From Planoprotostelium fungivorum (lineage: Eukaryota > Evosea > Variosea > Cavosteliida > Cavosteliaceae), in NCBI GenBank assembly GCA_003024175.1, contig MDYQ01000014.1:124001-188000 (forward strand): a stretch of DNA of 64,000 bases, in the 5' to 3' direction. The notes under the pieces are model-generated. The model was not told the DNA's origin, searched no databases, and saw only the letters and a list, made by a program, of their open reading frames with translations. The translations under genes and the position numbers were made by a program. Shown one piece after another: positions 1-64,000 of the stretch. The stretch's first letter is position 1. Each line of letters starts with the position of its first letter.

Positions 1-3000
1 GGCGTTGAGAACGTAGAAGGCTTCCATGGTCCATCTCGGGAACGAAACCTCCGCCATGTAATAGACTGGGTGATGATTAGAAGATGGTCGCGATGATGGA
101 TGTGATATCGTCGGAATCGGATCATCACGCACGTATGGGATTGATGTCTTTGAGTCCAGACAGAGTTGGGTTGAATCCAGACAGAGTCGTTTGGACCTGT
201 AGACGTCTTAGACGTCTCTCTTCTCCTCTCCTCTCACCATGATGGTGACGACTCCAAACAATTGGGCCTTCGAGTATAAGACGATGATGGAGATGAACTG
301 TGCTAGGCCCGAGATGACAAAGTGTTGGAGGAAGAGGATGCCAAAGTAGGCGCCAAATGTTCCTGCAGTTGCATCAGATGCGATCGGATGTGTCACATGA
401 GAAGATGGTCACCTCTCGGTTCGCTGATGGTGTAATAGAAGACGAGGAAGATGAGAGCGGTGACCAAAAAGGAGGGGAAAGAGGCGACCGATTTTCCAAA
501 GAAGTAAGATATGCCTGCGATTCCATCATCCAAAGAAGATGACGGTATCGGATGATGATAGTGTCGGATGATGATGGTGTCGGATGATGATGACGGTGTC
601 GGATGATGTGAACTTACCGTTCAGACCGGCAGCGTTCTCTCTCCAGTAGACAGTCTTCTCTGCTCCGAACAGACGAAGTGATACGATCATGGAGGTCAAG
701 CTGGAAACCAGAACCAACAAGAAGGCCGCTTGGGGGATCTATATACATCAACATCTCATCTTCTAAAAGTGACGGTGATGTGATGATGATGCGATGATGA
801 TGTGATGATTTCAGTTTAGACATACCTGAGCAGGTGTCGGGTTGCGATAGACGAGCCCAACGATGATACCACAGGCGATAGACAACAAGATGTCGCTGTG
901 GATCGTGCTCGACATGCGATACTGCTGACGCAGCGTCCTCACAAAGACGTAATACGCTTGCCAGAAGGGGTTCGTGTTCTGATGACATGAGGAGGAGGAA
1001 ATAAATAAAATAGAATAAATACCTTCCTCTTCGCACCGTTATACGCACGAAATTGAGTCGAGCTGTCGAAGACTGATGGCGTGAGGGAGTCTCTCTCTGG
1101 ACCTGTCTCCAGTGAGAAAAACAATAAAACGAAATAAAATCACCGCTGATGAGATCGAGAAAGAAATCGCAGGGATTTTGAAAACGTTCGGGGCTGTGTC
1201 CTTGGTTCTTAAAATATTCCAACACCTGCAGAGATGAATCCTCTTCCAAATGCCTCTCTTCACCATGGATTTGGGTCCGTTGTAGATGGTGGTACCACCC
1301 TTCTTCAGAAGTAAGATGTCGTCGAATTGATCAAAGATATCGTAACGAGGCTGATGGATGACAGCGACAATGTTGACTGTACGCATTCAGTACGTTCCTA
1401 GAATATTCCGAGAAGGTTCTCGAAATTTCACCTCCGATCTGGGTCAATCGCTTGAGAGTCTGGAGACGGTCAGACATCGTTGTAGATGAACAATAAAACC
1501 AAATAAAATCACCTGACACAGATTCAAAGACATGGCAGAATCCAACCCCGAAGTCGGCTCGTCCTACCCTCCTTCAGATCTTTCCCTTACCATTCCAAGA
1601 ATATTCCGAGAATATCTCCAGATTTTTCGAAGAATCTTCTCACCAGGAAGAGTATGGAAGGTGAAGCGACGATCTCCATGCCAATGTTGACCCTCTTTCT
1701 CTGACCACCTGATACACCCCTCCTCCCTTCATCACCCACCACCGTGTGTCTCACTTGATACAGTCCGAGCAGATACAGACAAGACTCTACGATCTATAGA
1801 GGTTGAGTCCGTGTCACGTGTGCGGTGTCACCTCTTTTAATTTCTTCCTGCTGCATCCTCTAGCCTGACGGAATTGAGCGGAGAACATTAAATTCTCGTA
1901 GACAGTCAATTCTCTGTGCATGACATCATCCTGCACATCTTTCAGTTTCTAAATAAATAAAAAGTTGAGACGTGTCGGTGTCATCAAGAAAGAGTTTCCG
2001 TCTGGTTGTAGATCTCCACAATTAGATCTCACGTATGCTCTTCATTTTACGAGAGCGTAAAGACATTCACCTGCGGTACGAAGCCAACAATCTCCTTGCA
2101 GCTTCTAATGTCAGGTGTTACCCTTCCCTTGCATCCCTGCAATTTGCCCATCACCGCGTACAGCAGCGTCGTTTTCCCCGAACCTACGAAATTTCACTCG
2201 AATTTCATCTTACGTAACCCACCGCTGGGGCCCATGATAGCCGTGATCCTGCCCCCGCGAAAAATCCCGGAAATATCGTGGAGAATTACACTTCCGTTGG
2301 GCAGCGTGAAGGTTAAACGATCAAAGGAAACGTCCACCACGGGGACTTTGTCCTGATAGACGCCCTGCCTCCATCACCCCTTCGTCTACAACGTTGTAGA
2401 TGCCTACCTCGATGTCGTCCAATTGTACGTCTTTTAGAATCGAGCCGTACGGAGGGTGGTTGACGTTCATCGAAGTCAAACTGGGTGACCTTCTTTTCAA
2501 CATGCCCCTCTTGTACTTCCTCTTCATGTTTTTGATCAGGGAGAGAATAAAAGGAATTAAAATGAGCACGACGGGGATGATGAGCAGCAGCGGCATCCTT
2601 ACAACGGGGTCTGAAGAACCTGTGACGTGTGATGATGATGATGATGTGATGATGTGATGATGATGTGATGATGATGTGATGATGAGTGATGATGACGTCA
2701 TCACTCACCCTTCGGACAAGAGATGACCACTCGCAGTGCATACCACAGAGGTGCAGGATAACAATCCGTCGGTTCGGTCGATCCTTCCCTGCAGAAATGA
2801 TTCTCCGGGCACTCTAACCTGTCTCGAGTTCGAATCCCGCTCCCTCACTCTTTTTCACTCACTGTGCGGTCGTGTTGGGACAATAGAAACCGCCCTTGCA
2901 GAGGGGAACCCAGGGCGCGCCACCGCAACCAACTTGAGGAGAGGGTAGCTGTGTATCGAAAGGTAGACACACCGCAGGGTGTCCGGCGGCGAACGTGTCG

Positions 3001-4138
3001 TTGGCATGGGTCAAGAGGGTGGCGTTGGATTGAGAAGACGTACAGTACGCGCCTTCGGGACATTTTCTCGCGCAGAGGAAATTCTCCGGGCAGTAGTAAC
3101 CTGGGAAGGTCAGGGAAGGAGGGGGGTGGGATCACCTGGGCAACACGCCACGGTACGTACGGTTACGTTTGCGTCTCCGTAGAAATTGGGTTTGACCTCG
3201 TTGACCTGCGTAGTGTTGGGTTTCGTAACGGTGAGAGTCGCGCGGACTGGATCCTGCGAATGCGCACCTGAAAGAAGCCGCCGGTGCAGGCTGCCGGCTT
3301 GTAATTGCTGGTCAGGTAACATTCTCTCTGGAAAGGGTCTTTGTGGCTGTCTTCACTGCACAGATAAGACTTTAGATAGTCCTCCGAACACGTGTCTGAA
3401 ATGAGTCAACGTTGATGTGATTCATCGATGATGGATGGAATCACCTGGAATGACATCGCATGTTTGGGCGGTGATGGGGTTGGAAGGGGGGAGGACAAAG
3501 ATGGTGGGGTTCGGAAATGGAGTGTAATGGAGACTGCCCGATGATGTGCATCGATCATTGAGATATGACCAAGAGCAGCGGTATCTGATGTGACGATGTG
3601 AGAAAAATAATGAAGACGATGGAAGGTGACGTTCACCTCTTGACATCGTATTGGCTGCATGCATGACAATCAGTGTTGTTCATGCATGGATCGAGACAAG
3701 AATCGGTCACGAGGGTCATGTTCTTCTGATTGAGTCCGTGACAAGTTTCGGTGGCTGCGTTCCACCCACACTCTTTCAGAGCAGTGCATGCGCTGCAGTC
3801 CATCGCCTCTCTGTAAGCGTTCGTGCAGGAATCGACTCCTAACGTATGATGAGGGTCGATGGTATCAACTCGGCTCACCTCCGTCGGGACACAACTTTGC
3901 ATCGGTCGTGATGTTCGCTGTCGTCGTCTGATTGAGACCCACCACGATACGAAGATCCAATGAATATGCGCAGACGCCCTTTCCAAGTGTCAAGGCCACG
4001 AAGCACTCGTCAGCCGGTCCTCCGGTGTATGGACATTCTACATCCGATCAGATCGGCTATGGACAAATGATCAATTGACTCACGTCCACTGACTGAAAGG
4101 AAGAGACAGAAAAAGACGAAGAGGGTCGATGGGAACAT
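1..4138 (-). CDS. ABCG-family half-transporter with Cys-rich N-terminal domain (partial, many introns)
   Basis: ATP-driven membrane exporter of the White/ABCG family with reverse order (nucleotide-binding domain, then membrane domain). A signal peptide ([18 protein letters not shown]) leads into a long Cys-rich extracellular region with repeated CPxxFxC units, then one membrane segment near 2.6 kb. The ABC domain follows: Walker A GSGKTTLL near 2.17 kb, Q-loop GFVPQ near 2.08 kb, signature [12 protein letters not shown] near 1.70 kb, Walker B/D-loop [10 protein letters not shown] near 1.54 kb and the H-loop IHQPR near 1.36 kb. The ABC2 membrane domain fills 1.0-0.0 kb and runs off the left edge. 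The extra Cys-rich N-terminus and membrane segment resemble the plant ABCG24/28 type. At least a dozen short introns are needed. An upstream in-frame Met lies at 4168. Substrate unknown. Confidence 0.88.
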
Positions 4139-4244
4139 CGTCTTTCTGTGGGTTTTTCTGCTCTGCATCAGGGCGAACGCGAGTCCGTTGTAGTGGTGTG
4201 TCAACGCGAGTGACAGACAGCAATGACTTGGAAGGCGACACAGC

Positions 4245-4516
4245 ATGTCGTTTGAGGACTTGGAGGCTACCCTCTTTGTGAACTGTTTCTCATATCTAAA
4301 GACATCCGAGTGTTCTTTCTCATGTCTTTCTACCTCCCGAAAATCACTTCACGATCAACTGTCGCATTGCAGCTCGAAGATGAAGAGGCTCAAATATCAC
4401 CACAAGAGGAGAAGAGATGAAGTAAGTACAGTTTATGATGATGTCGTTTGCTTCTTTGTAAAGGGGTTTCAGTTATCGAATGTTTTGTCCACGCAGAGGA
4501 GGTTTGTTTGGTGTAG
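4245..4516 (+). CDS. Small F-box-like protein
   Basis: Two-exon gene of about 76 residues. The start MSFEDLEATLFVNCFSYLKT, then a Cys/Ser-rich stretch before SRKSLHDQL, fits the F-box pattern (hydrophobic helix, FxYL, then the SLV.R.W position). F-box proteins recruit substrates to SCF ubiquitin ligases through Skp1. The donor is near 4421 (GTAAGT) and the acceptor near 4463; splicing keeps the frame to a TAG at 4514-4516. No substrate-binding repeats follow, so it is shorter than typical F-box proteins and may be a truncated family member. It is divergent from the ABCG gene with only about 107 bp between start codons. Function is inferred from weak similarity. Confidence 0.45.
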
Positions 4517-4641
4517 AGGAGAGGCCTGTCTTCGGCCTCATGTTCTCTTGGTAAAAGTTGAAAATGTCGCGAGTCGATCCATCATCTAATGGAAAGTCAA
4601 TCAAAGTCTCGGCTGGGAGATGTTGAGACTCACCGTAATGA

Positions 4642-5620
4642 TCATGGTGTGGTTTCTGTCACGAGCCAAGTGACGGTGATGGAGCTAGCTTGAGTCGGGC
4701 GGATCATCCAGCCGACTGCCCTGAGATAACCTCCCATGACGACGACTAAGAACATGCATGCGATGAGACGAGTGGCCCTCTTCCAGTGCTCATTCTCATC
4801 CGTATCTTTTGCATTCTTCCACAGACGGGTGACGAGGAAGACGGCACAGAAGAGAGGTAATGAGAGCGCCGTTAAGAGGATGGGACGAAAGAGGGTTCCA
4901 ATGAGATCGTCCGACACTTGGAATAAAAAGAAGGTGGTACAGAGAGTCATGACAGCCGCTACCATTGTGGCGAGTTCAGATAGCCACTGAGAAGGTATGA
5001 GCGACGGAACATCAACAAACGAGACGGTATCTTACCCTCTTTCCTGTTTGATAACATTTGTCTTCATTCAGATGAACTGGGATAATGTGTTGCTTCTCTG
5101 ATCTTCTCCCGTCCCTCACATCGTTCATCTTTTCTAACAAGTACGCTGATATGGGAAGTGGAAGAGACCTCCTCTCTCCAGGATTGGGCTCGCGTAATCT
5201 AAAACGCGTCAGCCGATGCACATAGACCATGCGACGCAGACGTACCTGCCCATGTGTTGATACAGTCGCTGATGGTTGTGTTTCCTCCTTTAGAAATTCT
5301 CTGCAACGTTGCACAGAAGGCGGGAATTTCAAGTCTTCCGCTTCAAGGAATGGAGCAAAGATAACTTGCGCCCGCTCCCAATATGGCTTCCAAAGTTGCT
5401 CGTAGATGCAGGGGTCGTCTATACGAAAGATAGACACACTGTTGTGAGGGGAGGTGAGAGGAGGTAGAGCGGAGCGGGGACGGAGATGATGCAGAGATTT
5501 CAAAGGGATCTTGGAGGAGATGAAAGAGACTCGAGCTCACGCCGTGCGGGCACTTGGTAGAGGTGGCTCTACAAACTGGTCTACGCATTCGGCCACGTGA
5601 CAATCATATCGTATGTCCAT
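4642..5620 (-). CDS. Unknown multi-pass membrane protein
   Basis: I do not recognise this family. Exon 1 starts MDIRYDCHVAECVDQFVEPP and splices (donor near 5540) to an exon beginning VSIFRIDDPCIYEQLWKPYW. A soluble region rich in charged residues follows, and the last exon (4642 to about 4988) carries at least three hydrophobic segments: TMVAAVMTLCTTFFLFQV, then LLTALSLPLFCAVFLV, then ATRLIACMFLVVVMGGYLRA. The intron between 4989 and 5035 is phase 0 on both sides. A possible 47 nt intron near 5190-5236 would change frame and is probably not removed. The start codon overlaps that of the opposite-strand ABHD10-like gene by 8 bp. The soluble N-terminal half and membrane C-terminal half suggest a membrane-anchored protein of unknown role. 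Confidence 0.6.
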
Positions 5621-6444
5621 ACGATTCTTCCCCCGTCCTGGAGGCCACCAGATTGCCTACATGCAAAGGAAAGGACGGTCTCCTGGCATCCTCTTTCTTC
5701 CCGGTCTAGGATCGAACATGATATCTCTCAAAGGTGATGCATTGGACAGATTTGCATCTTCTCAGGGTCTGTCTTATCTTCGTTACGATCCATTTGGACA
5801 CGGTAGCTCGTCAGGAGAGCAGACGGAAGCGACTGTGGGTCGGTGGAGACAAGATATGTTGGACATCATCGATGAAGTAAGGCCATTGACAAGGTCAATT
5901 GTCTTCTAAGAGGACACACCAGTTGTGTGTCGACGACAGATGGATCGTCGTCGGTTCCTCCATTGGAGGATGGATGATGACACTGGCAGCGAGAGACAGA
6001 CCACACAAGATAAAGGCTTTGATCGGCATCGCCTCTGCACCGGACTGCACGAGAGAGACCATCCCAAAGAGGATGGACAAGGATCAATTAGACGAACTCA
6101 CGAGAGGAACTCGATCTTACATTCAAGTCGCTGGAGGGTGGAAAGTGACTCAAAACTTCTTGGAGGAGGGAGAGAAACATTGTGTTCTCGATCAAGATAT
6201 GCATGTCGATTATCCCGTTCGGTTGCTGCATGGAACAGAAGATGTAACCGTGCCTCCATCTCTGTCCAAAAGATTGAAAGACAGGGTGAGACAAGGCCAT
6301 TTTGAATCACGATCCTGATCGAGACAGATGATTGGAGATGATGTCCAAGTGAAGATGATCGATGGAGGAGATCACAGGCTCTCGACTCCCGAGAATCTCG
6401 ACATATTGTTGAATACCATACGTAAACCTCTATTATTACAATAA
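5613..6444 (+). CDS. ABHD10: ABHD10-like alpha/beta hydrolase (acyl-protein thioesterase family)
   Basis: Serine hydrolase closest to ABHD10, which in animals removes acyl groups from mitochondrial proteins and hydrolyses some acyl-glucuronides. The N-terminus RPGGHQIAYMQRKGRSPGI and LFLPGLGSNM match the family. The nucleophile elbow is VGSSIGGW (GxSxG) near 5955, the acid is Asp in LLHGTEDVTVP near 6235 and the base is His in DGGDHRLSTPE near 6370, so the triad is complete. Three exons: the first intron is near 5878-5930 and the second near 6287-6327, both phase 0. No mitochondrial presequence precedes the conserved start, so the location is uncertain. The TAA is at 6442-6444. Confidence 0.88.
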
Positions 6445-6503
6445 TCCCCGTCAAGTTTAAAATAGATAAATCATCCGTTTTAATCTATTCGTACGGTCGA
6501 ACC

Positions 6504-7902
6504 TCATGATGTCAGCTGTGACCAGAGACCAACGCCCCTCATGATCACGTTGCGGGCTGTACTGCGGAGGTAAGATTGTGTCGTGAACAATTTCGCATTG
6601 TCTCTGGAGCTGATGATCGCATCTTGTCCTCTCTTGTGCATTTCCGTTTCATATTCCACCAAAATCCGCGACAGATCGTCTCGACTCCAATTCTCAGCTT
6701 TCAGACTGTCGAGCAGCTCCGACAGCTTCCAGGCGTCTAATAGAGCGTTGTTGCCTCCTTTAGAAGATGAGATGGTGATGAGTGGTGTGTGATTCACGCA
6801 CCTGCCCCTCTGAATGGGATCATGGCATGGGCGGCATCACCCAAGCAAGTCACTCGTCCCGTTTTTGTCTGGCTTGTGACGTCAGATGATGTGAATGGAC
6901 AAATCTCACCATAGACGACCAGCAGTAGATAGAGGTCGAGGGTCTCTGTCTTTCAATATCAAGGCCTCTTCCAAGTCTTCAACTCTTGTCGCCCGGATGA
7001 GATGATGGGCGGGGGATTTGAACGTCTCTTCTTTTGACTTTGCAATCTGAAGCCAATCTTCTCTCGTTTTCTCATGATACGATGGAAATTCAGAAGCTGG
7101 AAAAGACATGCTCCAGAAGATCTCGTCGCTGAGTGCATGATGAGAGAAGAAGAGGCAATCTGATTGCCAATCAGATCACACTCGTTCACGAGACGATGGT
7201 GATGTGTCTGAGATGGATGTGATGCACAACTTACAGCCGTAATTCGAATGTAGACCTAAGCTATCTATGATATCTGGATCTTCAAAGAGGTGCTCCGTCT
7301 CTTCTGTCCTCTTGATCTTCGCAGCCGGTCCCACATACTGTACATTGGGTGGCTCATCGCCAAACAGCTGAGATCGAATCTTACTGCTGATGCCATCGGC
7401 GGCGATCAAGAGATCGACCCTCTCTTCTATTCCGTGAACCGTTACATAGAGGTTGTCTTCATCATCCTCTCGAAAACCCTCTACGGGGGAGTTCCATCTC
7501 AGATCGATCTGCATCTCTCTTGCAATGTCGATGAGACATCCTCTCAATTGAGCACGCACGATCCTTCGATTGGATGGAATGGCTTGTTGATACAATTTCG
7601 AGTTGTTCGTGCCGTCCCATGCTTTGAACAGAGGTGTCGTAGACACAGGGATGATGATGTCTTGTATGTCCAATCGCTTGATAAATGCGTATCCTCCATG
7701 TTCATGCAGGGTCATAGAGTATCCCTGACTGCGAGAATTGATGCCAGCTTCTCTTTCGTAAACAGTGATATTATTGAACCCCATCTTCTTTAGAGCTATG
7801 GCCAATCCAAGACCCCCGGGGCCAGCACCTTGAAGATCAACGATGATGTCAGAACAGGTCCTCACCAGATATAGCTATCTTCTGGTCACGAATAGAGGAC
7901 AT
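6504..7902 (-). CDS. FAD-dependent monooxygenase (aromatic-ring hydroxylase type)
   Basis: Flavoprotein monooxygenase of the PHBH/UbiH fold, which uses NAD(P)H and O2 to hydroxylate small substrates. The dinucleotide-binding GxGxxG is rebuilt across the first intron as IAISG + AGPGGLGLAIAL, followed by TVYERE (acidic end of beta2). A DG-type motif appears as LLIAADGISSKIRSQLF near 7385. The second FAD motif GRVTCLGDAAHAMIPF lies near 6835. A helical C-terminus (LLDAWKLSELLDSLKAENW) ends at 6504. About five short introns. The head-to-head neighbour is Mia40, only about 107 bp away, so they probably share a bidirectional promoter. The substrate cannot be told; kynurenine- or salicylate-type hydroxylases are possible relatives. 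Confidence 0.85.
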
Positions 7903-8008
7903 GCTGTTGTGTCTTCAGGGTCTGTCGCTGAACCAGAAATTTCATCAGCTCCCAAAACAACGAGTGATTTACGATGAGATCAGATCACATCATCAAATCA
8001 TTCACATC

Positions 8009-8272
8009 ATGGCCAGCAAGGACTTCATCATGTTCGTGACAGCGGAGGAGACTGCAGTCCCCAACCCAGAGACACGAATCAACTGGGGCTGTCCGTGTAT
8101 TGCAAAGACATTGAAAGAATCGGTCTGTAGGAGGCCATTCGCTTCCTTCATGGCCTGTACCATGGACGTTCAAGACAAGAACATGGCACCGGAGACATGT
8201 TTCCAACAGCTGCAAGCATTCGATGCATGTCTGAAGGCCAACAACATTTCGGCGGAGGACTTAGACTCTTGA
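8009..8272 (+). CDS. CHCHD4: Mia40/CHCHD4-like mitochondrial intermembrane-space oxidoreductase
   Basis: Single-exon protein of 87 residues. It carries the redox-active CPC motif (NWGCPCIAKTL, residues about 30-35) followed by twin CX9C pairs: VCRRPFASFMAC and CFQQLQAFDAC. This is the full signature of Mia40/CHCHD4, which oxidises Cys-motif proteins imported into the mitochondrial intermembrane space. It is the short, soluble form without the membrane anchor of yeast Mia40, as in animals. The ATG at 8009 is the first in frame before FIMFVTAEE. AATAAA-like sequence follows the stop near 8310. Confidence 0.92.
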   Translation: MASKDFIMFVTAEETAVPNPETRINWGCPCIAKTLKESVCRRPFASFMACTMDVQDKNMAPETCFQQLQAFDACLKANNISAEDLDS

Positions 8273-8340
8273 AGAGTATGGATTGAATAGTGTAAAGGTA
8301 CTCGACGAATAAAAGTACATCGTGTTTCGAAGAATCCAAC

Positions 8341-8484
8341 ATGTCCATGTCGGATCTCTCATTTATCGTCATCGTTTGTCTCATCGGATGGCTTTCGTTG
8401 ACTTGGATATCTTATAGACCTAGACGTTCCAACCTGATGCTGTTCCTCTTCTCCGTCGGATGCACAGCACCTCGGTCTCCGTAG
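8341..8484 (+). CDS. Possible 47-residue hydrophobic peptide
   Basis: ATG-initiated frame: MSMSDLSFIVIVCLIGWLSL opens with a long hydrophobic helix, then a basic loop (YRPRRSN) and a second hydrophobic segment (LMLFLFSVGC). It could be a small membrane protein or only the first exon of a longer one, since a GTAGG donor-like site overlaps the stop. No family is recognised and the length is near what chance allows. Confidence 0.25.
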   Translation: MSMSDLSFIVIVCLIGWLSLTWISYRPRRSNLMLFLFSVGCTAPRSP

Positions 8485-9648
8485 GTTCTTTTGAAAGAAT
8501 GACCCGGTCCACCTCTATCGCGTGATGCTCATGGTGCGTGCCGCTGTGTGTCGTGTTCTACATTGTGGCTGGAATCTCGTCATCGTGGGTTGACAACTGA
8601 CGACGCTGGAGGTCATATCGCCCAGCCGCCACTGCCACTACCAGGGTGACGGCGCTAACCGTGAACAATTTCGTCTCTTACCGTGATCCGAACCGTGGAT
8701 GACGCAATGAGGATCTGAGATGAGAAACAGATCTACAGCTCATTCCCTGGATATAGTGTGAAACGGTGAGAACAGTGAAATGAGCCAGCTCAAAAAGCAC
8801 TCACGTGCCTATGGAAATTAAGAGGTCTCCCACATCGATGCCGCATCATGCACGGGCGGGGCGGTCAGGTGCAGCGGGAGTCGTGGTGACATCATTTCAC
8901 TGAGAGCACCCAATGTCGGAATTTGGAATGGTGCATCACAAACCGTGCACGATCGCGATCAGCCAAGAACATGCCTCCTTCATCGTCAAATAAAACGAAA
9001 TAAAATACAATCGGCCGGAGTCTCTGAGCCGCGTGGTACGTTCTACGATGCATCACAGAAAACTGCGGTGAAAGAGCTCGTCTACGGCTGCGATGCTGTG
9101 TCACGGTAATCCAGGATCGAAGAAAATCCGTAAAAAACAGAGAGAAACTTGCCCGACTGTGTGAAATTTCTACGAGGCTTCGCCCGAAGCGAGATTGGAT
9201 TTGGGATGATGGTAAGGATGCACGGGCCATTCTTCAGCGAGCAATACGAGAGAGACATGAATCAATCGTCAGACTCTAAAGTCACAGACGACTCTTCAGC
9301 TGAGCACCGAAACGAGCAGAGACAGAAGCGTTAGACATACGGAACTGTTTGGCATTGGGACGAGAGCAAGCATCACGAACTATTTGCATAGACGTAACAA
9401 CACAACGATGTACCACCACACGAACCGATCATGCCACGTCTTTCGAGACAATGAGGCTGAACAGTTTGACACTATTTATTCATAAAGACTGAGTTTTAAA
9501 TCTAATAGATTCCTCCTCTATCTTGTCATCTTCGTCACAAAAGCAGCCGTCATGTGAACCATCCTGAACCAATGAACATCATTAGCAAAGATGCACCAAT
9601 TCACAACCAGAAAAAACTGAATTCACTGCTCTACCATTCACATCATCT
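8485..9648. other. Gene-poor interval of about 1.16 kb
   Basis: No gene could be supported on either strand. Two open frames occur (minus 8892-9230, plus 9149-9334), but neither shows a recognisable domain. A copy of the intronic A/T motif (sense ATTTTATTTCGTTTTATTTG on the minus strand, about 8988-9007) lies here. Elsewhere in the window this motif marks introns or 3' ends in sense, so an unrecognised minus-strand transcript is possible. Confidence 0.5.
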
Positions 9649-10413
9649 TTATTTCTTCTCATCTGATCTCTCGATCGCCTGCATCTGATCAATCACTGCA
9701 TCGAATGGCACCATTACCTCCATGATGACCTCCTTTGGTGCATTCGAGAACAAAGTGGCTAAGAAAGCATGGAATCCCCAGTCATGATGACACACGGCCT
9801 TACAACAACCCAAGTCGGCCACTTCGATTCTAAAGATCATCGTCATCCATATGTCCGATCGATGTCCATGGTGCACGACCCACCCGAGAGCGGACACGGC
9901 ATCATCGGTTTCCATGTAGACGGTGGAACCTCTCTCTCCGATGTACTGTCGAAGTGATTAGAGGATGGAAATGCATGATGGACATACGGGGATGCCTGAT
10001 CCTGGATCGATAAAATCGGCCCAGAATCCCTTCTGGATGATGTTCCTACAGACTTGCTCTGCCCACAGACAGAACTGCAACAGAATGAGTCGATTGGAAG
10101 ATGATGGTTGTCTCGGACCTTATCTGTGAACTTGTCTCGTTCTTCGGTAACCTATAGAGGGTCAGAGGTGAAGGTGCACGACTATCACTTCTTCGCCAAA
10201 GCCACTCATATCAACAGATGCCTTCTGCCAAGTGGGGACGATCCATAAAGGATCTAATTTGACATTGGGGAAGATCTGCTTGAACGTCTTTTCAAGGTGA
10301 TCTGGGCTCCTAACACCATCAGTATGAGATGTCGATCGATAATCTCGACGATCTCACTTGGCTATGGACCATTGGATCTCTTGTTTAGGTAGATAATGGA
10401 AATCGAGTTGCAT
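9649..10413 (-). CDS. MMADHC: MMADHC-like cobalamin trafficking protein (cblD)
   Basis: Vitamin B12 trafficking adaptor; in animals MMADHC works with MMACHC to direct cobalamin to cytosolic methionine synthase or mitochondrial methylmalonyl-CoA mutase. Conserved blocks are visible across five or six exons: KQIFPNVKLDPLWIVPTWQK near 10.25 kb, VTEERDKFTDK, then KGFWADFIDPGSG (family YWADFIDPSSG) near 10.0 kb, VYMETDDAVSALG and IEVADLGCCKAVCHHDWGFH (family VDDLGCCKVIRH) near 9.8 kb, and LFSNAPKEV. Splicing near 9850-9895 joins ALG to IEVADLG in phase. The start at 10413 gives only the conserved domain, like the shorter animal isoform; an upstream exon with a mitochondrial signal is not seen. Confidence 0.85.
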
Positions 10414-10480
10414 GTTTGTTTCTTCTTGCGTCGCGTGATTATGATACAACGGGGGGTCACGTGGTGAAAACAAAATCAGA

Positions 10481-10797
10481 TCACTGCAAAGACAGCGTCT
10501 TAGCTACAATAGCTTGAATATTATCTGGCAATGGTTTGTTGATCTCGTCCTCGTGCACAACCTCCTCTGCCGGTCCATCAGATGTTGTGAATGTGATGAG
10601 TCAAAATAGTCACCGAGATAGGCACTCAATAATTGTGTATCTTCCCTTGTCTTTGCGTTCGTTACCTTTACTGTGTCGACTCTTCTGACGAGATCTGCAT
10701 GATGTGAGATAAGATTCCGCAACAGAGAAAATGTTGTACCCTCTAGAGTCTCCTGAAGCTCTAAGATGTTGTTGATGAGTTCCGAGCGGGAGTCCAT
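10481..10797 (-). CDS. SCOC-like short coiled-coil protein
   Basis: Small coiled-coil protein resembling SCOC (short coiled-coil protein), a Golgi-associated partner of Arl1 and autophagy factors. Exon 1 reads MDSRSELINNILELQETLE, matching the SCOC pattern LINQVLELQHTLE. After a short intron (about 10696-10740) the frame continues DLVRRVDTVKVTNAKTREDT and QLLSAYL, again close to SCOC (LSARVDAVK.EN...LGQYIENL). A final exon (EEVVHEDEINKPLPDNIQ) ends at TGA 10481-10483. Heptad spacing of Leu/Val supports a coiled coil. It lies 67 bp upstream of the MMADHC-like start on the same strand, so the two could be mistaken for one gene. Confidence 0.65.
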
Positions 10798-11030
10798 CGG
10801 CTGATGAGCTCTGATTCTGGCAGCGCTCAACGTCTTCCTTTATTTGATTTTATTCAGCTTTTTCAAGCCGAGAAGTGAACGAGACACACAAGCACGATTG
10901 TGCCTTCTATATCCTATAAAAGATACATTCACAATAGAATGGTTCATTCGTATATTTGGAGTTGTTCATGCGAATATCTGGAATGAAGGCCACAAACATC
11001 AAAACATTGGGTAGAAGACAATGAGTGAAT

Positions 11031-11680
11031 CTATTTCGCCTCAGCAGTGGCTGAGATAACGCCCGACTCTTGCAGCAGCGTCTTGAGCTCTCCCGATTCG
11101 TGCATCGATCTCATGATATCACAGCCACCGATGAACTCCTTGTTGACAAATACTTGAGGAATCGTAGGCCAGTTCCTGTCGTCAACATCAGGACACATCC
11201 GTTGATGATGACGCCATCAAATGATTTCATCACGTATATAGGCTCACGTGTATTCTTTGATGCCATTTCGAATGGTATCATCCTCTAAGACATTAACACC
11301 CTTGAAGTCCTTCAGACCTGAATGGAATCATCAGCGACAATAGTGACAAATCACATTTGCAAACCTTGCATTTGGAGGATGCGAACGACCGTGGCGCTGA
11401 AGCCACATTGAGGAGCTGATGGTGTACCCTTCATAAAGACAACGACTGGCTTGCTTGCGATGGTCTCTGCGATGAGATCCTTCACGTTGCCAGACCCCTT
11501 GTCCTTTGCTTCGTACTTTTTACGTATCGTCTTGAAATCATCGTGGCTATCATCATTGTCCACGCTGAATGATCTTCTGACCGATGCAAAATTTGGTCGA
11601 ACAGCCACACGAGTCTGTGCTCTGACTGCGTGGACGTTTCCACGGAGGAGGGGGAGTTGACGAGCGAGTGTGGGGTTCAT
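11031..11680 (-). CDS. GLRX5: Mitochondrial monothiol glutaredoxin (GLRX5/Grx5 type)
   Basis: Fe-S cluster carrier protein. An Arg/Ala-rich N-terminus ([20 protein letters not shown], then RRSFSVDN) fits a mitochondrial presequence. The glutaredoxin domain shows [20 protein letters not shown] with the monothiol CGFS active site, then [20 protein letters not shown] (TVP-like Thr-Ile-Pro plus the GGCD glutathione-binding motif). The family is needed to pass [2Fe-2S] clusters from the ISC scaffold to recipients. Three exons, with introns near 11.2 and 11.35 kb. The TAG is at 11031-11033. The longer open frame upstream of 11680 lacks conserved sequence and is taken as 5' leader. Confidence 0.93.
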
Positions 11681-12039
11681 GGTGATTGGGATGAGATGTG
11701 ATGGTGTTCTCGTTGTTTGTGACCCGAAAAAAAGTTTTTTCCTTTTCCTAAACACATCTCTCATATCTGATAAGCGGGAATCATGCATCTGAGATACTAC
11801 CTCGACAATGAAGGAAATAGAATATACACCTTGAAGGTGAGGTCTAAGATTCCGAGCATGGGAGAATGCATCATACTGACAACATCTATAGAAGGCTTCC
11901 CCTGAGGGCAAGGCAACATTATCTGCTCATCCCGGTGGGTTCCTCTTTTCACTTCCATCTCCTATCACCATTCTGAATCATATCGTCGAATCAATTCCAT
12001 ACCACAATCACATCATCCTCATCTAAAACGTCCCTTCTG

Positions 12040-12336
12040 ATGGATCCACAGCCAGATTCTCACCTGATGACAAGTACTCTCGTCAAAGAATCTTGGTCAA
12101 GACAAGATTCGGCATCCTCCCAACACAACTGCCCGCCAAGGAGTTGTAAGATAAATTCTTTTGATCAAACGGGTTTGGCTTCATGATTGTTCTGAGTTTC
12201 ATGATTGTGAAGAGCCGATGTGCTGAATCATCTGGACGTTGAATTTCCGACCAATACGATCATCAGTTTCAGATGCAAGATCCTGAAGGAGCTATTGGGA
12301 ACAACAAGAAACGAAAGACCTCACATGACGAAATGA
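12040..12336 (+). CDS. Possible small gene, function unknown
   Basis: Two open segments join in frame through a canonical intron (GTAAG donor near 12148, AG near 12219). They give [16 protein letters not shown] followed by [19 protein letters not shown], then [20 protein letters not shown], ending at TGA 12334-12336. The sequence has protein-like composition but no family is recognised. The start is unclear: the ATG at 12040 is in another frame from the open segment, so an additional exon or an unseen start is needed. Confidence 0.3.
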
Positions 12337-12550
12337 ATCGCAGCACTCGCACTTTTATTCTTCATTTGGATTGGAATCTCAAAGAGGATGGACTGATGAT
12401 CTCACGATGAGAATCGTCACCTCTAAATGGAAGTGAAGAGTGACAAAGCGGTGAAGAATAAAGGTACTCGTTGCATGAGACGTGATGACATCTCAGAACA
12501 TCACCCGACCTCTCCACCGAAAGATTTCCAGGAATCAAAGACCCTTGCCA

Positions 12551-14045
12551 TCAGATGCAGATGAGATCAGACATCGAGTCCATCTCGAGAGTCAACCCCT
12601 CTACATGTGCATATTCTATCGTGGATTCGATGTCTCTAATATATAGACGATATTCTATCGCGTCTAAGAATTCGAGCTCTGCCGCGTGGAGCACCTCCGG
12701 TCGCATGCACCATGAGAGTTCATCGTCTAAAGCGGCTGTTCTCGTCTCAGTTGACTTACAAGATATGACGGGGCTCACCTTCGTCTATGATGTATTTGAG
12801 AGCTACCGTCGTGGTGATGCACAACAGACTCGGCATGTGTTCTCTCGTGATCCCTCTCTGTCCTCTCTTTCTTGAAGAGACGTAAAGACTGCAGTACGCC
12901 ATCACAGATGCAATGAGCTCTTTGGATGCCTCGTAATCGTAGCTCTGTGAGTTGCATCAGCATTGAGAAGAGGTGATGTCTCCCACCGCCGTTCGGTTGA
13001 TGATGGTGTTTAGAATGAGGACCGAAGTGTCGGTGGTGTATCTCTCTTCTCCTCTGGCTAGCCAGCTGTTGACGAGGCGTGTGAAGGATTCGATTCTGAA
13101 TGGATGTGAGTTTGTGATTTCGACACCATCAGATGCTCACCCCTCCTGAGTGAAGTAGATGATCGTGTCTTCTGGCTCTCTTTCATAAATCTTAATGTAT
13201 AGAGATGAGTGAAAGATTCCACTCGGTCTCTCTGATTCCTTCATCATGTCAATCATGGATGTCGAGGGGGACTGTCAAGCAAAACGCAGGAATGAAGAGG
13301 TCACCTTGTAAAGAGTCGTGTAATAGATGGGCAGGTATCTTCTCGTTCTATATTTGTCACAGAGATTGCGAACCCATTGGATCATCTTCATAATGGATGA
13401 ACCTGCATCCAGATGAATACGTACAGAAATAAAAGAGGACGTAGAAGACTCACCGAATACATAAGTCAGAGCTATCAGGCCTATGCAAACGGGCAGAAAA
13501 AAGAGAAAAAACACGTTCAGTCTGAGCGCTATTGGCGAAACTACATTGTAAGGATGCAGAAATTCGAAAGAGGATGCAAAATGGAAGACAATTCGACCAT
13601 CGAAAATCGACTATGAGACGTCAATCAGATTGAATCGAAGAGTTTCTCACCGAATTACTGATGATTTGATAACCACTCTGTGTGATCTCTGCTAACTTAG
13701 CCGATTGCAGCGACATCCATGCCGATGGCACATCTGGGTTTAGCATCGTCACTGTCATCAGGAAGAAATTGGTGTGGCTAACGTAAGTGCCTAGCATGTT
13801 GTCGATCGCTGCGTTATGATCCTTTCCGATCGCATACCCAAATTTCCACCGGTTTCCCATCGTTTCACAACAATGAGAAGCGACGGTGAGAGCCCGCTTG
13901 TCTTCCTTCTTCGAACACCGCAACATGATATCCATACACAGCACAATGCTAGGTAAGCATCCAATCGATTCACTCGATTCATCTCGGTTGTGATGATGTG
14001 AGTGTGAGATGCGATGTCGAAATCATCATAGATAGAGGTATCCAT
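12551..14045 (-). CDS. Cyclin-box-like protein (PHO80-type)
   Basis: The C-terminal half looks like a cyclin fold: LILNTIINRT, then YDYEASKELIASVMAYCSLY, then LCITTTVALKYIIDE (cyclin VAxKfldD position) spliced to an exon with RPEVLHAAELEFLDAIEYRL (cyclin LNxLExxFLxxLxyxL). PHO80-type cyclins bind and steer cyclin-dependent kinases. Upstream exons (13.2-13.95 kb) encode KMIQWVRNLCDKYRTRRYLP, a hydrophobic helix (FFLFFLPVCIGLIALTYVF) and a segment starting MDIMLRCSKKEDKRAL; these are not recognised and might belong to a separate gene. The start is uncertain: MDTSIYDD at 14045 or MDIMLR at 13935. The hydrophobic segment would be unusual in a soluble cyclin. Confidence 0.5.
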
Positions 14046-14200
14046 GATAGACACGCTTCGTGAAGCAGTACAGACACGCTGTTCTGTGCTGACCTCTCGA
14101 GGTGGCCCAAAAATTTGAGCCGAAGAGTGTCGATACGAGTCATGACGTCAGCGCGCATCATCGCATCTCTCTCGTCACATTTCCAATCAGAACACACAAC

Positions 14201-14853
14201 ATGGGAGACTCGCTTATCGGTTTCACGGGAGAAGGATACACTCTATTGGCCTCCACTGCCAATGTCGCTCGCTCGGTGGTAGTTATGAAGAAGAGAGAAG
14301 ACAAGATCTTACCACTAGACCAATTCAAGATACTCGGTGCATCAGGAGATAACGGAGACAGGGCTCATTTCACCGAGTTCATAAAGAGGAACATGCAATT
14401 ATATGAGCTCAGATTGGGATACCCTCTCACGACTCATGGGGCAGCCAACTTCACGAGAGGAGAGATTGCCACCGCCCTGCGGCAACGTCCATACCAAGTC
14501 AACATGCTGCTGGGAGGATATGATGCCGACGTTGGCTCTTCGCTGTACTTTCTAGATTACATGGGAGCTCTTCACAAACAAGACTATGCCACACAAGGTT
14601 ACGCAGGATACTTCACTCTCTCATTGTTGGACAAGGAGTGGAAGAAGGGATTGACTCTCGACCAAGGTGATATCTCATCGCCCATACATCTCTGAAACGA
14701 TCACATCATCACGAATCGTCTCTCACATGTCCAACAGGTAAAGAACTCCTCAAGAAGTGCATCGAGCAGCTGAGAGTCCGATTTGTCTTGGACACATCTC
14801 AATGGACCATCAAGTACGTGGACAGCCAGGGAGTTCATGAATATCAAGTATAA
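14201..14853 (+). CDS. PSMB2: 20S proteasome subunit beta type-2
   Basis: Non-catalytic beta4 ring subunit of the 20S proteasome. MGDSLIGFTGEGYTLLASTA starts without a cleaved propeptide and with Ser/Gly in place of a catalytic Thr. LGASGDNGDRAHFTEFIKRN, then NMLLGGYDADVGSSLYFLDY and YAGYFTLSLLDKEWKKGLT match the eukaryotic PSMB2/C7-I family closely. Two exons; the intron at 14667-14737 splits a Gly codon, and exon 2 ends KELLKKCIEQLRVRFV...DSQGVHEYQV. Its stop is only 30 bp from that of the convergent bL25m gene. Confidence 0.96.
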
Positions 14854-14882
14854 AGAAGTCTGTGCATGTTTGAAATATTTTA

Positions 14883-15734
14883 TTAGCCGGCAAGCTGTCT
14901 GACTTTGATGGCTTCGATGATCTTGGGGTAGATGTTGGGATGTCTGGTGTATCTCTCTCTCATCTTCACAAACTCTAAAAGGGTAATTAAGAGATGTTGT
15001 CATTCAAAGTGGGGATAGATGATGGAAGGAAAACGATCATTAGAGGATGCAACGATGATTGGATGAAGAAGCCCTTCACAGAGAAAGATGAGACAAAAAA
15101 TAACTCACCCTTGTAATTGTCCACTCTTCTGAGGTTGATGTTCAATGGCTTAGTGACGAGAAGTTGTATTCTGTCGGCCACACACAGCTGTGTCTCTCCG
15201 TTTTCCATCTCCTGATCGAGATTGAGCGTGTGTCACATGCATCGAGATGAACAAAGAAGGAGGTCTCACCACTCGATAGATGTTTCCAATGTAACCTCCT
15301 GGCATGTTGTGATATTTCTCGAGTTGTTCTGTAGAGAGGTTGAGTGAACGAAGACAATGTAGAACATGGAATGGACTCACTGAGTTCGACGCAGATGGCT
15401 TGAGGGTCTTTACCTTTGCCAACAATGACACCTGGGATCAGCTTGTCGAATCGCAGACGATTGGACAGCTGCATCAAGGTCAACGCCAAGTAGATGATCG
15501 AATCTCACTCTTCTTCCGGTGAACTCTCTGGTCTGTACCTTCAGAACTCTCATTCCGTCGCCTCTGTACGGAGATCAGTTCCATTTTATTATGCAAAATA
15601 AGGAGGATAACATACTTCTGGAGATCATCCAGCTCTGGTAAGAGTTCTCCAATGGGAGGATGCTTCGCTGCACGGTAAGAGATTTCTCTGCATAATGTGT
15701 TCTGTGCCAAGACGGGAGCTCTCAGGCTGGTCAT
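14883..15734 (-). CDS. Mitochondrial ribosomal protein bL25m-like
   Basis: Ribosomal protein L25/TL5/Ctc family. Exons joined in frame give KVQTREFTGRR + LSNRLRFDKLIPGVIVGKGK + DPQAICVEL, the typical N-terminal block of bL25 (basic region, R...LRxxGxIPGVIYGKG). Then come STEQLEKYHNMPGGYIGNIY, a beta-rich stretch and a C-terminal EFVKMRERYTRHPNIYPKII. The sequence from MTSLRAPVLAQNTLCREISY is basic and Ser/Ala-rich, as for a mitochondrial presequence. An alternative ATG at 15767 abuts a TATA-like element used here as an argument for the shorter start. It would bind 5S rRNA or its replacement in the mitochondrial large subunit. Confidence 0.72.
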
Positions 15735-15769
15735 GGACCACAAGCCCTTCACTTGAGAGGACAACATCG

Positions 15770-15777
15770 TATATAAA
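15770..15777 (+). promoter_or_regulatory. TATA box candidate for WASP
   Basis: A TATATAAA octamer lies 90 bp upstream of the WASP start codon, a fair distance for a TATA element plus a 60 nt leader. It overlaps the longest possible start of the divergent bL25m gene, so the two promoters must interleave. Confidence 0.45.
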
Positions 15778-15866
15778 GGGTGATCTGATGTGATATGATT
15801 CCTGCCTCGGATGAGTTGTAGTGAGATCTCGTGGTTCATCGAAAGAGAAAACCATACACAAACACC

Positions 15867-18061
15867 ATGTCGGCCCTCAATGCCTCTGAAAAAGGCAAAT
15901 TAGAGAGCAGTCTCGGTCCCTCTCTCACGGTAAGCCGATCGACTTCGACGATCTTCTTGTGTTCCGCTCTCGATCGTCGTGAACCATTTCAGACGTCTTC
16001 GTGATGACCGTTTTTGACTCGCTTTCAGGTCTTATCTTCGACAGTTGCACGTCTTTATTTCGCAGAAAATGGTCAATGGATGAAAGCTCACATGGGAGCC
16101 GTCAGTCTCTCTGCGAGCCGAGACGGTCCCAGTTGCTTCTTAAAATGCAACGACATCACGGTGAGAGATTGCATTCCACTTTGTCTATATCTGTCACTTG
16201 TAGAGTGATACGAGACACCGTCTTCCATCTTCTCTGACTCGACTTGTAGTCCGGAGCCGAATACTTCAGCCAAGAACTGTATGACAATTTCGATTACTCC
16301 CAACCGTGCACATTCTTTCACATGTTCGAGGGAGAGGACAAGGTAGAGACCATTCATAACGTCACCATCATCATCTGAGAGTCCATCAGGTTGTCGGTCT
16401 CTCATTTGCCAGCGACAGTGATGCAGCTGATTTTGCAAGACAAGTGAGTTCATCACATCGACACCGACACGTCCATGACTCATCCTCTAAAGATCATGAC
16501 CAAGAGTCGCAGCGGTGCACCAGCTCTACCCCCCACCCCCAACAAGGCCGCTCCTGCAGTACCACCACCACCGGCTAAGAAGGCACCCCCGCCACCCCCG
16601 GGTGAGGCAGTTCCCGCCAAAATTTCGGCTGAACGTCACAGTTCACCACGCACCGGTGGCACAACCTCCTCCACCCACTCCAACATCTGCCTGTGAGTCC
16701 AAGACTTTCTCATCATGATCATCGTCTCGATGTCCGTGTCGATCATGTTGTTGATGACAACAGATGCACCTCCACCACCTCAACAGACACAACCACAGCC
16801 CACAGTTTACAGCGCACCCAAACAACAACAACAGCCAGCCAAGATGAGTGAGTCGATGCAGACGAAAACTCAATCTCCTGACTGCAAACAGACCACGCAC
16901 AGAAGAAATCGACGAGAGGATTGTTCAGCAGTATCTTGAATAAGATCGTGGGAGAAGCACCGGAAGAGGTGATGATCATCATCATCACGATCGACATGGA
17001 CAATCATGATCATCATCATCATCATGATGTGTATTGATCTTATCCATAGGAGTTGACTATCTCTGAACCCACGGGTTTCAGACACGAGTCATCCATCGGT
17101 TGGAACAATGGTACTGCCGCGTTTGAGGTGGAGATGAAGTCATGCGATCATGATCACCGACCCTCTTTGTAGATCCACAACATTCCACCCGAATGGAGGA
17201 AACTATTTCAAGCCGCAGGAATCAAGGTGATGATCGGCACGTTTTATTCTGTTTTATTCTGTTTTATTTTTTTGTTGAAGGAGAGTTGTAGAAGAGCGAA
17301 TTGAAGAACAAAGATACGGCAGCGTTCGTCATGAACATCATCAATGAGAATGCTGCGTTGGAGACCTCCGGAGCAGCACCCCCTCCTCCTCCCAACAGAG
17401 GTGAACACATCATCATCACCATCATCACGACCACCACCATCATCCATCACATCACATCACATCATCATGATCACGACACGATCTACGTGACATGACGATC
17501 ATCTCCCGATCGTCATGTCATCATCTCTCGATCACCATCACGATGAAGATCAACGCGGTGACGATCAACAGGTGCCGCACCTCCACCACCTCCTCCCGCC
17601 CTCACCGCTCCCCCCTCCAGCGGCGGTCCACCACCTCCACCACCCCCGGCCGCACCCCCCGCTCCCGCCCCTCCCCCACCCTTTGTGCCCCACGCTGCCC
17701 CGGCACCCCCTGCGGTATCATCTGGTGGTAATGCTGGTGGTGGTGGTGGTGGCGTACGCGCCAATCTATTGTCTTCCATTCAGAAGGGAACCCAACTCAA
17801 GTGAGACGATCGCATCATGAAAGACGTGATGATGATCGTGATGATGATCATCGTGATGGACGTGATGATCATCATTGATGACGATGCTGATCATGATGCA
17901 GGCACGTCGAAGAGTCTACCGTTCCTATTCCACCCCCGACGGCCAATTTGGCCGATACTCTGGCGAGGGCCATGGAGAACCGCAGGGCAGCCATCAAGGA
18001 AGTGGCTGAGGGAGGTGATGAAGAGGAAGAGTGGAGTGATGAAGAGTGGGGTGCTCAATAG
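15867..18061 (+). CDS. WAS: Wiskott-Aldrich syndrome protein homologue (WASP)
   Basis: Activator of the Arp2/3 complex, linking Cdc42/Rac and phosphoinositides to branched actin. Domain order is complete. WH1/EVH1 is at 15.87-16.45 kb (VARLYFAENGQWMKAHMG; EYFSQELYDNFDYSQP; VVGLSFASDSDAADFARQ). A basic segment near 16.92 kb (KKSTRGLFSSILNKI) precedes the CRIB/GBD at 17.05-17.36 kb (ISEPTGFRHESSIGWN; IPPEWRKLFQAAGIK). A long polyproline region follows to 17.74 kb, then a WH2 motif (VRANLLSSIQKGTQLKH) and a C-terminal acidic tail with the Arp2/3-binding Trp (EEEEWSDEEWGAQ). Roughly eleven exons. The splice at 16855-16892 in phase gives MNHAQKKSTRG. A single WH2 matches WASP rather than N-WASP. 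Confidence 0.95.
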
Positions 18062-18310
18062 ATCCTCTTTGTTTCATTTTGGGGTTTATTCTGTCGTCTC
18101 GTGTTGCATGCGAAGGATTGGGGGAGAGACACGAAGAAGGGTGATGACCGATGATGCAGAGTGGTTGTTAGAGAGAGAAAGATGTGATGCTTCATGATCG
18201 GTCCCATGTTCTTCGTTACGAACAGACACCACTTTCATCACGAGAACAACATGTCGCACGAGACAGAAGAGACCGTTCGTGATAAATAGAAACGGACTTT
18301 ATCTTTTTCT

Positions 18311-19078
18311 TTACAGAACGGTGGCAGTGTGGGGGGCCAGATCGTTGACGGCAACACCCATTGTGGGGGCGGCGGCCAATGTCTTATCGTCTCTCAACAG
18401 AGGGGCGGGGAAGTTGGTTCCGTAGGCGATCTGGATTCTAATGTCACCTCTGGCGGGTGTTCCGGTCTTGGTGAGGAGGGGTCTCCATTCGTCGATGATA
18501 CCTCTGTTGATGTACTCGAAGATGGGAATTCTGACGACACCGAGGAGGTTCTTGCTGCCGATGGGGAGGGTCTGCTTGATCGAAGCATCGAAGACCTTGA
18601 CGACTAAGACATCCTTCTCGGCATGCTTGGGCTCGAAGACAAACTCCTCGTTGAAAACGGGGTGGACGGTGTTCTGGAGGGTGGCGGTGTTGAACTTCTT
18701 CTTGAGCAGACCCTTCATGCTGATCTTGACGTAAGGATCGGGCATCTGTCTCAGTTGTCCATCGGCCAAGACGCCGGAGGCGAGGGTTGTGGGGGCGGCA
18801 AGTCTCTCGGTTCTGACTTCAGATCCAGAGATGCCTTGGATGGCGTTGGCGTTGGTGTGGGGGAGGGTGGCAGTGGTGACTCCGGCAGCCTCGGCGAGAG
18901 GAACCTGACCGAGAGGGTTGGCAGCGGCGTAGCCGTCGCGTTGCATGATGGGAGCGACGTTGTTGTGGCCGGTCAGAGGTGCGTGGACGGGCGCCTGAGT
19001 CAGGGGAGCGAGATCGCGAGCCTCTAAGACGCGGATGCGGAGGAGTGGGTGTTCGACGGTAGATCCGAGTAAAGGCAT
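18311..19078 (-). CDS. C2-domain protein with a large loop insertion
   Basis: Intronless gene, 255 residues. The C2 start LLRIRVLEARDLAPL is followed by about 80 residues rich in Ala, Pro and Thr before the fold resumes with QMPDPYVKISMKGLLKKKFN, then TVHPVFNEEFVFEPKH, VVKVFDASIKQ and IDEWRPLLTK. DPYVK and the following Asp positions suggest partial Ca2+/phospholipid binding. The insertion falls in the first Ca2+-binding loop region. The missing introns and GC-richer third positions set this gene apart from its neighbours, which could mean high expression or retroposition. It is convergent with WASP. Confidence 0.82.
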   Translation of the reverse strand: MPLLGSTVEHPLLRIRVLEARDLAPLTQAPVHAPLTGHNNVAPIMQRDGYAAANPLGQVPLAEAAGVTTATLPHTNANAIQGISGSEVRTERLAAPTTLASGVLADGQLRQMPDPYVKISMKGLLKKKFNTATLQNTVHPVFNEEFVFEPKHAEKDVLVVKVFDASIKQTLPIGSKNLLGVVRIPIFEYINRGIIDEWRPLLTKTGTPARGDIRIQIAYGTNFPAPLLRDDKTLAAAPTMGVAVNDLAPHTATVL

Positions 19079-19546
19079 GTTGCTTGTGTGTGTGTTGGTT
19101 TGCTTGCTTGTGTGGGTGTGTGTGATGGTAAGATGAGAGAGCTTGAAAAGTCGTATGGAAGTGATGGGTTGGTGTGTGGAGATGTCACAGAAATATTGTA
19201 TTCGCCGGTCGCAGATTTCGGACTTCATCTGCGTCACAGAAGGGTGCAGGATGATGAAGACGATGCGTGTATGATGATCGACCTCTTAAAGGTGGGAGGA
19301 AGATGTGCGATCGGAAAGAGACGAAGTTTCTGGAACGACATGAAAGTCGAGAATATGTGAGAAAACACAAAGAAGTGCGGACACGACTCGATCAAGCAAG
19401 AGATCGTGATGGAGAGGGAAGAGATACGTCTGATGCACAGCGACTCACCGTCTGCACGTTGTTCGATCTGCATGTGCATCTGTTGTGTTCGTGGAATTCG
19501 GAGCGAGAAAAAACTCCGTGATCGTCATTCCCTGCCAACGTAGACC
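19079..19546. promoter_or_regulatory. Shared divergent promoter region (C2 protein / JMJD8-like)
   Basis: This 468 bp interval separates two outward-facing start codons. A GT-rich tract (19083-19125) sits just upstream of the C2 gene. No coding frame with family similarity was found; the ORFs here are short and overlap each other. Confidence 0.4.
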
Positions 19547-21306
19547 ATGACCAACAGAAAGACTACGAAACCAACTACAAAACCACCGTTTGGCATACGG
19601 AAGAGCTCTACGAGGGGAACGGTGACGTTGAGTCACGTCTCTGCGTTGATTCCCTTGATTCTCTTGGCCGTCGCCCTCTATCTAGGCCCTTCTGGGGCTT
19701 GGAATGCCTTCGAAGGTCTGAAGAGTTACGTCCAGTCGTCGAGGTGTCTATCATCAAGAAGAAAATGGCCGACGACTCGACAGACCGTCCATAGACAGAT
19801 ACTCTATTTTAGAACATTTTGCAAATGGAACGATGAACTTTGACATCAGCACTACCCCTCTTCCCATATCGGCCTCCTCCGTCATATTGAAGTCTATACT
19901 TTCAAATAAGAAGGATTCTGTGCCTAAATCGCTTCAACACTTGGTCGGCCAATCGACAGTCAACGTCAACACAGTCAGGTGCGAGATATAGACGATTTGC
20001 ATTTCGATGTGCATCAGCACTCATGTATCACACAGACAACATTTGAATCAAGAGAGAAGAAGAATTCTCACAGAAGAAATCTGTGGAAGTTCGAATCGTG
20101 ATCTCTGCATCAAGTAAATCATATGATGGTCACGACGCCCGTTCTGAACATGTCATCAGGTACATCGATCAACAAGACCCTGAGTTCGGTCTCACGGCTC
20201 TCCATCTCGCCCATCAGAGTGGCGATGCCGAGGCCATCAAGTTTTTAGAGAGCCTGGGCGCTAAGTTGGATGTACAAGACAGTGTGGGGAGACTGCCTTC
20301 CAATCTCTCTTTCACAAACTTTATTAAGAACTCGAAAAAGTGAGATCGCGTATACTCTCATAATCATCACCACCGCGTCTTCCACATGCATCATCTCGAT
20401 CGACATCACGATCCTCCATTGATCATCACCATCGCGATCGCGTTCATCATGAATTCACAATCGTCACCACCCATCGACCATCACGATCACCTACCATCTC
20501 CATCATCATCTCATCCCATTCATCCTCTCATGTCTCTCAGATGGGCCAGACAGGCCGGCCGTACCTGTGACATCCCCGTTGTAGACGTGAAATCTGAAGC
20601 CGATTTTTCAGAGATAAAACGTCTGGTGGGAGAGGGTGAGCCCGTGCTGATGAAAAATGCGATGAAATTTCTCGTCAACGCCAACGAGCTCGCGGCCATT
20701 CAGATCCAAGACCTCGTAGAGAAGTACGGATCGAGTCATGTGACCGTGGGGGAGGTGGGGAGGCCGGTGGCACGAAATTTTGAGACGGAGTAGGTACCGT
20801 ACGCCAATGTATTCAGACTACCCCACGATATCAGTACATTGAGAGACTACTACGTACATCACGTGCAGAACAAATCGGAACACCCTCTCTACATCTTCCA
20901 GAAGCACAGTCAAGTGAGACTTTTTCGTTATAACGAAAATTCAAATTTCGAAAGATGACCGAGGCGGGATTAACGGCCCTGGGAGACCTCGTTTCCCGCG
21001 CTTTTCCTACTCCCTCTCTCATCTGCCCGGTAGAGTATGGATCCACCGGCAGCGATAGCATCCACTTTTATCTGGGAGCGAAGAACAGTGGAGCTCCTTT
21101 TCACATTCACGCTGACGCGGCAAATCTCGTAGTCAGGGGGTCGAAGAGATGGTTGATGTACCCTCCTCTGCAGGCTTTGTACAGGTGACGAGCGTTGTTG
21201 AGTATAGACATCACATGCATCGTCATCATCTGACACGCATCACTTGATCATGTGTATCATCTACCTCTGACGATCACCATCTCTCGATCACATCATCACC
21301 ATCATC

Positions 21307-21337
<31 letters not shown>

Positions 21338-21588
21338 CCATCATCATCAACTCACACCAACTCAGTCAGAAGCACGTCTACCGGTGGCTGCAAGAAGACT
21401 ACAAGGACATGAGAGAAGAAGACAAGCCCCTCGAGTGCATCCAAGGTCCCGGCGATGTCATCTACGTCCCCTTCGATTGGAGCCACGCTGTTCTCAACGA
21501 AGAAGATGGAACGTATGGATACGCCCTCGAGTTGCTCAACCGCAGGGAGGTCATGTGGAGTCTGCCGAGATTCCACAGGAAGTGTTGA
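19547..21588 (+). CDS. Membrane-anchored ankyrin/JmjC protein, JMJD8-like
   Basis: N-terminal basic stretch then a single hydrophobic helix (SALIPLILLAVALYLGPSGAW), as in a type II ER membrane protein. A Ser/Asn-rich region follows, then an ankyrin unit (FGLTALHLAHQSGDAEAIKF...GAKLDVQDSVGRLP) near 20.2 kb. The C-terminal cupin/JmjC domain (20.55-21.59 kb) matches JMJD8: GAPFHIHADAANLVVRGSKR plus WLMYPP, then HVYRWLQEDYKDMREEDKPL, ECIQGPGDVIYVPFDWSHAV and LNEEDGTYGYALELLN. The first metal-ligand position reads HIH, not the usual HxD/E, though Asp follows two residues later. JMJD8 of animals is also ER-luminal and divergent at this motif. About six introns, two of them CAT-rich. Hydroxylase activity is doubtful. 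Confidence 0.75.
21295..21350 (+). repeat. CAT/CAC microsatellite in a JMJD8-like intron
   Basis: Nearly perfect run of CAT with a few CAC units within the last intron of the JMJD8-like gene. Read in frame it gives a false polyhistidine frame. Slippage-prone and likely polymorphic. Confidence 0.9.
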
Positions 21589-21870
21589 TAAAGAGGAGAC
21601 ATCCATAGAGAGTCGACTTGTTTTGGAGCCACCATTCAGACACTTGAGAATTGTACCGTGGATGTTCGTTCGTCTTTGTGTGCATCGGCACGTGATGGAT
21701 CATGATCACGTCTGTCAGAAGATATAGAATTTGGATCATACACGATCTCTTGATGATCGATGGCACGATCGATGATGAACACAGCTCATCATCTCGATCT
21801 TCATCGTTGTATTCACTTAAATAAGTATACGAGAGAGAACGAAATGTAAAAGAATCGAATCGTTTATCAT

Positions 21871-23041
21871 CTACTTGGCAGTAGAGGGTGACTCGGAAGT
21901 AGAGTTCTCAGTCTTTCCCTTCTTTGGCAGGGGTTCCTCTCCCGCATGCAGAGTTCTTCCTCCCTTCGATGCGATCTCCTGCACCTGTCCATCATCCATC
22001 AGCCATCTTCCATCATCTTCCATTCCGTCTCGTCTTCACCTTCTCCTTTGGCATCGACGCGAATCCTTGTTTTCCCTTCTCTCCCTCGACATCATCGGAT
22101 GATCTCTTCAGCCCTCTCTTCTCTGATTCGGGCAATTCTTCTCCCTTCTCCAATCTGTCGAGCATCTCCTGAGCGTGCTTCTTGGCCTCTTCGGAGGCGT
22201 TGGAGTTGGCAAGTGTGGCCTTGTACCCTCCGATGACATGATGTCTGTGCTTCTCATCATCGGTGAGCTCCTTCTTCTCGTTGACGGGGCCGAACTCCTT
22301 CTCGTAGCTCTCTACGACGTGTCTCGCGTGTTCTCTGGCCTCTTCGGAGGTGTTCGAGTTGCTGATGGCGGCCTTATATCCTCCGATCACGCGATGATCG
22401 TGATCGACGTCGCCGGTCAGACCAAAGTCGTCGGCCTCGAGATCGCCGTTGTCTCTCTCATACTTGTCGATCATCTCCTGAGCTCTCTTCTTGGCTTCTT
22501 CGGAGGCATTGGCGTTGGAGAGGGTGGCCTTGTATCCTCCGATGACGTGATGTCTGTGCTTCGAATGGTCGAATGTCTTTGCAGATTGGGACTTTTGATA
22601 CTTGTCGATCATGTCTTGGGCGTGCTTCTTGGCTTCTTCGGAGGCGTTGGCGTTGGAGAGGGTGGCCTTGTATCCTCCAATGACACGGTGCTCGTGTTCA
22701 TCGGACTCGGACAGATCCTTCTTCGAGGCATCAAACTTCAAGTCCTCTTCAGAGAGCTTCTCTCCCTTTGCGAGCTTGTCTAACATGGCTTGGGCATGCT
22801 TCTTGGCCTCTTCGGAGGCGTTGGCATTGGCAAGTGTGGCTTTGTATCCTCCCTCGACATGGTGTCTGTGCTTCTCTTCTTCAGAGAGCTCGCCGCTGCG
22901 AGGGTTGGCCGCCTCCACTGTCTCTCCCTTGGCGATCTTGTCTAACATCTCCTGGGCGTGCTTCTTGGCATCTTCGGAGGCGTTGGGGTTGGAGAGGGTG
23001 GCCTTGTATCCTCCCTCGATGTTGTTGATGTTGGCTGACAT
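21871..23041 (-). CDS. Six-repeat Con-6 family protein
   Basis: MSANINNIEGGYKATLSNPN opens a run of six repeats of about 50 residues, each with the core (V/I)xGGYKATLxNxNxSEEAKKHA followed by a (Q/A)xMLDK helix. This is the conidiation-specific protein 6 (Con-6) motif, typical of fungal spore and stress proteins. Linkers are Glu/Lys/Asp/His-rich with HRHH before several units. Repeat 5 is most divergent (YKAAISNSNTSEEAREHARH). One intron near the 3' end: donor after MPKEK near 22034, acceptor near 21979, then VQEIASKGGRTLHAGEEPLP to TAG 21871. The very hydrophilic, low-complexity composition resembles desiccation-protective proteins. Its role in cyst or spore resistance is inference. Confidence 0.85.
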
Positions 23042-23618
23042 CTGTAAGACAATGAGTCCATCTCTCATCTCTTCGTGTGATGATCGTCATTCGGTGGATG
23101 ATGATCGTGATGGACGAAAGAAATCACGTTGTTGGCGGTGGTGACGTGTGGCTGTGTTGGTGTATGTTGAGAAATGGAGAGCCACCAATGCCAACTGCTG
23201 TTCCAGTTGAAACATCAGTTTTCAGTGTGTTTTCTACCAAATTTATTGTTACGTAACATCTGTCAGCCTTTCCTGGAATTTGGGAAGACACTGACACGCA
23301 CAAGCCTCCCTCTCACTTTTTTAAGGTGCTGAAGTAGCTGTGGAGGGAGGCTCACAAGTATTATACCGAGATACACTGACATTATATCTATGGTGGACAG
23401 CGCGCTGTGATCCACTCATCTGGACTGCATCACATCATGTAGGAAGTATTTATGACGTAGGATCTGTAGGACGAGATAGCGTGCATCGTATAGACGATGA
23501 GCCATCCAGCGATCAACGACGTCCGCATATCTTCTCTCGCAGTCATCGTCTCCACACACATGGGTGCATCACATGATTCACATCACACGATCTAGAGAGA
23601 CGACATCGTTCTTCATCT
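23042..23618. other. Intergenic interval upstream of the Con-6 gene
   Basis: This stretch lies between the Con-6 start and the arrestin stop. No coding frame or RNA gene is supported; a 78-codon plus-strand frame (23340-23576) has no recognisable features. It presumably holds the Con-6 promoter. Confidence 0.4.
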
Positions 23619-26600
23619 TTATGTCTTTGTCTCTCTCACAGAATGTCTAACCGACCACGAGCTACTCGTTCGACTCAGAGACGTCTGCAAGTTGAGGAAC
23701 CTCTGTCGGATGCTGTTCGTTCTACACAGAGAAGACATCGTCATCGTATCATCTGATGCTTCTACGTTTCTCTTCGTATGGATGTCCGGGCTACACCAAG
23801 CAGAAGACGAGAGGAAGTTCTTCTGTGCGTTCGTTGCATCCTCTTTGTCTTTGAGATGACGCCGGGCGACCTGTCTAAAGGCCTTCTCGAGGTGATAGCC
23901 CTCGCATGCCACTTGTTTGAGTCTCTCGCGGAGGACGTGGAATATGTCTATTGTCTCTTCTTCTTCTCTCCTGCGATTTTTTCAGAACATGCATCATGTG
24001 ATATGACGATGATGGATCACTCTGAGTAACATGCAACCAGAGACATCATGAAGGTGTTGAGCTTTCCGACTCGCATGATGCACTTCTCGATGAGCGTCAA
24101 GATGTTGTTCCTCTCCGTGATGAAGTTGTCGGGCTCCTGGCAGGCCTCGATGGATGAGATGAGAGAGGTGACTGCCTTCATCACTTCTTTTCTTCCCTGT
24201 TCGATGTGTTCTCTCGATTGAGAGTTATTCCAAGGGAGGTCGCTGTCACGCCAGAAGGCGGAGATGTGTAGGAGGGGTTGGACAAGGTTACGGAGGGAGT
24301 GGATGACAGTCATGCGGGTTGCATTAGAAGGTGAGTCACCCAGAGATGAGCCTGATGAAGTTTCAGAAGATGAATACAATAAAATGAAATAAAATGGTGA
24401 GGAAACAATAAAAGGAAATAAAATACCTTCGGCGGAGGGTGCGAAAGAGTTGATGATGACCTCGAGAGCGACACACATGTCTTCAAACTGATTCGGTTCC
24501 GTCTCTTCTTCTTCTTCCTTCTCTTCCTCCTTCTTTCCCACGTTTTGTAGACTCTCTAAGCTGCGTAAGAGTCTGCCCATGGTGTGTGTCGGTGGGGTGT
24601 CTGTCATGGTGTTCTGTGAAACTTCGGCCAGAAGGTCCTGCGTCCTCTTTATGATGCGAGAGACGAGATAGTCGACCTGATGATGTGTCAATCATGTGAT
24701 GTATGATGTGCATCATCAGATCGGATGATGTCTAACCTGTTGAGGCTCTTCTGCCGTAGAGATGCCATTGTATTCGATGGTCTTCTGAACTAAATTCTTC
24801 ACGATCTCCATCACTTGTGATGTGATGGACTCGATCTGTTCCAAGAGCTGCGGATGAGGCACTGAATAGAGGGAAAGCAAAGTGAAGACTGTTTCCGTGA
24901 GGTCTCTAGACAATTGGATGATGGTGGGCAACTTTTCAGAAGAGGAACCGCTGAGAACGAGAGAGCTAGACGGATGAGANATCATGTGATGTGTAATGTG
25001 CATCATCAGATCGGATGATGTCTGACCTGTTGAGGTTCTTCTGCGGTAGAGATGCCATTGTATTCGATGGTCTTCTGAACTAAATTCTTCACGATCTCCA
25101 TCACTTGTGATGTGATGGACTCGATCTGTTCCAAGAGCTGCGGATGAGGCACCGAATAGAGGGAAAGCAAAGTGAAGACGGTTTCTGTGAGGTCTCTAGA
25201 CAATTGGATGATGGTGGGCAACTTTTCAGAAGAGGAACCGCTGAGAACGAGAGAGCTAGACGGATGAGACAGAGTCACAGACTGCTCTTCTAAAGCCTTG
25301 TGGGTGGTCGAGATATCGGCCACGATAGAGCCTCCTTCGTTTCCGGCCATATAGAGGGCGTTCTTGAGATCGCTCATGGCTGTCTGATGTCGCATGAGGA
25401 AACAATAAAATGAAATAAAATCATTTTCACCTCGAATCGTTTCCAAGCCACAGCCAACAGAGTCGAGAAGGCAGAGTCGCCGGACTTCATGTTCGAGTGG
25501 CTGCAGATGATGACGATCTGATGCATGGACAGAAGGATGCATTTGGTACTGCTCAATACGTCCTGTTGGACTCCCAAATTTCTGATGAACGAAGTCATCA
25601 GCAGCACACCTTCCATGAGATCTTCTTGATGACGACCCAACGTCTGCATCACGGTCATCACATCACATCATCACCTTTCCATCACCTTCAACGTCTTTGA
25701 CAATTCTTTCTTTGGAGTTTCCGTTCGAACTTGCTTCATCACTTGGCTCATGTTCTTCTCGAGACACCCGATGCGAGTGATGAGCTGATAGCAAGCGTCT
25801 TTGTATGTCATGTTGTCCGGCATCATGATGAGCTGATGAGTCTGTCCGACCATGACCATGTACCTTGCCCTCTCTAAATGGCCGATGTTCGTGTCGACCC
25901 CGCGAGCTGCATCGAATTGGTCGCTCATGACCGTCTGCAATTTCTTTGGGGCGGGTGCGAGACCAGATTTGGATGGCTTCTACAGTAGAGTGAGTTGTTT
26001 TTTTTTTCGAATGGAGGTGATGATGAGAGACATCGGGATGAGATCTCGTGCATGATGGAGTTATTGGATGTAGAGTGTTTGTGTGTGTCATGTTCTCTGA
26101 CCGTAGAAATATCTCTCGATGTTCGATGCGGTTTAGAAAAAATAAAAGAGAATAAAATGTGATTTTGGAACTCACGGGGCGAGAGAAGAGGTTAGATGAG
26201 AACAGTGATGTCTGATGCTGATGAGGCACCATCACCGGCACGTCTGCATTTGGAAGAGGGTTCGAAGGTGGTGGATCTATCGATTGTCCCAACATCCTCA
26301 CGGGAAACCTCAGGGTGCTCTTTACGCCCGAGCTCATGTGACATCTCACGATGACATCGTACGTAAGTGATAGAACCTTGCAGTTGTCGATGGTTGGTTG
26401 ATTCAATTGGGGCAGGTTGACGTCTATGTAACAGATACCCTGATAGAGGTTGCCCGATGAGAGGTTGAGGTCGTGATATTCTTTCCGGTCGATGACGTTA
26501 GTGATGCTGGCTGATCCAGAGCCTGAGATGGTGTCATTTAGAGAAAGAATAAAAGGAAATAAAATCGGAGATGATGAGAGGAGGGTGGCTCACCCTTGAT

Positions 26601-27521
26601 GAACTCTCCGGAGAGGTCTTCAGGGGCACTCTTCATGGTGTATCTCCACACCTGCTTCAATTTGATGACAACATGGTCCACCTGCCTCCATCAGATGATG
26701 AGAACTCGAGGACGAAATCACCTTTCGATTCGAGTTGTTGATGATGCGGATCATCATCTTGAACTGGTCCTTCTGCCACGTGATGTTCCTCTCTGGCTGC
26801 GCCTCGATCTCAAGAGGTGATTTCTCTTGTGGGCCCATGAATAATTTCTGCTTGACGTGGAGACGTTGTGTGAGGTCGATGTCTTTGAGTGTGTATGGAA
26901 CCACTAAGATGCATGTGAGGTGATGATGGAGATGGAGATGGAGATGGAGATGGACGGCGGGAGCTCACCGACACTGATTTCGGTCTTCGCTTTGATTGCA
27001 TTCTTCCATGGTTCGTCTACGCTCTGTTCTCTTCTGCCCCATGTGTCTATATATGCATGCAGGTGATATCGAACAGATATCTTTCCATGATGATAAGAAG
27101 CGGTGGGGAGGAGGTCGTTTCCGGGGAGTACGATTGTGAAGGGTGAACTGTATTCACCGGCCTGCGTGCGTTATAGAGGATGGGGGAGGTAATTTAAACA
27201 CACCTGTAAAACGACAGACTTTCCGACCGGTTGTTCTTCTCCTCCTTCTAATTTGTTGATGATAAGGCTGTATGTATATCAGATACCGTGTATCATCAGC
27301 CTTCTTTCGGCTCACTATTGACTGAGGAAGGGTATCTTCTTCTTCTTTGAGTTCTGCAGCTGTCCGGGTAAGATGATACTTCCTCGGAGGTAGATCCAAA
27401 CTGCATAGAAATCGGTCTTATGCTTGGGTGAAAAGTGTATCCTTCCAGTGATGACCGAGTTAGGATGGTATTCTCTCTTGTCTAATTCAAACATGCATGC
27501 GCTGACAGCCGACGTTGTCAT
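23619..27521 (-). CDS. Arrestin-domain protein with long helical C-terminal extension
   Basis: Two arrestin-fold halves open the protein. N-domain: FELDKREYHPNSVITGRIHF, then HKTDFYAVWIYLRGSIILPG; after two introns SSPFTIVLPGNDLLPTASYH and ISVRYHLHAYIDTW. C-domain: VPYTLKDIDLTQRLHVKQKL, then NITWQKDQFKMMIRIINNSN and VDHVVIKLKQVWRYTMKSAP (26.9-26.2 kb). From 25.98 kb on, about 550 helical residues follow (DQFDAARGVDTNIGHLERAR; TAMSDLKNALYMAGNEGGSI; VDYLVSRIIKRTQDLLAEVS; EETIDIFHVLRERLKQVACE) that I cannot assign; they look like helical-bundle or talin-like repeats. At least ten introns, several with the TTTTATT motif. A duplicated exon and an assembly gap lie at 24.7-25.3 kb. The last splice near 23.98 kb is not resolved. 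Arrestins sort membrane receptors. Confidence 0.75.
24691..25269 (-). repeat. Tandem 289 bp duplication around a single N
   Basis: 24691-24979 and 24981-25269 are the same length and differ at 8 positions, separated by one N at 24980. Each copy holds an intron end and one exon of the arrestin gene, and both encode an identical peptide. This could be an unmerged contig overlap of two haplotypes or a true exon duplication. Confidence 0.9.
26927..26954 (+). repeat. GGAGAT hexamer array in an arrestin intron
   Basis: Four to five perfect GGAGAT units within an intron that runs from about 26.90 to 26.97 kb. No further structure is seen. Confidence 0.8.
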
Positions 27522-28095
27522 GTTTATGCGTTTCGTGGGTGCGTTGGTGGTAAGTGTTCTTGATTGGCTCTCGCTCTACGATGATGGTCAACTCCAACAA
27601 CACTACTCTGTCTCTCTCACCGGCTCGTAAATGGGTAAAGGACCGCAGTCGTCCTGATTTCTCCTCCAATTTTCGATCCTGCGTCAGCCCAAGCCTCTTA
27701 CGGTGTAAAGTTGACAGTGGACACGCTAAGGTGAAGAAGAGAGGACCCACCAAGCAGATACCACTGCCAAGACGAGACAAGATGAGCATTTAGACGGGAG
27801 GAGTGTGTTTTCACTTGGTAAATCGTGGCTCTTGTGTGGCGCCGGCCTGGTGTTGAGGAGGCTGACCTCTATGTGAGTCTGTGAGACGTGTGAGATCACG
27901 TTGGGGTCTTTACTCCCCTCCTTTTCAGTTTCACGAAAATCGATTTTGATGGTTTAAGAGGACAGGTGTGGGTAAGAAGGGACACCCGCTCGTTCGGGCG
28001 GCATAGACATCTGGGGATTTCGATTCGAGGCTTGAAACGAGATAGAAGTTCGCGTGTGAACCGCATGAAGCGTTCCGCTCTTTATCAAAAGTTTC
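27522..28095. other. Intergenic interval upstream of the arrestin gene
   Basis: Open frames exist on both strands between 27.55 and 27.79 kb (for example a Ser/Lys/Arg-rich plus-strand frame ending at 27793) but overlap one another and match no family. The arrestin promoter should lie here. Confidence 0.4.
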
Positions 28096-28904
28096 TTAGA
28101 GGCAGATGGCGGTGGGGCAAGATGTGCAGGTTCTCGATGTGATGAAACACTTTGTGCCCTCAGCACAGACGGGGGGGCATTGTGGAACGATGTCGGCACA
28201 CATGACACAGTCACCGTCGTCGACCTCCTCTATAGGACGATCAGAGCCATCGTGTATCGTCCATGATGGAGACTCACGACAGACACCGGTGGCATCGGGG
28301 GTGTTGGCGTCGAGCTGGCAAGCATAACCGGATGGGCAAGTGCGACCCTGAAGGCCTCCACAGACGATCACATCGGGTCTAGGCTCTGTAGATGTTTAGA
28401 AGATGATGGAAGGTGTCGGATGATGCATTTCTCACCGCAGGTGCCAGACATATCGGGATGGGTGGCGACGTTGGGAGAGACTCTGCAGAAGAAACCGGCG
28501 GGGCACTTCAGAGCTCCGATACCTCCACACTGACGGGCGGGTGGCTTCTTGACTGTATGTGTGTGAGATCGTAGAGGATGATGCATTATATCAAGACACA
28601 CCGCAGACACCCTGTTCGTCGGCGATGGGAGTCGTCTCGTTGGCTCCGTATTGGCACATGAAGCCCTCGGGGCAGATCTTGCCCAAGAATCCACCGCAGA
28701 CGGAGGGGTCTGATTTACATCATCTTTGAGATCCACACGTATAGACGACTCACTGCAGTGACCACTCCTGGGGAACGAAGCGCTGCAGACATAGCCGTCT
28801 GGGCATTTTCTGTTCCTGAGACCGGCGCATTTGGGTCTATCCTCGAAGGATAGGGCACAAGCAGCTGCGACGATGAGGAGGAAGATGGTGGTGCGGTTCA
28901 TCAT
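28096..28904 (-). CDS. Secreted Cys-repeat protein
   Basis: Signal peptide MMNRTTIFLLIVAAACALSF. Four repeats follow, one per exon, with the pattern CxGLxxxxCPxGYxC...GxC: CAGLRNRKCPDGYVC, CGGFLGKICPEGFMC, CGGIGALKCPAGFFC and CGGLQGRTCPSGYAC. The last exon has a denser Cys cluster (CVMCADIVPQCPPVCAEGTK, then CTSCPTAICL). Introns fall between repeats, consistent with spread by exon duplication. Extracellular, disulfide-rich; such modules occur in amoebozoan coat and secreted proteins. Two Met codons at 28904 and 28901 both serve as starts. The ABCG gene at the left edge has a similar CPxGxxC style, though not the same repeat. Confidence 0.8.
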
Positions 28905-29107
28905 TGTGTGTCTGATGGAAAGTGAGAAACAGAGCGTTGTATGTACATTTTTTGACGAGGTGGTGACAGAAGCCGACGTTTCCATAAGACAACACGAAAT
29001 CGCATGGAAACAGCACCCTCCTCTTGGTCATGGTACGATCGTTGAATCCGTATATTTGAGAATACTGATGAGGAGTTCGACGTCTATGACTTTATCTCAT
29101 GTTATTC

Positions 29108-30608
29108 TCATGAGAAACCCACGGACCTGAGCCAGAAGGTGACTTGCTTGTTGGGATGGTAATATGGCATCAACGTCTTCAACATCTCCCCATCCAAATG
29201 TCCTCCATCGTGAAGCCACACCAGTACTTCCACGTTTCCAAACTCTAAAGAATCCAAGAACGCATCGACGGCGCTCAATCGTCCTCCGTGTTGGATGATC
29301 CAGACGGCATCTTCTATCCTTCCCCCCTCTAATGCATCTCTTGCATCACATACAGACCAATCGTAGCCATTCTCATCCAACCACTCCAAGACTTGCGTTC
29401 CTGAGACGTTTCGCCAAGCGTAGTAGAAGATGGGGTGATGGATGGTGTAGCCGTGCGATCTCAACCAATCGAGAGAATCGACATGAGTCCACGTCTTGAG
29501 AGGATGGTCCCTCGAGAGCAGCCAATGGAGGATAGAGAAATGGCCCGAGAGAGCGATTCGAGAGTAGATCTCTTGGTCCCAGGTTGCATGATGTCGGTGG
29601 AGCCAGTCCAAGATGGAGATGATGTTCTCCTCTTCACTCATCGAGCGCTCGTTGGAGAAGATGGCTACATCGCACATGTCATCTTCGATGAGATGGCCCT
29701 GTGAGAAGAGATAGTCTGAAACGGTGACGTTCCTCCTCTCGATCGCCATGCGGAGAGCTCCAGCGGGGGCGGGTCTCGATGATTGGATCCATCGGATGAG
29801 AGATAGACACATGGCATCGTAGCTGTGAAGCAGTATCCAATTCGAGTTGACGTCCAGAGGGAGTTGACATTCGTGATGGGTGATTAGCCATTCGACGGTC
29901 TGTATGATGCCATCCGGTGGGACAGATCGACCGTATCCTCTACTTCTCATCGCCTCTCCTTGCATGTAAAGTCGGCATTGGAGGGCCTCCCGTATGAGAT
30001 CGTCACATGGGTCCAAGCGACGCCGGTTCATGAGCCATTGGATGATGTCTAGGAAGCCACTGCTGAGAGACGCTCGAGTGATGTGATCTTGTATGATTCC
30101 ATCGCGATCGTACAGCCACTCCAAAACATGGATCTGTGACACTAGAGTCAGGCGAGATGCATGTGAGATACATCACCCAGCCACCACTGATGGCACCCAG
30201 CCACATGTCTAATGGAGCCTTCTTATGGAACTCACGAGACATCATCCAGTGCATGATCTCGATCCTTCCACTGTGAGCTACATCCCAGTGAGCAGCAGAG
30301 CCGAAGGTGCAGCCCTTCTCTTCATTCAACCATTTCACAACGTCTATATCCCCTCGACACAAGGCATCAAGAAAGATCTCTGGCTCTCGTGACGGATTGA
30401 TGTCGGTCGTATTATAGAGCCAATCTAAGACGGTGATGTCACCTGAAGGAAGGCAATGTTGAATGTCGTAAAGGATGCATTCTGATCCTTCACATTGAAA
30501 GACAATGGATGAGAGCCAGTGTGATTGGTGTGCCACAGATATGCGATCGACTGGTTGAATGTACGATAAGATGGCCATCAAGACCTCGCAAGGTAGATCT
30601 TGTAACAT
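29108..30608 (-). CDS. F-box protein with ankyrin-type WL repeats
   Basis: MLQDLPCEVLMAILSYIQPV is a clear F-box start. Then come many repeats of about 30 residues built around a hydrophobic xxWL core: ITVLDWLYN, IDVVKWLNEEKGC, IEIMHWMMSREF, IHVLEWLYDRDG, LDIIQWLMNRRR, IISILDWLHRHHA, TQVLEWLDENGYDW, EVLVWLHDGGH. These divergent ankyrin-like repeats are common in amoebae. One intron near 30.12-30.18 kb. F-box/ankyrin proteins act as substrate receptors for SCF ubiquitin ligases; the target is unknown. The stop is at 29108. Confidence 0.82.
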
Positions 30609-30866
30609 AGAATCCTCGGTCTCTGTTGTAACGTGTACAGAAGAGATGATTGACGATGCCGATTTGATGATGTGGAACTATAAATCAAAATCCCTCTTTT
30701 CTTTCATTATCCACGTAAGAAGCCTCCATCGAGTCTATCCAATAGAGGATGTGACACCCGAGTGCCCCACAAAAAGCTCATCTCGGTTGAAAATAGTCTG
30801 AAAACTCATAGCGGACCTCATGATGTCCTCTCACTATCACGCACGCACGCACGCATCGACGACAAC

Positions 30867-31193
30867 ATGAGAACGAATAGAGAGTGGTTTTGGGAGAACA
30901 TTACACCTGAAGAGAGTGCTGCCATGCTGCAAGGTCAACCTGCTGGAACATTTCTCGTGAGATGTTCTAGAACGCCAGGATGTCTGGCCGTGTCTTACGT
31001 GGCCAAGAATGGAACAGTGAAGAAGTCTCTCGTATCACGTTACCCCAATGGAGGCTTTACATTGGACGACCAAGTGATGCCGTGTCGAGGTGTTACCTGA
31101 CAAAGTCGTTAGGTCTTTCACACGATGGACGACCTAATTAAACGGTATCAATCATCAGGGGACCTGTCTGAACCATTGTCTCAATCGTTATGA
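30867..31193 (+). CDS. Stand-alone SH2 domain protein
   Basis: About 95 residues in two exons. EWFWENITPEESAAMLQGQP then AGTFLVRCSRTPGCLAVSYV shows alphaA and the FLVR phosphotyrosine-binding Arg. GTVKKSLVSRYPNGGFTLDD gives the central strands, and after a phase-0 intron (about 31074-31114) VFHTMDDLIKRYQSSGDLSE supplies the C-terminal helix (..FxSLxdLixxY). No other domain is attached, so this is a minimal phosphotyrosine adaptor. A receptor tyrosine kinase lies in the same window at 61-64 kb, but no link is shown. An upstream in-frame segment exists, but the Met at 30867 starts the domain neatly. Confidence 0.85.
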
Positions 31194-31427
31194 CAGACCC
31201 AATGCACACTTGTAAAGTCTAAAAGTACATATAATGAATAGAACGAAGAAGTATCTCTCGTGTGTTCATTTTATATGGACCCATATTCCATTTCTCTAAC
31301 GATGAGTAATCACATCATCATCATACAACAGAAAGACACCGATACATTCAGTTCTATTGTTCAAAAGACTTCGGTCCACACGACCGATATTCCTCCTCTC
31401 GAATTCGATGTCCATATTTGTTGTTAT

Positions 31428-32632
31428 TTACACTTGCTGCTGTCCTCGATCATCGACCTTCATCTCCGAGATGGTGACCGTGGCCAGTTCAGAATCTTGA
31501 ACTCTCTCGTTCTCTCTCTCTTCTTGACCCTCCTTCAACGTCTTCTCTTCCATGGGACCGACTTGAACGACAACTGTCTCATCGGCTTGCTTCTGTTTCT
31601 GTAGAGCTTCCTTATCAGATTGCAACTTCTTGTATGCCTTCTTGCCGATGATGCCGATGATGACAATGACAAGGATGGTGGCCGTGATGTTGACACAGAT
31701 CATGACGATTTGGATGGTGCCCATGTGACTGGCTGATATAGAGGTCAGAGATAGAATAAAATGATTTCCTCACAATTTAAAGCCTCCTGGATACTCTTCA
31801 GAGTCGTACCCAGATAAGTATAGACAGCAGAGACGATGGCTGTTGGAATGACACCAGCGATGCAGAAGACGTGAAGAGGGATCTTGGTCGTCTGCATGTT
31901 CATATCAGGTGATGCCGTCACGAGATGCAAATGACTCACCGATAGGATCATGTTGAGGATGCCAAAGGGGATGGGGCTGAAACGGAGGAGGAAGACAAAC
32001 TTCCATGATTCCTTCTCGATCATCTCCTCCACATCGGTGAACCACGTGAATTCTGATTCTAATGTCTTCTTTACCCTCTCTCTTAAGAACCTCCGACAGA
32101 AGATGAAGGCCACCGTGTAACCAATGATGGCACATGGAAGAGCCACGACGTAAGCTGCATCCTCTTCAGACGGCGGCATCGTAAGTGGACGTGGACTCAC
32201 TCTTCCAGAAGCCATAGACGAAACCACCGAAGATGCAGAAGAGTGTAAAGAGGTTTGGGATGGGAAAACCTGCCAGAAACTCGCCGGCCGCTACCACAAG
32301 TAGACCCCAGTGTCCGATCTTCCTCAAATGGACCAGTCCCTTCTCGATCAGACCGACTTTGGCCAATACGAAGAAGGTGACAATGATGGCTACGACGATG
32401 GAAACGAGAATGAGGAGGCGGATTATCATCTTCTTATGTCTCTGACGGAGTGTGAGACCATTCGAACCTCTAGATCATCACTCACTCTCAGACCAGCCAA
32501 GACCTTCTGTCCCCGAGTCTTTTCAACTCCATTTGCACCTGCGACCTCCCCGCACTCCGGCATGTCTTTGACCGTGAAGCACTCCTTCTTCACAACATCT
32601 ATCGTCGCTTCTTGTGGTGCGTCTGTGGGCAT
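31428..32632 (-). CDS. VTT/DedA (SNARE-associated) membrane protein
   Basis: N-terminal soluble exon (MPTDAPQEATIDVVKKECFT) then a membrane helix (IIRLLILVSIVVAIIVTFFV). The VTT core follows: GLLVVAAGEFLAGFPIPNLF, TLFCIFGGFVYGFW, then YVVALPCAIIGYTVAFIFCR. The signature FVFLLRFSPIPFGILNMILS (family F..R..p.iPf.lln) lies at about 32.0 kb, and IPLHVFCIAGVIPTAIVSAV gives further helices. The last exon adds a membrane helix and a charged tail (ATILVIVIIGIIGKKAYKKL; QKQKQADETV). VTT proteins such as TMEM41B, VMP1 and TVP38 act as lipid scramblases in the ER and Golgi. The intron near 31733-31774 joins the last two exons in phase. Confidence 0.85.
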
Positions 32633-33051
32633 GGTATTGCCTTCTGCCGTATGAATGTTTTCTGTTCGTGTTCGCTCTCAATCACCATGACAACACCTTT
32701 AGTCGTAATTTCTTCCTCAAAGGAAGCATAACCCAGAGACGAACCGTACTCGATCAGCATCAGAACCAGGGACAGCAGCTTTACGCTCTTTATAGAAGGT
32801 GCTCACCCTCGTGTGATCGAAGTGTGGACGAGAAGCTGTTCAAAATCGAGTGGAGGGAGGAGGTCACAATGGAGATCTACTCAAGTCAGTAGAGATCTAT
32901 ACCGTAAGGTGCTCCTTCCACTGACGGACGAACACATCTGACACGGAGACAGAGTGAATAAGCCACAACCCACACAACATCTCGAGCTCAATTGAGAGGT
33001 TCAGATGCACGTGTGATGGCTCAAAGACAAAAGGAGAAGGAAAGGAGAGGA
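32633..33051. other. Intergenic interval between VTT and kinesin-fimbrin genes
   Basis: About 420 bp containing the VTT promoter and the kinesin-fimbrin 3' end. No further gene is supported. Confidence 0.4.
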
Positions 33052-36000
33052 TTACGTGTATTGAGCGGGTGCATTGCTGACGGTCATCAGCTCGGCGACG
33101 AGGTAGAGGATCTTCTTCTGTTGGACTTGGACGATGTCCTCCCAGGTGAGGAAGATGTGACATCCCAACTTTCTCGCCACGGAGATGACATACTTTGTGT
33201 TCTTCGTGTGCCCATCTTCTGGAAACAAGAGATCAGATGATGCAGTGCAGACGGTGCACACCGTTGTCTGCCTTCGAGACGAGATTGTAATTGACGGAAC
33301 CTGGATGGATGGCGTCTAAGAGGTCGATGAGGAAGAGACCATCTTTCATCGTGGCATCTCTGAATCCTTTGATGGACTTTGTCTTTCCGGCCTTCATATC
33401 GTTAGACATGTCGTGCGCATGCGAACGAGGTCACCTTCTTAACTTTCTCATTGACCCATCTGACCATGTCTGCCTCCGTAATCTCTTTACCTCCAAATTG
33501 TTGTAGTTTTCGGAGGAAATGGTATTGCATGGCTTGACTCAAGAAAGCTGATGTCCTTTAGACATCGTGATGATGATGGCAAAGATGAAACGACGTTCTC
33601 ACCCAAAGCAAACTTTGTGCTCTTGTCTACAAAGTCTTTTCCTGCCACACCTACGAGAGAAAAGTTGAGCTCACGTCCTGATGTCTTTCAGATAGTCGAC
33701 GCGGCATGAGACGACTGTTGGTGTCTCACCCAAGTCCACGGCGTAGTTGCAGTTCTCGATCTTCTTATAGATGCCAACTGGCTTCTGGTTGACCTTCTTC
33801 CAATTGACCAGAGGCTTTCCGTATACCTTGTCTAACACCTGTAACAGGAGAATCCCGTCTTCAATCTTGGTGGATAGATGTGGTATGGGATAGCCCAAGT
33901 CCAAACTGTTGACCCACACGCGAATGGCTGCAATCGTCATCAGCAACATGGACGTCGTGGTGGTGGACGATGATGACGATGAAGCGGATGGAATCTACCT
34001 CTCTCCTCTTGCAGCTCGCCATCTTTGCTTTCCATGAGTTCTAACAACTCTTCCGATTTCTCCAAGCCAGATGCAGATGAAGAGTTGGCGTAGTCCTCTA
34101 TGTCGGGATATTGCAGGTACAAATTGGTGATGAACATCTGGTTCTTCTGTGGATTGCCCTGTCCAATCCTTCAGTATCCAGATCTCATGATGTTCGTGAC
34201 GATCAGGTGACGGCAGACGGTGATGGTGATGACAAGACTCACAGACACAATGTCCTCTACGGTGATGTACTTTCTGCAGCCCAGTTTGTCGGCGTTGGAC
34301 AGCATGATCTGTGCCCTCTTGGTCGTGTTCGCCTCGCCGAGGCCTTCCAACCCACATTGAGAGGCGATCTGGTTCAAAACCAAGATGTATTTGACAGAGT
34401 CCTTCGTTCATAATCAGACACCATCACATCACGTTCCATCACCTTCACGTCTTCGCTAAAGTTGGTGAACGGGTTCTCGTGTCCGGCGTTGAACAGATGG
34501 TAGTTCATCCATCGTATCAAGAGTTGTTCTGGTGTGAGGTTGATAAACTCCTCTAGCTCTTCCCCGTCGAGTCGGAGTTTGAGAAGAGACCTCTGTTCCT
34601 TCACATTCACTTTGTTCAATTGAGAGACTCTCTCCAATTCTGTGACGACGAGTAACAATTTCTTCTCCTGTCCATCATCAACATCGCGATCGGATGACTT
34701 GTGATTGGGTGGACGATGTGACTCTCTCACGTCTCCTCCTACGATATCCTCTATCGTGACGTCTTGTATATCGCAACCAAGATACATGGCAGAATTAAGA
34801 CACAAGTTGATGTTCTCGACGACTTCTTCTGGTGTCTGAGGTTCCGTGTTGACGACTCTCTCGTCCAATATACCGGGTGCCACGCGATTCACAAACTTAC
34901 TGTCGTCTCATCAGACTCTACATCTGGACAATAGAATGTGATGTGATGCAGTGTGATGATATCTCACCATAAGATGACTCCATCTGAAGCAGCGTCTTTC
35001 ACGTCGATTTCAGAGAGGGTCTTCACCACGTGTGCATCGTTGCGAAGAGCCGTCTTCAGATAATCTGCCATCGTCGCCGACGTCAATTCCCTCAGAGGTG
35101 CAGCTTGGTTGGCCTCCAAAGTCTCTGCCTTCACTCCTGCCTTCACTGCCACATCTGAAAGCACTCAGCTTCATCGTCACCTTCACTCGTCTCACTCTTC
35201 AACTTTTTGTTCTCGTTCGTGAGCTCCGCGATCTACCTCCCCGTCACCCTCCATCGTGATGATCATCATCGCATCTTCTCACCTGTCGCTCCAAGGCGGA
35301 CATCTTATCTGCCTCCACCGATATCATCATCTGGACTTCAGTGCAGAGGGCATCCATCTCTCGACTCTTCTGCTCCAACTGCCATCACATCACGTGACAT
35401 CCTGGCGCATCACCCCACCTGGTATCGCAAAATCTCGTTCTCCGAGCGAAGAGATTCCTGCTCCTTTGACGTGTTGTTGATGATATCTGCCGCGGAACCT
35501 CTTCGAGACCCGGCGTCTGTCGGTTTTGGTAGAGGTGGCAGCCCGATTCTCGCTCTCAGATTGTCCACCTGTCCTTCTGTCACTCTCCCTCTCCTCTCCT
35601 TCAATCACCTCTGCCTCCAACTGCTGGATGCGGTCGTCCGACTTTTGTTTCTGCTTCTTCATGAGGTTCATCCTGAATTGCAGCATTCCATTCTTGGCAA
35701 GGGAAGCCCAGCGTGACTCCTCGAAGGCTCGCGAGAGTCTCTGCTTCTCGTCCCAAGTCTGTTTCTTTGCGTATTCCAAGTCTGTGATCTTCATGTTCAG
35801 TTCGCGAAGTTGTTCTGGGTTGTTTGATCCGGCTGGCAGCGTCAGATGAAGAGGTGATGGGGGTGGTTCTCACCGTTTCCAAGCTGCTCTTTCAGTCTCT
35901 CGATCTCGTCTCTCAGTTCTCTCATGATGGCCGAGGGGTTCGTCTCGTTCTTCTTTGATTTGTTCTGGATATTCTTCGCTCGGTTGGCATACTGCAGCGT

Positions 36001-37387
36001 ATTCAACGTCTCCTCGAAATTTCGATCTGTTCCACGTCAGTTCTGACGTATTGCACGGCGTGTGGCTCCACCTGCGGGGGAGAGAGTCGCGATCATGACC
36101 GTGATGGTGTTACCGCCCAAAGACTCTTGCAGGAGTCTCGTCAATTTAGAAGAGCGGAATGGAATGTGACCCTTCTTCTTCTTCGGATCACCTAATGCGT
36201 TGATGACGTTGCCGAGAGCAGACAAACTCTTGTTGATGGCGCTGGCTTCCTTCAGCACGTTACCCTCTGCTTCTGTCTTGGCAACCCTCTCGGATCCTGG
36301 GAAGGGGGTGAGTTGCGGGGAAATGACATCGTTCCTGGGATTCACCGGCGAGGTCGACTAGGTTGATCTTGGCTACGAGACCAGAACCACCTTCTTCAGC
36401 TGTTTTGCTCTTGTCTCTCTGCTCTAGTTTGACGATGAAGACACTGTGCGATCTGCAATGCGATGAGACCCAGACGCCCATGATGAGAGATGTCTGAAGT
36501 CACCTGGAGCTTCTGTCGTTCATCTTCGTGGAGGCCACGTGACGTACAGAGTTACCGTCGGACATTCTTCTGTCGACTTCATCGGAAGATGTGGCCACCA
36601 GCTCGATGAGATCTTCAACGTAGACACCCAATTTGGGATGCTCTCTCACCTGCAAAGCTTGAGCAAGATGAAAAACAGATGAAGAGGCTCACTTTCAATC
36701 CCGTCTTGTGATCGCTTTTTGGGTTGAGAAGGTCGAAGATGGTTTCGTTATAAAGTTCTAAGAAGGAGACTGAAACTAGAAAGATCTTATCGTCGGATTG
36801 ATTCTCGATACGGGCGAAAAGGTCTTTGTTCATCTGGTAATGATGTCAGATGTAGTGATTAAGAGGATGAGACGTACTCGAGGAATGATACCCAGATCAT
36901 CTCCAGAACCCATGATACAGTGAGTCTTTCCTGTTCGGAACATCAGGTGAAGTCGAATCATTGTCCAATGGATCCGCACCCGTGCCCGTCTGTCCGTAGG
37001 CGAAGATGGTTCCATTGTAACCTTGAAATGCTTTGTCCAATATAGGCGATCCTAGATCCTCATATACCTTTGTTCTCCGTCAATCGACACCTTCTACATC
37101 GTCATGTATGAGGTCACCTGCTGTTGCGATATATCGTGTGGATAATTGTGATCAAAATGAAACTTGTAAGAAGGTGCAGAGCTGTATGGGTTCGGATCTT
37201 TCAAAACCACGCTCTCTTCAGAGAGGTCGATGATGCTCTGTGAGCCCAACAGTAGCTCTGTCTTTGACATGGGGCGAGACCTCACGGCCACCTGCGAATC
37301 TCTTCAGGCATCGTCGAGAGGAACGTGAGATGAATGATTGAATCGAGAGACAACCTTGACAGCTACGTCTGCCGCTGCTGCGTCCAT
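33052..37387 (-). CDS. Kinesin motor fused to a four-CH-domain fimbrin module
   Basis: An N-terminal kinesin motor starts [11 protein letters not shown] + [16 protein letters not shown]. Its marks are P-loop GQTGTG + KTHCIMG, NDRSSRSHSVF (switch I), NLVDLAGE (switch II), [17 protein letters not shown] and [15 protein letters not shown] at the neck. A coiled coil follows (35.3-35.95 kb). A phase-compatible 41 nt intron then joins [12 protein letters not shown] to [17 protein letters not shown] and runs into [14 protein letters not shown], the first helix of a fimbrin CH1. Four CH domains then match plastin/fimbrin throughout: [67 protein letters not shown] with [31 protein letters not shown] with [18 protein letters not shown]. 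If that intron were kept, a stop would end the kinesin at 35.16 kb and a separate fimbrin would have to start at Met 35072. No EF-hands precede CH1. About twenty introns. Confidence 0.7.
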
Positions 37388-37429
37388 CTTTATCGTCTGT
37401 TCTGGTGTTGGCTGATCACTCAGCTTGCA

Positions 37430-37754
37430 TGCAGCCTGCAAAATGTTGCAATTGTAGATTTTGACCTATTATACCGGCCCAGAACAGGTTCCCGCGGAAC
37501 TGAGCATGTTTCAACGCCAACACTCGTTCAGACCATCTGTGACCTCCTTCAGAGTGAACCCATGCACCCAACCATCACATGTAAATTCGCCGCATAATCT
37601 CCTCCGAAATCACATCACGTCCCCACACGTGTTCGCGTCCATCCATCCATTCCATCTATTTCGTCTCCTCTTATCCACACACAAAGACCTGCCTCACGAT
37701 GATGGTGCATCAGACCTGGACCAAAGCATTGTGCTCGCGACGTCTCAGCTCTAG
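37430..37754 (+). CDS. Possible small two-exon gene, start not found
   Basis: A segment reading STPTLVQTICDLLQSEPMHP joins in phase through a GTAAAT...AAAG intron (about 37580-37686) to YLPHDDGASDLDQSIVLATS and a TAG at 37752-37754. The helix-like amphipathic first part and acidic second part look protein-like, but there is no good ATG and no family. Weak support. Confidence 0.25.
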
Positions 37755-37941
37755 ACAAGACGTCTTCTCTATCGGGACTTTGTAGTCTACATTCTATAGC
37801 CAGTGTTGCTGTTTGACACCCGAAACGTGGACAGAAATGGCCAAGAAAGAGAAAGAACGTCGACTGTGAGGAAGAACTCGCTGAGAATTTTTGCGGCCTC
37901 TGTTGTGTTTCAGTTCAAACGAGATCCATCCACACACAAAG

Positions 37942-38772
37942 ATGTTCCAGAAGGTGAGAGAGATTGAGAGGAGAAGAGAATATACATACATATCGAGGAT
38001 CAACTCGTTGCATCTGATGCAAATGATTGTCCAATGTGATAGAATGTGACCTGAGATGTGTTGTATAGGAAGTTGTTATCGATGGCCGCGCCCACATGCT
38101 GGGACGCCTTGCATCCATTCTCGCCAAGGAGCTCCTCAGCGGCCAACGTGTTACCGTTGTCCGTGCCGAAGAGATCCTCATCTCCGGCTCTCGTGAGTTT
38201 TTGACCTTCCATCCTCTATATTCCACCCCCTCCCATCCATACATTCCATCTTTCATCTCCTTTCGATATGTTTTCTCACTATCATCACATCACCCCCCAC
38301 CCTCTCATCTTCTTCAGTTGTTCGCAACAAGCTCCAATACCACGACTTTTTGAGAAAGAGAACTGCCACCAACCACTCTCGCGGTCCCTTCCATCTCCGC
38401 TCGCCCTCCAAGATGCTGTGGAGAGCCATCCGTGGCATGCTGCCCCACAAGACCCCCCGTGGAGCTGAGGCTCTCGCCAGACTTCGCGTCTTCGAGGGTA
38501 TCCCATCCGCCCTGACCTCCACCAAGAGAGTTGTTGTCCCCGACGCCCTCAAGGTCACCCGCATCAAGCCCGGAAGAAGAGTCACCGTTCTCGGTAGACT
38601 GTCCACCGAGGTCGGATGGAAGTTCGCCCCCGTCGTCAAGAAGCTCGAAGAGAACAGAAAGCTCGGATCTGCTGCCTACTACCAGAGAAAGAAGGCCCTA
38701 CTCAGACTGAGAGCCAAGGCTGTTGCCAACCACACTGCTGAGAACGCTCAGTTGGCCAAGCTTGGATTTTAA
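37942..38772 (+). CDS. RPL13A: 60S ribosomal protein L13a (uL13)
   Basis: Cytosolic large-subunit protein. Exon 1 encodes only MFQK; exon 2 [20 protein letters not shown]; exon 3 [20 protein letters not shown], then [20 protein letters not shown] (the highly conserved uL13 signature M.PHKT.RG..AL) and a basic C-terminus ending [11 protein letters not shown]. Codon use is strongly biased to C-ending codons, as expected for a highly expressed gene. A CTTTTATTTCATTTTATTTG element follows the stop at 38824-38843 and may be part of the 3' processing signal. Confidence 0.97.
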
Positions 38773-39012
38773 ATTGAATTGGTATACAGCTATCGTTTCT
38801 GGGACATTGGACTGAAGTTTCACTCTTTTATTTCATTTTATTTGGAATTTTGGAGGATTTTGGAGGGTTGGATGGGAGGGAGAGGGTTTGAATGTGTTTC
38901 GTTTTGTGATGATCGTGGGTGATGGAGGTTTTCGATGTGATTGAGATGATGATCGTGACACGAGAGTTGCACGATGGAGAGGTGGGTGGCTACGTTTATG
39001 ATGACAATGTTC

Positions 39013-39884
39013 TTACAATGCAAGGCTGACGATGCAGATGATCACTGAGACGGACAACATCATGTGTGACGCAGAGTTGGTCGTTTTCCCCGATTCAGAA
39101 GAGCTAGTACTTCCAACTGCGGAGCTGGAGGTGATGACGGAAGATGTGGAACTGGTGGCCGATGATGATGTGGGGACATCACACACAGAAGAGGAGAAGA
39201 AGTCGATCGTGAGCGATCCATGATTTTGATGGACTCCATCGAGATAGCTCCCGTACGCTGAGAGGCATGAGTCCATCGACGAGAAAACCAAGACGATGTC
39301 CTCACTATTCTTTGTCCTTGAATCATACGACCATATGATGATGCGATCACCGGGTACAATATCCTTATCAGGGGAGACTGTCAACAGAGGTCGATTGAAT
39401 TCTGCGTAGAGGTGGGTTCCGTTGACCCCATAGAGGATGTTGCCGATGTTCTGAACCCCGTCCCACGTTGGAGGATTGTGTCGAGCTCTGTTCGAGTCAA
39501 CGGTGGAGAAGATGGTGATTGGGACTCACGGAATGGTGTAATCACCGACTGCATTGTAGCTGACCTGTTCATTCTCCTTTGAGATGACACTCAATGATTC
39601 AGACTCACCACATAGACATCAGTTCCTGGGTTCATTGTACCATCATCTGACAATCCAAAGGCAGACCATCCGCGCGTGTATGTGCTCGCTGATCGACTGG
39701 TGAGAAAGTGTTGTGGTTTCGACAGTAAGATCTCACCGACACCGAAATGGATGTGCGTATCATTGGTCCCCCAGTAGAGACGAATGTCATCTCCGTTCAA
39801 TTTCACACAGTTGGGATAGTTCTCTACGAAAGCAGCGGAGGACAGAGCCACCATTAAGAGGATGGCGGTCGCTGTGCGGCTCAT
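39013..39884 (-). CDS. DOMON-domain GPI-anchored surface protein
   Basis: Signal peptide MSRTATAILLMVALSSAAFV, then a DOMON domain: LNGDDIRLYWGTNDTHIHFG, GWSAFGLSDDGTMNPGTDVY and LYGVNGTHLYAEFNRPL, with YDSRTKNSEDIVLVFSSM. DOMON domains bind heme or sugars and act in extracellular redox or adhesion. A long Ser/Thr stalk (SSSATSSTSSVITSSSAVGS) ends in a hydrophobic tail (MMLSVSVIICIVSLAL) typical of GPI attachment. Five exons. The ligand is unknown; Met and His ligands of heme-binding DOMONs cannot be assigned with confidence. Confidence 0.85.
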
Positions 39885-40053
39885 GTTTTGTATGGCAGAA
39901 AATATGATTCCAGACACGGGATGAAGCGAAAGCACCTGTCAGTCGACACGCACCCAAGGTGAGCGGATGACGGTCATCTCGATCATCAGAATAGACTTCT
40001 TATAAGAACATGAGGATAACTCTTTCTCTTTATTGACCACCGAAAAATGCAAT

Positions 40054-41573
40054 TTAATTTGTCAGCTTCTCGATGACTGCCTCAGTGAATCTTCTGGTGC
40101 TTCCACTGCCTCCAACATCACGAGTCAGGTGCTGCTCTCCCGTCAGAAATAAAATCAAATAAAATCGTCTCCTCCATCACCTTTCCATCGGCGACAACGT
40201 CTTGAACTGCCTTCTCGATTCTCGTCGCGTGATCGTTCAAGTCGAGGTACTTGAGCATCTCAGCTCCACTGAGAAGCATGGCTGTTGGGTTGGCCTTGTC
40301 CTGTCCAGCGATGTCTTGAGCAGAGTGACGGAGTCCCTGTGACTTCTCAGTATCGATTCCATGGTTTAGACGTGTGCACATCATCATCATGATGATTACA
40401 GATCGGATGATGCATCGAATGACTCACGGGCTCAAAGATGGCAATGCCGGCACCGATGTTGGCACCTGGAATGATACCGGGTCCACCGACGAGACCTCCG
40501 GCAACGTTGGCGATGATGTTTCCGTAGAGGTTAGATGTGACCATCACGTCAAACTGAGATGGGTGCATGACCAACTGCATGCAGCAGTTGTCAATGATCA
40601 TGTCCTTGGCTTCGATGGAGGGGTACTTCTCGGCGACGCTGCGGAAGGTTCTCAAGAAGAGACCGTCGGTGGCCTTCCTGATGGAAAATGAGATCACATG
40701 ATGATGGGCTAGAGGATGAGACGCACTGGATGTTGGCCTTGTGGACGCAGGTGACTCTCTTTCTTCCCTCGCTCTGGGCGATCTGGAAGGCATACTCTAC
40801 GATACGGCGGGATGAGTACTCTGATACGATCTTGAGAGACTGGACAACTCCGGGGTCGACCTCCTGTTCGTGTCCGCTGTACTCTGAAGGATGTCATCAT
40901 GTGATATGGATGATAATGGTATCACCTCCTTGCATGTTTTCTCTGACGATGACGAGATCGACCTTGGTGTTGGAGTGACGAGTGTTGATACCGCGGTAGT
41001 TCTTGATGGGAACGACATTGGCGAACAGATCTGATGCAATCAGAGATGGAAGTCGAAAGAGTGAAACACACCGAGATCCTTTCTCAACTGGACGTTTCTG
41101 GAGACAAATCCAGCTCCGAGTGGTGTGAAGAAAGAACCTATCCATCATTCAAAAATGCATCGCGTGGGATCGACCTACCCTTGAGTCCGAGACCGTTTCT
41201 GGCCAAGCTGGACAGAACCTCTCTGTATTTAGGGCTGTTGTCACCGAGTTCTCCTCCCTTGTAGTCGAATCTCTCAAACTCGATGGGCACCTCTGTAAAC
41301 CATGTTAAAAGACTCTCTCAAGATAAAGCGCCAGGCGTTATGGCTCGATGGTGGGAGCGCGATGGATGCAGCATGAAACTCACCAGCAGCCTGGAAGACA
41401 CCAACAACGGAATCAGCGATCTCGCTACCGATACCGTCACCGGGCAAGAGAGTGACTCTCTTTGTGACCTGTCTGTGGGCGTGATATGCAGAGATGCTTC
41501 TGGACTGAACCTTGTTGTTGAAGGTTCCTCTGCATGCGGTGGTCAGGGCTCGTATTCCTCGGTTGAACTCCAT
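40054..41573 (-). CDS. IDH3: NAD-dependent isocitrate dehydrogenase subunit, mitochondrial
   Basis: TCA-cycle enzyme converting isocitrate to 2-oxoglutarate in mitochondria. A presequence ([20 protein letters not shown], then RSISAYHA) precedes [20 protein letters not shown]. The chain then has [86 protein letters not shown] and [20 protein letters not shown]. Overall it is nearer the IDH3B/G type than IDH3A (for example [10 protein letters not shown]), so it may be a regulatory subunit, though GEYSG keeps the Tyr. Seven or more introns. The end is TAA 40054. Confidence 0.9.
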
Positions 41574-41992
41574 GATGCTGGTGATTTGAGAGCAGGGGAG
41601 ATGATCGGAACGCTGTGCCTGTCGACGTTTCTCTCTTCTTCCTGTCGACAACCTCCGAGCAAATCGACAGAAACAAAGATTCTCAACTTGTGTCAAAATC
41701 TCATGGACGGCGAGAGGAATTAGGAAGGCAACGTCTATAACAGAGCCTGTTATGTTTTTGTCGAAGATGTCGATTGTTGATGATCGGATGTCAGATTGGA
41801 GGAGAGGGTAGAGTTGCAAGTGAAGTAGATAGATAGAGGAGGCGAGTGACATGTGTGCTATGAAATAAGTGTGATGCGATTGTGTGATCAGAATAGTTCA
41901 TCCAATATAAAGACTATGAGAATTCGATTGTGCGATCGCCCAGGCTGATCACAGTGACATCGATCATATGGACAAGCCGTACAAGTTCTACT

Positions 41993-44900
41993 TTAGTTTT
42001 CTTCTTCTGAAGACTGATTTCCTTCTTCTTCCTCCTCTTCACTCTCGTCCTCTTCTTCCTCGTTGAACGACATCCACCAGTCCAAGAACTGGTCGTAATG
42101 CATGAACTCCGTGTGTTGTTCCTCTACGATGAGATAAAAGAGGCTCTTGATCTCATCGTAGGACGTCTCCTCCTTCATCACGTGCTTCTTGAAGAGTTGA
42201 ATGAAATTGTTCAAGTCCACGACGTTCTCTGCGTTCATGTATGTTCCAAACGTCTACAAGATTCAGACATCGTGCGATCACCGTCATCATTTCACCGTCT
42301 GGGCCTTCTGCTCTGCATCTTGCTTCTTCTGATCTCTCATCCTAACTCTATCCTTGGCATAATCCGCGATGATCGTGGCACACTCAGCGTGGCCTGCCTC
42401 AGCGGCCACCTCAGAAGCCTTTTGACCCTTTCGATTTCGCAGCCTGCTCTTCGCTCCGTTTCTAAGCAGCCACCTCACCGCACGAGCGCTGCCGTGAAGA
42501 CAGGCGACGTGCAGTGGTGTGTCTCCGATGGCGTTGGGTGGGTTGATGCCTCCACTCTTACCCTGGTATTCTGGCCGCAGCTTTCTCAAGACTTCAATGT
42601 CATCGTGCTCCGCTGCCTCCCACAGTGTCTCAGCTACGGGGGTGAATCCTACTTTAGCTGGAGGCTTGACGAGTGCGGCAGTTTTCGGCCTGACTTCGAC
42701 TGGTGGAAGCTCTCGTGCCACTTGAACTGCGGCAGGTGTAGGGGGAGTTGGTTTCGATACGGGTACGAAACCGTGAATGGAAGCTTCCACCGCTTGGAAC
42801 GGTATCTTCTCTTCCTCTCCAATGTCACTGTGTGAAGTCAGTCGATGTGATGACGAAGAACGCGATGTCGATGACGAAGGGATGATCACCTCTTTTGTGA
42901 TTCTGACGGTGCGGACCTCCTGGGTACCACGGGTGAGCTTTGATTCGATGAAGTTGTGATGCTGTCCATCGATGACGCTGCCGTCTCATCGTAGGACGCG
43001 ATCGTGTAACGTCCCCTCGTATTTAGATCTCTCGTCGGTGTCCTGTTCTTCCTCACAGATGGTGGTGTCCCGTCTGGAGTTTTCCCTTTCTTTGGAGTCG
43101 AAGTCTGTTCGCTGGGCGGCATCTTGTTGACCGACGCTCCTCTGGCTAAGGTTGCCTTGGCAACGTTGATGGGAACCAAGATGGGGTCGGATGGGTGACT
43201 GACGCTCGATGGATGACTGATCTCGTCGTATTTTGGTGGAAGGAGACTTTCGTCTTCAGCTGAAGGTGGAGCCATCGCTTCGGCAGGAGGCTCGATGGTA
43301 GACGATTCGAGTTCGACTCCTTCTGCGTATTCATCTTCATCTTCTTCTCGCCTGAGATCCTCTTGAAGATGGTCAGGGAGAAAGAGCAAAGTGACTCACC
43401 TCTATTTTCGAGAGCGAATTCGGGCGCTCTCTTATCAGAAGAAACGTAAGCACCTCTGCTGTAAGGGTTCCGCTTGATGAATATGTAGATCAATACGGCC
43501 AGGATGATGATCAATACGACGCCTGCACATGTTGAGTCCTCTCTGATAGTTTATCCTGCTATCACCTCCCACAGATGCTCCAGCAATGAGAGCGAGGGTG
43601 CCTCCACTACCTCCCAAGATTTTGTTTCCAATGGGGCCGGTGTTAGTGGGCGTGGTGGCCTGCGGATTCGAATCGTACAGTCTCGTTACCGTGAGAACGT
43701 TAAGTTCTACCCACAACGGTGCGAAATCATCTCCTTCCATGTTATAGATGGTGTCGTAGATCGAAGTTGTAGAGGGATCGCCAGAGCTAGGGTAGACGAC
43801 AACGTCAACCTGTTGGAATGAACATTCGAGTACATTTGGTCACACACCGAACCAGTGGCCTGATTCCTCTTGTTCGTCGGTGTGTACGTGATGTTGGCAA
43901 TCTGGATTTGGATGTGAGACGAAACGTCTGACGTAGAGACTTCACCTTTGATGGATCCATTCCGAGAATAGATGCCATCACCCACTGGAAGTTGATGCCA
44001 TTCCAGGAAACGTTCGAGTCTGCGACGATGAAGGATGCCTCCACTCTCTGCGGTAACGTGACGACGGTAGTCTGTGTTGTGACGGACGTATCCGTACTCG
44101 TAGTGTAACTGCTGCTGCTGGATGATTTTGTGTGAGGGGCCGATTTGTTGAAATAGGGATAAGAGGTGTAGAATCGAGTGAAATTGACGGCCTCCACTGC
44201 AACTCTTATGCTCTGTAAATTTGTGGTCGATTCTACCGTCAGATTGAATCCAAAGGGCCCCGCTGATGCTCCCTGCTTGACTACGCTCCTCGAACTTTGC
44301 ACCAATTTGCTCTTCGTGGAGAAGAACTGGGAAGATCAGGATTTTAATTCGTTCAACTCGTCTCACCTTCCCACAAGGTCCGACAGATAAGTCTGACCAG
44401 CCCGACGGTGCCGCCAGGAACCATTCTCCCAAATTGAACTGACTCTGCCAAGAAGGAGAGAACGTGGTCATCTGAATGGCTCCTTCGAACGACACAGATG
44501 TATCACCGTAAGCTGTGACGTTCCAAGGAGAAGAGTAGATTTGTCCTGGATTCACCGTGGCGTCGCACGCACCACTCAGACTCACGTGAGGAATCTGAAG
44601 AGCTCAAAATCTCGTTCTCTCCCTTTGATTCACCTTCTTGGCTGTTATGACGACCGTGGATAAAGTGACGAAGCCAGAGGAATTTCTACCGTCGACATCC
44701 GTGTGTCTGAAAGTCAGGGAGAAGTTGGCCACACCAGCCGCGGTGGCCCGAAAATAAGCCATCGTGCTCTGTGAGGAAGAGCCCGACGTCTCTACGAAAT
44801 CAGAGCAACCGTAATCGTCCAATCTCTCAACAGGCGATGACGCGTCTGCCGTGATGAGGAAGAAGGCTGAAGCGGAATGGACTGCAAACTGAGCCTGCAC

Positions 44901-46580
44901 CGATAGAATGTCTCCAGAGTTCAGTTGAAGGCTGACGGTCTCTGGCCAAGAGAAGGTGGTTTGGCTCGTGCAGTCGGTGGTTGTGTTCGTGCAGGTGGTG
45001 TTGGGAGAGGCGACATTACACGAGGTAAGGTTCGAACATGAGCTCTGATTGTTGAACGAGTACGTCACAGGCTGGCAGCCATCCTTCATGGTCGTCCAAG
45101 CTGTGACGAGTCAATACTGACCATCTCATGTGACCAGTTCACCCGTATCGTTGGCTGTCAACACCCTTCCCACTAATTGAATGGACGCCAGATTCACTGG
45201 ATTATCTTGAGTAGAGATCTGCAATCTCCACGTGGCAGAACCGTTATTCGTCGCCTCCATCGACGTCAACTCGGTATGATATCGATCTCTCACATTGTAT
45301 AGGAAAGAAAAAGTTTGAGCGGACCAGCCGGATATCGTGGAGGTCGTAGAACATCCCGTGGGGTTAGTCAATTGAACAACACCACCACTCGTGGTGACCA
45401 ATCTCCACTGCATGTTCTGCATACCAATGGCGGCAAAATCAACAAAGATCTCCACGAGGTCTCCAACGCTCAATAGCTCCATCTGATGACGATGAGATGA
45501 TGCGAGCGAGCGCGAAACTTACTCTTAAGGAGAGAGGAATGCGGTAGACTGTGTTCGATACCACTGTGATGGTGGAAGCTCCACAGTCGTTGTCGCTGTA
45601 AGTGACGAAAGCGGCAGTACACGAAGGACCTGCCGTATTGTTGACCAGACACTGACAGGTGTCGGGTTCGGAGCACAATCCTGTTTGAATGTTGAATCTC
45701 CCGCCTTCAGGTGCGAAATCCATCTCACCTCCGTTGCAAACGTATGGGTTCGTGGATGGAATGTCGAAACACGTGAATTGGTCACAATCGGCTCCGTAGT
45801 ATGGATAATTAGGACTGTACAGGTCAGTCTTTACGATTAAGATCCTTCACTCACCAATTGTAACATCTTCTGTAGTCGTTCGTCGACGTTGTTTTGTTGC
45901 AAAATGCATTGACGTTGGGCTCTGAAGAATCTCCTGATAGGCAATATGGATCACAGAAGACACATCCTTGTTGTGACGCGCAGCTCTGGCATCCCAATGA
46001 GGAATATCTATCGTCACGTTAGTGTCTCCGATCACCGCGATGCATCTCACTTTAGACATCGATCGATCACGATGCCAGTCGAATTGACGCCAACCACTTG
46101 GCCATCAACCAAAGGTCCTTGCCCTCCACCACTTCCAGTCGTGTAATTGAGAGAGAAAGAATTCTCCGCTCCAGATGACCTCACGTTATAGATGTATCGC
46201 GTGATACTCGAATTATAATGGACGTTGATGAAGGGTGATGTTCCTGAGCTGACGTAACCATTCAAAGACGAGTCCGCCGTGTTCGCGCAGATGTGACCGG
46301 GAGAGTTGGTTTCTGTACATTCTTTCGTTCCCTGAGTCACGTCAGAGCTATCGACGGGGCTGATGCATTACCGCGCAGTTTGAGCTGAAATACATGGTCT
46401 GTGGAGGCATCAAATCAACCACGGTGATACCATTCTTGCCAGAACCCTGCGGCAGGCTGCAATCGACTGCAACCATCAGAACTGATGTTGAGATGAGCTC
46501 TCACTATCAGCTCGCGATAATACAATGATATGGCATATACATAAAGCTAAGAAGAGAGACCACTGTGGTCTGTGGCTCAT
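41993..46580 (-). CDS. Single-pass receptor-like protein with cytoplasmic ankyrin domain
   Basis: Signal peptide MSHRPQWSLFLALCICHIIV. The extracellular part of about 850 residues has a PSI/plexin-like Cys cluster (SLGCQSCASQQGCVFCDPYC), an EGF-like stretch (CSEPDTCQCLVNNTAGPSC) and beta-rich Asn/Thr/Ser-rich domains with many N-glycosylation sites (45.5-43.6 kb). One membrane helix (VVLIIILAVLIYIFIKRN) lies at 43.5 kb. The cytoplasmic side has a proline/serine-rich region with possible phosphosites, then ankyrin repeats (ETLWEAAEHDDIEVLRKLRP; IGDTPLHVACLHGSARAVRW; LLRNGAKSRLRNRKGQKASE) and a C-terminal helical, EF-hand-like segment with a Glu-rich tail. About ten introns. I know no named family with this domain order. 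Confidence 0.72.
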
Positions 46581-46656
46581 GTTGACAAAGAGGCGACGTT
46601 GGAAATAAAAATAGGAAGCACGGAATTTTGAACCGTTTCTCATCATTGTGCCGAGA

Positions 46657-47606
46657 ATGAGCAACACCGACGTCACATCTTCTAAGTCCACCGATCGCAG
46701 GAGTCAAAACGCCGACTGGCTGAAGAGATCGACCGAGATCGATGAGAGTCACAGAATCATTTCTGCTTCCAGAGGTAAATGGAACCCCCTTCGAATGGCC
46801 ATCTCTGATGCCATCAGATTCTGGCATCGATCAACTACCCGTACGTGACCATGATATAGACCACTTGGCAGAGAGGACCAAGCAATTGGAGCTCGCTGGC
46901 ACTGCCATACTCAAAGCGGTGGGAGAGGATCCTACTAGGGAAGGACTGATCAAGACACCTACTCGAATGGCCAAAGCGTATCTGTATTTCACACAAGGTT
47001 ATGAGACGTCTCTAGAAGGTATGTCGTCTTGTGTGTCAATGCCATGTCGATAGAGATTGGTTGATGAGTTTTATCAAGAGGTCACAAATGGAGCCGTCTT
47101 TGCAGAGGATGCAGACGAGATGGTAGTGGTCAGAGACATCGACATCTTCTCGCTCTGCGAGCATCATTTGGTCCCCTTTTTTGGCAAGGTGAGGAGGGGT
47201 CCAGAGCAGTGAGATTCTGACACTACGATCGCTAGGTACACATTGGTTACATTCCCAATGGTAAAGTCTTGGGGCTGTCTAAATTGGCCAGAATCGCCGA
47301 CGTTTTCGCTCGCAGACTTCAAGTGGGTTCAGTCCAATCGATCTTGTCCCCAGCTTCTTCATCTCAAATCATCTAATCATCCATCAGGTGCAAGAGAGGC
47401 TCACGAAACAGATTGCCAGCGCCATTCAACAAGTTTTAGAACCCGCCGGTGTCGCAGTGGTGATCGAAGCCTCTCACATGTGCATGGTCATGCGTGGTGT
47501 CTCCAAAACGGGTGCCAACACAGTCACTTCTTCAGTTACGGGAGTCTTTCGAGAGGATTCGAAGACAAGAGAAGAGTTCTTCTCCCTCATAAAGAGTGGT
47601 CGTTGA
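46657..47606 (+). CDS. GCH1: GTP cyclohydrolase I
   Basis: Converts GTP to 7,8-dihydroneopterin triphosphate, the first step to tetrahydrobiopterin or folate. [40 protein letters not shown] (zinc ligands Cys and His), [55 protein letters not shown] and a C-terminal FFSLIKSGR are the full set of FolE/GCH1 motifs, with the second zinc Cys in HMCM. Exon 1 is a Ser-rich leader; splicing from ASR to [11 protein letters not shown] is in phase. Amoebozoans such as Dictyostelium make biopterins, which fits this role. Confidence 0.95.
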
Positions 47607-47771
47607 TGCATGATGAACGTAAAAGTCCAATCGGATTAAATTTCACCTCTTGTTTTGCGAACACGGCCCAGTTGTATTTATAGAATCAGGGCACATCAGC
47701 CCACACCTCGAACCACCAGCGAGAGGTATACGTTGCCTGAAAAGATAAAGAAGCAGAACAAGATCGTCGTT

Positions 47772-47945
47772 ATGCCTGCCACCGACGAGGTGGAGGAGGA
47801 GTCTCACAAACATGATGAGAGTCCAACGGAGAGGGTCCGCTCCAAGTGGGGCTTCTTCCTTATCGCCTTGGTCATAGAGCTCGCCATCTTAATCATGGCA
47901 CTGTGGATCGTCAGCAACAAGATCGTGCCCATCCTCACCTTTTAG
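47772..47945 (+). CDS. Small single-pass membrane protein, unknown
   Basis: 57 residues, one exon. Acidic/His-rich N-terminus (MPATDEVEEESHKHDESP), then basic SKWGF and one hydrophobic helix (FFLIALVIELAILIMALWIV) and a short tail (SNKIVPILTF). Tail-anchored-like topology with positive residues before the helix. A TATTTATAG element sits about 90 bp upstream. No family recognised; it could be a small subunit of a membrane complex. Confidence 0.55.
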   Translation: MPATDEVEEESHKHDESPTERVRSKWGFFLIALVIELAILIMALWIVSNKIVPILTF

Positions 47946-48356
47946 ACGACAGACCAGAGACAGAAAGTATAGAAAGGATAGTCAACGACGGAAGGAGCCA
48001 GTCTCTCGGAGATCACACAGATGTATGATATAAATTGAGGTGTGACCGTTTCTCTACCACTGTGAACCATTTCCTGGCGGTCACAATAATGATTCAGACG
48101 TTAACGATGGTGCATCATCCTCTCTCGTCTTTTGATTGGAAACAAACAAGCACGAACAGCTCTCATGCAATCCAGAAGATGCCTGTCATTGCCTGCCATA
48201 GTTAACTGTGCTATTAGGACATCACAGAGAAAGCTAGCGTTACCAATTTGTTGTGCGTGTGCAGGTTCAATTGTGAATGAATCGTCAGCGAATAAATTGC
48301 TCTTTTGCGTTTATTTAGAACTACAAGAGAAGCAGATCGCATCTAACTGATTCGCG
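47946..48356. other. Intergenic interval of about 410 bp
   Basis: No gene seen; a 72-codon plus-strand frame (48132-48350) is rich in Cys and basic residues but has no support. Likely holds the lunapark promoter. Confidence 0.4.
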
Positions 48357-49892
48357 ATGTGGAGGCGCATCTTATCTCTGTTTCGTAAAGTGAGACCTCT
48401 CCTTCCTTCGTTCATCCCTTGTTGATCATCATACAGGAAGAAACAGTCGCGCAAGCATTAGAACGAACAGAGAAACAAATCCAATCACTTAAATCAAGTA
48501 ATGTGAACGTCAGAAACCGATGGCACACGCACATTCGACGTCTGGTCATCTCGACCATCTTGCTGGAACTGACCTACGCCTTCGTCTACTATCTCATCTT
48601 CTTTGGACGTGAACCTGACGTCCCTATGACGAAAGACGGGAACATACTATCGAGAAATGAGATCAGAGGACAGGTCCTCCTTTGGAAGGTCATATACGCT
48701 TCTCCTCTATTTGTCATCATCTTCGCGTGAGTATCGCTCGATCTCTTCGATTAGATTGATCTGATCTTCTCATCAGAGGCATCATCCTTCGTAGACTCAT
48801 CAACTGGTGGTTTGGAAGCAGCATTGCCAATTACGGTGTGTTTTTCTCTTCCATCGACTGCATGTCAGGTTGCATAATGTCTAATTAAAATGATCCGCAG
48901 AGAAGAGAGTGGCCAATCTTTTAAAAGAACAAGACACACAGGTAGATAGACGACTCGAATTCTCATCATCTCATGATCGTGCAGCTGTCCGAGTTTGCAA
49001 AATCAACGAAATATTACGAGACACAAGAACTCATCAACAAATACAGTAAGAAGGCAGTCAAATCGCCAGGTGACACCATCATCTCACCTCCATCTTCTCA
49101 TCCTCTAAAGCCAAACCGAACACCAAGTCCACCAACGAGATCTCTCTCACAAAGGAAGTCCAACAGCTCAAATCAAACACACAACGCCTCAACGAAGAGA
49201 ACTTCAGGTTGAAACAATACATCCAACAGCTGCTGGCGGCCCAGAATGGTAAAGAGCTGCCCGCTCTGACACAAGAGAAGAAAGAAGAAGGACTTGCTCT
49301 GGTCGAAGTGAAGAAGGAACAAGAGAAGGAGGAGAAGAGAGGAGAGAAAGAGGACAAGCCACAACCTCTCGCGATCAAGGCTGAGACTCCCGAGCAGAGT
49401 CCAGGCAAGAAGAAACAGAAGAGGAGGTGAAAGGTTTATTCTGATTTATTTTTATTCATCGAGAGTAGGTCTATCAGCCGCGACAAGACGGTAACACCAC
49501 CGCCACCATCACAGATGAGGTGACATGAGCCATCGACATCGAATCTAATGTCTATAGATACGTCATGGCCGTGCCAGCCGATATCATCGCTGGTAGAAAC
49601 AGACCCCAGCTCTCATCTGCTTCAGAAGGTGCTTCATCATCTTCGGATCACCTTCCATCTCTCATGTGTTGACTTTGCATCAGAGAACGAAGGATGGTTT
49701 GATCGACTGTGCAACTACCTCGTTGGACCAGAGTACAGCGAGAAACCGAAAGAGAGCAGCGTCTTACAGAACGCCGCACCTCTCGAGGAGAGGATGGCCG
49801 CCATCATCGAGGCCAATCAGAGCCGAGACGATCACGATGATGGAGCGGATGAGACGAAAGACAAGACGGTGGAGGAGAAGAAGAACGAATAA
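48357..49892 (+). CDS. LNPK: Lunapark-like ER-shaping protein lacking the zinc ribbon
   Basis: The N-terminus matches lunapark: MWRRILSLFRK..EETVAQALERTEKQIQSLKS, then two membrane helices (RLVISTILLELTYAFVYYLI; VIYASPLFVIIFAGIILRRL), then EKRVANLLKEQ and KSTKYYETQELINKYSKK. Lunapark stabilises three-way junctions of the ER. A coiled coil (EVQQLKSNTQRLNEENFRLK) and a Lys/Glu-rich linker follow. A phase-2 intron (49429-49470) and one near 49519-49558 carry the frame on through SISRDKTVTPPPPSQMRYVM to ENEGWFDRLCNYLVGP, which fits the W/LDrlvDyLVG block found just before the lunapark zinc ribbon. The Cys4 zinc ribbon itself is absent; the protein ends in an acidic tail (DDGADETKDKTVEEKKNE). Confidence 0.75.
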
Positions 49893-50033
49893 AGAGAGTC
49901 GCCCTTTTCACAAGTTTTGTTCGAGATGAAGAGGCATCAGGAGACATGATGTTTACTGATGTTTGAAACCCACACGGCTTGAAAGGGGACAACCCATTGC
50001 TGATGGGACAGCTGATGATGTGTCCAAATGAGA

Positions 50034-50977
50034 TCACCACTCGGCAAATGAGAAGGAGGGGATGATGGGACAAGACAGCAACCTCAGAGTCGCCATGATC
50101 TCTTGGGCCATGTTGACTACAGCGCTCGTCGTTCGGTTGGCATCGCATGTGAAGGTGACAATGTAAGACTTGCCCTTGTGAAGCAGCCAGATCTGTCTGA
50201 AGATGAGGGCGGTGTTGTTGTGTCGAGCAGAGTAAACCACTTGATGCGATTGGATGCCGCTGTGAGATGATTAGAGGAGAACATGAGTTGTGTCTATCAC
50301 CTCAGGGTGGTGGGACGACTGTCCAAGAGGGCGATCTGTGGATCGTCTGAGATGGATTGGATGATGCTGTTGGTGTAATTGGAGAAGTTGTTGTATGCAG
50401 AGTTCTCTTGGATGGTCTCGACTACGACAGAGATGTTCTGGCAGAATTCGTCGGGACTCGATCGAGGTGATACGAACAGGACCTGATGGATTTAGAGGAT
50501 GCATACGTGGCTGGATGGAGAGAACTCACTTGACCAGGTTGGGGCTCGACCTTTGCCCACCAGTTGGGATAGCAGATGCTGTATTGTTCGTTCTGGGAGA
50601 CGAACATAATGATCTCTTTCTTCGTACCATTCTGTCTCGATCAGATGAAAGGCATGGTAGGTGGAATGGGAGAAAGAGGAGGTCAAGATCACCTGCGTCT
50701 GATCCAAGATGGGAGATAATGCAGGTTGATGTTGGCGAAGCTCCCTCGAGAACTCTCGGTTCGTGTTGCCATTGTTCTCGGTCTTCGCCTGCTCACGCCA
50801 CGACTTTGGGATCTGACCTTTAGACATAATGTTTGCATTCGACCTCTCTTCGGTCTGTAGGCTCTGCATGGTAGGTCTTTGGATTCCTCTGATGTGGTGA
50901 GGAGGATGAGAATAGTGGCCCCCACGAATGGGTGAAGTTGGCAACGGTGCAGAAGACATTGGAGTAGAGTAGCTCAT
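50034..50977 (-). CDS. PsbP/Mog1-fold (DUF1795-like) protein
   Basis: A Pro/Ser-rich, disordered N-terminus (MSYSTPMSSAPLPTSPIRGG) precedes a domain of about 150 residues: NEQYSICYPNWWAKVEPQPG, VLFVSPRSSPDEFCQNISVV, VVETIQENSAYNNFSNYTNS, GIQSHQVVYSARHNNTALIF, RQIWLLHKGKSYIVTFTCDA. The order (fsIxYPxxW, FxSP, VxVxVE, LxxYxxxxIxxI, tLxGxxxxxVxY, qxWxxxxgxxYxxtYta) is that of the PsbP-like fold. Outside photosynthetic species such proteins have no single role. Four or five exons, stop at 50034. No signal peptide, so probably cytosolic. Confidence 0.6.
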
Positions 50978-51200
50978 GTTGGACTGATAGAGTCAGTCTC
51001 CAAGGTGAAAGAATGTCTCACGAGTTTGTGTTGATCGATGGAATCGGTTAGAAACACAATGAGCTCCTCGTGTCTGTGATGCGATGCGTCTGATGTTCGA
51101 CGTTTTAAATTTTTTAAAATTTCAAAAGACGCGCGCGCGGTAAATTCGAATTGTTCAAAGACCGTTAACGGAAACATTAGAAGATGCAACATCATGTTCT

Positions 51201-54035
51201 TTATGCTTCTGTCTTCTTCCACTTCTTTGCATTGGCCAATATACGGTCGATGCCGGTGGTGGGGCCAGATTCTCCGGGGAAGAGGTAATCGTAGTACTCT
51301 TCGAATCCTGCCTCCGATCCGTCTTCGGCCATCACCGGTCTTCTCTTGATGAGACGACGGGGTCTCTTCTTCGAGACGATAGCTTGAGTATCTGCATTTC
51401 CATGTTCCATCTGATTGAGATGTCAAAATCACATTGCAAATGTGATAAGAGATCTGACCTCGAACTTTTGCCACATCTCTTGGAGGATCTTCCTCTCCTC
51501 TTTGTCTTCGGCGATGCGAAGTGCCTCGAATGCCTCCTCGTAGATCTTCCTCGCTCCATCGTAGTTCTCGACAGACACCTCGAACTGGGCGAATGTCATC
51601 CATACCTTTCGTCCATCAGCTCATCTCTTCATCTTCTACCTTCCATCACCTTCACGTGCTTCGTCTTGGTCAAGAGACGTCTAAAGAGTCCTCTGACCCT
51701 GTCGTACTCCTCTTGGTCGATCTCAAAGTCGATGTATGTCTTCCACAAGAACTCTGGCATGTCTAACTGCTGCTGGTTGACTGCCAATTCGAAGAGAGAT
51801 CTCGCCCTCTCTGTCTCTCCCAAGTCCCTCTCGTAGTGGGCGAAGCTGTCCGTCGGTGAGAACAAAAGAAACGCCCGGGGCGACCTGCGAATTTGTTCAC
51901 CTGACCCACGAATCGCAGACATCGGGGGACCACTCGATCCATTTTCCATAGATGGTCCTGGCGTTGTTGACTTCACCCAACTGAGTCTCTAATTCGATGT
52001 AGTTCTTGAAGATCTTCTTCTTGGGAGAGAGACCGATGGCATGTCCATAGACCTTCCTGGCTCCTGTTCCCTCTTCAGAGGACGTCGAGTGGATGAGATG
52101 AGATGTCGACACGATGGTGACCCGAACGAATTGTAGATGAAGAATAAATGTGAATAAAATCGACATCACGATATGAATGTGAAATGATAGAGTGAGATGA
52201 GACGATAGAATGAAACGAGACAATAAAATGAAATAAAATAGACGCACCCGCCAAGTTCTTCTGACGGATCTCAAAGTTGGCCATCATGACCCACAGCTTC
52301 TGAAACGAGAACGTCTTGTGCGGCACCAATTTCACCGCCTCCTTATACACCGCCCTCGCTTTCTGCACATCCTTCGCCTCCAACTCTTCAAAGAGGGCAT
52401 AGTTGATCCACAGGTAGATGTACCTCTTCCAGTACTTCTTCTCGGTGGAGGGTGGTACGTTGGCGATCGCTCTCTCGTAGATGTCTCTTATCTTGTCGTC
52501 TCCGCCGTACTCTTCTTCTAATCTGACGTAGTCGAACCACACATCGTAGTTGTTGGGGGCGTTCTTGATCTCTTCTTCGTACTGGAACCTGGTTTTAAGG
52601 TTTAGCGGGGGGAGGGAGGTTGGAGGATAGGGCTGAAGGTTTAAGATCACCTTCTCTTGCCGCTGATGACGTCTTCGATACCCTCTCGGTCTCCGGTCTT
52701 CTTCTCGAAGCTGATCCACGCGCGGTACAGATCCTGTGCGTCCTTCTTCGGAAGGTTGTCCAATGCATACTTGTACAGGGCCCTAGCTCTCTCGGTCTCC
52801 TGATATCCCAATCAGAGAGAATGAAATGGAACGGATGAAGACAGAATAAAATAGAATAAAATAGAATAAGAGAACGCTGTGGATTGTGTCTCACCCTCTG
52901 CGACTCTTCGAATCTTGCAAAAGCGATGAAAATCTTCTCATCGTTCGCTTCCTCTCCCAAGTACTCCAGAGTCGTCTCGTACACCTTCTACACTCAGCCT
53001 CTCGATCCGCGTCGTAGACTTCACCTCTCTCGCCTTCGTGACGTCGTACTTCTCTTCGAATTTGGCCCATTTGAGCCAGGACTCAGGGGTGGGGTGGACT
53101 ACACAGAAGCGCTTGTAGATGCTCCTCGCTCGATCGATCTCACCACATTTGATTTCGAAGCGAATGTATGCGTTCCACGCGGGTGATTCTGTAGAGGGTC
53201 ATGATGATGTCGGCGTGATGATGGCGATGGTCAATGAGTAGAGGATTGCGAGATGAGATGGGATGGATGAGAGTGTGTCACATGATCGTGATGATGGAAG
53301 AGAAATAAAATGAGATAAATTCATCATGTGTGGATGATCACCTGGCTCCCATTCCATCCATCTCTCGAAGACGGCTCTGCAGTTTCCAAAGTTACCCAGA
53401 ACATTCTCCATGTAGCTGTACTTTAGCCAGAACTGGTCCACTCTGGGCAAGAGGGTGACGGCTCTGTCGTAGACATTACGAGCGGCGTTGATGTTCTTCG
53501 CTCTCATTTCCATCTCGGCGTACTTGAGCCACAAGATCTGTGCCCTGTAGTCTTCATCGACGGCACGTTCATAGATGGAACGAGCTGAGAGGAGGTGAGA
53601 TGAGATGATTGGATATGGAAGATGGAGTACCTCTCGTCAACTCTCCCTGTCTCTCTTCCCAAGCGGCGTATCTGACCCAGTTTCCAATTCCTTGTCTGTT
53701 TCTTCTCACTCCGTCTTCATATCCTGTGATGGTTGAGACTCATGTTTCAGGTCGAATATAAAATACGGAGGTCTTTTGTTTGTGAGATGTGAAATGGTGA
53801 TTGAGATCGATTTACCCTTTCTCTTCTTCAGACGATACTCTGCGAGTTCTTCGGGGTCGGTGATACGTTGTCTGGGAGGTGGTGCGTCTGTTTCCTACGG
53901 ATGATTCAGAATGAGCGGCTGAATGAGTTCCTCTACCTGACCGCTGAGAGCATCGCGAAGAATCTGCTCAGCAGTGATCTGTAAAGGCGCAGGCGCCTTA
54001 TTCTTCACTCTGTTTCCTCTTCCTCCTCCTTCCAT
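51201..54035 (-). CDS. CRNKL1: Crooked-neck-like pre-mRNA splicing factor (Clf1/Syf3)
   Basis: HAT-repeat scaffold of the Prp19-associated (NTC) spliceosome complex. The N-terminus [32 protein letters not shown] is the conserved crooked-neck start (VKNKxPAxxQITAEQLLREA). At least a dozen HAT repeats follow, for example [100 protein letters not shown]. The C-terminus [32 protein letters not shown] is also typical. About fifteen introns, several with the TTTTATT motif. The stop is at 51201. Confidence 0.95.
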
Positions 54036-54632
54036 TTGATTAGACGATATGAGATCGCATCATCATTTTTGTAGGTGGAAATTTTTTGGAACTTTCTACC
54101 ACCGAAGTACAGACAAAGGAAGATGCTCTCCTATTCTGATCGATTAATTGATGGTATTCCAGCCAGAGGTATTTGGAGAGATGGCGCGACAGAAGACTCT
54201 AATAAGATTTGCTTTCTTTATTCCACCACTACGAATAGAGCTGCCCTACCGTCGATCAACATCAATGTGCGAGCGATCAATGTTTGAATGGAAAATGTCT
54301 ATTTCCAAGACCTCATCAAGCGCACAGGTCACGTGGATCAAAGTTGCTCCTTACACACCGAAACTTATCCTTGCGGTTCAATGATTGAAGCCGTCCAGAG
54401 AACATGGCCGATAATACATAACCCGTCGACTGTCACCTACTTGGCTCATCCAACAAACCACGAGACGTCCGATTATATGCGGTATTGGAGCATCAGCCAT
54501 GGCTATCACATATTTTGAACCGAACCATCACGTCCTAATGTCACCCGAGTCACGATATCACTTTCGGGCGACCATATTCGGGCGGAGGCGTTGTGGCCGC
54601 CACCTCATTCACTTTCAACGATCCGTACGACC
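54036..54632. other. Divergent promoter interval
   Basis: About 600 bp between the Crooked-neck start and the secreted-protein start. Three overlapping plus-strand open frames (54075-54287, 54148-54384, 54288-54518) are AT-rich and lack family similarity; none is supported as a gene. Confidence 0.4.
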
Positions 54633-55923
54633 ATGAAGAGCGTCGTGTTCTTACTCGCCCTCTTCTGTACCATCTACATCATCGATGGTGAGACGATGCT
54701 GATGGAATGACGGTGACTGATCCGTTCGTAAGCCAAGAGAAATTTCTCCGGTACTTCCTCTCTTCCTCACTCCTTCAGTGTGGTGTCGGACTTGAGTACC
54801 AAGCACACTTACGACTCGATGGTCTTGAGAATATCGACCGACTTCACACCTCGCACCACCGTCACTTACGTCAACATGACGCACACCAAGGGTGATCGAA
54901 CTGGTGTAGACCTCTTTAACAGGTGCGCCCCCGTCATCACACGTTGTATCGTCGTCACCTGTCCGTCGACATCTTCTTCAGTGTCCCTCTATACTATCTT
55001 CACCCTCATGCATCAGCTACATCATCGGGCTGACACACCTTCAGATGGAGACTGTGGAAATTGCTCGAATTCAAGAAAGGCCCCAACGCAACCGAGACAG
55101 GCTACACTCCCTCCACTGACACTCGCGTCTCCCACATCAAACTGTGGAAGCTCACGTGAGGAGGACACGAGCCAACCTCTTTCTAACTTCTTCGACAGAT
55201 GGAGCGCTTTCTCCGTCATCTCGAACACGTCGAACAACATCACGTCCTACCAAGTGTGCTCTAACGGTAATCTGAACGACAACTCCAAATTCTCCGTGCA
55301 ATTCTGCGGTCAATTTACTGACACCCTGCTGCCCAACCAAGCTCTCTCGCCAGACTATCTAAAGTGGTCGTTGTCCGTGACCAACTACCCTTACAATTCC
55401 ACCAACTCCAGTCTGGCCTTGAAGGTAAGATGAAGAGAAGACACATAGACTCATGAGACGTCAGGTGTCTTTTCAGACTACCTCCACCCTCTTTAGCAGT
55501 GCGAACCCCGCTGCACTCAGAAACGCCACACGCAGCCGCCCCCAATTCTCCCTCGACTTGGGAAACAGCGCTACCAGCGCAGTCAGCACCGTCGCCTCGT
55601 GGGACACATCAGTCAGCCTGACCGGTGGTGCCTCTTGTCCCACCACCGCTCCGATAGCCATGGGAACACGCTACCAAGGACAAGCTACCGCGGACACTGA
55701 TGCAGACGTCAATCTCGGCGATTCTGACGTGTCGATCGATTCGCAAATGGTCGTGGCTTATTACTCGGTGGCTGATGGTGGCTGCCAACCTGCCGGAATC
55801 AACTGGGATCCTTACACTGGGTTCGAGGGTGCCGCTGCTGACACCGCGGTGACGACTGGAAGGGGAGGACAGGTGTTGGTGTCCATCATGATGGTGGTGT
55901 TGGCTGTGATCTCCGTGTTGTAA
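54633..55923 (+). CDS. Secreted, probably GPI-anchored surface protein, unknown family
   Basis: MKSVVFLLALFCTIYIIDG is a signal peptide ending at the first intron. Later exons give VVSDLSTKHTYDSMVLRIST, RLWKLLEFKKGPNATETGYT, TDTRVSHIKLWKLT, then SAFSVISNTSNNITSYQVCS, KFSVQFCGQFTDTLLPNQAL and SPDYLKWSLSVTNYPYNSTN. Several N-glycosylation sites (NIT, NST) and paired Cys are visible. The last exon ends in a hydrophobic tail (GQVLVSIMMVVLAVISVL) after a Gly/Ala-rich stretch, as for GPI attachment. Beta-rich and extracellular; I do not recognise the domain. Five or six exons; middle splice sites (54.9-55.05 kb) are tentative. Confidence 0.7.
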
Positions 55924-56254
55924 TAAATGTGGACGACGATGATGATGTCACCACGAGGTGAGGCGTCTTTTTGTATCAAACTTGAGGCGTTAAAGTGAAC
56001 CAATGACACTTGATGAAAAGTGAAACGTTCAGAAACGGATCACTCTTCTCCTTCATCGTCATCATCGTGCGGATCGAGACGGTAAACTGGTCAATTTATG
56101 GACGCACACTGAGTATATCAGTGGTCATCTACTGCAATTATCCTCCGACATCGACGTCGAGGTGTTCATCAAGCAACTGTTTCGTCGGGTCCTCGGGAAA
56201 GTTTGTAGACGAACAGATGATGATGTTCCGACTTTTTTTCGAACCCACAACATC

Positions 56255-57997
56255 ATGAGCACGTATGACCCAACTCTGAGCTACGAAGAAGACCCGTACG
56301 GTCTGAAGTCCCCTTATCCACCTAGCAGTTACATGGACAGAGACATTCTGGGATATAACACACCATACACCACGGTACCATCCGTTTCACATTCTTAATG
56401 TTGATTCATGACAGTTTTCGTCCTCTCAAGATCCTACGGCTCTTTTAGAATACATACTCGACACCCCGAATGGAGTTTCAAATGATCCACCCAGCGAGTC
56501 CGTTCGTCAGCGTACATTCGCTGTATTAATCCTCACACAGTTGGAACGGATATAATCAATCTGGAACGAGTGATGAATGCAGTAGCTCTCCTCAAGATCC
56601 TACATTAGACTTCAATTCATCGCCACCGATCAGTGTCTCTCCCTCTCCACCAGTGGTACCTTCTGTGAGCATTATCCAACAATCGCATGCCAAATCATAT
56701 ACCATCGTCGTCAACATCAGACTCACTCGTTTTACAGTTGAGTCTCACCAACTCAAAGAGTTTCCCAGTTCCCAGCACTGCATACACTCCACCAGCCAGA
56801 TTGCACACACAGACACAAGCATTAGACAAAGAAGTACAGAATCAACAGGAATCTGTGGAACAGAACGAAGGCAATGGAGAAAACCGATCTTTGAAGAGAA
56901 AGCAACAGACCCGAACAGCTTCTAAATTATACAGGTAATGCAAACATCATTTACATCATATGATATCATCACATCATCTCATCCATCACAGAGAGAGAAA
57001 AAAGACATTAGAACTTCAGTTAACCGAGAGATTGAATCGTTTAGAAGACGAGAGAGCTGCTCTCATCCAGAAGAATGAGAAGGCGGAACGGCTTCTTGCA
57101 GAAGTCCAAGCCGAAAACATTCGTCTAAGAGCACAGCAGGAGGTGATGGACATGATGTAATGACGATCCACTGATGAGAAAAATCAGTCCACGACGAAAG
57201 GATTACAAGATGACAGGGCTCTCTTGTTAGAAAAACTGAGAGAGTGAGTTTTCATCTCATCACACGATCTAATCATCACACATCACACGATCTGATGTCA
57301 TGCAGCATGCTTATGCAGGAGTCCTCCGACGCAGAATTGGTTCTCGTTCTGAACGAGATAAGAGATATAGACAAAGTCAAGATGGGAATCGGTGCCTGCG
57401 CCCTCCGTCGTCTCATCAGTGCTCCCACCATCCATGCTCTCATGGACACTGGGTTCTTTGAAAACGAAGAGAACCTTCGTATCATGAGAGAGAGGAGAGG
57501 TTTAGAATGGGCGAGGGATTACATCATGCGGGAGATGCAAGACATGACACCCTCTCAAACCGAAGGCTTAAAGAAGATCAGTGAGACGAGAGGGGAGGTG
57601 GGGAAGATTAAAACGAGGAAAATGGAATTTATTCTTTTTCAGGAATTATCGGTCATCTCGATGGAGAGGATGCAGCTGATACCTCAACTTCTGAACGCCA
57701 TGAGAGCATTAAGAAACGACACAGACGACCAGAACTCCTTCTTAAACGCCGTCACTTGTTTAGAACATCTCCGACTCAACTTGACCGCCGACAGTGAGAA
57801 ATAGACATTGTTGCATCATGTCGACTCATCGCGATGCAGATCGAGTGATGCACTCTGGCATCGAACAGATGAACGATGTCCTAACGCCGCGGCAACACGC
57901 CATTGTCAAGACACGTCTAAACAACTGCTGCAACGCCGTCAAGCAGCTCCTACTCTTCTGGAATGCCCTCATGGACGCCGACAGGAAGGCGATATAA
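56255..57997 (+). CDS. Divergent bZIP transcription factor
   Basis: N-terminal Ser/Pro/Tyr-rich region in several exons (MSTYDPTLSYEEDPYGLKSP; SQDPTALLEYILDTPNGVSN; SPPISVSPSPPVVPS). The basic region KRKQQTRTASKLYR joins across an intron to ERKKTLELQLTERLNRLEDE and AALIQKNEKAERLLAEVQAE, with Leu heptads. The invariant Asn of the bZIP signature (NxxAAxxSR) is replaced by Thr, and the Arg of SR by Leu. A C-terminal all-helical region follows: SSDAELVLVLNEIRDIDKVK, IGACALRRLISAPTIHALMD, MQLIPQLLNAMRALRNDTDD, TPRQHAIVKTRLNNCCNAVK. It could be a DOG1-like or other regulatory domain. About eight exons; the TAA at 57995-57997 lies 9 bp from the convergent gene's stop. Confidence 0.75.
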
Positions 57998-58011
57998 AGA
58001 CAGTCTTTATA
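57993..58011. terminator. Palindrome between convergent stop codons
   Basis: A perfect 9+1+9 inverted repeat (TATAAAGAC A GTCTTTATA) spans the gap between two convergent stops, contributing to both stop codons. It carries an ATAAA core on each strand and may act as a two-way 3'-end signal. Confidence 0.45.
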
Positions 58012-59326
58012 GAATCTGATAGAAGGAAATCATGTCGTAGTCCTCTTGTTGGGCTTCGTCGTGTGTGTGTGGCATCTCTCTGTCTAATGGCTTGACCCAT
58101 CTCGATGTGTCGATGGTGATCTGGAGTGACGTCACCATCACATCACATTGTCCATCAGAAACTCACGCCTGCATCGGCAAAGGAGGTCTCGATGGAAGGT
58201 ATCGTGACTAAGATGCAACCCTTCTTATTGGCCGCCGCTTTGATGGAAGCCCACAGATTGGACATGAGCTTGGGGCTGTTGACGAAGAACTCAAAGACAT
58301 TGTTCATCACGATGACGTCCGCGTCCGTGAGAACTTGTGACAATTGCAAGATGTCACCCCCGATGATCTGAGAAGATGAGTCGCCGCGCGATGTCCATCC
58401 ATCACCTCGATCCTGTCATCCAGCTTCCTCTTCTTGACAAAGTTCTTCTGCAAATTGGTGAACCATTCGTTCTTCTCTACGCCGATCAACTTTTCGGCCT
58501 CGCTGTAATAATAACCCTGTGTGTGTCATCGATGGATGTTCCATCATGTGTCGTCTCACTGCATATAAGACGGCACCCAATCGTGAGCCGATGTCGACGA
58601 CCTTTTTTCCTTTCAGATTGCCAACGCCATCTTCTGAGAAGATGTATTTCAACTGTGACAGTGATGCACTGTGTGAGACAAAGTCTGTAATGGTGAGATG
58701 GATGCAGGTGGATCATCTCATTCTCACTCAGATCTTGGACGTTTCTCGATCCACAATCTCCGCAGTAAGAACGACTGAGTTCCCCCTCTTCACACAACAT
58801 ATCAATGTCTTCGTCTGTTGTATGTCAACATCACCAACGAAATGACGATATGATGGAGACGCACCTGTTGGGTAGAGAAAGTCATCGATGTGGATGGTGT
58901 TCTTCTTTGTGTAGCCTCGGAACTGAATAGATCAGATCAGATGTTACGATTCGATTTCATCTCACCCCTTCCGTTTTCGGGATGAAGATCTTCTCTCCCG
59001 GGGCTTCGGCTATGGCAGGAACCAATTTCCTCAATTCTGAACGTACATCAGATTGAAAATCGCGGTTGCATTCAACTCAATCACCTGCAACGATATCATC
59101 CATCACGTCATCGGCAGGAAGTCTCTTCGGTTTCGTTCTATCAGATAACTCTCCCTCTATGAGAGTCTGCAGATCGTGCAGCTGATCTCACATCAATCCG
59201 AATCCGATAATCATCACAATCCACCTTCTCTGTAGGGACCTCATCCAACAGAGTTCTGAATTTGGCAAACACCTGATCCAGTTGTTCGTCTCCCGCATGG
59301 TGATGGTGGTGGTGATGATCGGCCAT
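58007..59326 (-). CDS. SAM-dependent methyltransferase with natural His7 N-terminus
   Basis: MADHHHHHHHAGDEQLDQVF is an encoded seven-His stretch. A helical N-terminal domain (PADDVMDDIVAGELRKLVPA; AEAPGEKIFIPKTEGFRGYT) follows, then a Cys pair (SRSYCGDCGSRNVQD). The class I methyltransferase core is KGKKVVDIGSRLGAVLYAGY (motif I VxDIGSxxG), EAEKLIGVEKNEWFTNLQKN (motif II acidic Glu), KLDDRIEVMDGDILQLSQVL, TDADVIVMNNVFEFF (motif IV) and GCILVTIPSIETSFADAG. The substrate is unknown. About eight exons. The His run and the CxxC could bind metal. The C-terminus ends YDMISFYQIL. Confidence 0.75.
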
Positions 59327-59450
59327 CTCAAAAACTCTGGACAGCCTGAAAAGGTTGAGATATCAATCGTCCATCATATTACAACGCATGAATGTGTTTC
59401 TGATATTCACACGAAATCTCCCACCTTAGAATCTACCTGGCAAGAGCACA

Positions 59451-59460
59451 CTATATAAAA
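59451..59460 (+). promoter_or_regulatory. TATA box of the ubiquitin-like gene
   Basis: CTATATAAAA lies 21 bp upstream of the start codon of the ubiquitin-like gene. This implies an extremely short leader, or translation from very near the cap. Confidence 0.5.
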
Positions 59461-59480
59461 CCAACAACACATACCACACG

Positions 59481-59792
59481 ATGACTGTCACTATCACCCT
59501 CCTCTCCACTGGCGAGACCTTTCAAGCACCCTCCGGCAATGTTCAGCAGCTGAAGGACTCTATCTTTGAGCAGCGCGGTATTCCCCAGGGCTACCAGGTA
59601 TGTGTGGAGGATGAGATGACGTGTGACTGATTGAGATGGCAGATGATCCAAGATCAATCGGGTGCTACAGTCGAGCAACTTGAGGACGGCTCTCAGGTCA
59701 ACTTGTCCGTTCAGCTGAACGGAGGTTGCTCTGAAGCTTGCTCATGCTGCGGCGGAAGATGCGGAGAGTCTTGCCACTGCACCATTTTATAA
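59481..59792 (+). CDS. Ubiquitin-like protein with internal GG and Cys-rich CaaX tail
   Basis: 88 residues, two exons (intron near 59600-59640). The fold MTVTITLLSTGETFQAPSGN, VQQLKDSIFEQRGIPQGYQM, ATVEQLEDGSQVNLSVQLNG G aligns along ubiquitin, including KxxIxxxxGIP, QLEDG and a final LNGG at residues 64-67 in place of LRGG. After GG comes a 21-residue tail with seven Cys (CSEACSCCGGRCGESCHC) ending CTIL, which fits a CaaX box preferring geranylgeranylation, with neighbouring Cys that could be palmitoylated. This recalls plant/animal MUB/UBL3 membrane-anchored ubiquitin-fold proteins; cleavage after GG would instead release a modifier. The metallothionein-like tail may also bind metal. Confidence 0.75.
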
Positions 59793-59869
59793 ACATCACG
59801 TTACGTCATTTCGATCTCTTTATCTCATGGACAGAAGTATCACGTACGATGAAATTGACTCTCTTCATT

Positions 59870-60499
59870 TTATACACAACTTGAATCCCGCACTTCTGTG
59901 GTTGGACTGGGTGGCATCACAAACGTGGGGAAGAGGAGGTAGATGATTGCATTGAACAGGTGGAACCAAGCGTCTCTCACGTCATCGTTCCACCATAGCC
60001 CCAATATGTTCTCCAAAGTCCACAGGAAGGCAAGTCCGAATGCCTCTAGATCGTCTTGAACGAGTTTGAGTCGACGATGTCTTCTCCTGACTGCCCCAAA
60101 ATCGTCCACAGATATGTTAGTACCATCTAGAACTCTGACACATGCTTGAAGAGTCCCAATGAAGATCTTCCTCTGTAATGCCATGCTGTTGGGAAACATG
60201 GTTCGCATGTGAGGCCTCCGTTCGAAGAGTTGGCTGTAGAACATCTCCACTGTCCTCTCTTTGTTGTCTTCGATGATGGCCCAAGTAGTTGACACCATTC
60301 GTTTCTGTGATGAACTCAGGTTCTGGCCGATGTCTCCGACAGAGAAGCCAGCTCGAGCGGGTAAAGAAGATTCATCCTCGAAAGCCTCCTCTGAAGATGG
60401 AGGAAGATCACCCCATTCAGCATGTATGAAGCGATCGGTGGTGCTAGGTCGTGTGTTCTCTACGGCCACCGTCTGTTCAGATGAGCAGCCTGCCCCCAT
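59870..60499 (-). CDS. Globin with N-terminal acylation signal
   Basis: Intronless frame of 209 residues. MGAGCSSEQ fits N-myristoylation (Gly2, Ser6) with a palmitoylatable Cys5. An acidic linker (FEDESSLPARAGFSVGD) precedes the globin fold: LSSSQKRMVSTTWAIIEDNK (helix A with Trp), VEMFYSQLFERRPHMRTMFP (B-C, CD1 Phe), NSMALQRKIFIGTLQACVRV (helix E, Gln at the likely distal position), RRRHRRLKLVQDDLEAFGLA (F8 proximal His) and LWWNDDVRDAWFHLFNAIIY (G-H). Membrane-attached globin X of animals has the same N-terminal signal. It may bind O2/NO or act as a redox sensor at the membrane. The open frame continues upstream of 60499, but conserved sequence starts here. Confidence 0.78.
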   Translation of the reverse strand: MGAGCSSEQTVAVENTRPSTTDRFIHAEWGDLPPSSEEAFEDESSLPARAGFSVGDIGQNLSSSQKRMVSTTWAIIEDNKERTVEMFYSQLFERRPHMRTMFPNSMALQRKIFIGTLQACVRVLDGTNISVDDFGAVRRRHRRLKLVQDDLEAFGLAFLWTLENILGLWWNDDVRDAWFHLFNAIIYLLFPTFVMPPSPTTEVRDSSCV

Positions 60500-60660
60500 G
60501 CTGACCTGATGTCCTCCCAATTTGGCTTCTCTTCTCACCTTCTTCATCGTTATTGGAATCGGGGTACCGTATTGAGAACTTTTCCTCCCTGGGCCTTCTG
60601 AAAGGCAAATTAGCCTCTGACTACAGATGATGGGACACAAGTGACGTTGTTCTTTATATG

Positions 60661-63600
60661 TCAACATTGATCGGCGAAGGTATACATGTCCTCCGTGATG
60701 ACTGCGATCGTCTCCCTCTCTTCTGTAGCCCTCTTGTCCGTGTCGTGATACACGCTGGCGCCTGCAGCATCTCCAGCTTGGAAGACACCCGTTCTTCTCT
60801 GCTGAGAGTTGCGGGTGCTGGTCCGGCTGATCTTCTCGGGGGAATAGAGGCCGCTCATCATGGTGTGCAGCTGTTTGAAGTTGGGGCGATCGGAAGGCTC
60901 GTAACTCCAGCACCTGTTGGGATGAGTGATGTGATGGTGTGGAAGATGGATGACGATGATGATGATGAGACGTGATGTGGAGGGATACTCACTTGACGAG
61001 GACGTTGTAGATGTCTTCCGGACACCTCTCTGGCTTCGACAAGATCTTTCTGTCGTTGATGACGTACTTGATGACATCTTGATTGGCAGTCAACTCAAAG
61101 TATGGAACTTGTCCTAGAGAGAAGATCTCCCTAATGAAAGATAAGTCATGGTCGATGATGCTCATCGTGATGATGACAAAGACGATGATGATGACAAAGA
61201 CGATGATGATGACAAAGACGATGATGATGACAATGAAGACGACGATGATGATGATGATGAACTCACCATGCTAAGACACCGAACGACCACACATCTGATT
61301 CGAACGTGCTCAATTTGAACTGGATGCTCTCCGGTGCACTCCATCGAATGGGCATCACCTTCGATTTGGCCTCGTAGTGACTGTGCTCTCGACTCATACC
61401 GAAATCAGAGATCTGATCATCATCGTCATCAGTCTCAGGTTCGACTCGAATTCGAAACTCTTCACCTTGGCTTGGCCAGATGCATCGACGAGAACGTTTC
61501 TGGCGCTGAGGTCTCTGTGAATGACACCTACGAACCTTCATCAGATTGATTTGAAGGAGATAGACTGATCGATTCCACACAAACTGGATGAAAGATACGA
61601 ATCATCATCTCTCTTTAGAATATTTTGGGGCATCGATCAGATGATGAGATGAGATGATGAGACGTTTTAAGACATAAAGATCGTGGCCTCACCCTTTGAT
61701 TGTAGATACATCATTCCCTTGACGATATCATAACACATGGAGATCAACCCTTCATCCTCCAATTCATGGTTGTACTTTCTCAAAAAGTTGTCGAGCGAGC
61801 CGTTCGATACGTATTCCAGTACCATGAGATAATTGTCCTCGTGTAAATAGACTCCCAAAAGGTTGACCACGTTAGGATGGTTCAGTTTCTTCAAGAGGAC
61901 AATCTCTTCCTTCCAGTGGCTGTCGGTGCTGCCTTCTTCCTGGAAGATGTCAGGCGAGGGAGAGCGTGGAGGTCACCTTCAGACTCTTAAGAGCCACTTC
62001 GGTCTCGTTCCAGTTTCCCTTGTAAACGTTTCCAAAGTTACCGTGACCGATGATGTGTTGCACCTGATCGCGATCAGCATCGTCATCATCACGATCATCA
62101 CGATCATCATCATCATCATCATCATCATCATCTCACCTTGACATCGGTTAAGATGAGATCTGTTACGTTCAATCTCTGCATCTCCAGCATCATCTCCTTC
62201 CTTCTCATTCTCTTCCTCCTCATGATCAGGAGCACGACCAGTATGACGACCACCACCACCAGAACAATGCAGCCTGCGATGATTCCGGCTTTGGCCGTTG
62301 TAGACAGACCGCTCGAATTAGGTGGACCACCCAGGGCAGAATCACCACCATCTAAAGTACCGGAAATTGGGGGAGGTAGAGGTGACGATGATGACGATGA
62401 TGACGATGATGACGATGATGATGAGGAAGTGGATGAGGTGGGTGTGACACACGACACCGAATTGTCTAAAGAGGTGAGTCGATGTCCATGACGTCACATC
62501 CATGTCACCCGCAAAGTTGGAGACCAGAGACGAAGGGCAGCTGATCGAGATGCTGGGCGAGTTGTAGACCAACAGAGAAGTGGAATCGGAGGGTATGAAC
62601 ACAGACGCCCCTCCCGTGAAACTGAAACGATTCAGTCTCTCTCTTCTTATCTTCTTCTCACTTGCTGCCGCTGACTGTGAAGTCACCCGACCCTAGATTG
62701 ACCGACGTAGCCCCATCGTTTCCAGTGTTATCCAATTGGACGGATGTGAAATCGGTCGAGCCGTAGAGGGAGAGGGCTCCGCCTGTTCTGGCCACGTTCG
62801 ATGAGAATTCGGAGGACGTGATCAAGTTGTTCGTGAAAGCTTGACGTGACAATGTCGTGTCCCTCGTTATGTAGACGGCTCCTCCCTCGAAGGCCATGTT
62901 GTTCGTGAAGGAAGACCCATCGATGTTGACGCCACCGTTGTCAGCTGATGGATAGGTCAGGGGAATTTGTCACGATGTGTAATGAGGGTTGATGATGATC
63001 GTGTGATGAAATGTCATGTGATCGTGTGATGTGATCATGAGATGACCATGATGACTCACCGTGTACGTAAAATGCGCCACCGTAGCCTGAAAAATTGTCC
63101 GATCCTCCATTGTCGTCCACTGTACATCCCGAGACATTCAGACCTCGAGACCCCGCGGAAGGTGCTACGTACAGTACGGATCCACTTATCGAGTTGATTC
63201 GATTCCTGTACCGGTGAGTACGTCTCACTACAACCAGCCAATCACCCGCTGAACAAACTGTCTCTGATGATGATCGCCTCCGCTGCCGATCCCAGCAAGT
63301 AGAAAACTCCTTGATTTTCCGTGGCTGTCAGGTTGTACACATCGAGGCTGTAGGAGTAGGATGACGAGGCGACGCTCAACACACCTTGGTTCTACATCGT
63401 GATGAGCTTCACTACATCGACGATGTCGATCTCACCCGATTTGATGTCATCGTGTCGTTGATCGATGTGAAATCGATGTTTCCTGATAACTCCACCGTGC
63501 CTCCGATGGCTGCAGTGTTGGATGTCCACTCGTTGCCTTGGCTGGCAAAGAGTGATAGATTGGCGGCGTTCAAGGAAGAGTAAACAGCGGCACCCTTATT

Positions 63601-64000
63601 CGATTTGTTGCGAGTGAATCGACTGTTGCTGACGGCGATGCTACCCTGGCGTGACGTCACTCTCCATCTACAACGTGCCAATATATATGACCCAATATAC
63701 ACTCACGTTGATGCTGCTCGAGGACATACAGCCTCCGTTATTCGAAGCAGAGTTATCGTGACAATCTAAATCTTCCACCACCAATGTGTTGAATTGAGAC
63801 ACCCAAATGGCGGCACCATCTACGGTGACCGTGTTGTTGTAAAATCGAGACCCTGACTCGTCAGCGGACCCGTACGTATCGTACGCCTCACCTTGAAAGG
63901 CTACGTCAGCGCTGAGACTGTTGATGTACACCGCGGAACCGTAAGCTGCGGATGAGCCGTAGAAGGTGGAATTTTGAAAAGAAATATCCGATCCACCGGA
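60661..64000 (-). CDS. Receptor tyrosine kinase with beta-helix ectodomain (partial 5')
   Basis: The ectodomain (64-62.5 kb, running off the right edge) is built of short repeats such as SRFYNNTVTVDGAAIWVSQF, LDCHDNSASNNGGCMSSS and SSEFSSNVARTGGALSLYGS, the parallel beta-helix type also seen in polymorphic outer-membrane and pectin-lyase-like proteins. A poly-Ser/Pro stalk and one helix (AGIIAGCIVLVVVVVILVVL) follow. Kinase: IGHGNFGNVYKGNW (Gly loop), EVALKSLK (VAIK Lys), FLRKYNHELE, VIHRDLSARNVLVD (HRDLxARN tyrosine-kinase loop), SDFGMSREHSHYEAKSKVMP, IRWSAPESIQF, ESDVWSFGVLAWE and CWSYEPSDRPNFKQLH. The activation loop has a Tyr. About twelve introns. Confidence 0.85.
61165..61262 (+). repeat. 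18-bp minisatellite in a tyrosine-kinase intron
   Basis: About three and a half units of GATGATGATGACAAAGAC followed by (GAT)n. It lies in an intron of the receptor kinase gene and gives a false Met/Thr/Lys-rich frame on the plus strand. Confidence 0.9.
62380..62432 (-). repeat. GATGAC-rich coding repeat (poly-Ser stalk of the kinase)
   Basis: On the minus strand this microsatellite encodes about 15 consecutive Ser in the juxtamembrane stalk just before PLPPPISG. Unlike the other GAT repeats here it is translated, so length changes would alter stalk length. Confidence 0.8.

What the first reader, a model, noticed from the sequence alone, without database searches (positions are those of the whole stretch)
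33052..37387. Apparent kinesin-fimbrin fusion: motor plus coiled coil plus four CH domains
The kinesin coiled-coil exon joins, through a canonical phase-compatible 41 nt intron, to an open exon that runs straight into fimbrin CH1. No Met lies between the acceptor and the first CH helix (27 open codons), and the fimbrin half lacks the EF-hands that normally start it. The product would be a microtubule motor carrying a full actin-bundling module, able to crosslink or move actin bundles along microtubules. Plant KCH kinesins have one N-terminal CH domain and a different layout; I know of no described protein with an N-terminal motor followed by fimbrin's two actin-binding pairs.
Basis: partly seen in the sequence, partly recalled or inferred. 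Interest (0 to 1): 0.8.

Follow-up and report, generated by a model that had tools for sequence, protein, structure and literature searches.

The report
Kinesin motor fused to fimbrin core
One gene in this eukaryote appears to encode a microtubule motor (kinesin) joined end-to-end to the actin-bundling core of fimbrin, so a single protein could link or carry actin bundles along microtubules; the join is well supported by the DNA but not yet by a transcript.

Summary
On the minus strand, 37387-33052 encodes an intact N-terminal kinesin motor, a coiled-coil region and four CH domains like fimbrin's. The 27 codons before the first fimbrin Met score like ordinary coding DNA, above all 743 stop-free intergenic windows. 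An in-frame intron of that quality arose in 1 of 2000 and 0 of 2000 random sequences. The cheapest split between motor and CH1 costs 9.5-9.7 nats: the kinesin stops at 35410 and the CH gene starts inside the coil. That is the main rival. Three other fimbrin-core genes found in this genome carry other N-termini (WD40, long coil, P/Q-rich), and no EF-hand showed in the parts scanned. No transcript or orthologue could be examined. Most likely this is a plus-end-directed actin-microtubule crosslinker or transporter: a new domain architecture of a known functional kind (plant KCH kinesins, Dictyostelium Kif5).

The parts
33052..37387 (-). whole gene: kinesin motor, coiled coil and four CH domains, 1064 codons, 22 introns in the hand model
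35970..37282 (-). kinesin motor domain (residues 15-342) with intact P-loop GQTGTGKT, switch I NDRSSRSH, switch II DLAGSE and neck YANRAKNI; closest solved relatives KIF13B and KIF1A
35196..35967 (-). neck and coiled-coil region, residues 343-543, interrupted by a Pro/Gly-containing stretch around residues 455-480; ends ...[12 protein letters not shown]
   Evidence: exons; coil read by eye; register scores (exons B and C share their best register, exon A does not)
35379..35418 (-). coil intron with the weakest joining evidence (40 nt by hand; the gene model uses the in-frame acceptor giving 35370-35418)
35155..35195 (-). joining intron, 41 nt, GTGAGA..TTTCAG, phase 1
35072..35152 (-). linker of 27 open codons between the joining intron and the first Met of the CH half
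   Evidence: coding log-likelihood ratio +8.3
33052..35071 (-). fimbrin-like core, CH1 to CH4, no EF-hands; CH1 and CH3 diverged

Best explanation
This is one gene for a motor-crosslinker. The N-terminal kinesin motor, intact and kinesin-3-like, would walk toward microtubule plus ends. The coiled coil would pair two chains. The C-terminal fimbrin core (CH1-CH2 and CH3-CH4) would bind actin filaments, so a dimer could hold an actin bundle and tether it to, or carry it along, a microtubule. With no EF-hand headpiece, the binding would not be under fimbrin's calcium control. Shown by computation: the domains, intact motor motifs, the intron, and the coding character of the linker. Inferred: a single transcript, dimerisation, direction, actin binding, bundling, and the role in the cell.
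For: The gene model re-estimated without this locus decodes one gene, 33052-37387, also with looser priors. The cheapest path with the kinesin stop at 35143 and CH start at 35071 costs 17.1 nats, and only by skipping coil exon 35232-35196. The junction is the 4th best supported of the 22 hand-model introns under both sets of priors. The linker scores +8.3 nats as coding, 58th percentile of 795 exon windows and above all 743 stop-free intergenic windows; the 41 nt look like intron rather than coding by 4.7 nats. Chance of an equally good in-frame join: 1 of 2000 and 0 of 2000. Of 37 predicted same-strand neighbour pairs, the 31 separated by 10 nats or more all have gaps of at least 113 nt; here 71 nt, or at most 82 nt, would be available. 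The closest fimbrin-core paralogue (C52, 38% identical) is also decoded with a coil upstream of CH1.
Against: No transcript and no orthologue. The gene model is my own, self-trained on 216 kb; its splice matrices were first seeded with 21 introns of this locus (junction excluded), and the held-out version was re-estimated starting from the full model. The intergenic windows come from its own predictions, so the linker test is partly circular. Its first version, with mis-set penalties, broke the locus into several genes, though it kept the coil-to-CH1 join. The model is not equally sure everywhere: splitting at the intron 34242-34159, inside homologous CH sequence, costs only 2.9 nats, and at the first intron 0.2. 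Both coil introns have poor acceptors (about the 2nd percentile), and random sequences join as well in 65 of 2000 (35418-35379) and 17 of 2000 (35282-35233) cases. I estimate that much of the 9.5-9.7-nat margin comes from the prior against an extra gene boundary. CH1 and CH3 are diverged, so actin bundling is not assured.
Confidence: 0.8

Rival explanations
1. Two tandem genes split inside the coil: the kinesin ends at ...ILRYQVG* (stop at 35410) and a coil-plus-fimbrin gene starts at a Met in the next exon (35327 in the model's path; 35357 also possible). The CH gene would then still use the joining intron and the linker.
For: Cheapest two-gene paths found between motor and CH1, 9.7 nats in the scan and 9.5 (7.7 with looser priors). 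Poor acceptors of the two coil introns; 65 of 2000 and 17 of 2000 random sequences join as well.
Against: One gene is still preferred with looser priors. Codons before the first Met of that exon score as coding (+3.6 nats over 21 nt). The gap would be at most 82 nt, shorter than in any tandem pair separated by 10 nats or more. Coil sequence continues on both sides; the register test is weak (exon A's best register is only exon B's second best).
Confidence: 0.13
2. Two tandem genes as in the reader's own refutation: a kinesin of 559 aa ending at 35143 and a fimbrin-like gene starting at the Met at 35071.
For: The unspliced reading ends in a plausible short acidic tail, and the Met has A at -3 and G at +4 (sequence).
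Against: Costs at least 17 nats; linker is coding-like and the 41 nt intron-like; join by chance 1 of 2000 and 0 of 2000; starting at this Met would cut into the first CH helix (inference); gap only 71 nt.
Confidence: 0.04
3. One locus with both products: retention of the 41-nt intron (not a multiple of 3) gives a short 559-aa kinesin, splicing gives the fusion.
For: The retained reading stays open for 17 more codons before a stop.
Against: The 41 nt score as intron rather than coding; no RNA to test.
Confidence: 0.03

Closest known systems
Fimbrin / plastin (plastin-3, Arabidopsis and S. pombe fimbrin)
   Same: Four CH domains in the same order, matched over nearly the whole core (1pxy 6.5e-98, 7r94 2.3e-97, 1rt8 2.8e-89)
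   Different: No EF-hand headpiece (fimbrins are described with two EF-hand motifs before four CH domains, PMC10533516, passages); a kinesin motor and coil in its place; CH1 and CH3 diverged
Kinesin-3 family (KIF1A, KIF13B)
   Same: Best solved relatives of the motor and neck; N-terminal motor
   Different: No FHA or PH domain found by Pfam; tail is a fimbrin core. Another kinesin in this genome (C30, locus L078, 42% identical) shows what looks by eye like a kinesin-3 neck and FHA region
Plant KCH kinesins (kinesin-14 with a CH domain)
   Same: A kinesin that binds and crosslinks actin and microtubules, with a CH domain needed for actin binding (PMC4451249, passages; PMC1434745, passages)
   Different: KCH: one N-terminal CH, internal motor, movement to minus ends; here an N-terminal motor and two CH pairs at the C-terminus
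Dictyostelium Kif5
   Same: Kinesin whose C-terminal tail binds actin directly and bundles filaments in vitro (PMC7140473, passages)
   Different: Classed there as kinesin-1; the word 'calponin' does not occur in that paper's main text, so its actin-binding tail is probably unrelated (not tested here)

Membership tests
Kinesin superfamily | Motor domain with P-loop, switch I and switch II | tested here: met
   Pfam PF00225 positions 1-327 of 327, E 9.5e-112; motifs intact (motif patterns recalled)
Kinesin-3 | Motor most similar to kinesin-3 | tested here: met
   KIF13B and KIF1A rank first among the solved kinesins listed (best 60 of 190 shown); no tree was built
Kinesin-3 | FHA domain after the motor | tested here: not met
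   No FHA in the Pfam scan at E 0.001
Fimbrin / plastin | Four CH domains forming two actin-binding pairs | tested here: met
   Four CH stretches; alignment over nearly the whole core; actin binding not tested
Fimbrin / plastin | N-terminal EF-hand headpiece | tested here: not met
   Coil and linker precede CH1; no EF-hand in Pfam scans (at E 0.001, coil to CH1, at E 1)
Plant KCH kinesins | Single N-terminal CH with internal kinesin-14 motor | tested here: not met
   N-terminal motor, four C-terminal CH domains
Single-gene fusion | One transcript covering both halves | not testable with these tools
   No RNA data; sequence tests only

The most novel reading that the evidence does not exclude
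A first member of a class of kinesins whose tail is a complete fimbrin core: a calcium-independent, plus-end-directed motor that bundles actin and moves the bundles along microtubules, in a lineage that has recast its fimbrin cores as C-terminal modules behind different N-termini (motor, WD40, coil, P/Q-rich).
Probability: 0.5. Interest if true: 0.7.

Novelty: new variant of a known kind. Interest (0 to 1): 0.55.

Why it matters
Transport of actin filaments along microtubules by a kinesin is proposed for plant KCHs, but a 2015 review says it had never been demonstrated in vitro (PMC4451249, passages). A natural protein with an N-terminal kinesin motor and both fimbrin actin-binding pairs would be a direct test case. 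It would also show fimbrin's core reused as a tail module without its calcium headpiece.

Tried and rejected
A first gene model with mis-set penalties predicted hundreds of tiny genes and was replaced (corrected). Under it the locus was broken at about 34137/34170 and at 36833, though the coil-to-CH1 intron was kept.

A 26-nt intron using the same acceptor was considered and set aside: it is shorter than any hand-model intron (40-84 nt).

An assembly artefact was considered: the gene lies inside a 207-kb contig, and (capped candidate lists) the near-identical matches to both halves lay only on C81. No read data were seen.

Orthologues: one viral-contig scan found none. The prokaryote, phage and plasmid collections were not searched for this eukaryotic gene. 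The coil register test was weak for the first coil exon. No structure prediction was attempted, because a spliced protein is not read letter for letter from the DNA.

Literature: (open-licence PMC papers only; capped lists, of which I saw titles and beginnings of abstracts) no listed paper was about a kinesin fused to a fimbrin core. The Dictyostelium CH inventory (Friedberg and Rivero 2010) was seen only as a citation. Public predicted proteomes could not be searched. Searches followed my recalled guess that the genome might be a protostelid amoeba (Planoprotostelium); nothing here confirmed or excluded it.

Full report
What is there. Reading the minus strand from 37387 to 33052 and splicing 22 introns (40-84 nt) gives a 1064-residue protein. 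Pfam finds a full kinesin motor at residues 15-342 and four CH domains. Motor motifs are intact: [30 protein letters not shown] (patterns recalled). Among the solved structures listed, the closest motors are KIF13B and KIF1A (kinesin-3), and the C-terminal half matches Arabidopsis-type fimbrin (1pxy; the plant origin is recalled), plastin-3 and a second fimbrin (1rt8, recalled as S. pombe) over nearly the whole four-CH core. No EF-hand was found.

One gene or two. I trained a simple two-strand gene model (3-periodic coding model, splice, start and stop matrices, intron lengths) by self-training on 216 kb of the window and own-genome loci, with splice matrices first seeded from 21 introns of this locus, junction excluded. 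Re-estimated for four rounds with 32900-37600 left out, starting from the full model (72,105 coding nt, 700 introns), it did the same, and again with looser priors. Forcing an intergenic stretch so that the kinesin stops at 35143 and the CH gene starts at 35071 cost 17.1 nats, and that path skips coil exon 35232-35196. The cheapest forced split between 34980 and 35460 in the scan cost 9.7 nats: kinesin stop at 35410, CH gene from 35327. One search, on a different grid, found 9.5 nats near intron 35282-35233 (7.7 with looser priors). Across the 22 hand-model introns the cost of splitting ranged from 0.2 (first intron) to 21.1 nats; the junction's 17.0 is the fourth highest. One intron inside CH sequence (34242-34159) costs only 2.9, so a low cost does not by itself show a gene boundary.

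The linker. The 81 nt between the acceptor and the Met at 35071 score +8.3 nats as coding against intergenic. That is the 58th percentile of 795 exon windows and higher than all 743 stop-free intergenic windows; the other two frames score -2.3 and -39.0. The 41-nt intron scores 4.7 nats as intron over coding. The windows were defined by the same model, so this test is partly circular.

Chance. In random sequences built from the window's dinucleotides, an in-frame stop-free intron as good as the junction arose in 1 of 2000 and 0 of 2000. The same test for the two coil introns upstream gave 17 of 2000 (35282-35233) and 65 of 2000 (35418-35379). Both have acceptors at about the 2nd percentile of 700 predicted introns, and the alternative acceptor of the latter is at the 22nd.

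Spacing. The model's 37 same-strand neighbour pairs have gaps of 55-1864 nt. The cost of fusing them is at least 10 nats in 31 of 37, all with gaps of 113 nt or more. The six weak ones (1.2-6.0 nats) include all four gaps of 81 nt or less. These pairs were defined by the same model.

Relatives in the same genome. Two protein searches with different fimbrin cores found three other genes decoded with a fimbrin-like core: C181, behind a WD40 propeller (Pfam scored 3 CH stretches and WD40 repeats; 25 of 31 families shown); C52, behind about 890 residues that are mostly coiled coil (4 CH); and C225, behind a P/Q-rich stretch (4 CH). For C225 a P/Q-rich stretch and CH1 share one open exon. Fimbrin-type CH pairs also occur in C153 and C12. 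No EF-hand showed in the parts scanned; the C181 region upstream of the propeller and the middle of the C52 coil were not scanned, and the genome searches score only the best candidates, so an EF-hand fimbrin could have been missed. C52 is the closest to the window's core (38% against 34% for the other two). Fimbrin cores behind other N-termini thus seem usual here, which makes the fusion more credible, but these models come from the same predictor.

How it most likely works. From established knowledge of the families: an N-terminal kinesin motor walks to plus ends, coils dimerise it, and fimbrin's two CH pairs each bind actin. A dimer would therefore hold up to four actin-binding units on a moving motor, without EF-hand calcium control. 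Divergence of CH1 and CH3 (in the alignment the WQ seen in the C181 and other cores is lost) could weaken one or both sites. None of this is shown experimentally.

Against what is known. Plant KCHs link actin and microtubules with a single N-terminal CH and a kinesin-14 motor (PMC4451249 and PMC1434745, passages). Dictyostelium Kif5 binds and bundles actin through its tail (PMC7140473, passages). Fimbrins are described with two EF-hand motifs and four CH domains, strictly conserved in the four-CH part (PMC10533516, passages). A survey of 1624 kinesins found 105 domain architectures, most specific to one organism (PMC2867816, passages, abstract included; the term 'CH domain' does not occur in its main text), so a lineage-specific architecture is itself not unusual. 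What is new is the combination of an N-terminal motor with a complete fimbrin core. I found no description of it in the searches named in Tried and rejected.

Limits. No RNA, reads, annotated proteome or second species was available.

Noticed in passing
L079:2209-7065 (-), G000:C181: Predicted gene joining a long low-complexity N-terminus, a WD40 propeller and a fimbrin-like CH core in one chain.
   Followed up: partly
L080:1794-7467 (-), G000:C52: Predicted gene with about 890 residues, mostly coiled coil by eye, ahead of a four-CH fimbrin core; the closest paralogue of the window's CH half.
   Followed up: partly
L081:3647-6716 (+), G000:C225, and L056:1036-3048 (-), G000:C12: P/Q-rich N-termini in the same open exon as fimbrin-type CH1; C12 keeps only part of the core in the model.
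   Followed up: partly
L055:4-2261 (-), G000:C153: Fimbrin-like CH1-CH2 pair followed by a long coiled coil instead of CH3-CH4.
   Followed up: partly
L028:1483-3255 (+), G000:C30: Predicted gene with a tandem CH pair, a filamin-like repeat and a thioredoxin/SH3BGR-like C-terminal stretch (labels by eye, not scanned).
   Followed up: no
G000 contig pairs C5/C120, C17/C38 and C35/C309: Kinesin and CH hits repeated with identical scores on two contigs, suggesting uncollapsed duplicates in the assembly.
   Followed up: no
window 38096-38772 (+): Neighbouring gene on the other strand that reads like ribosomal protein L13a/uL13 (by eye).
   Followed up: no
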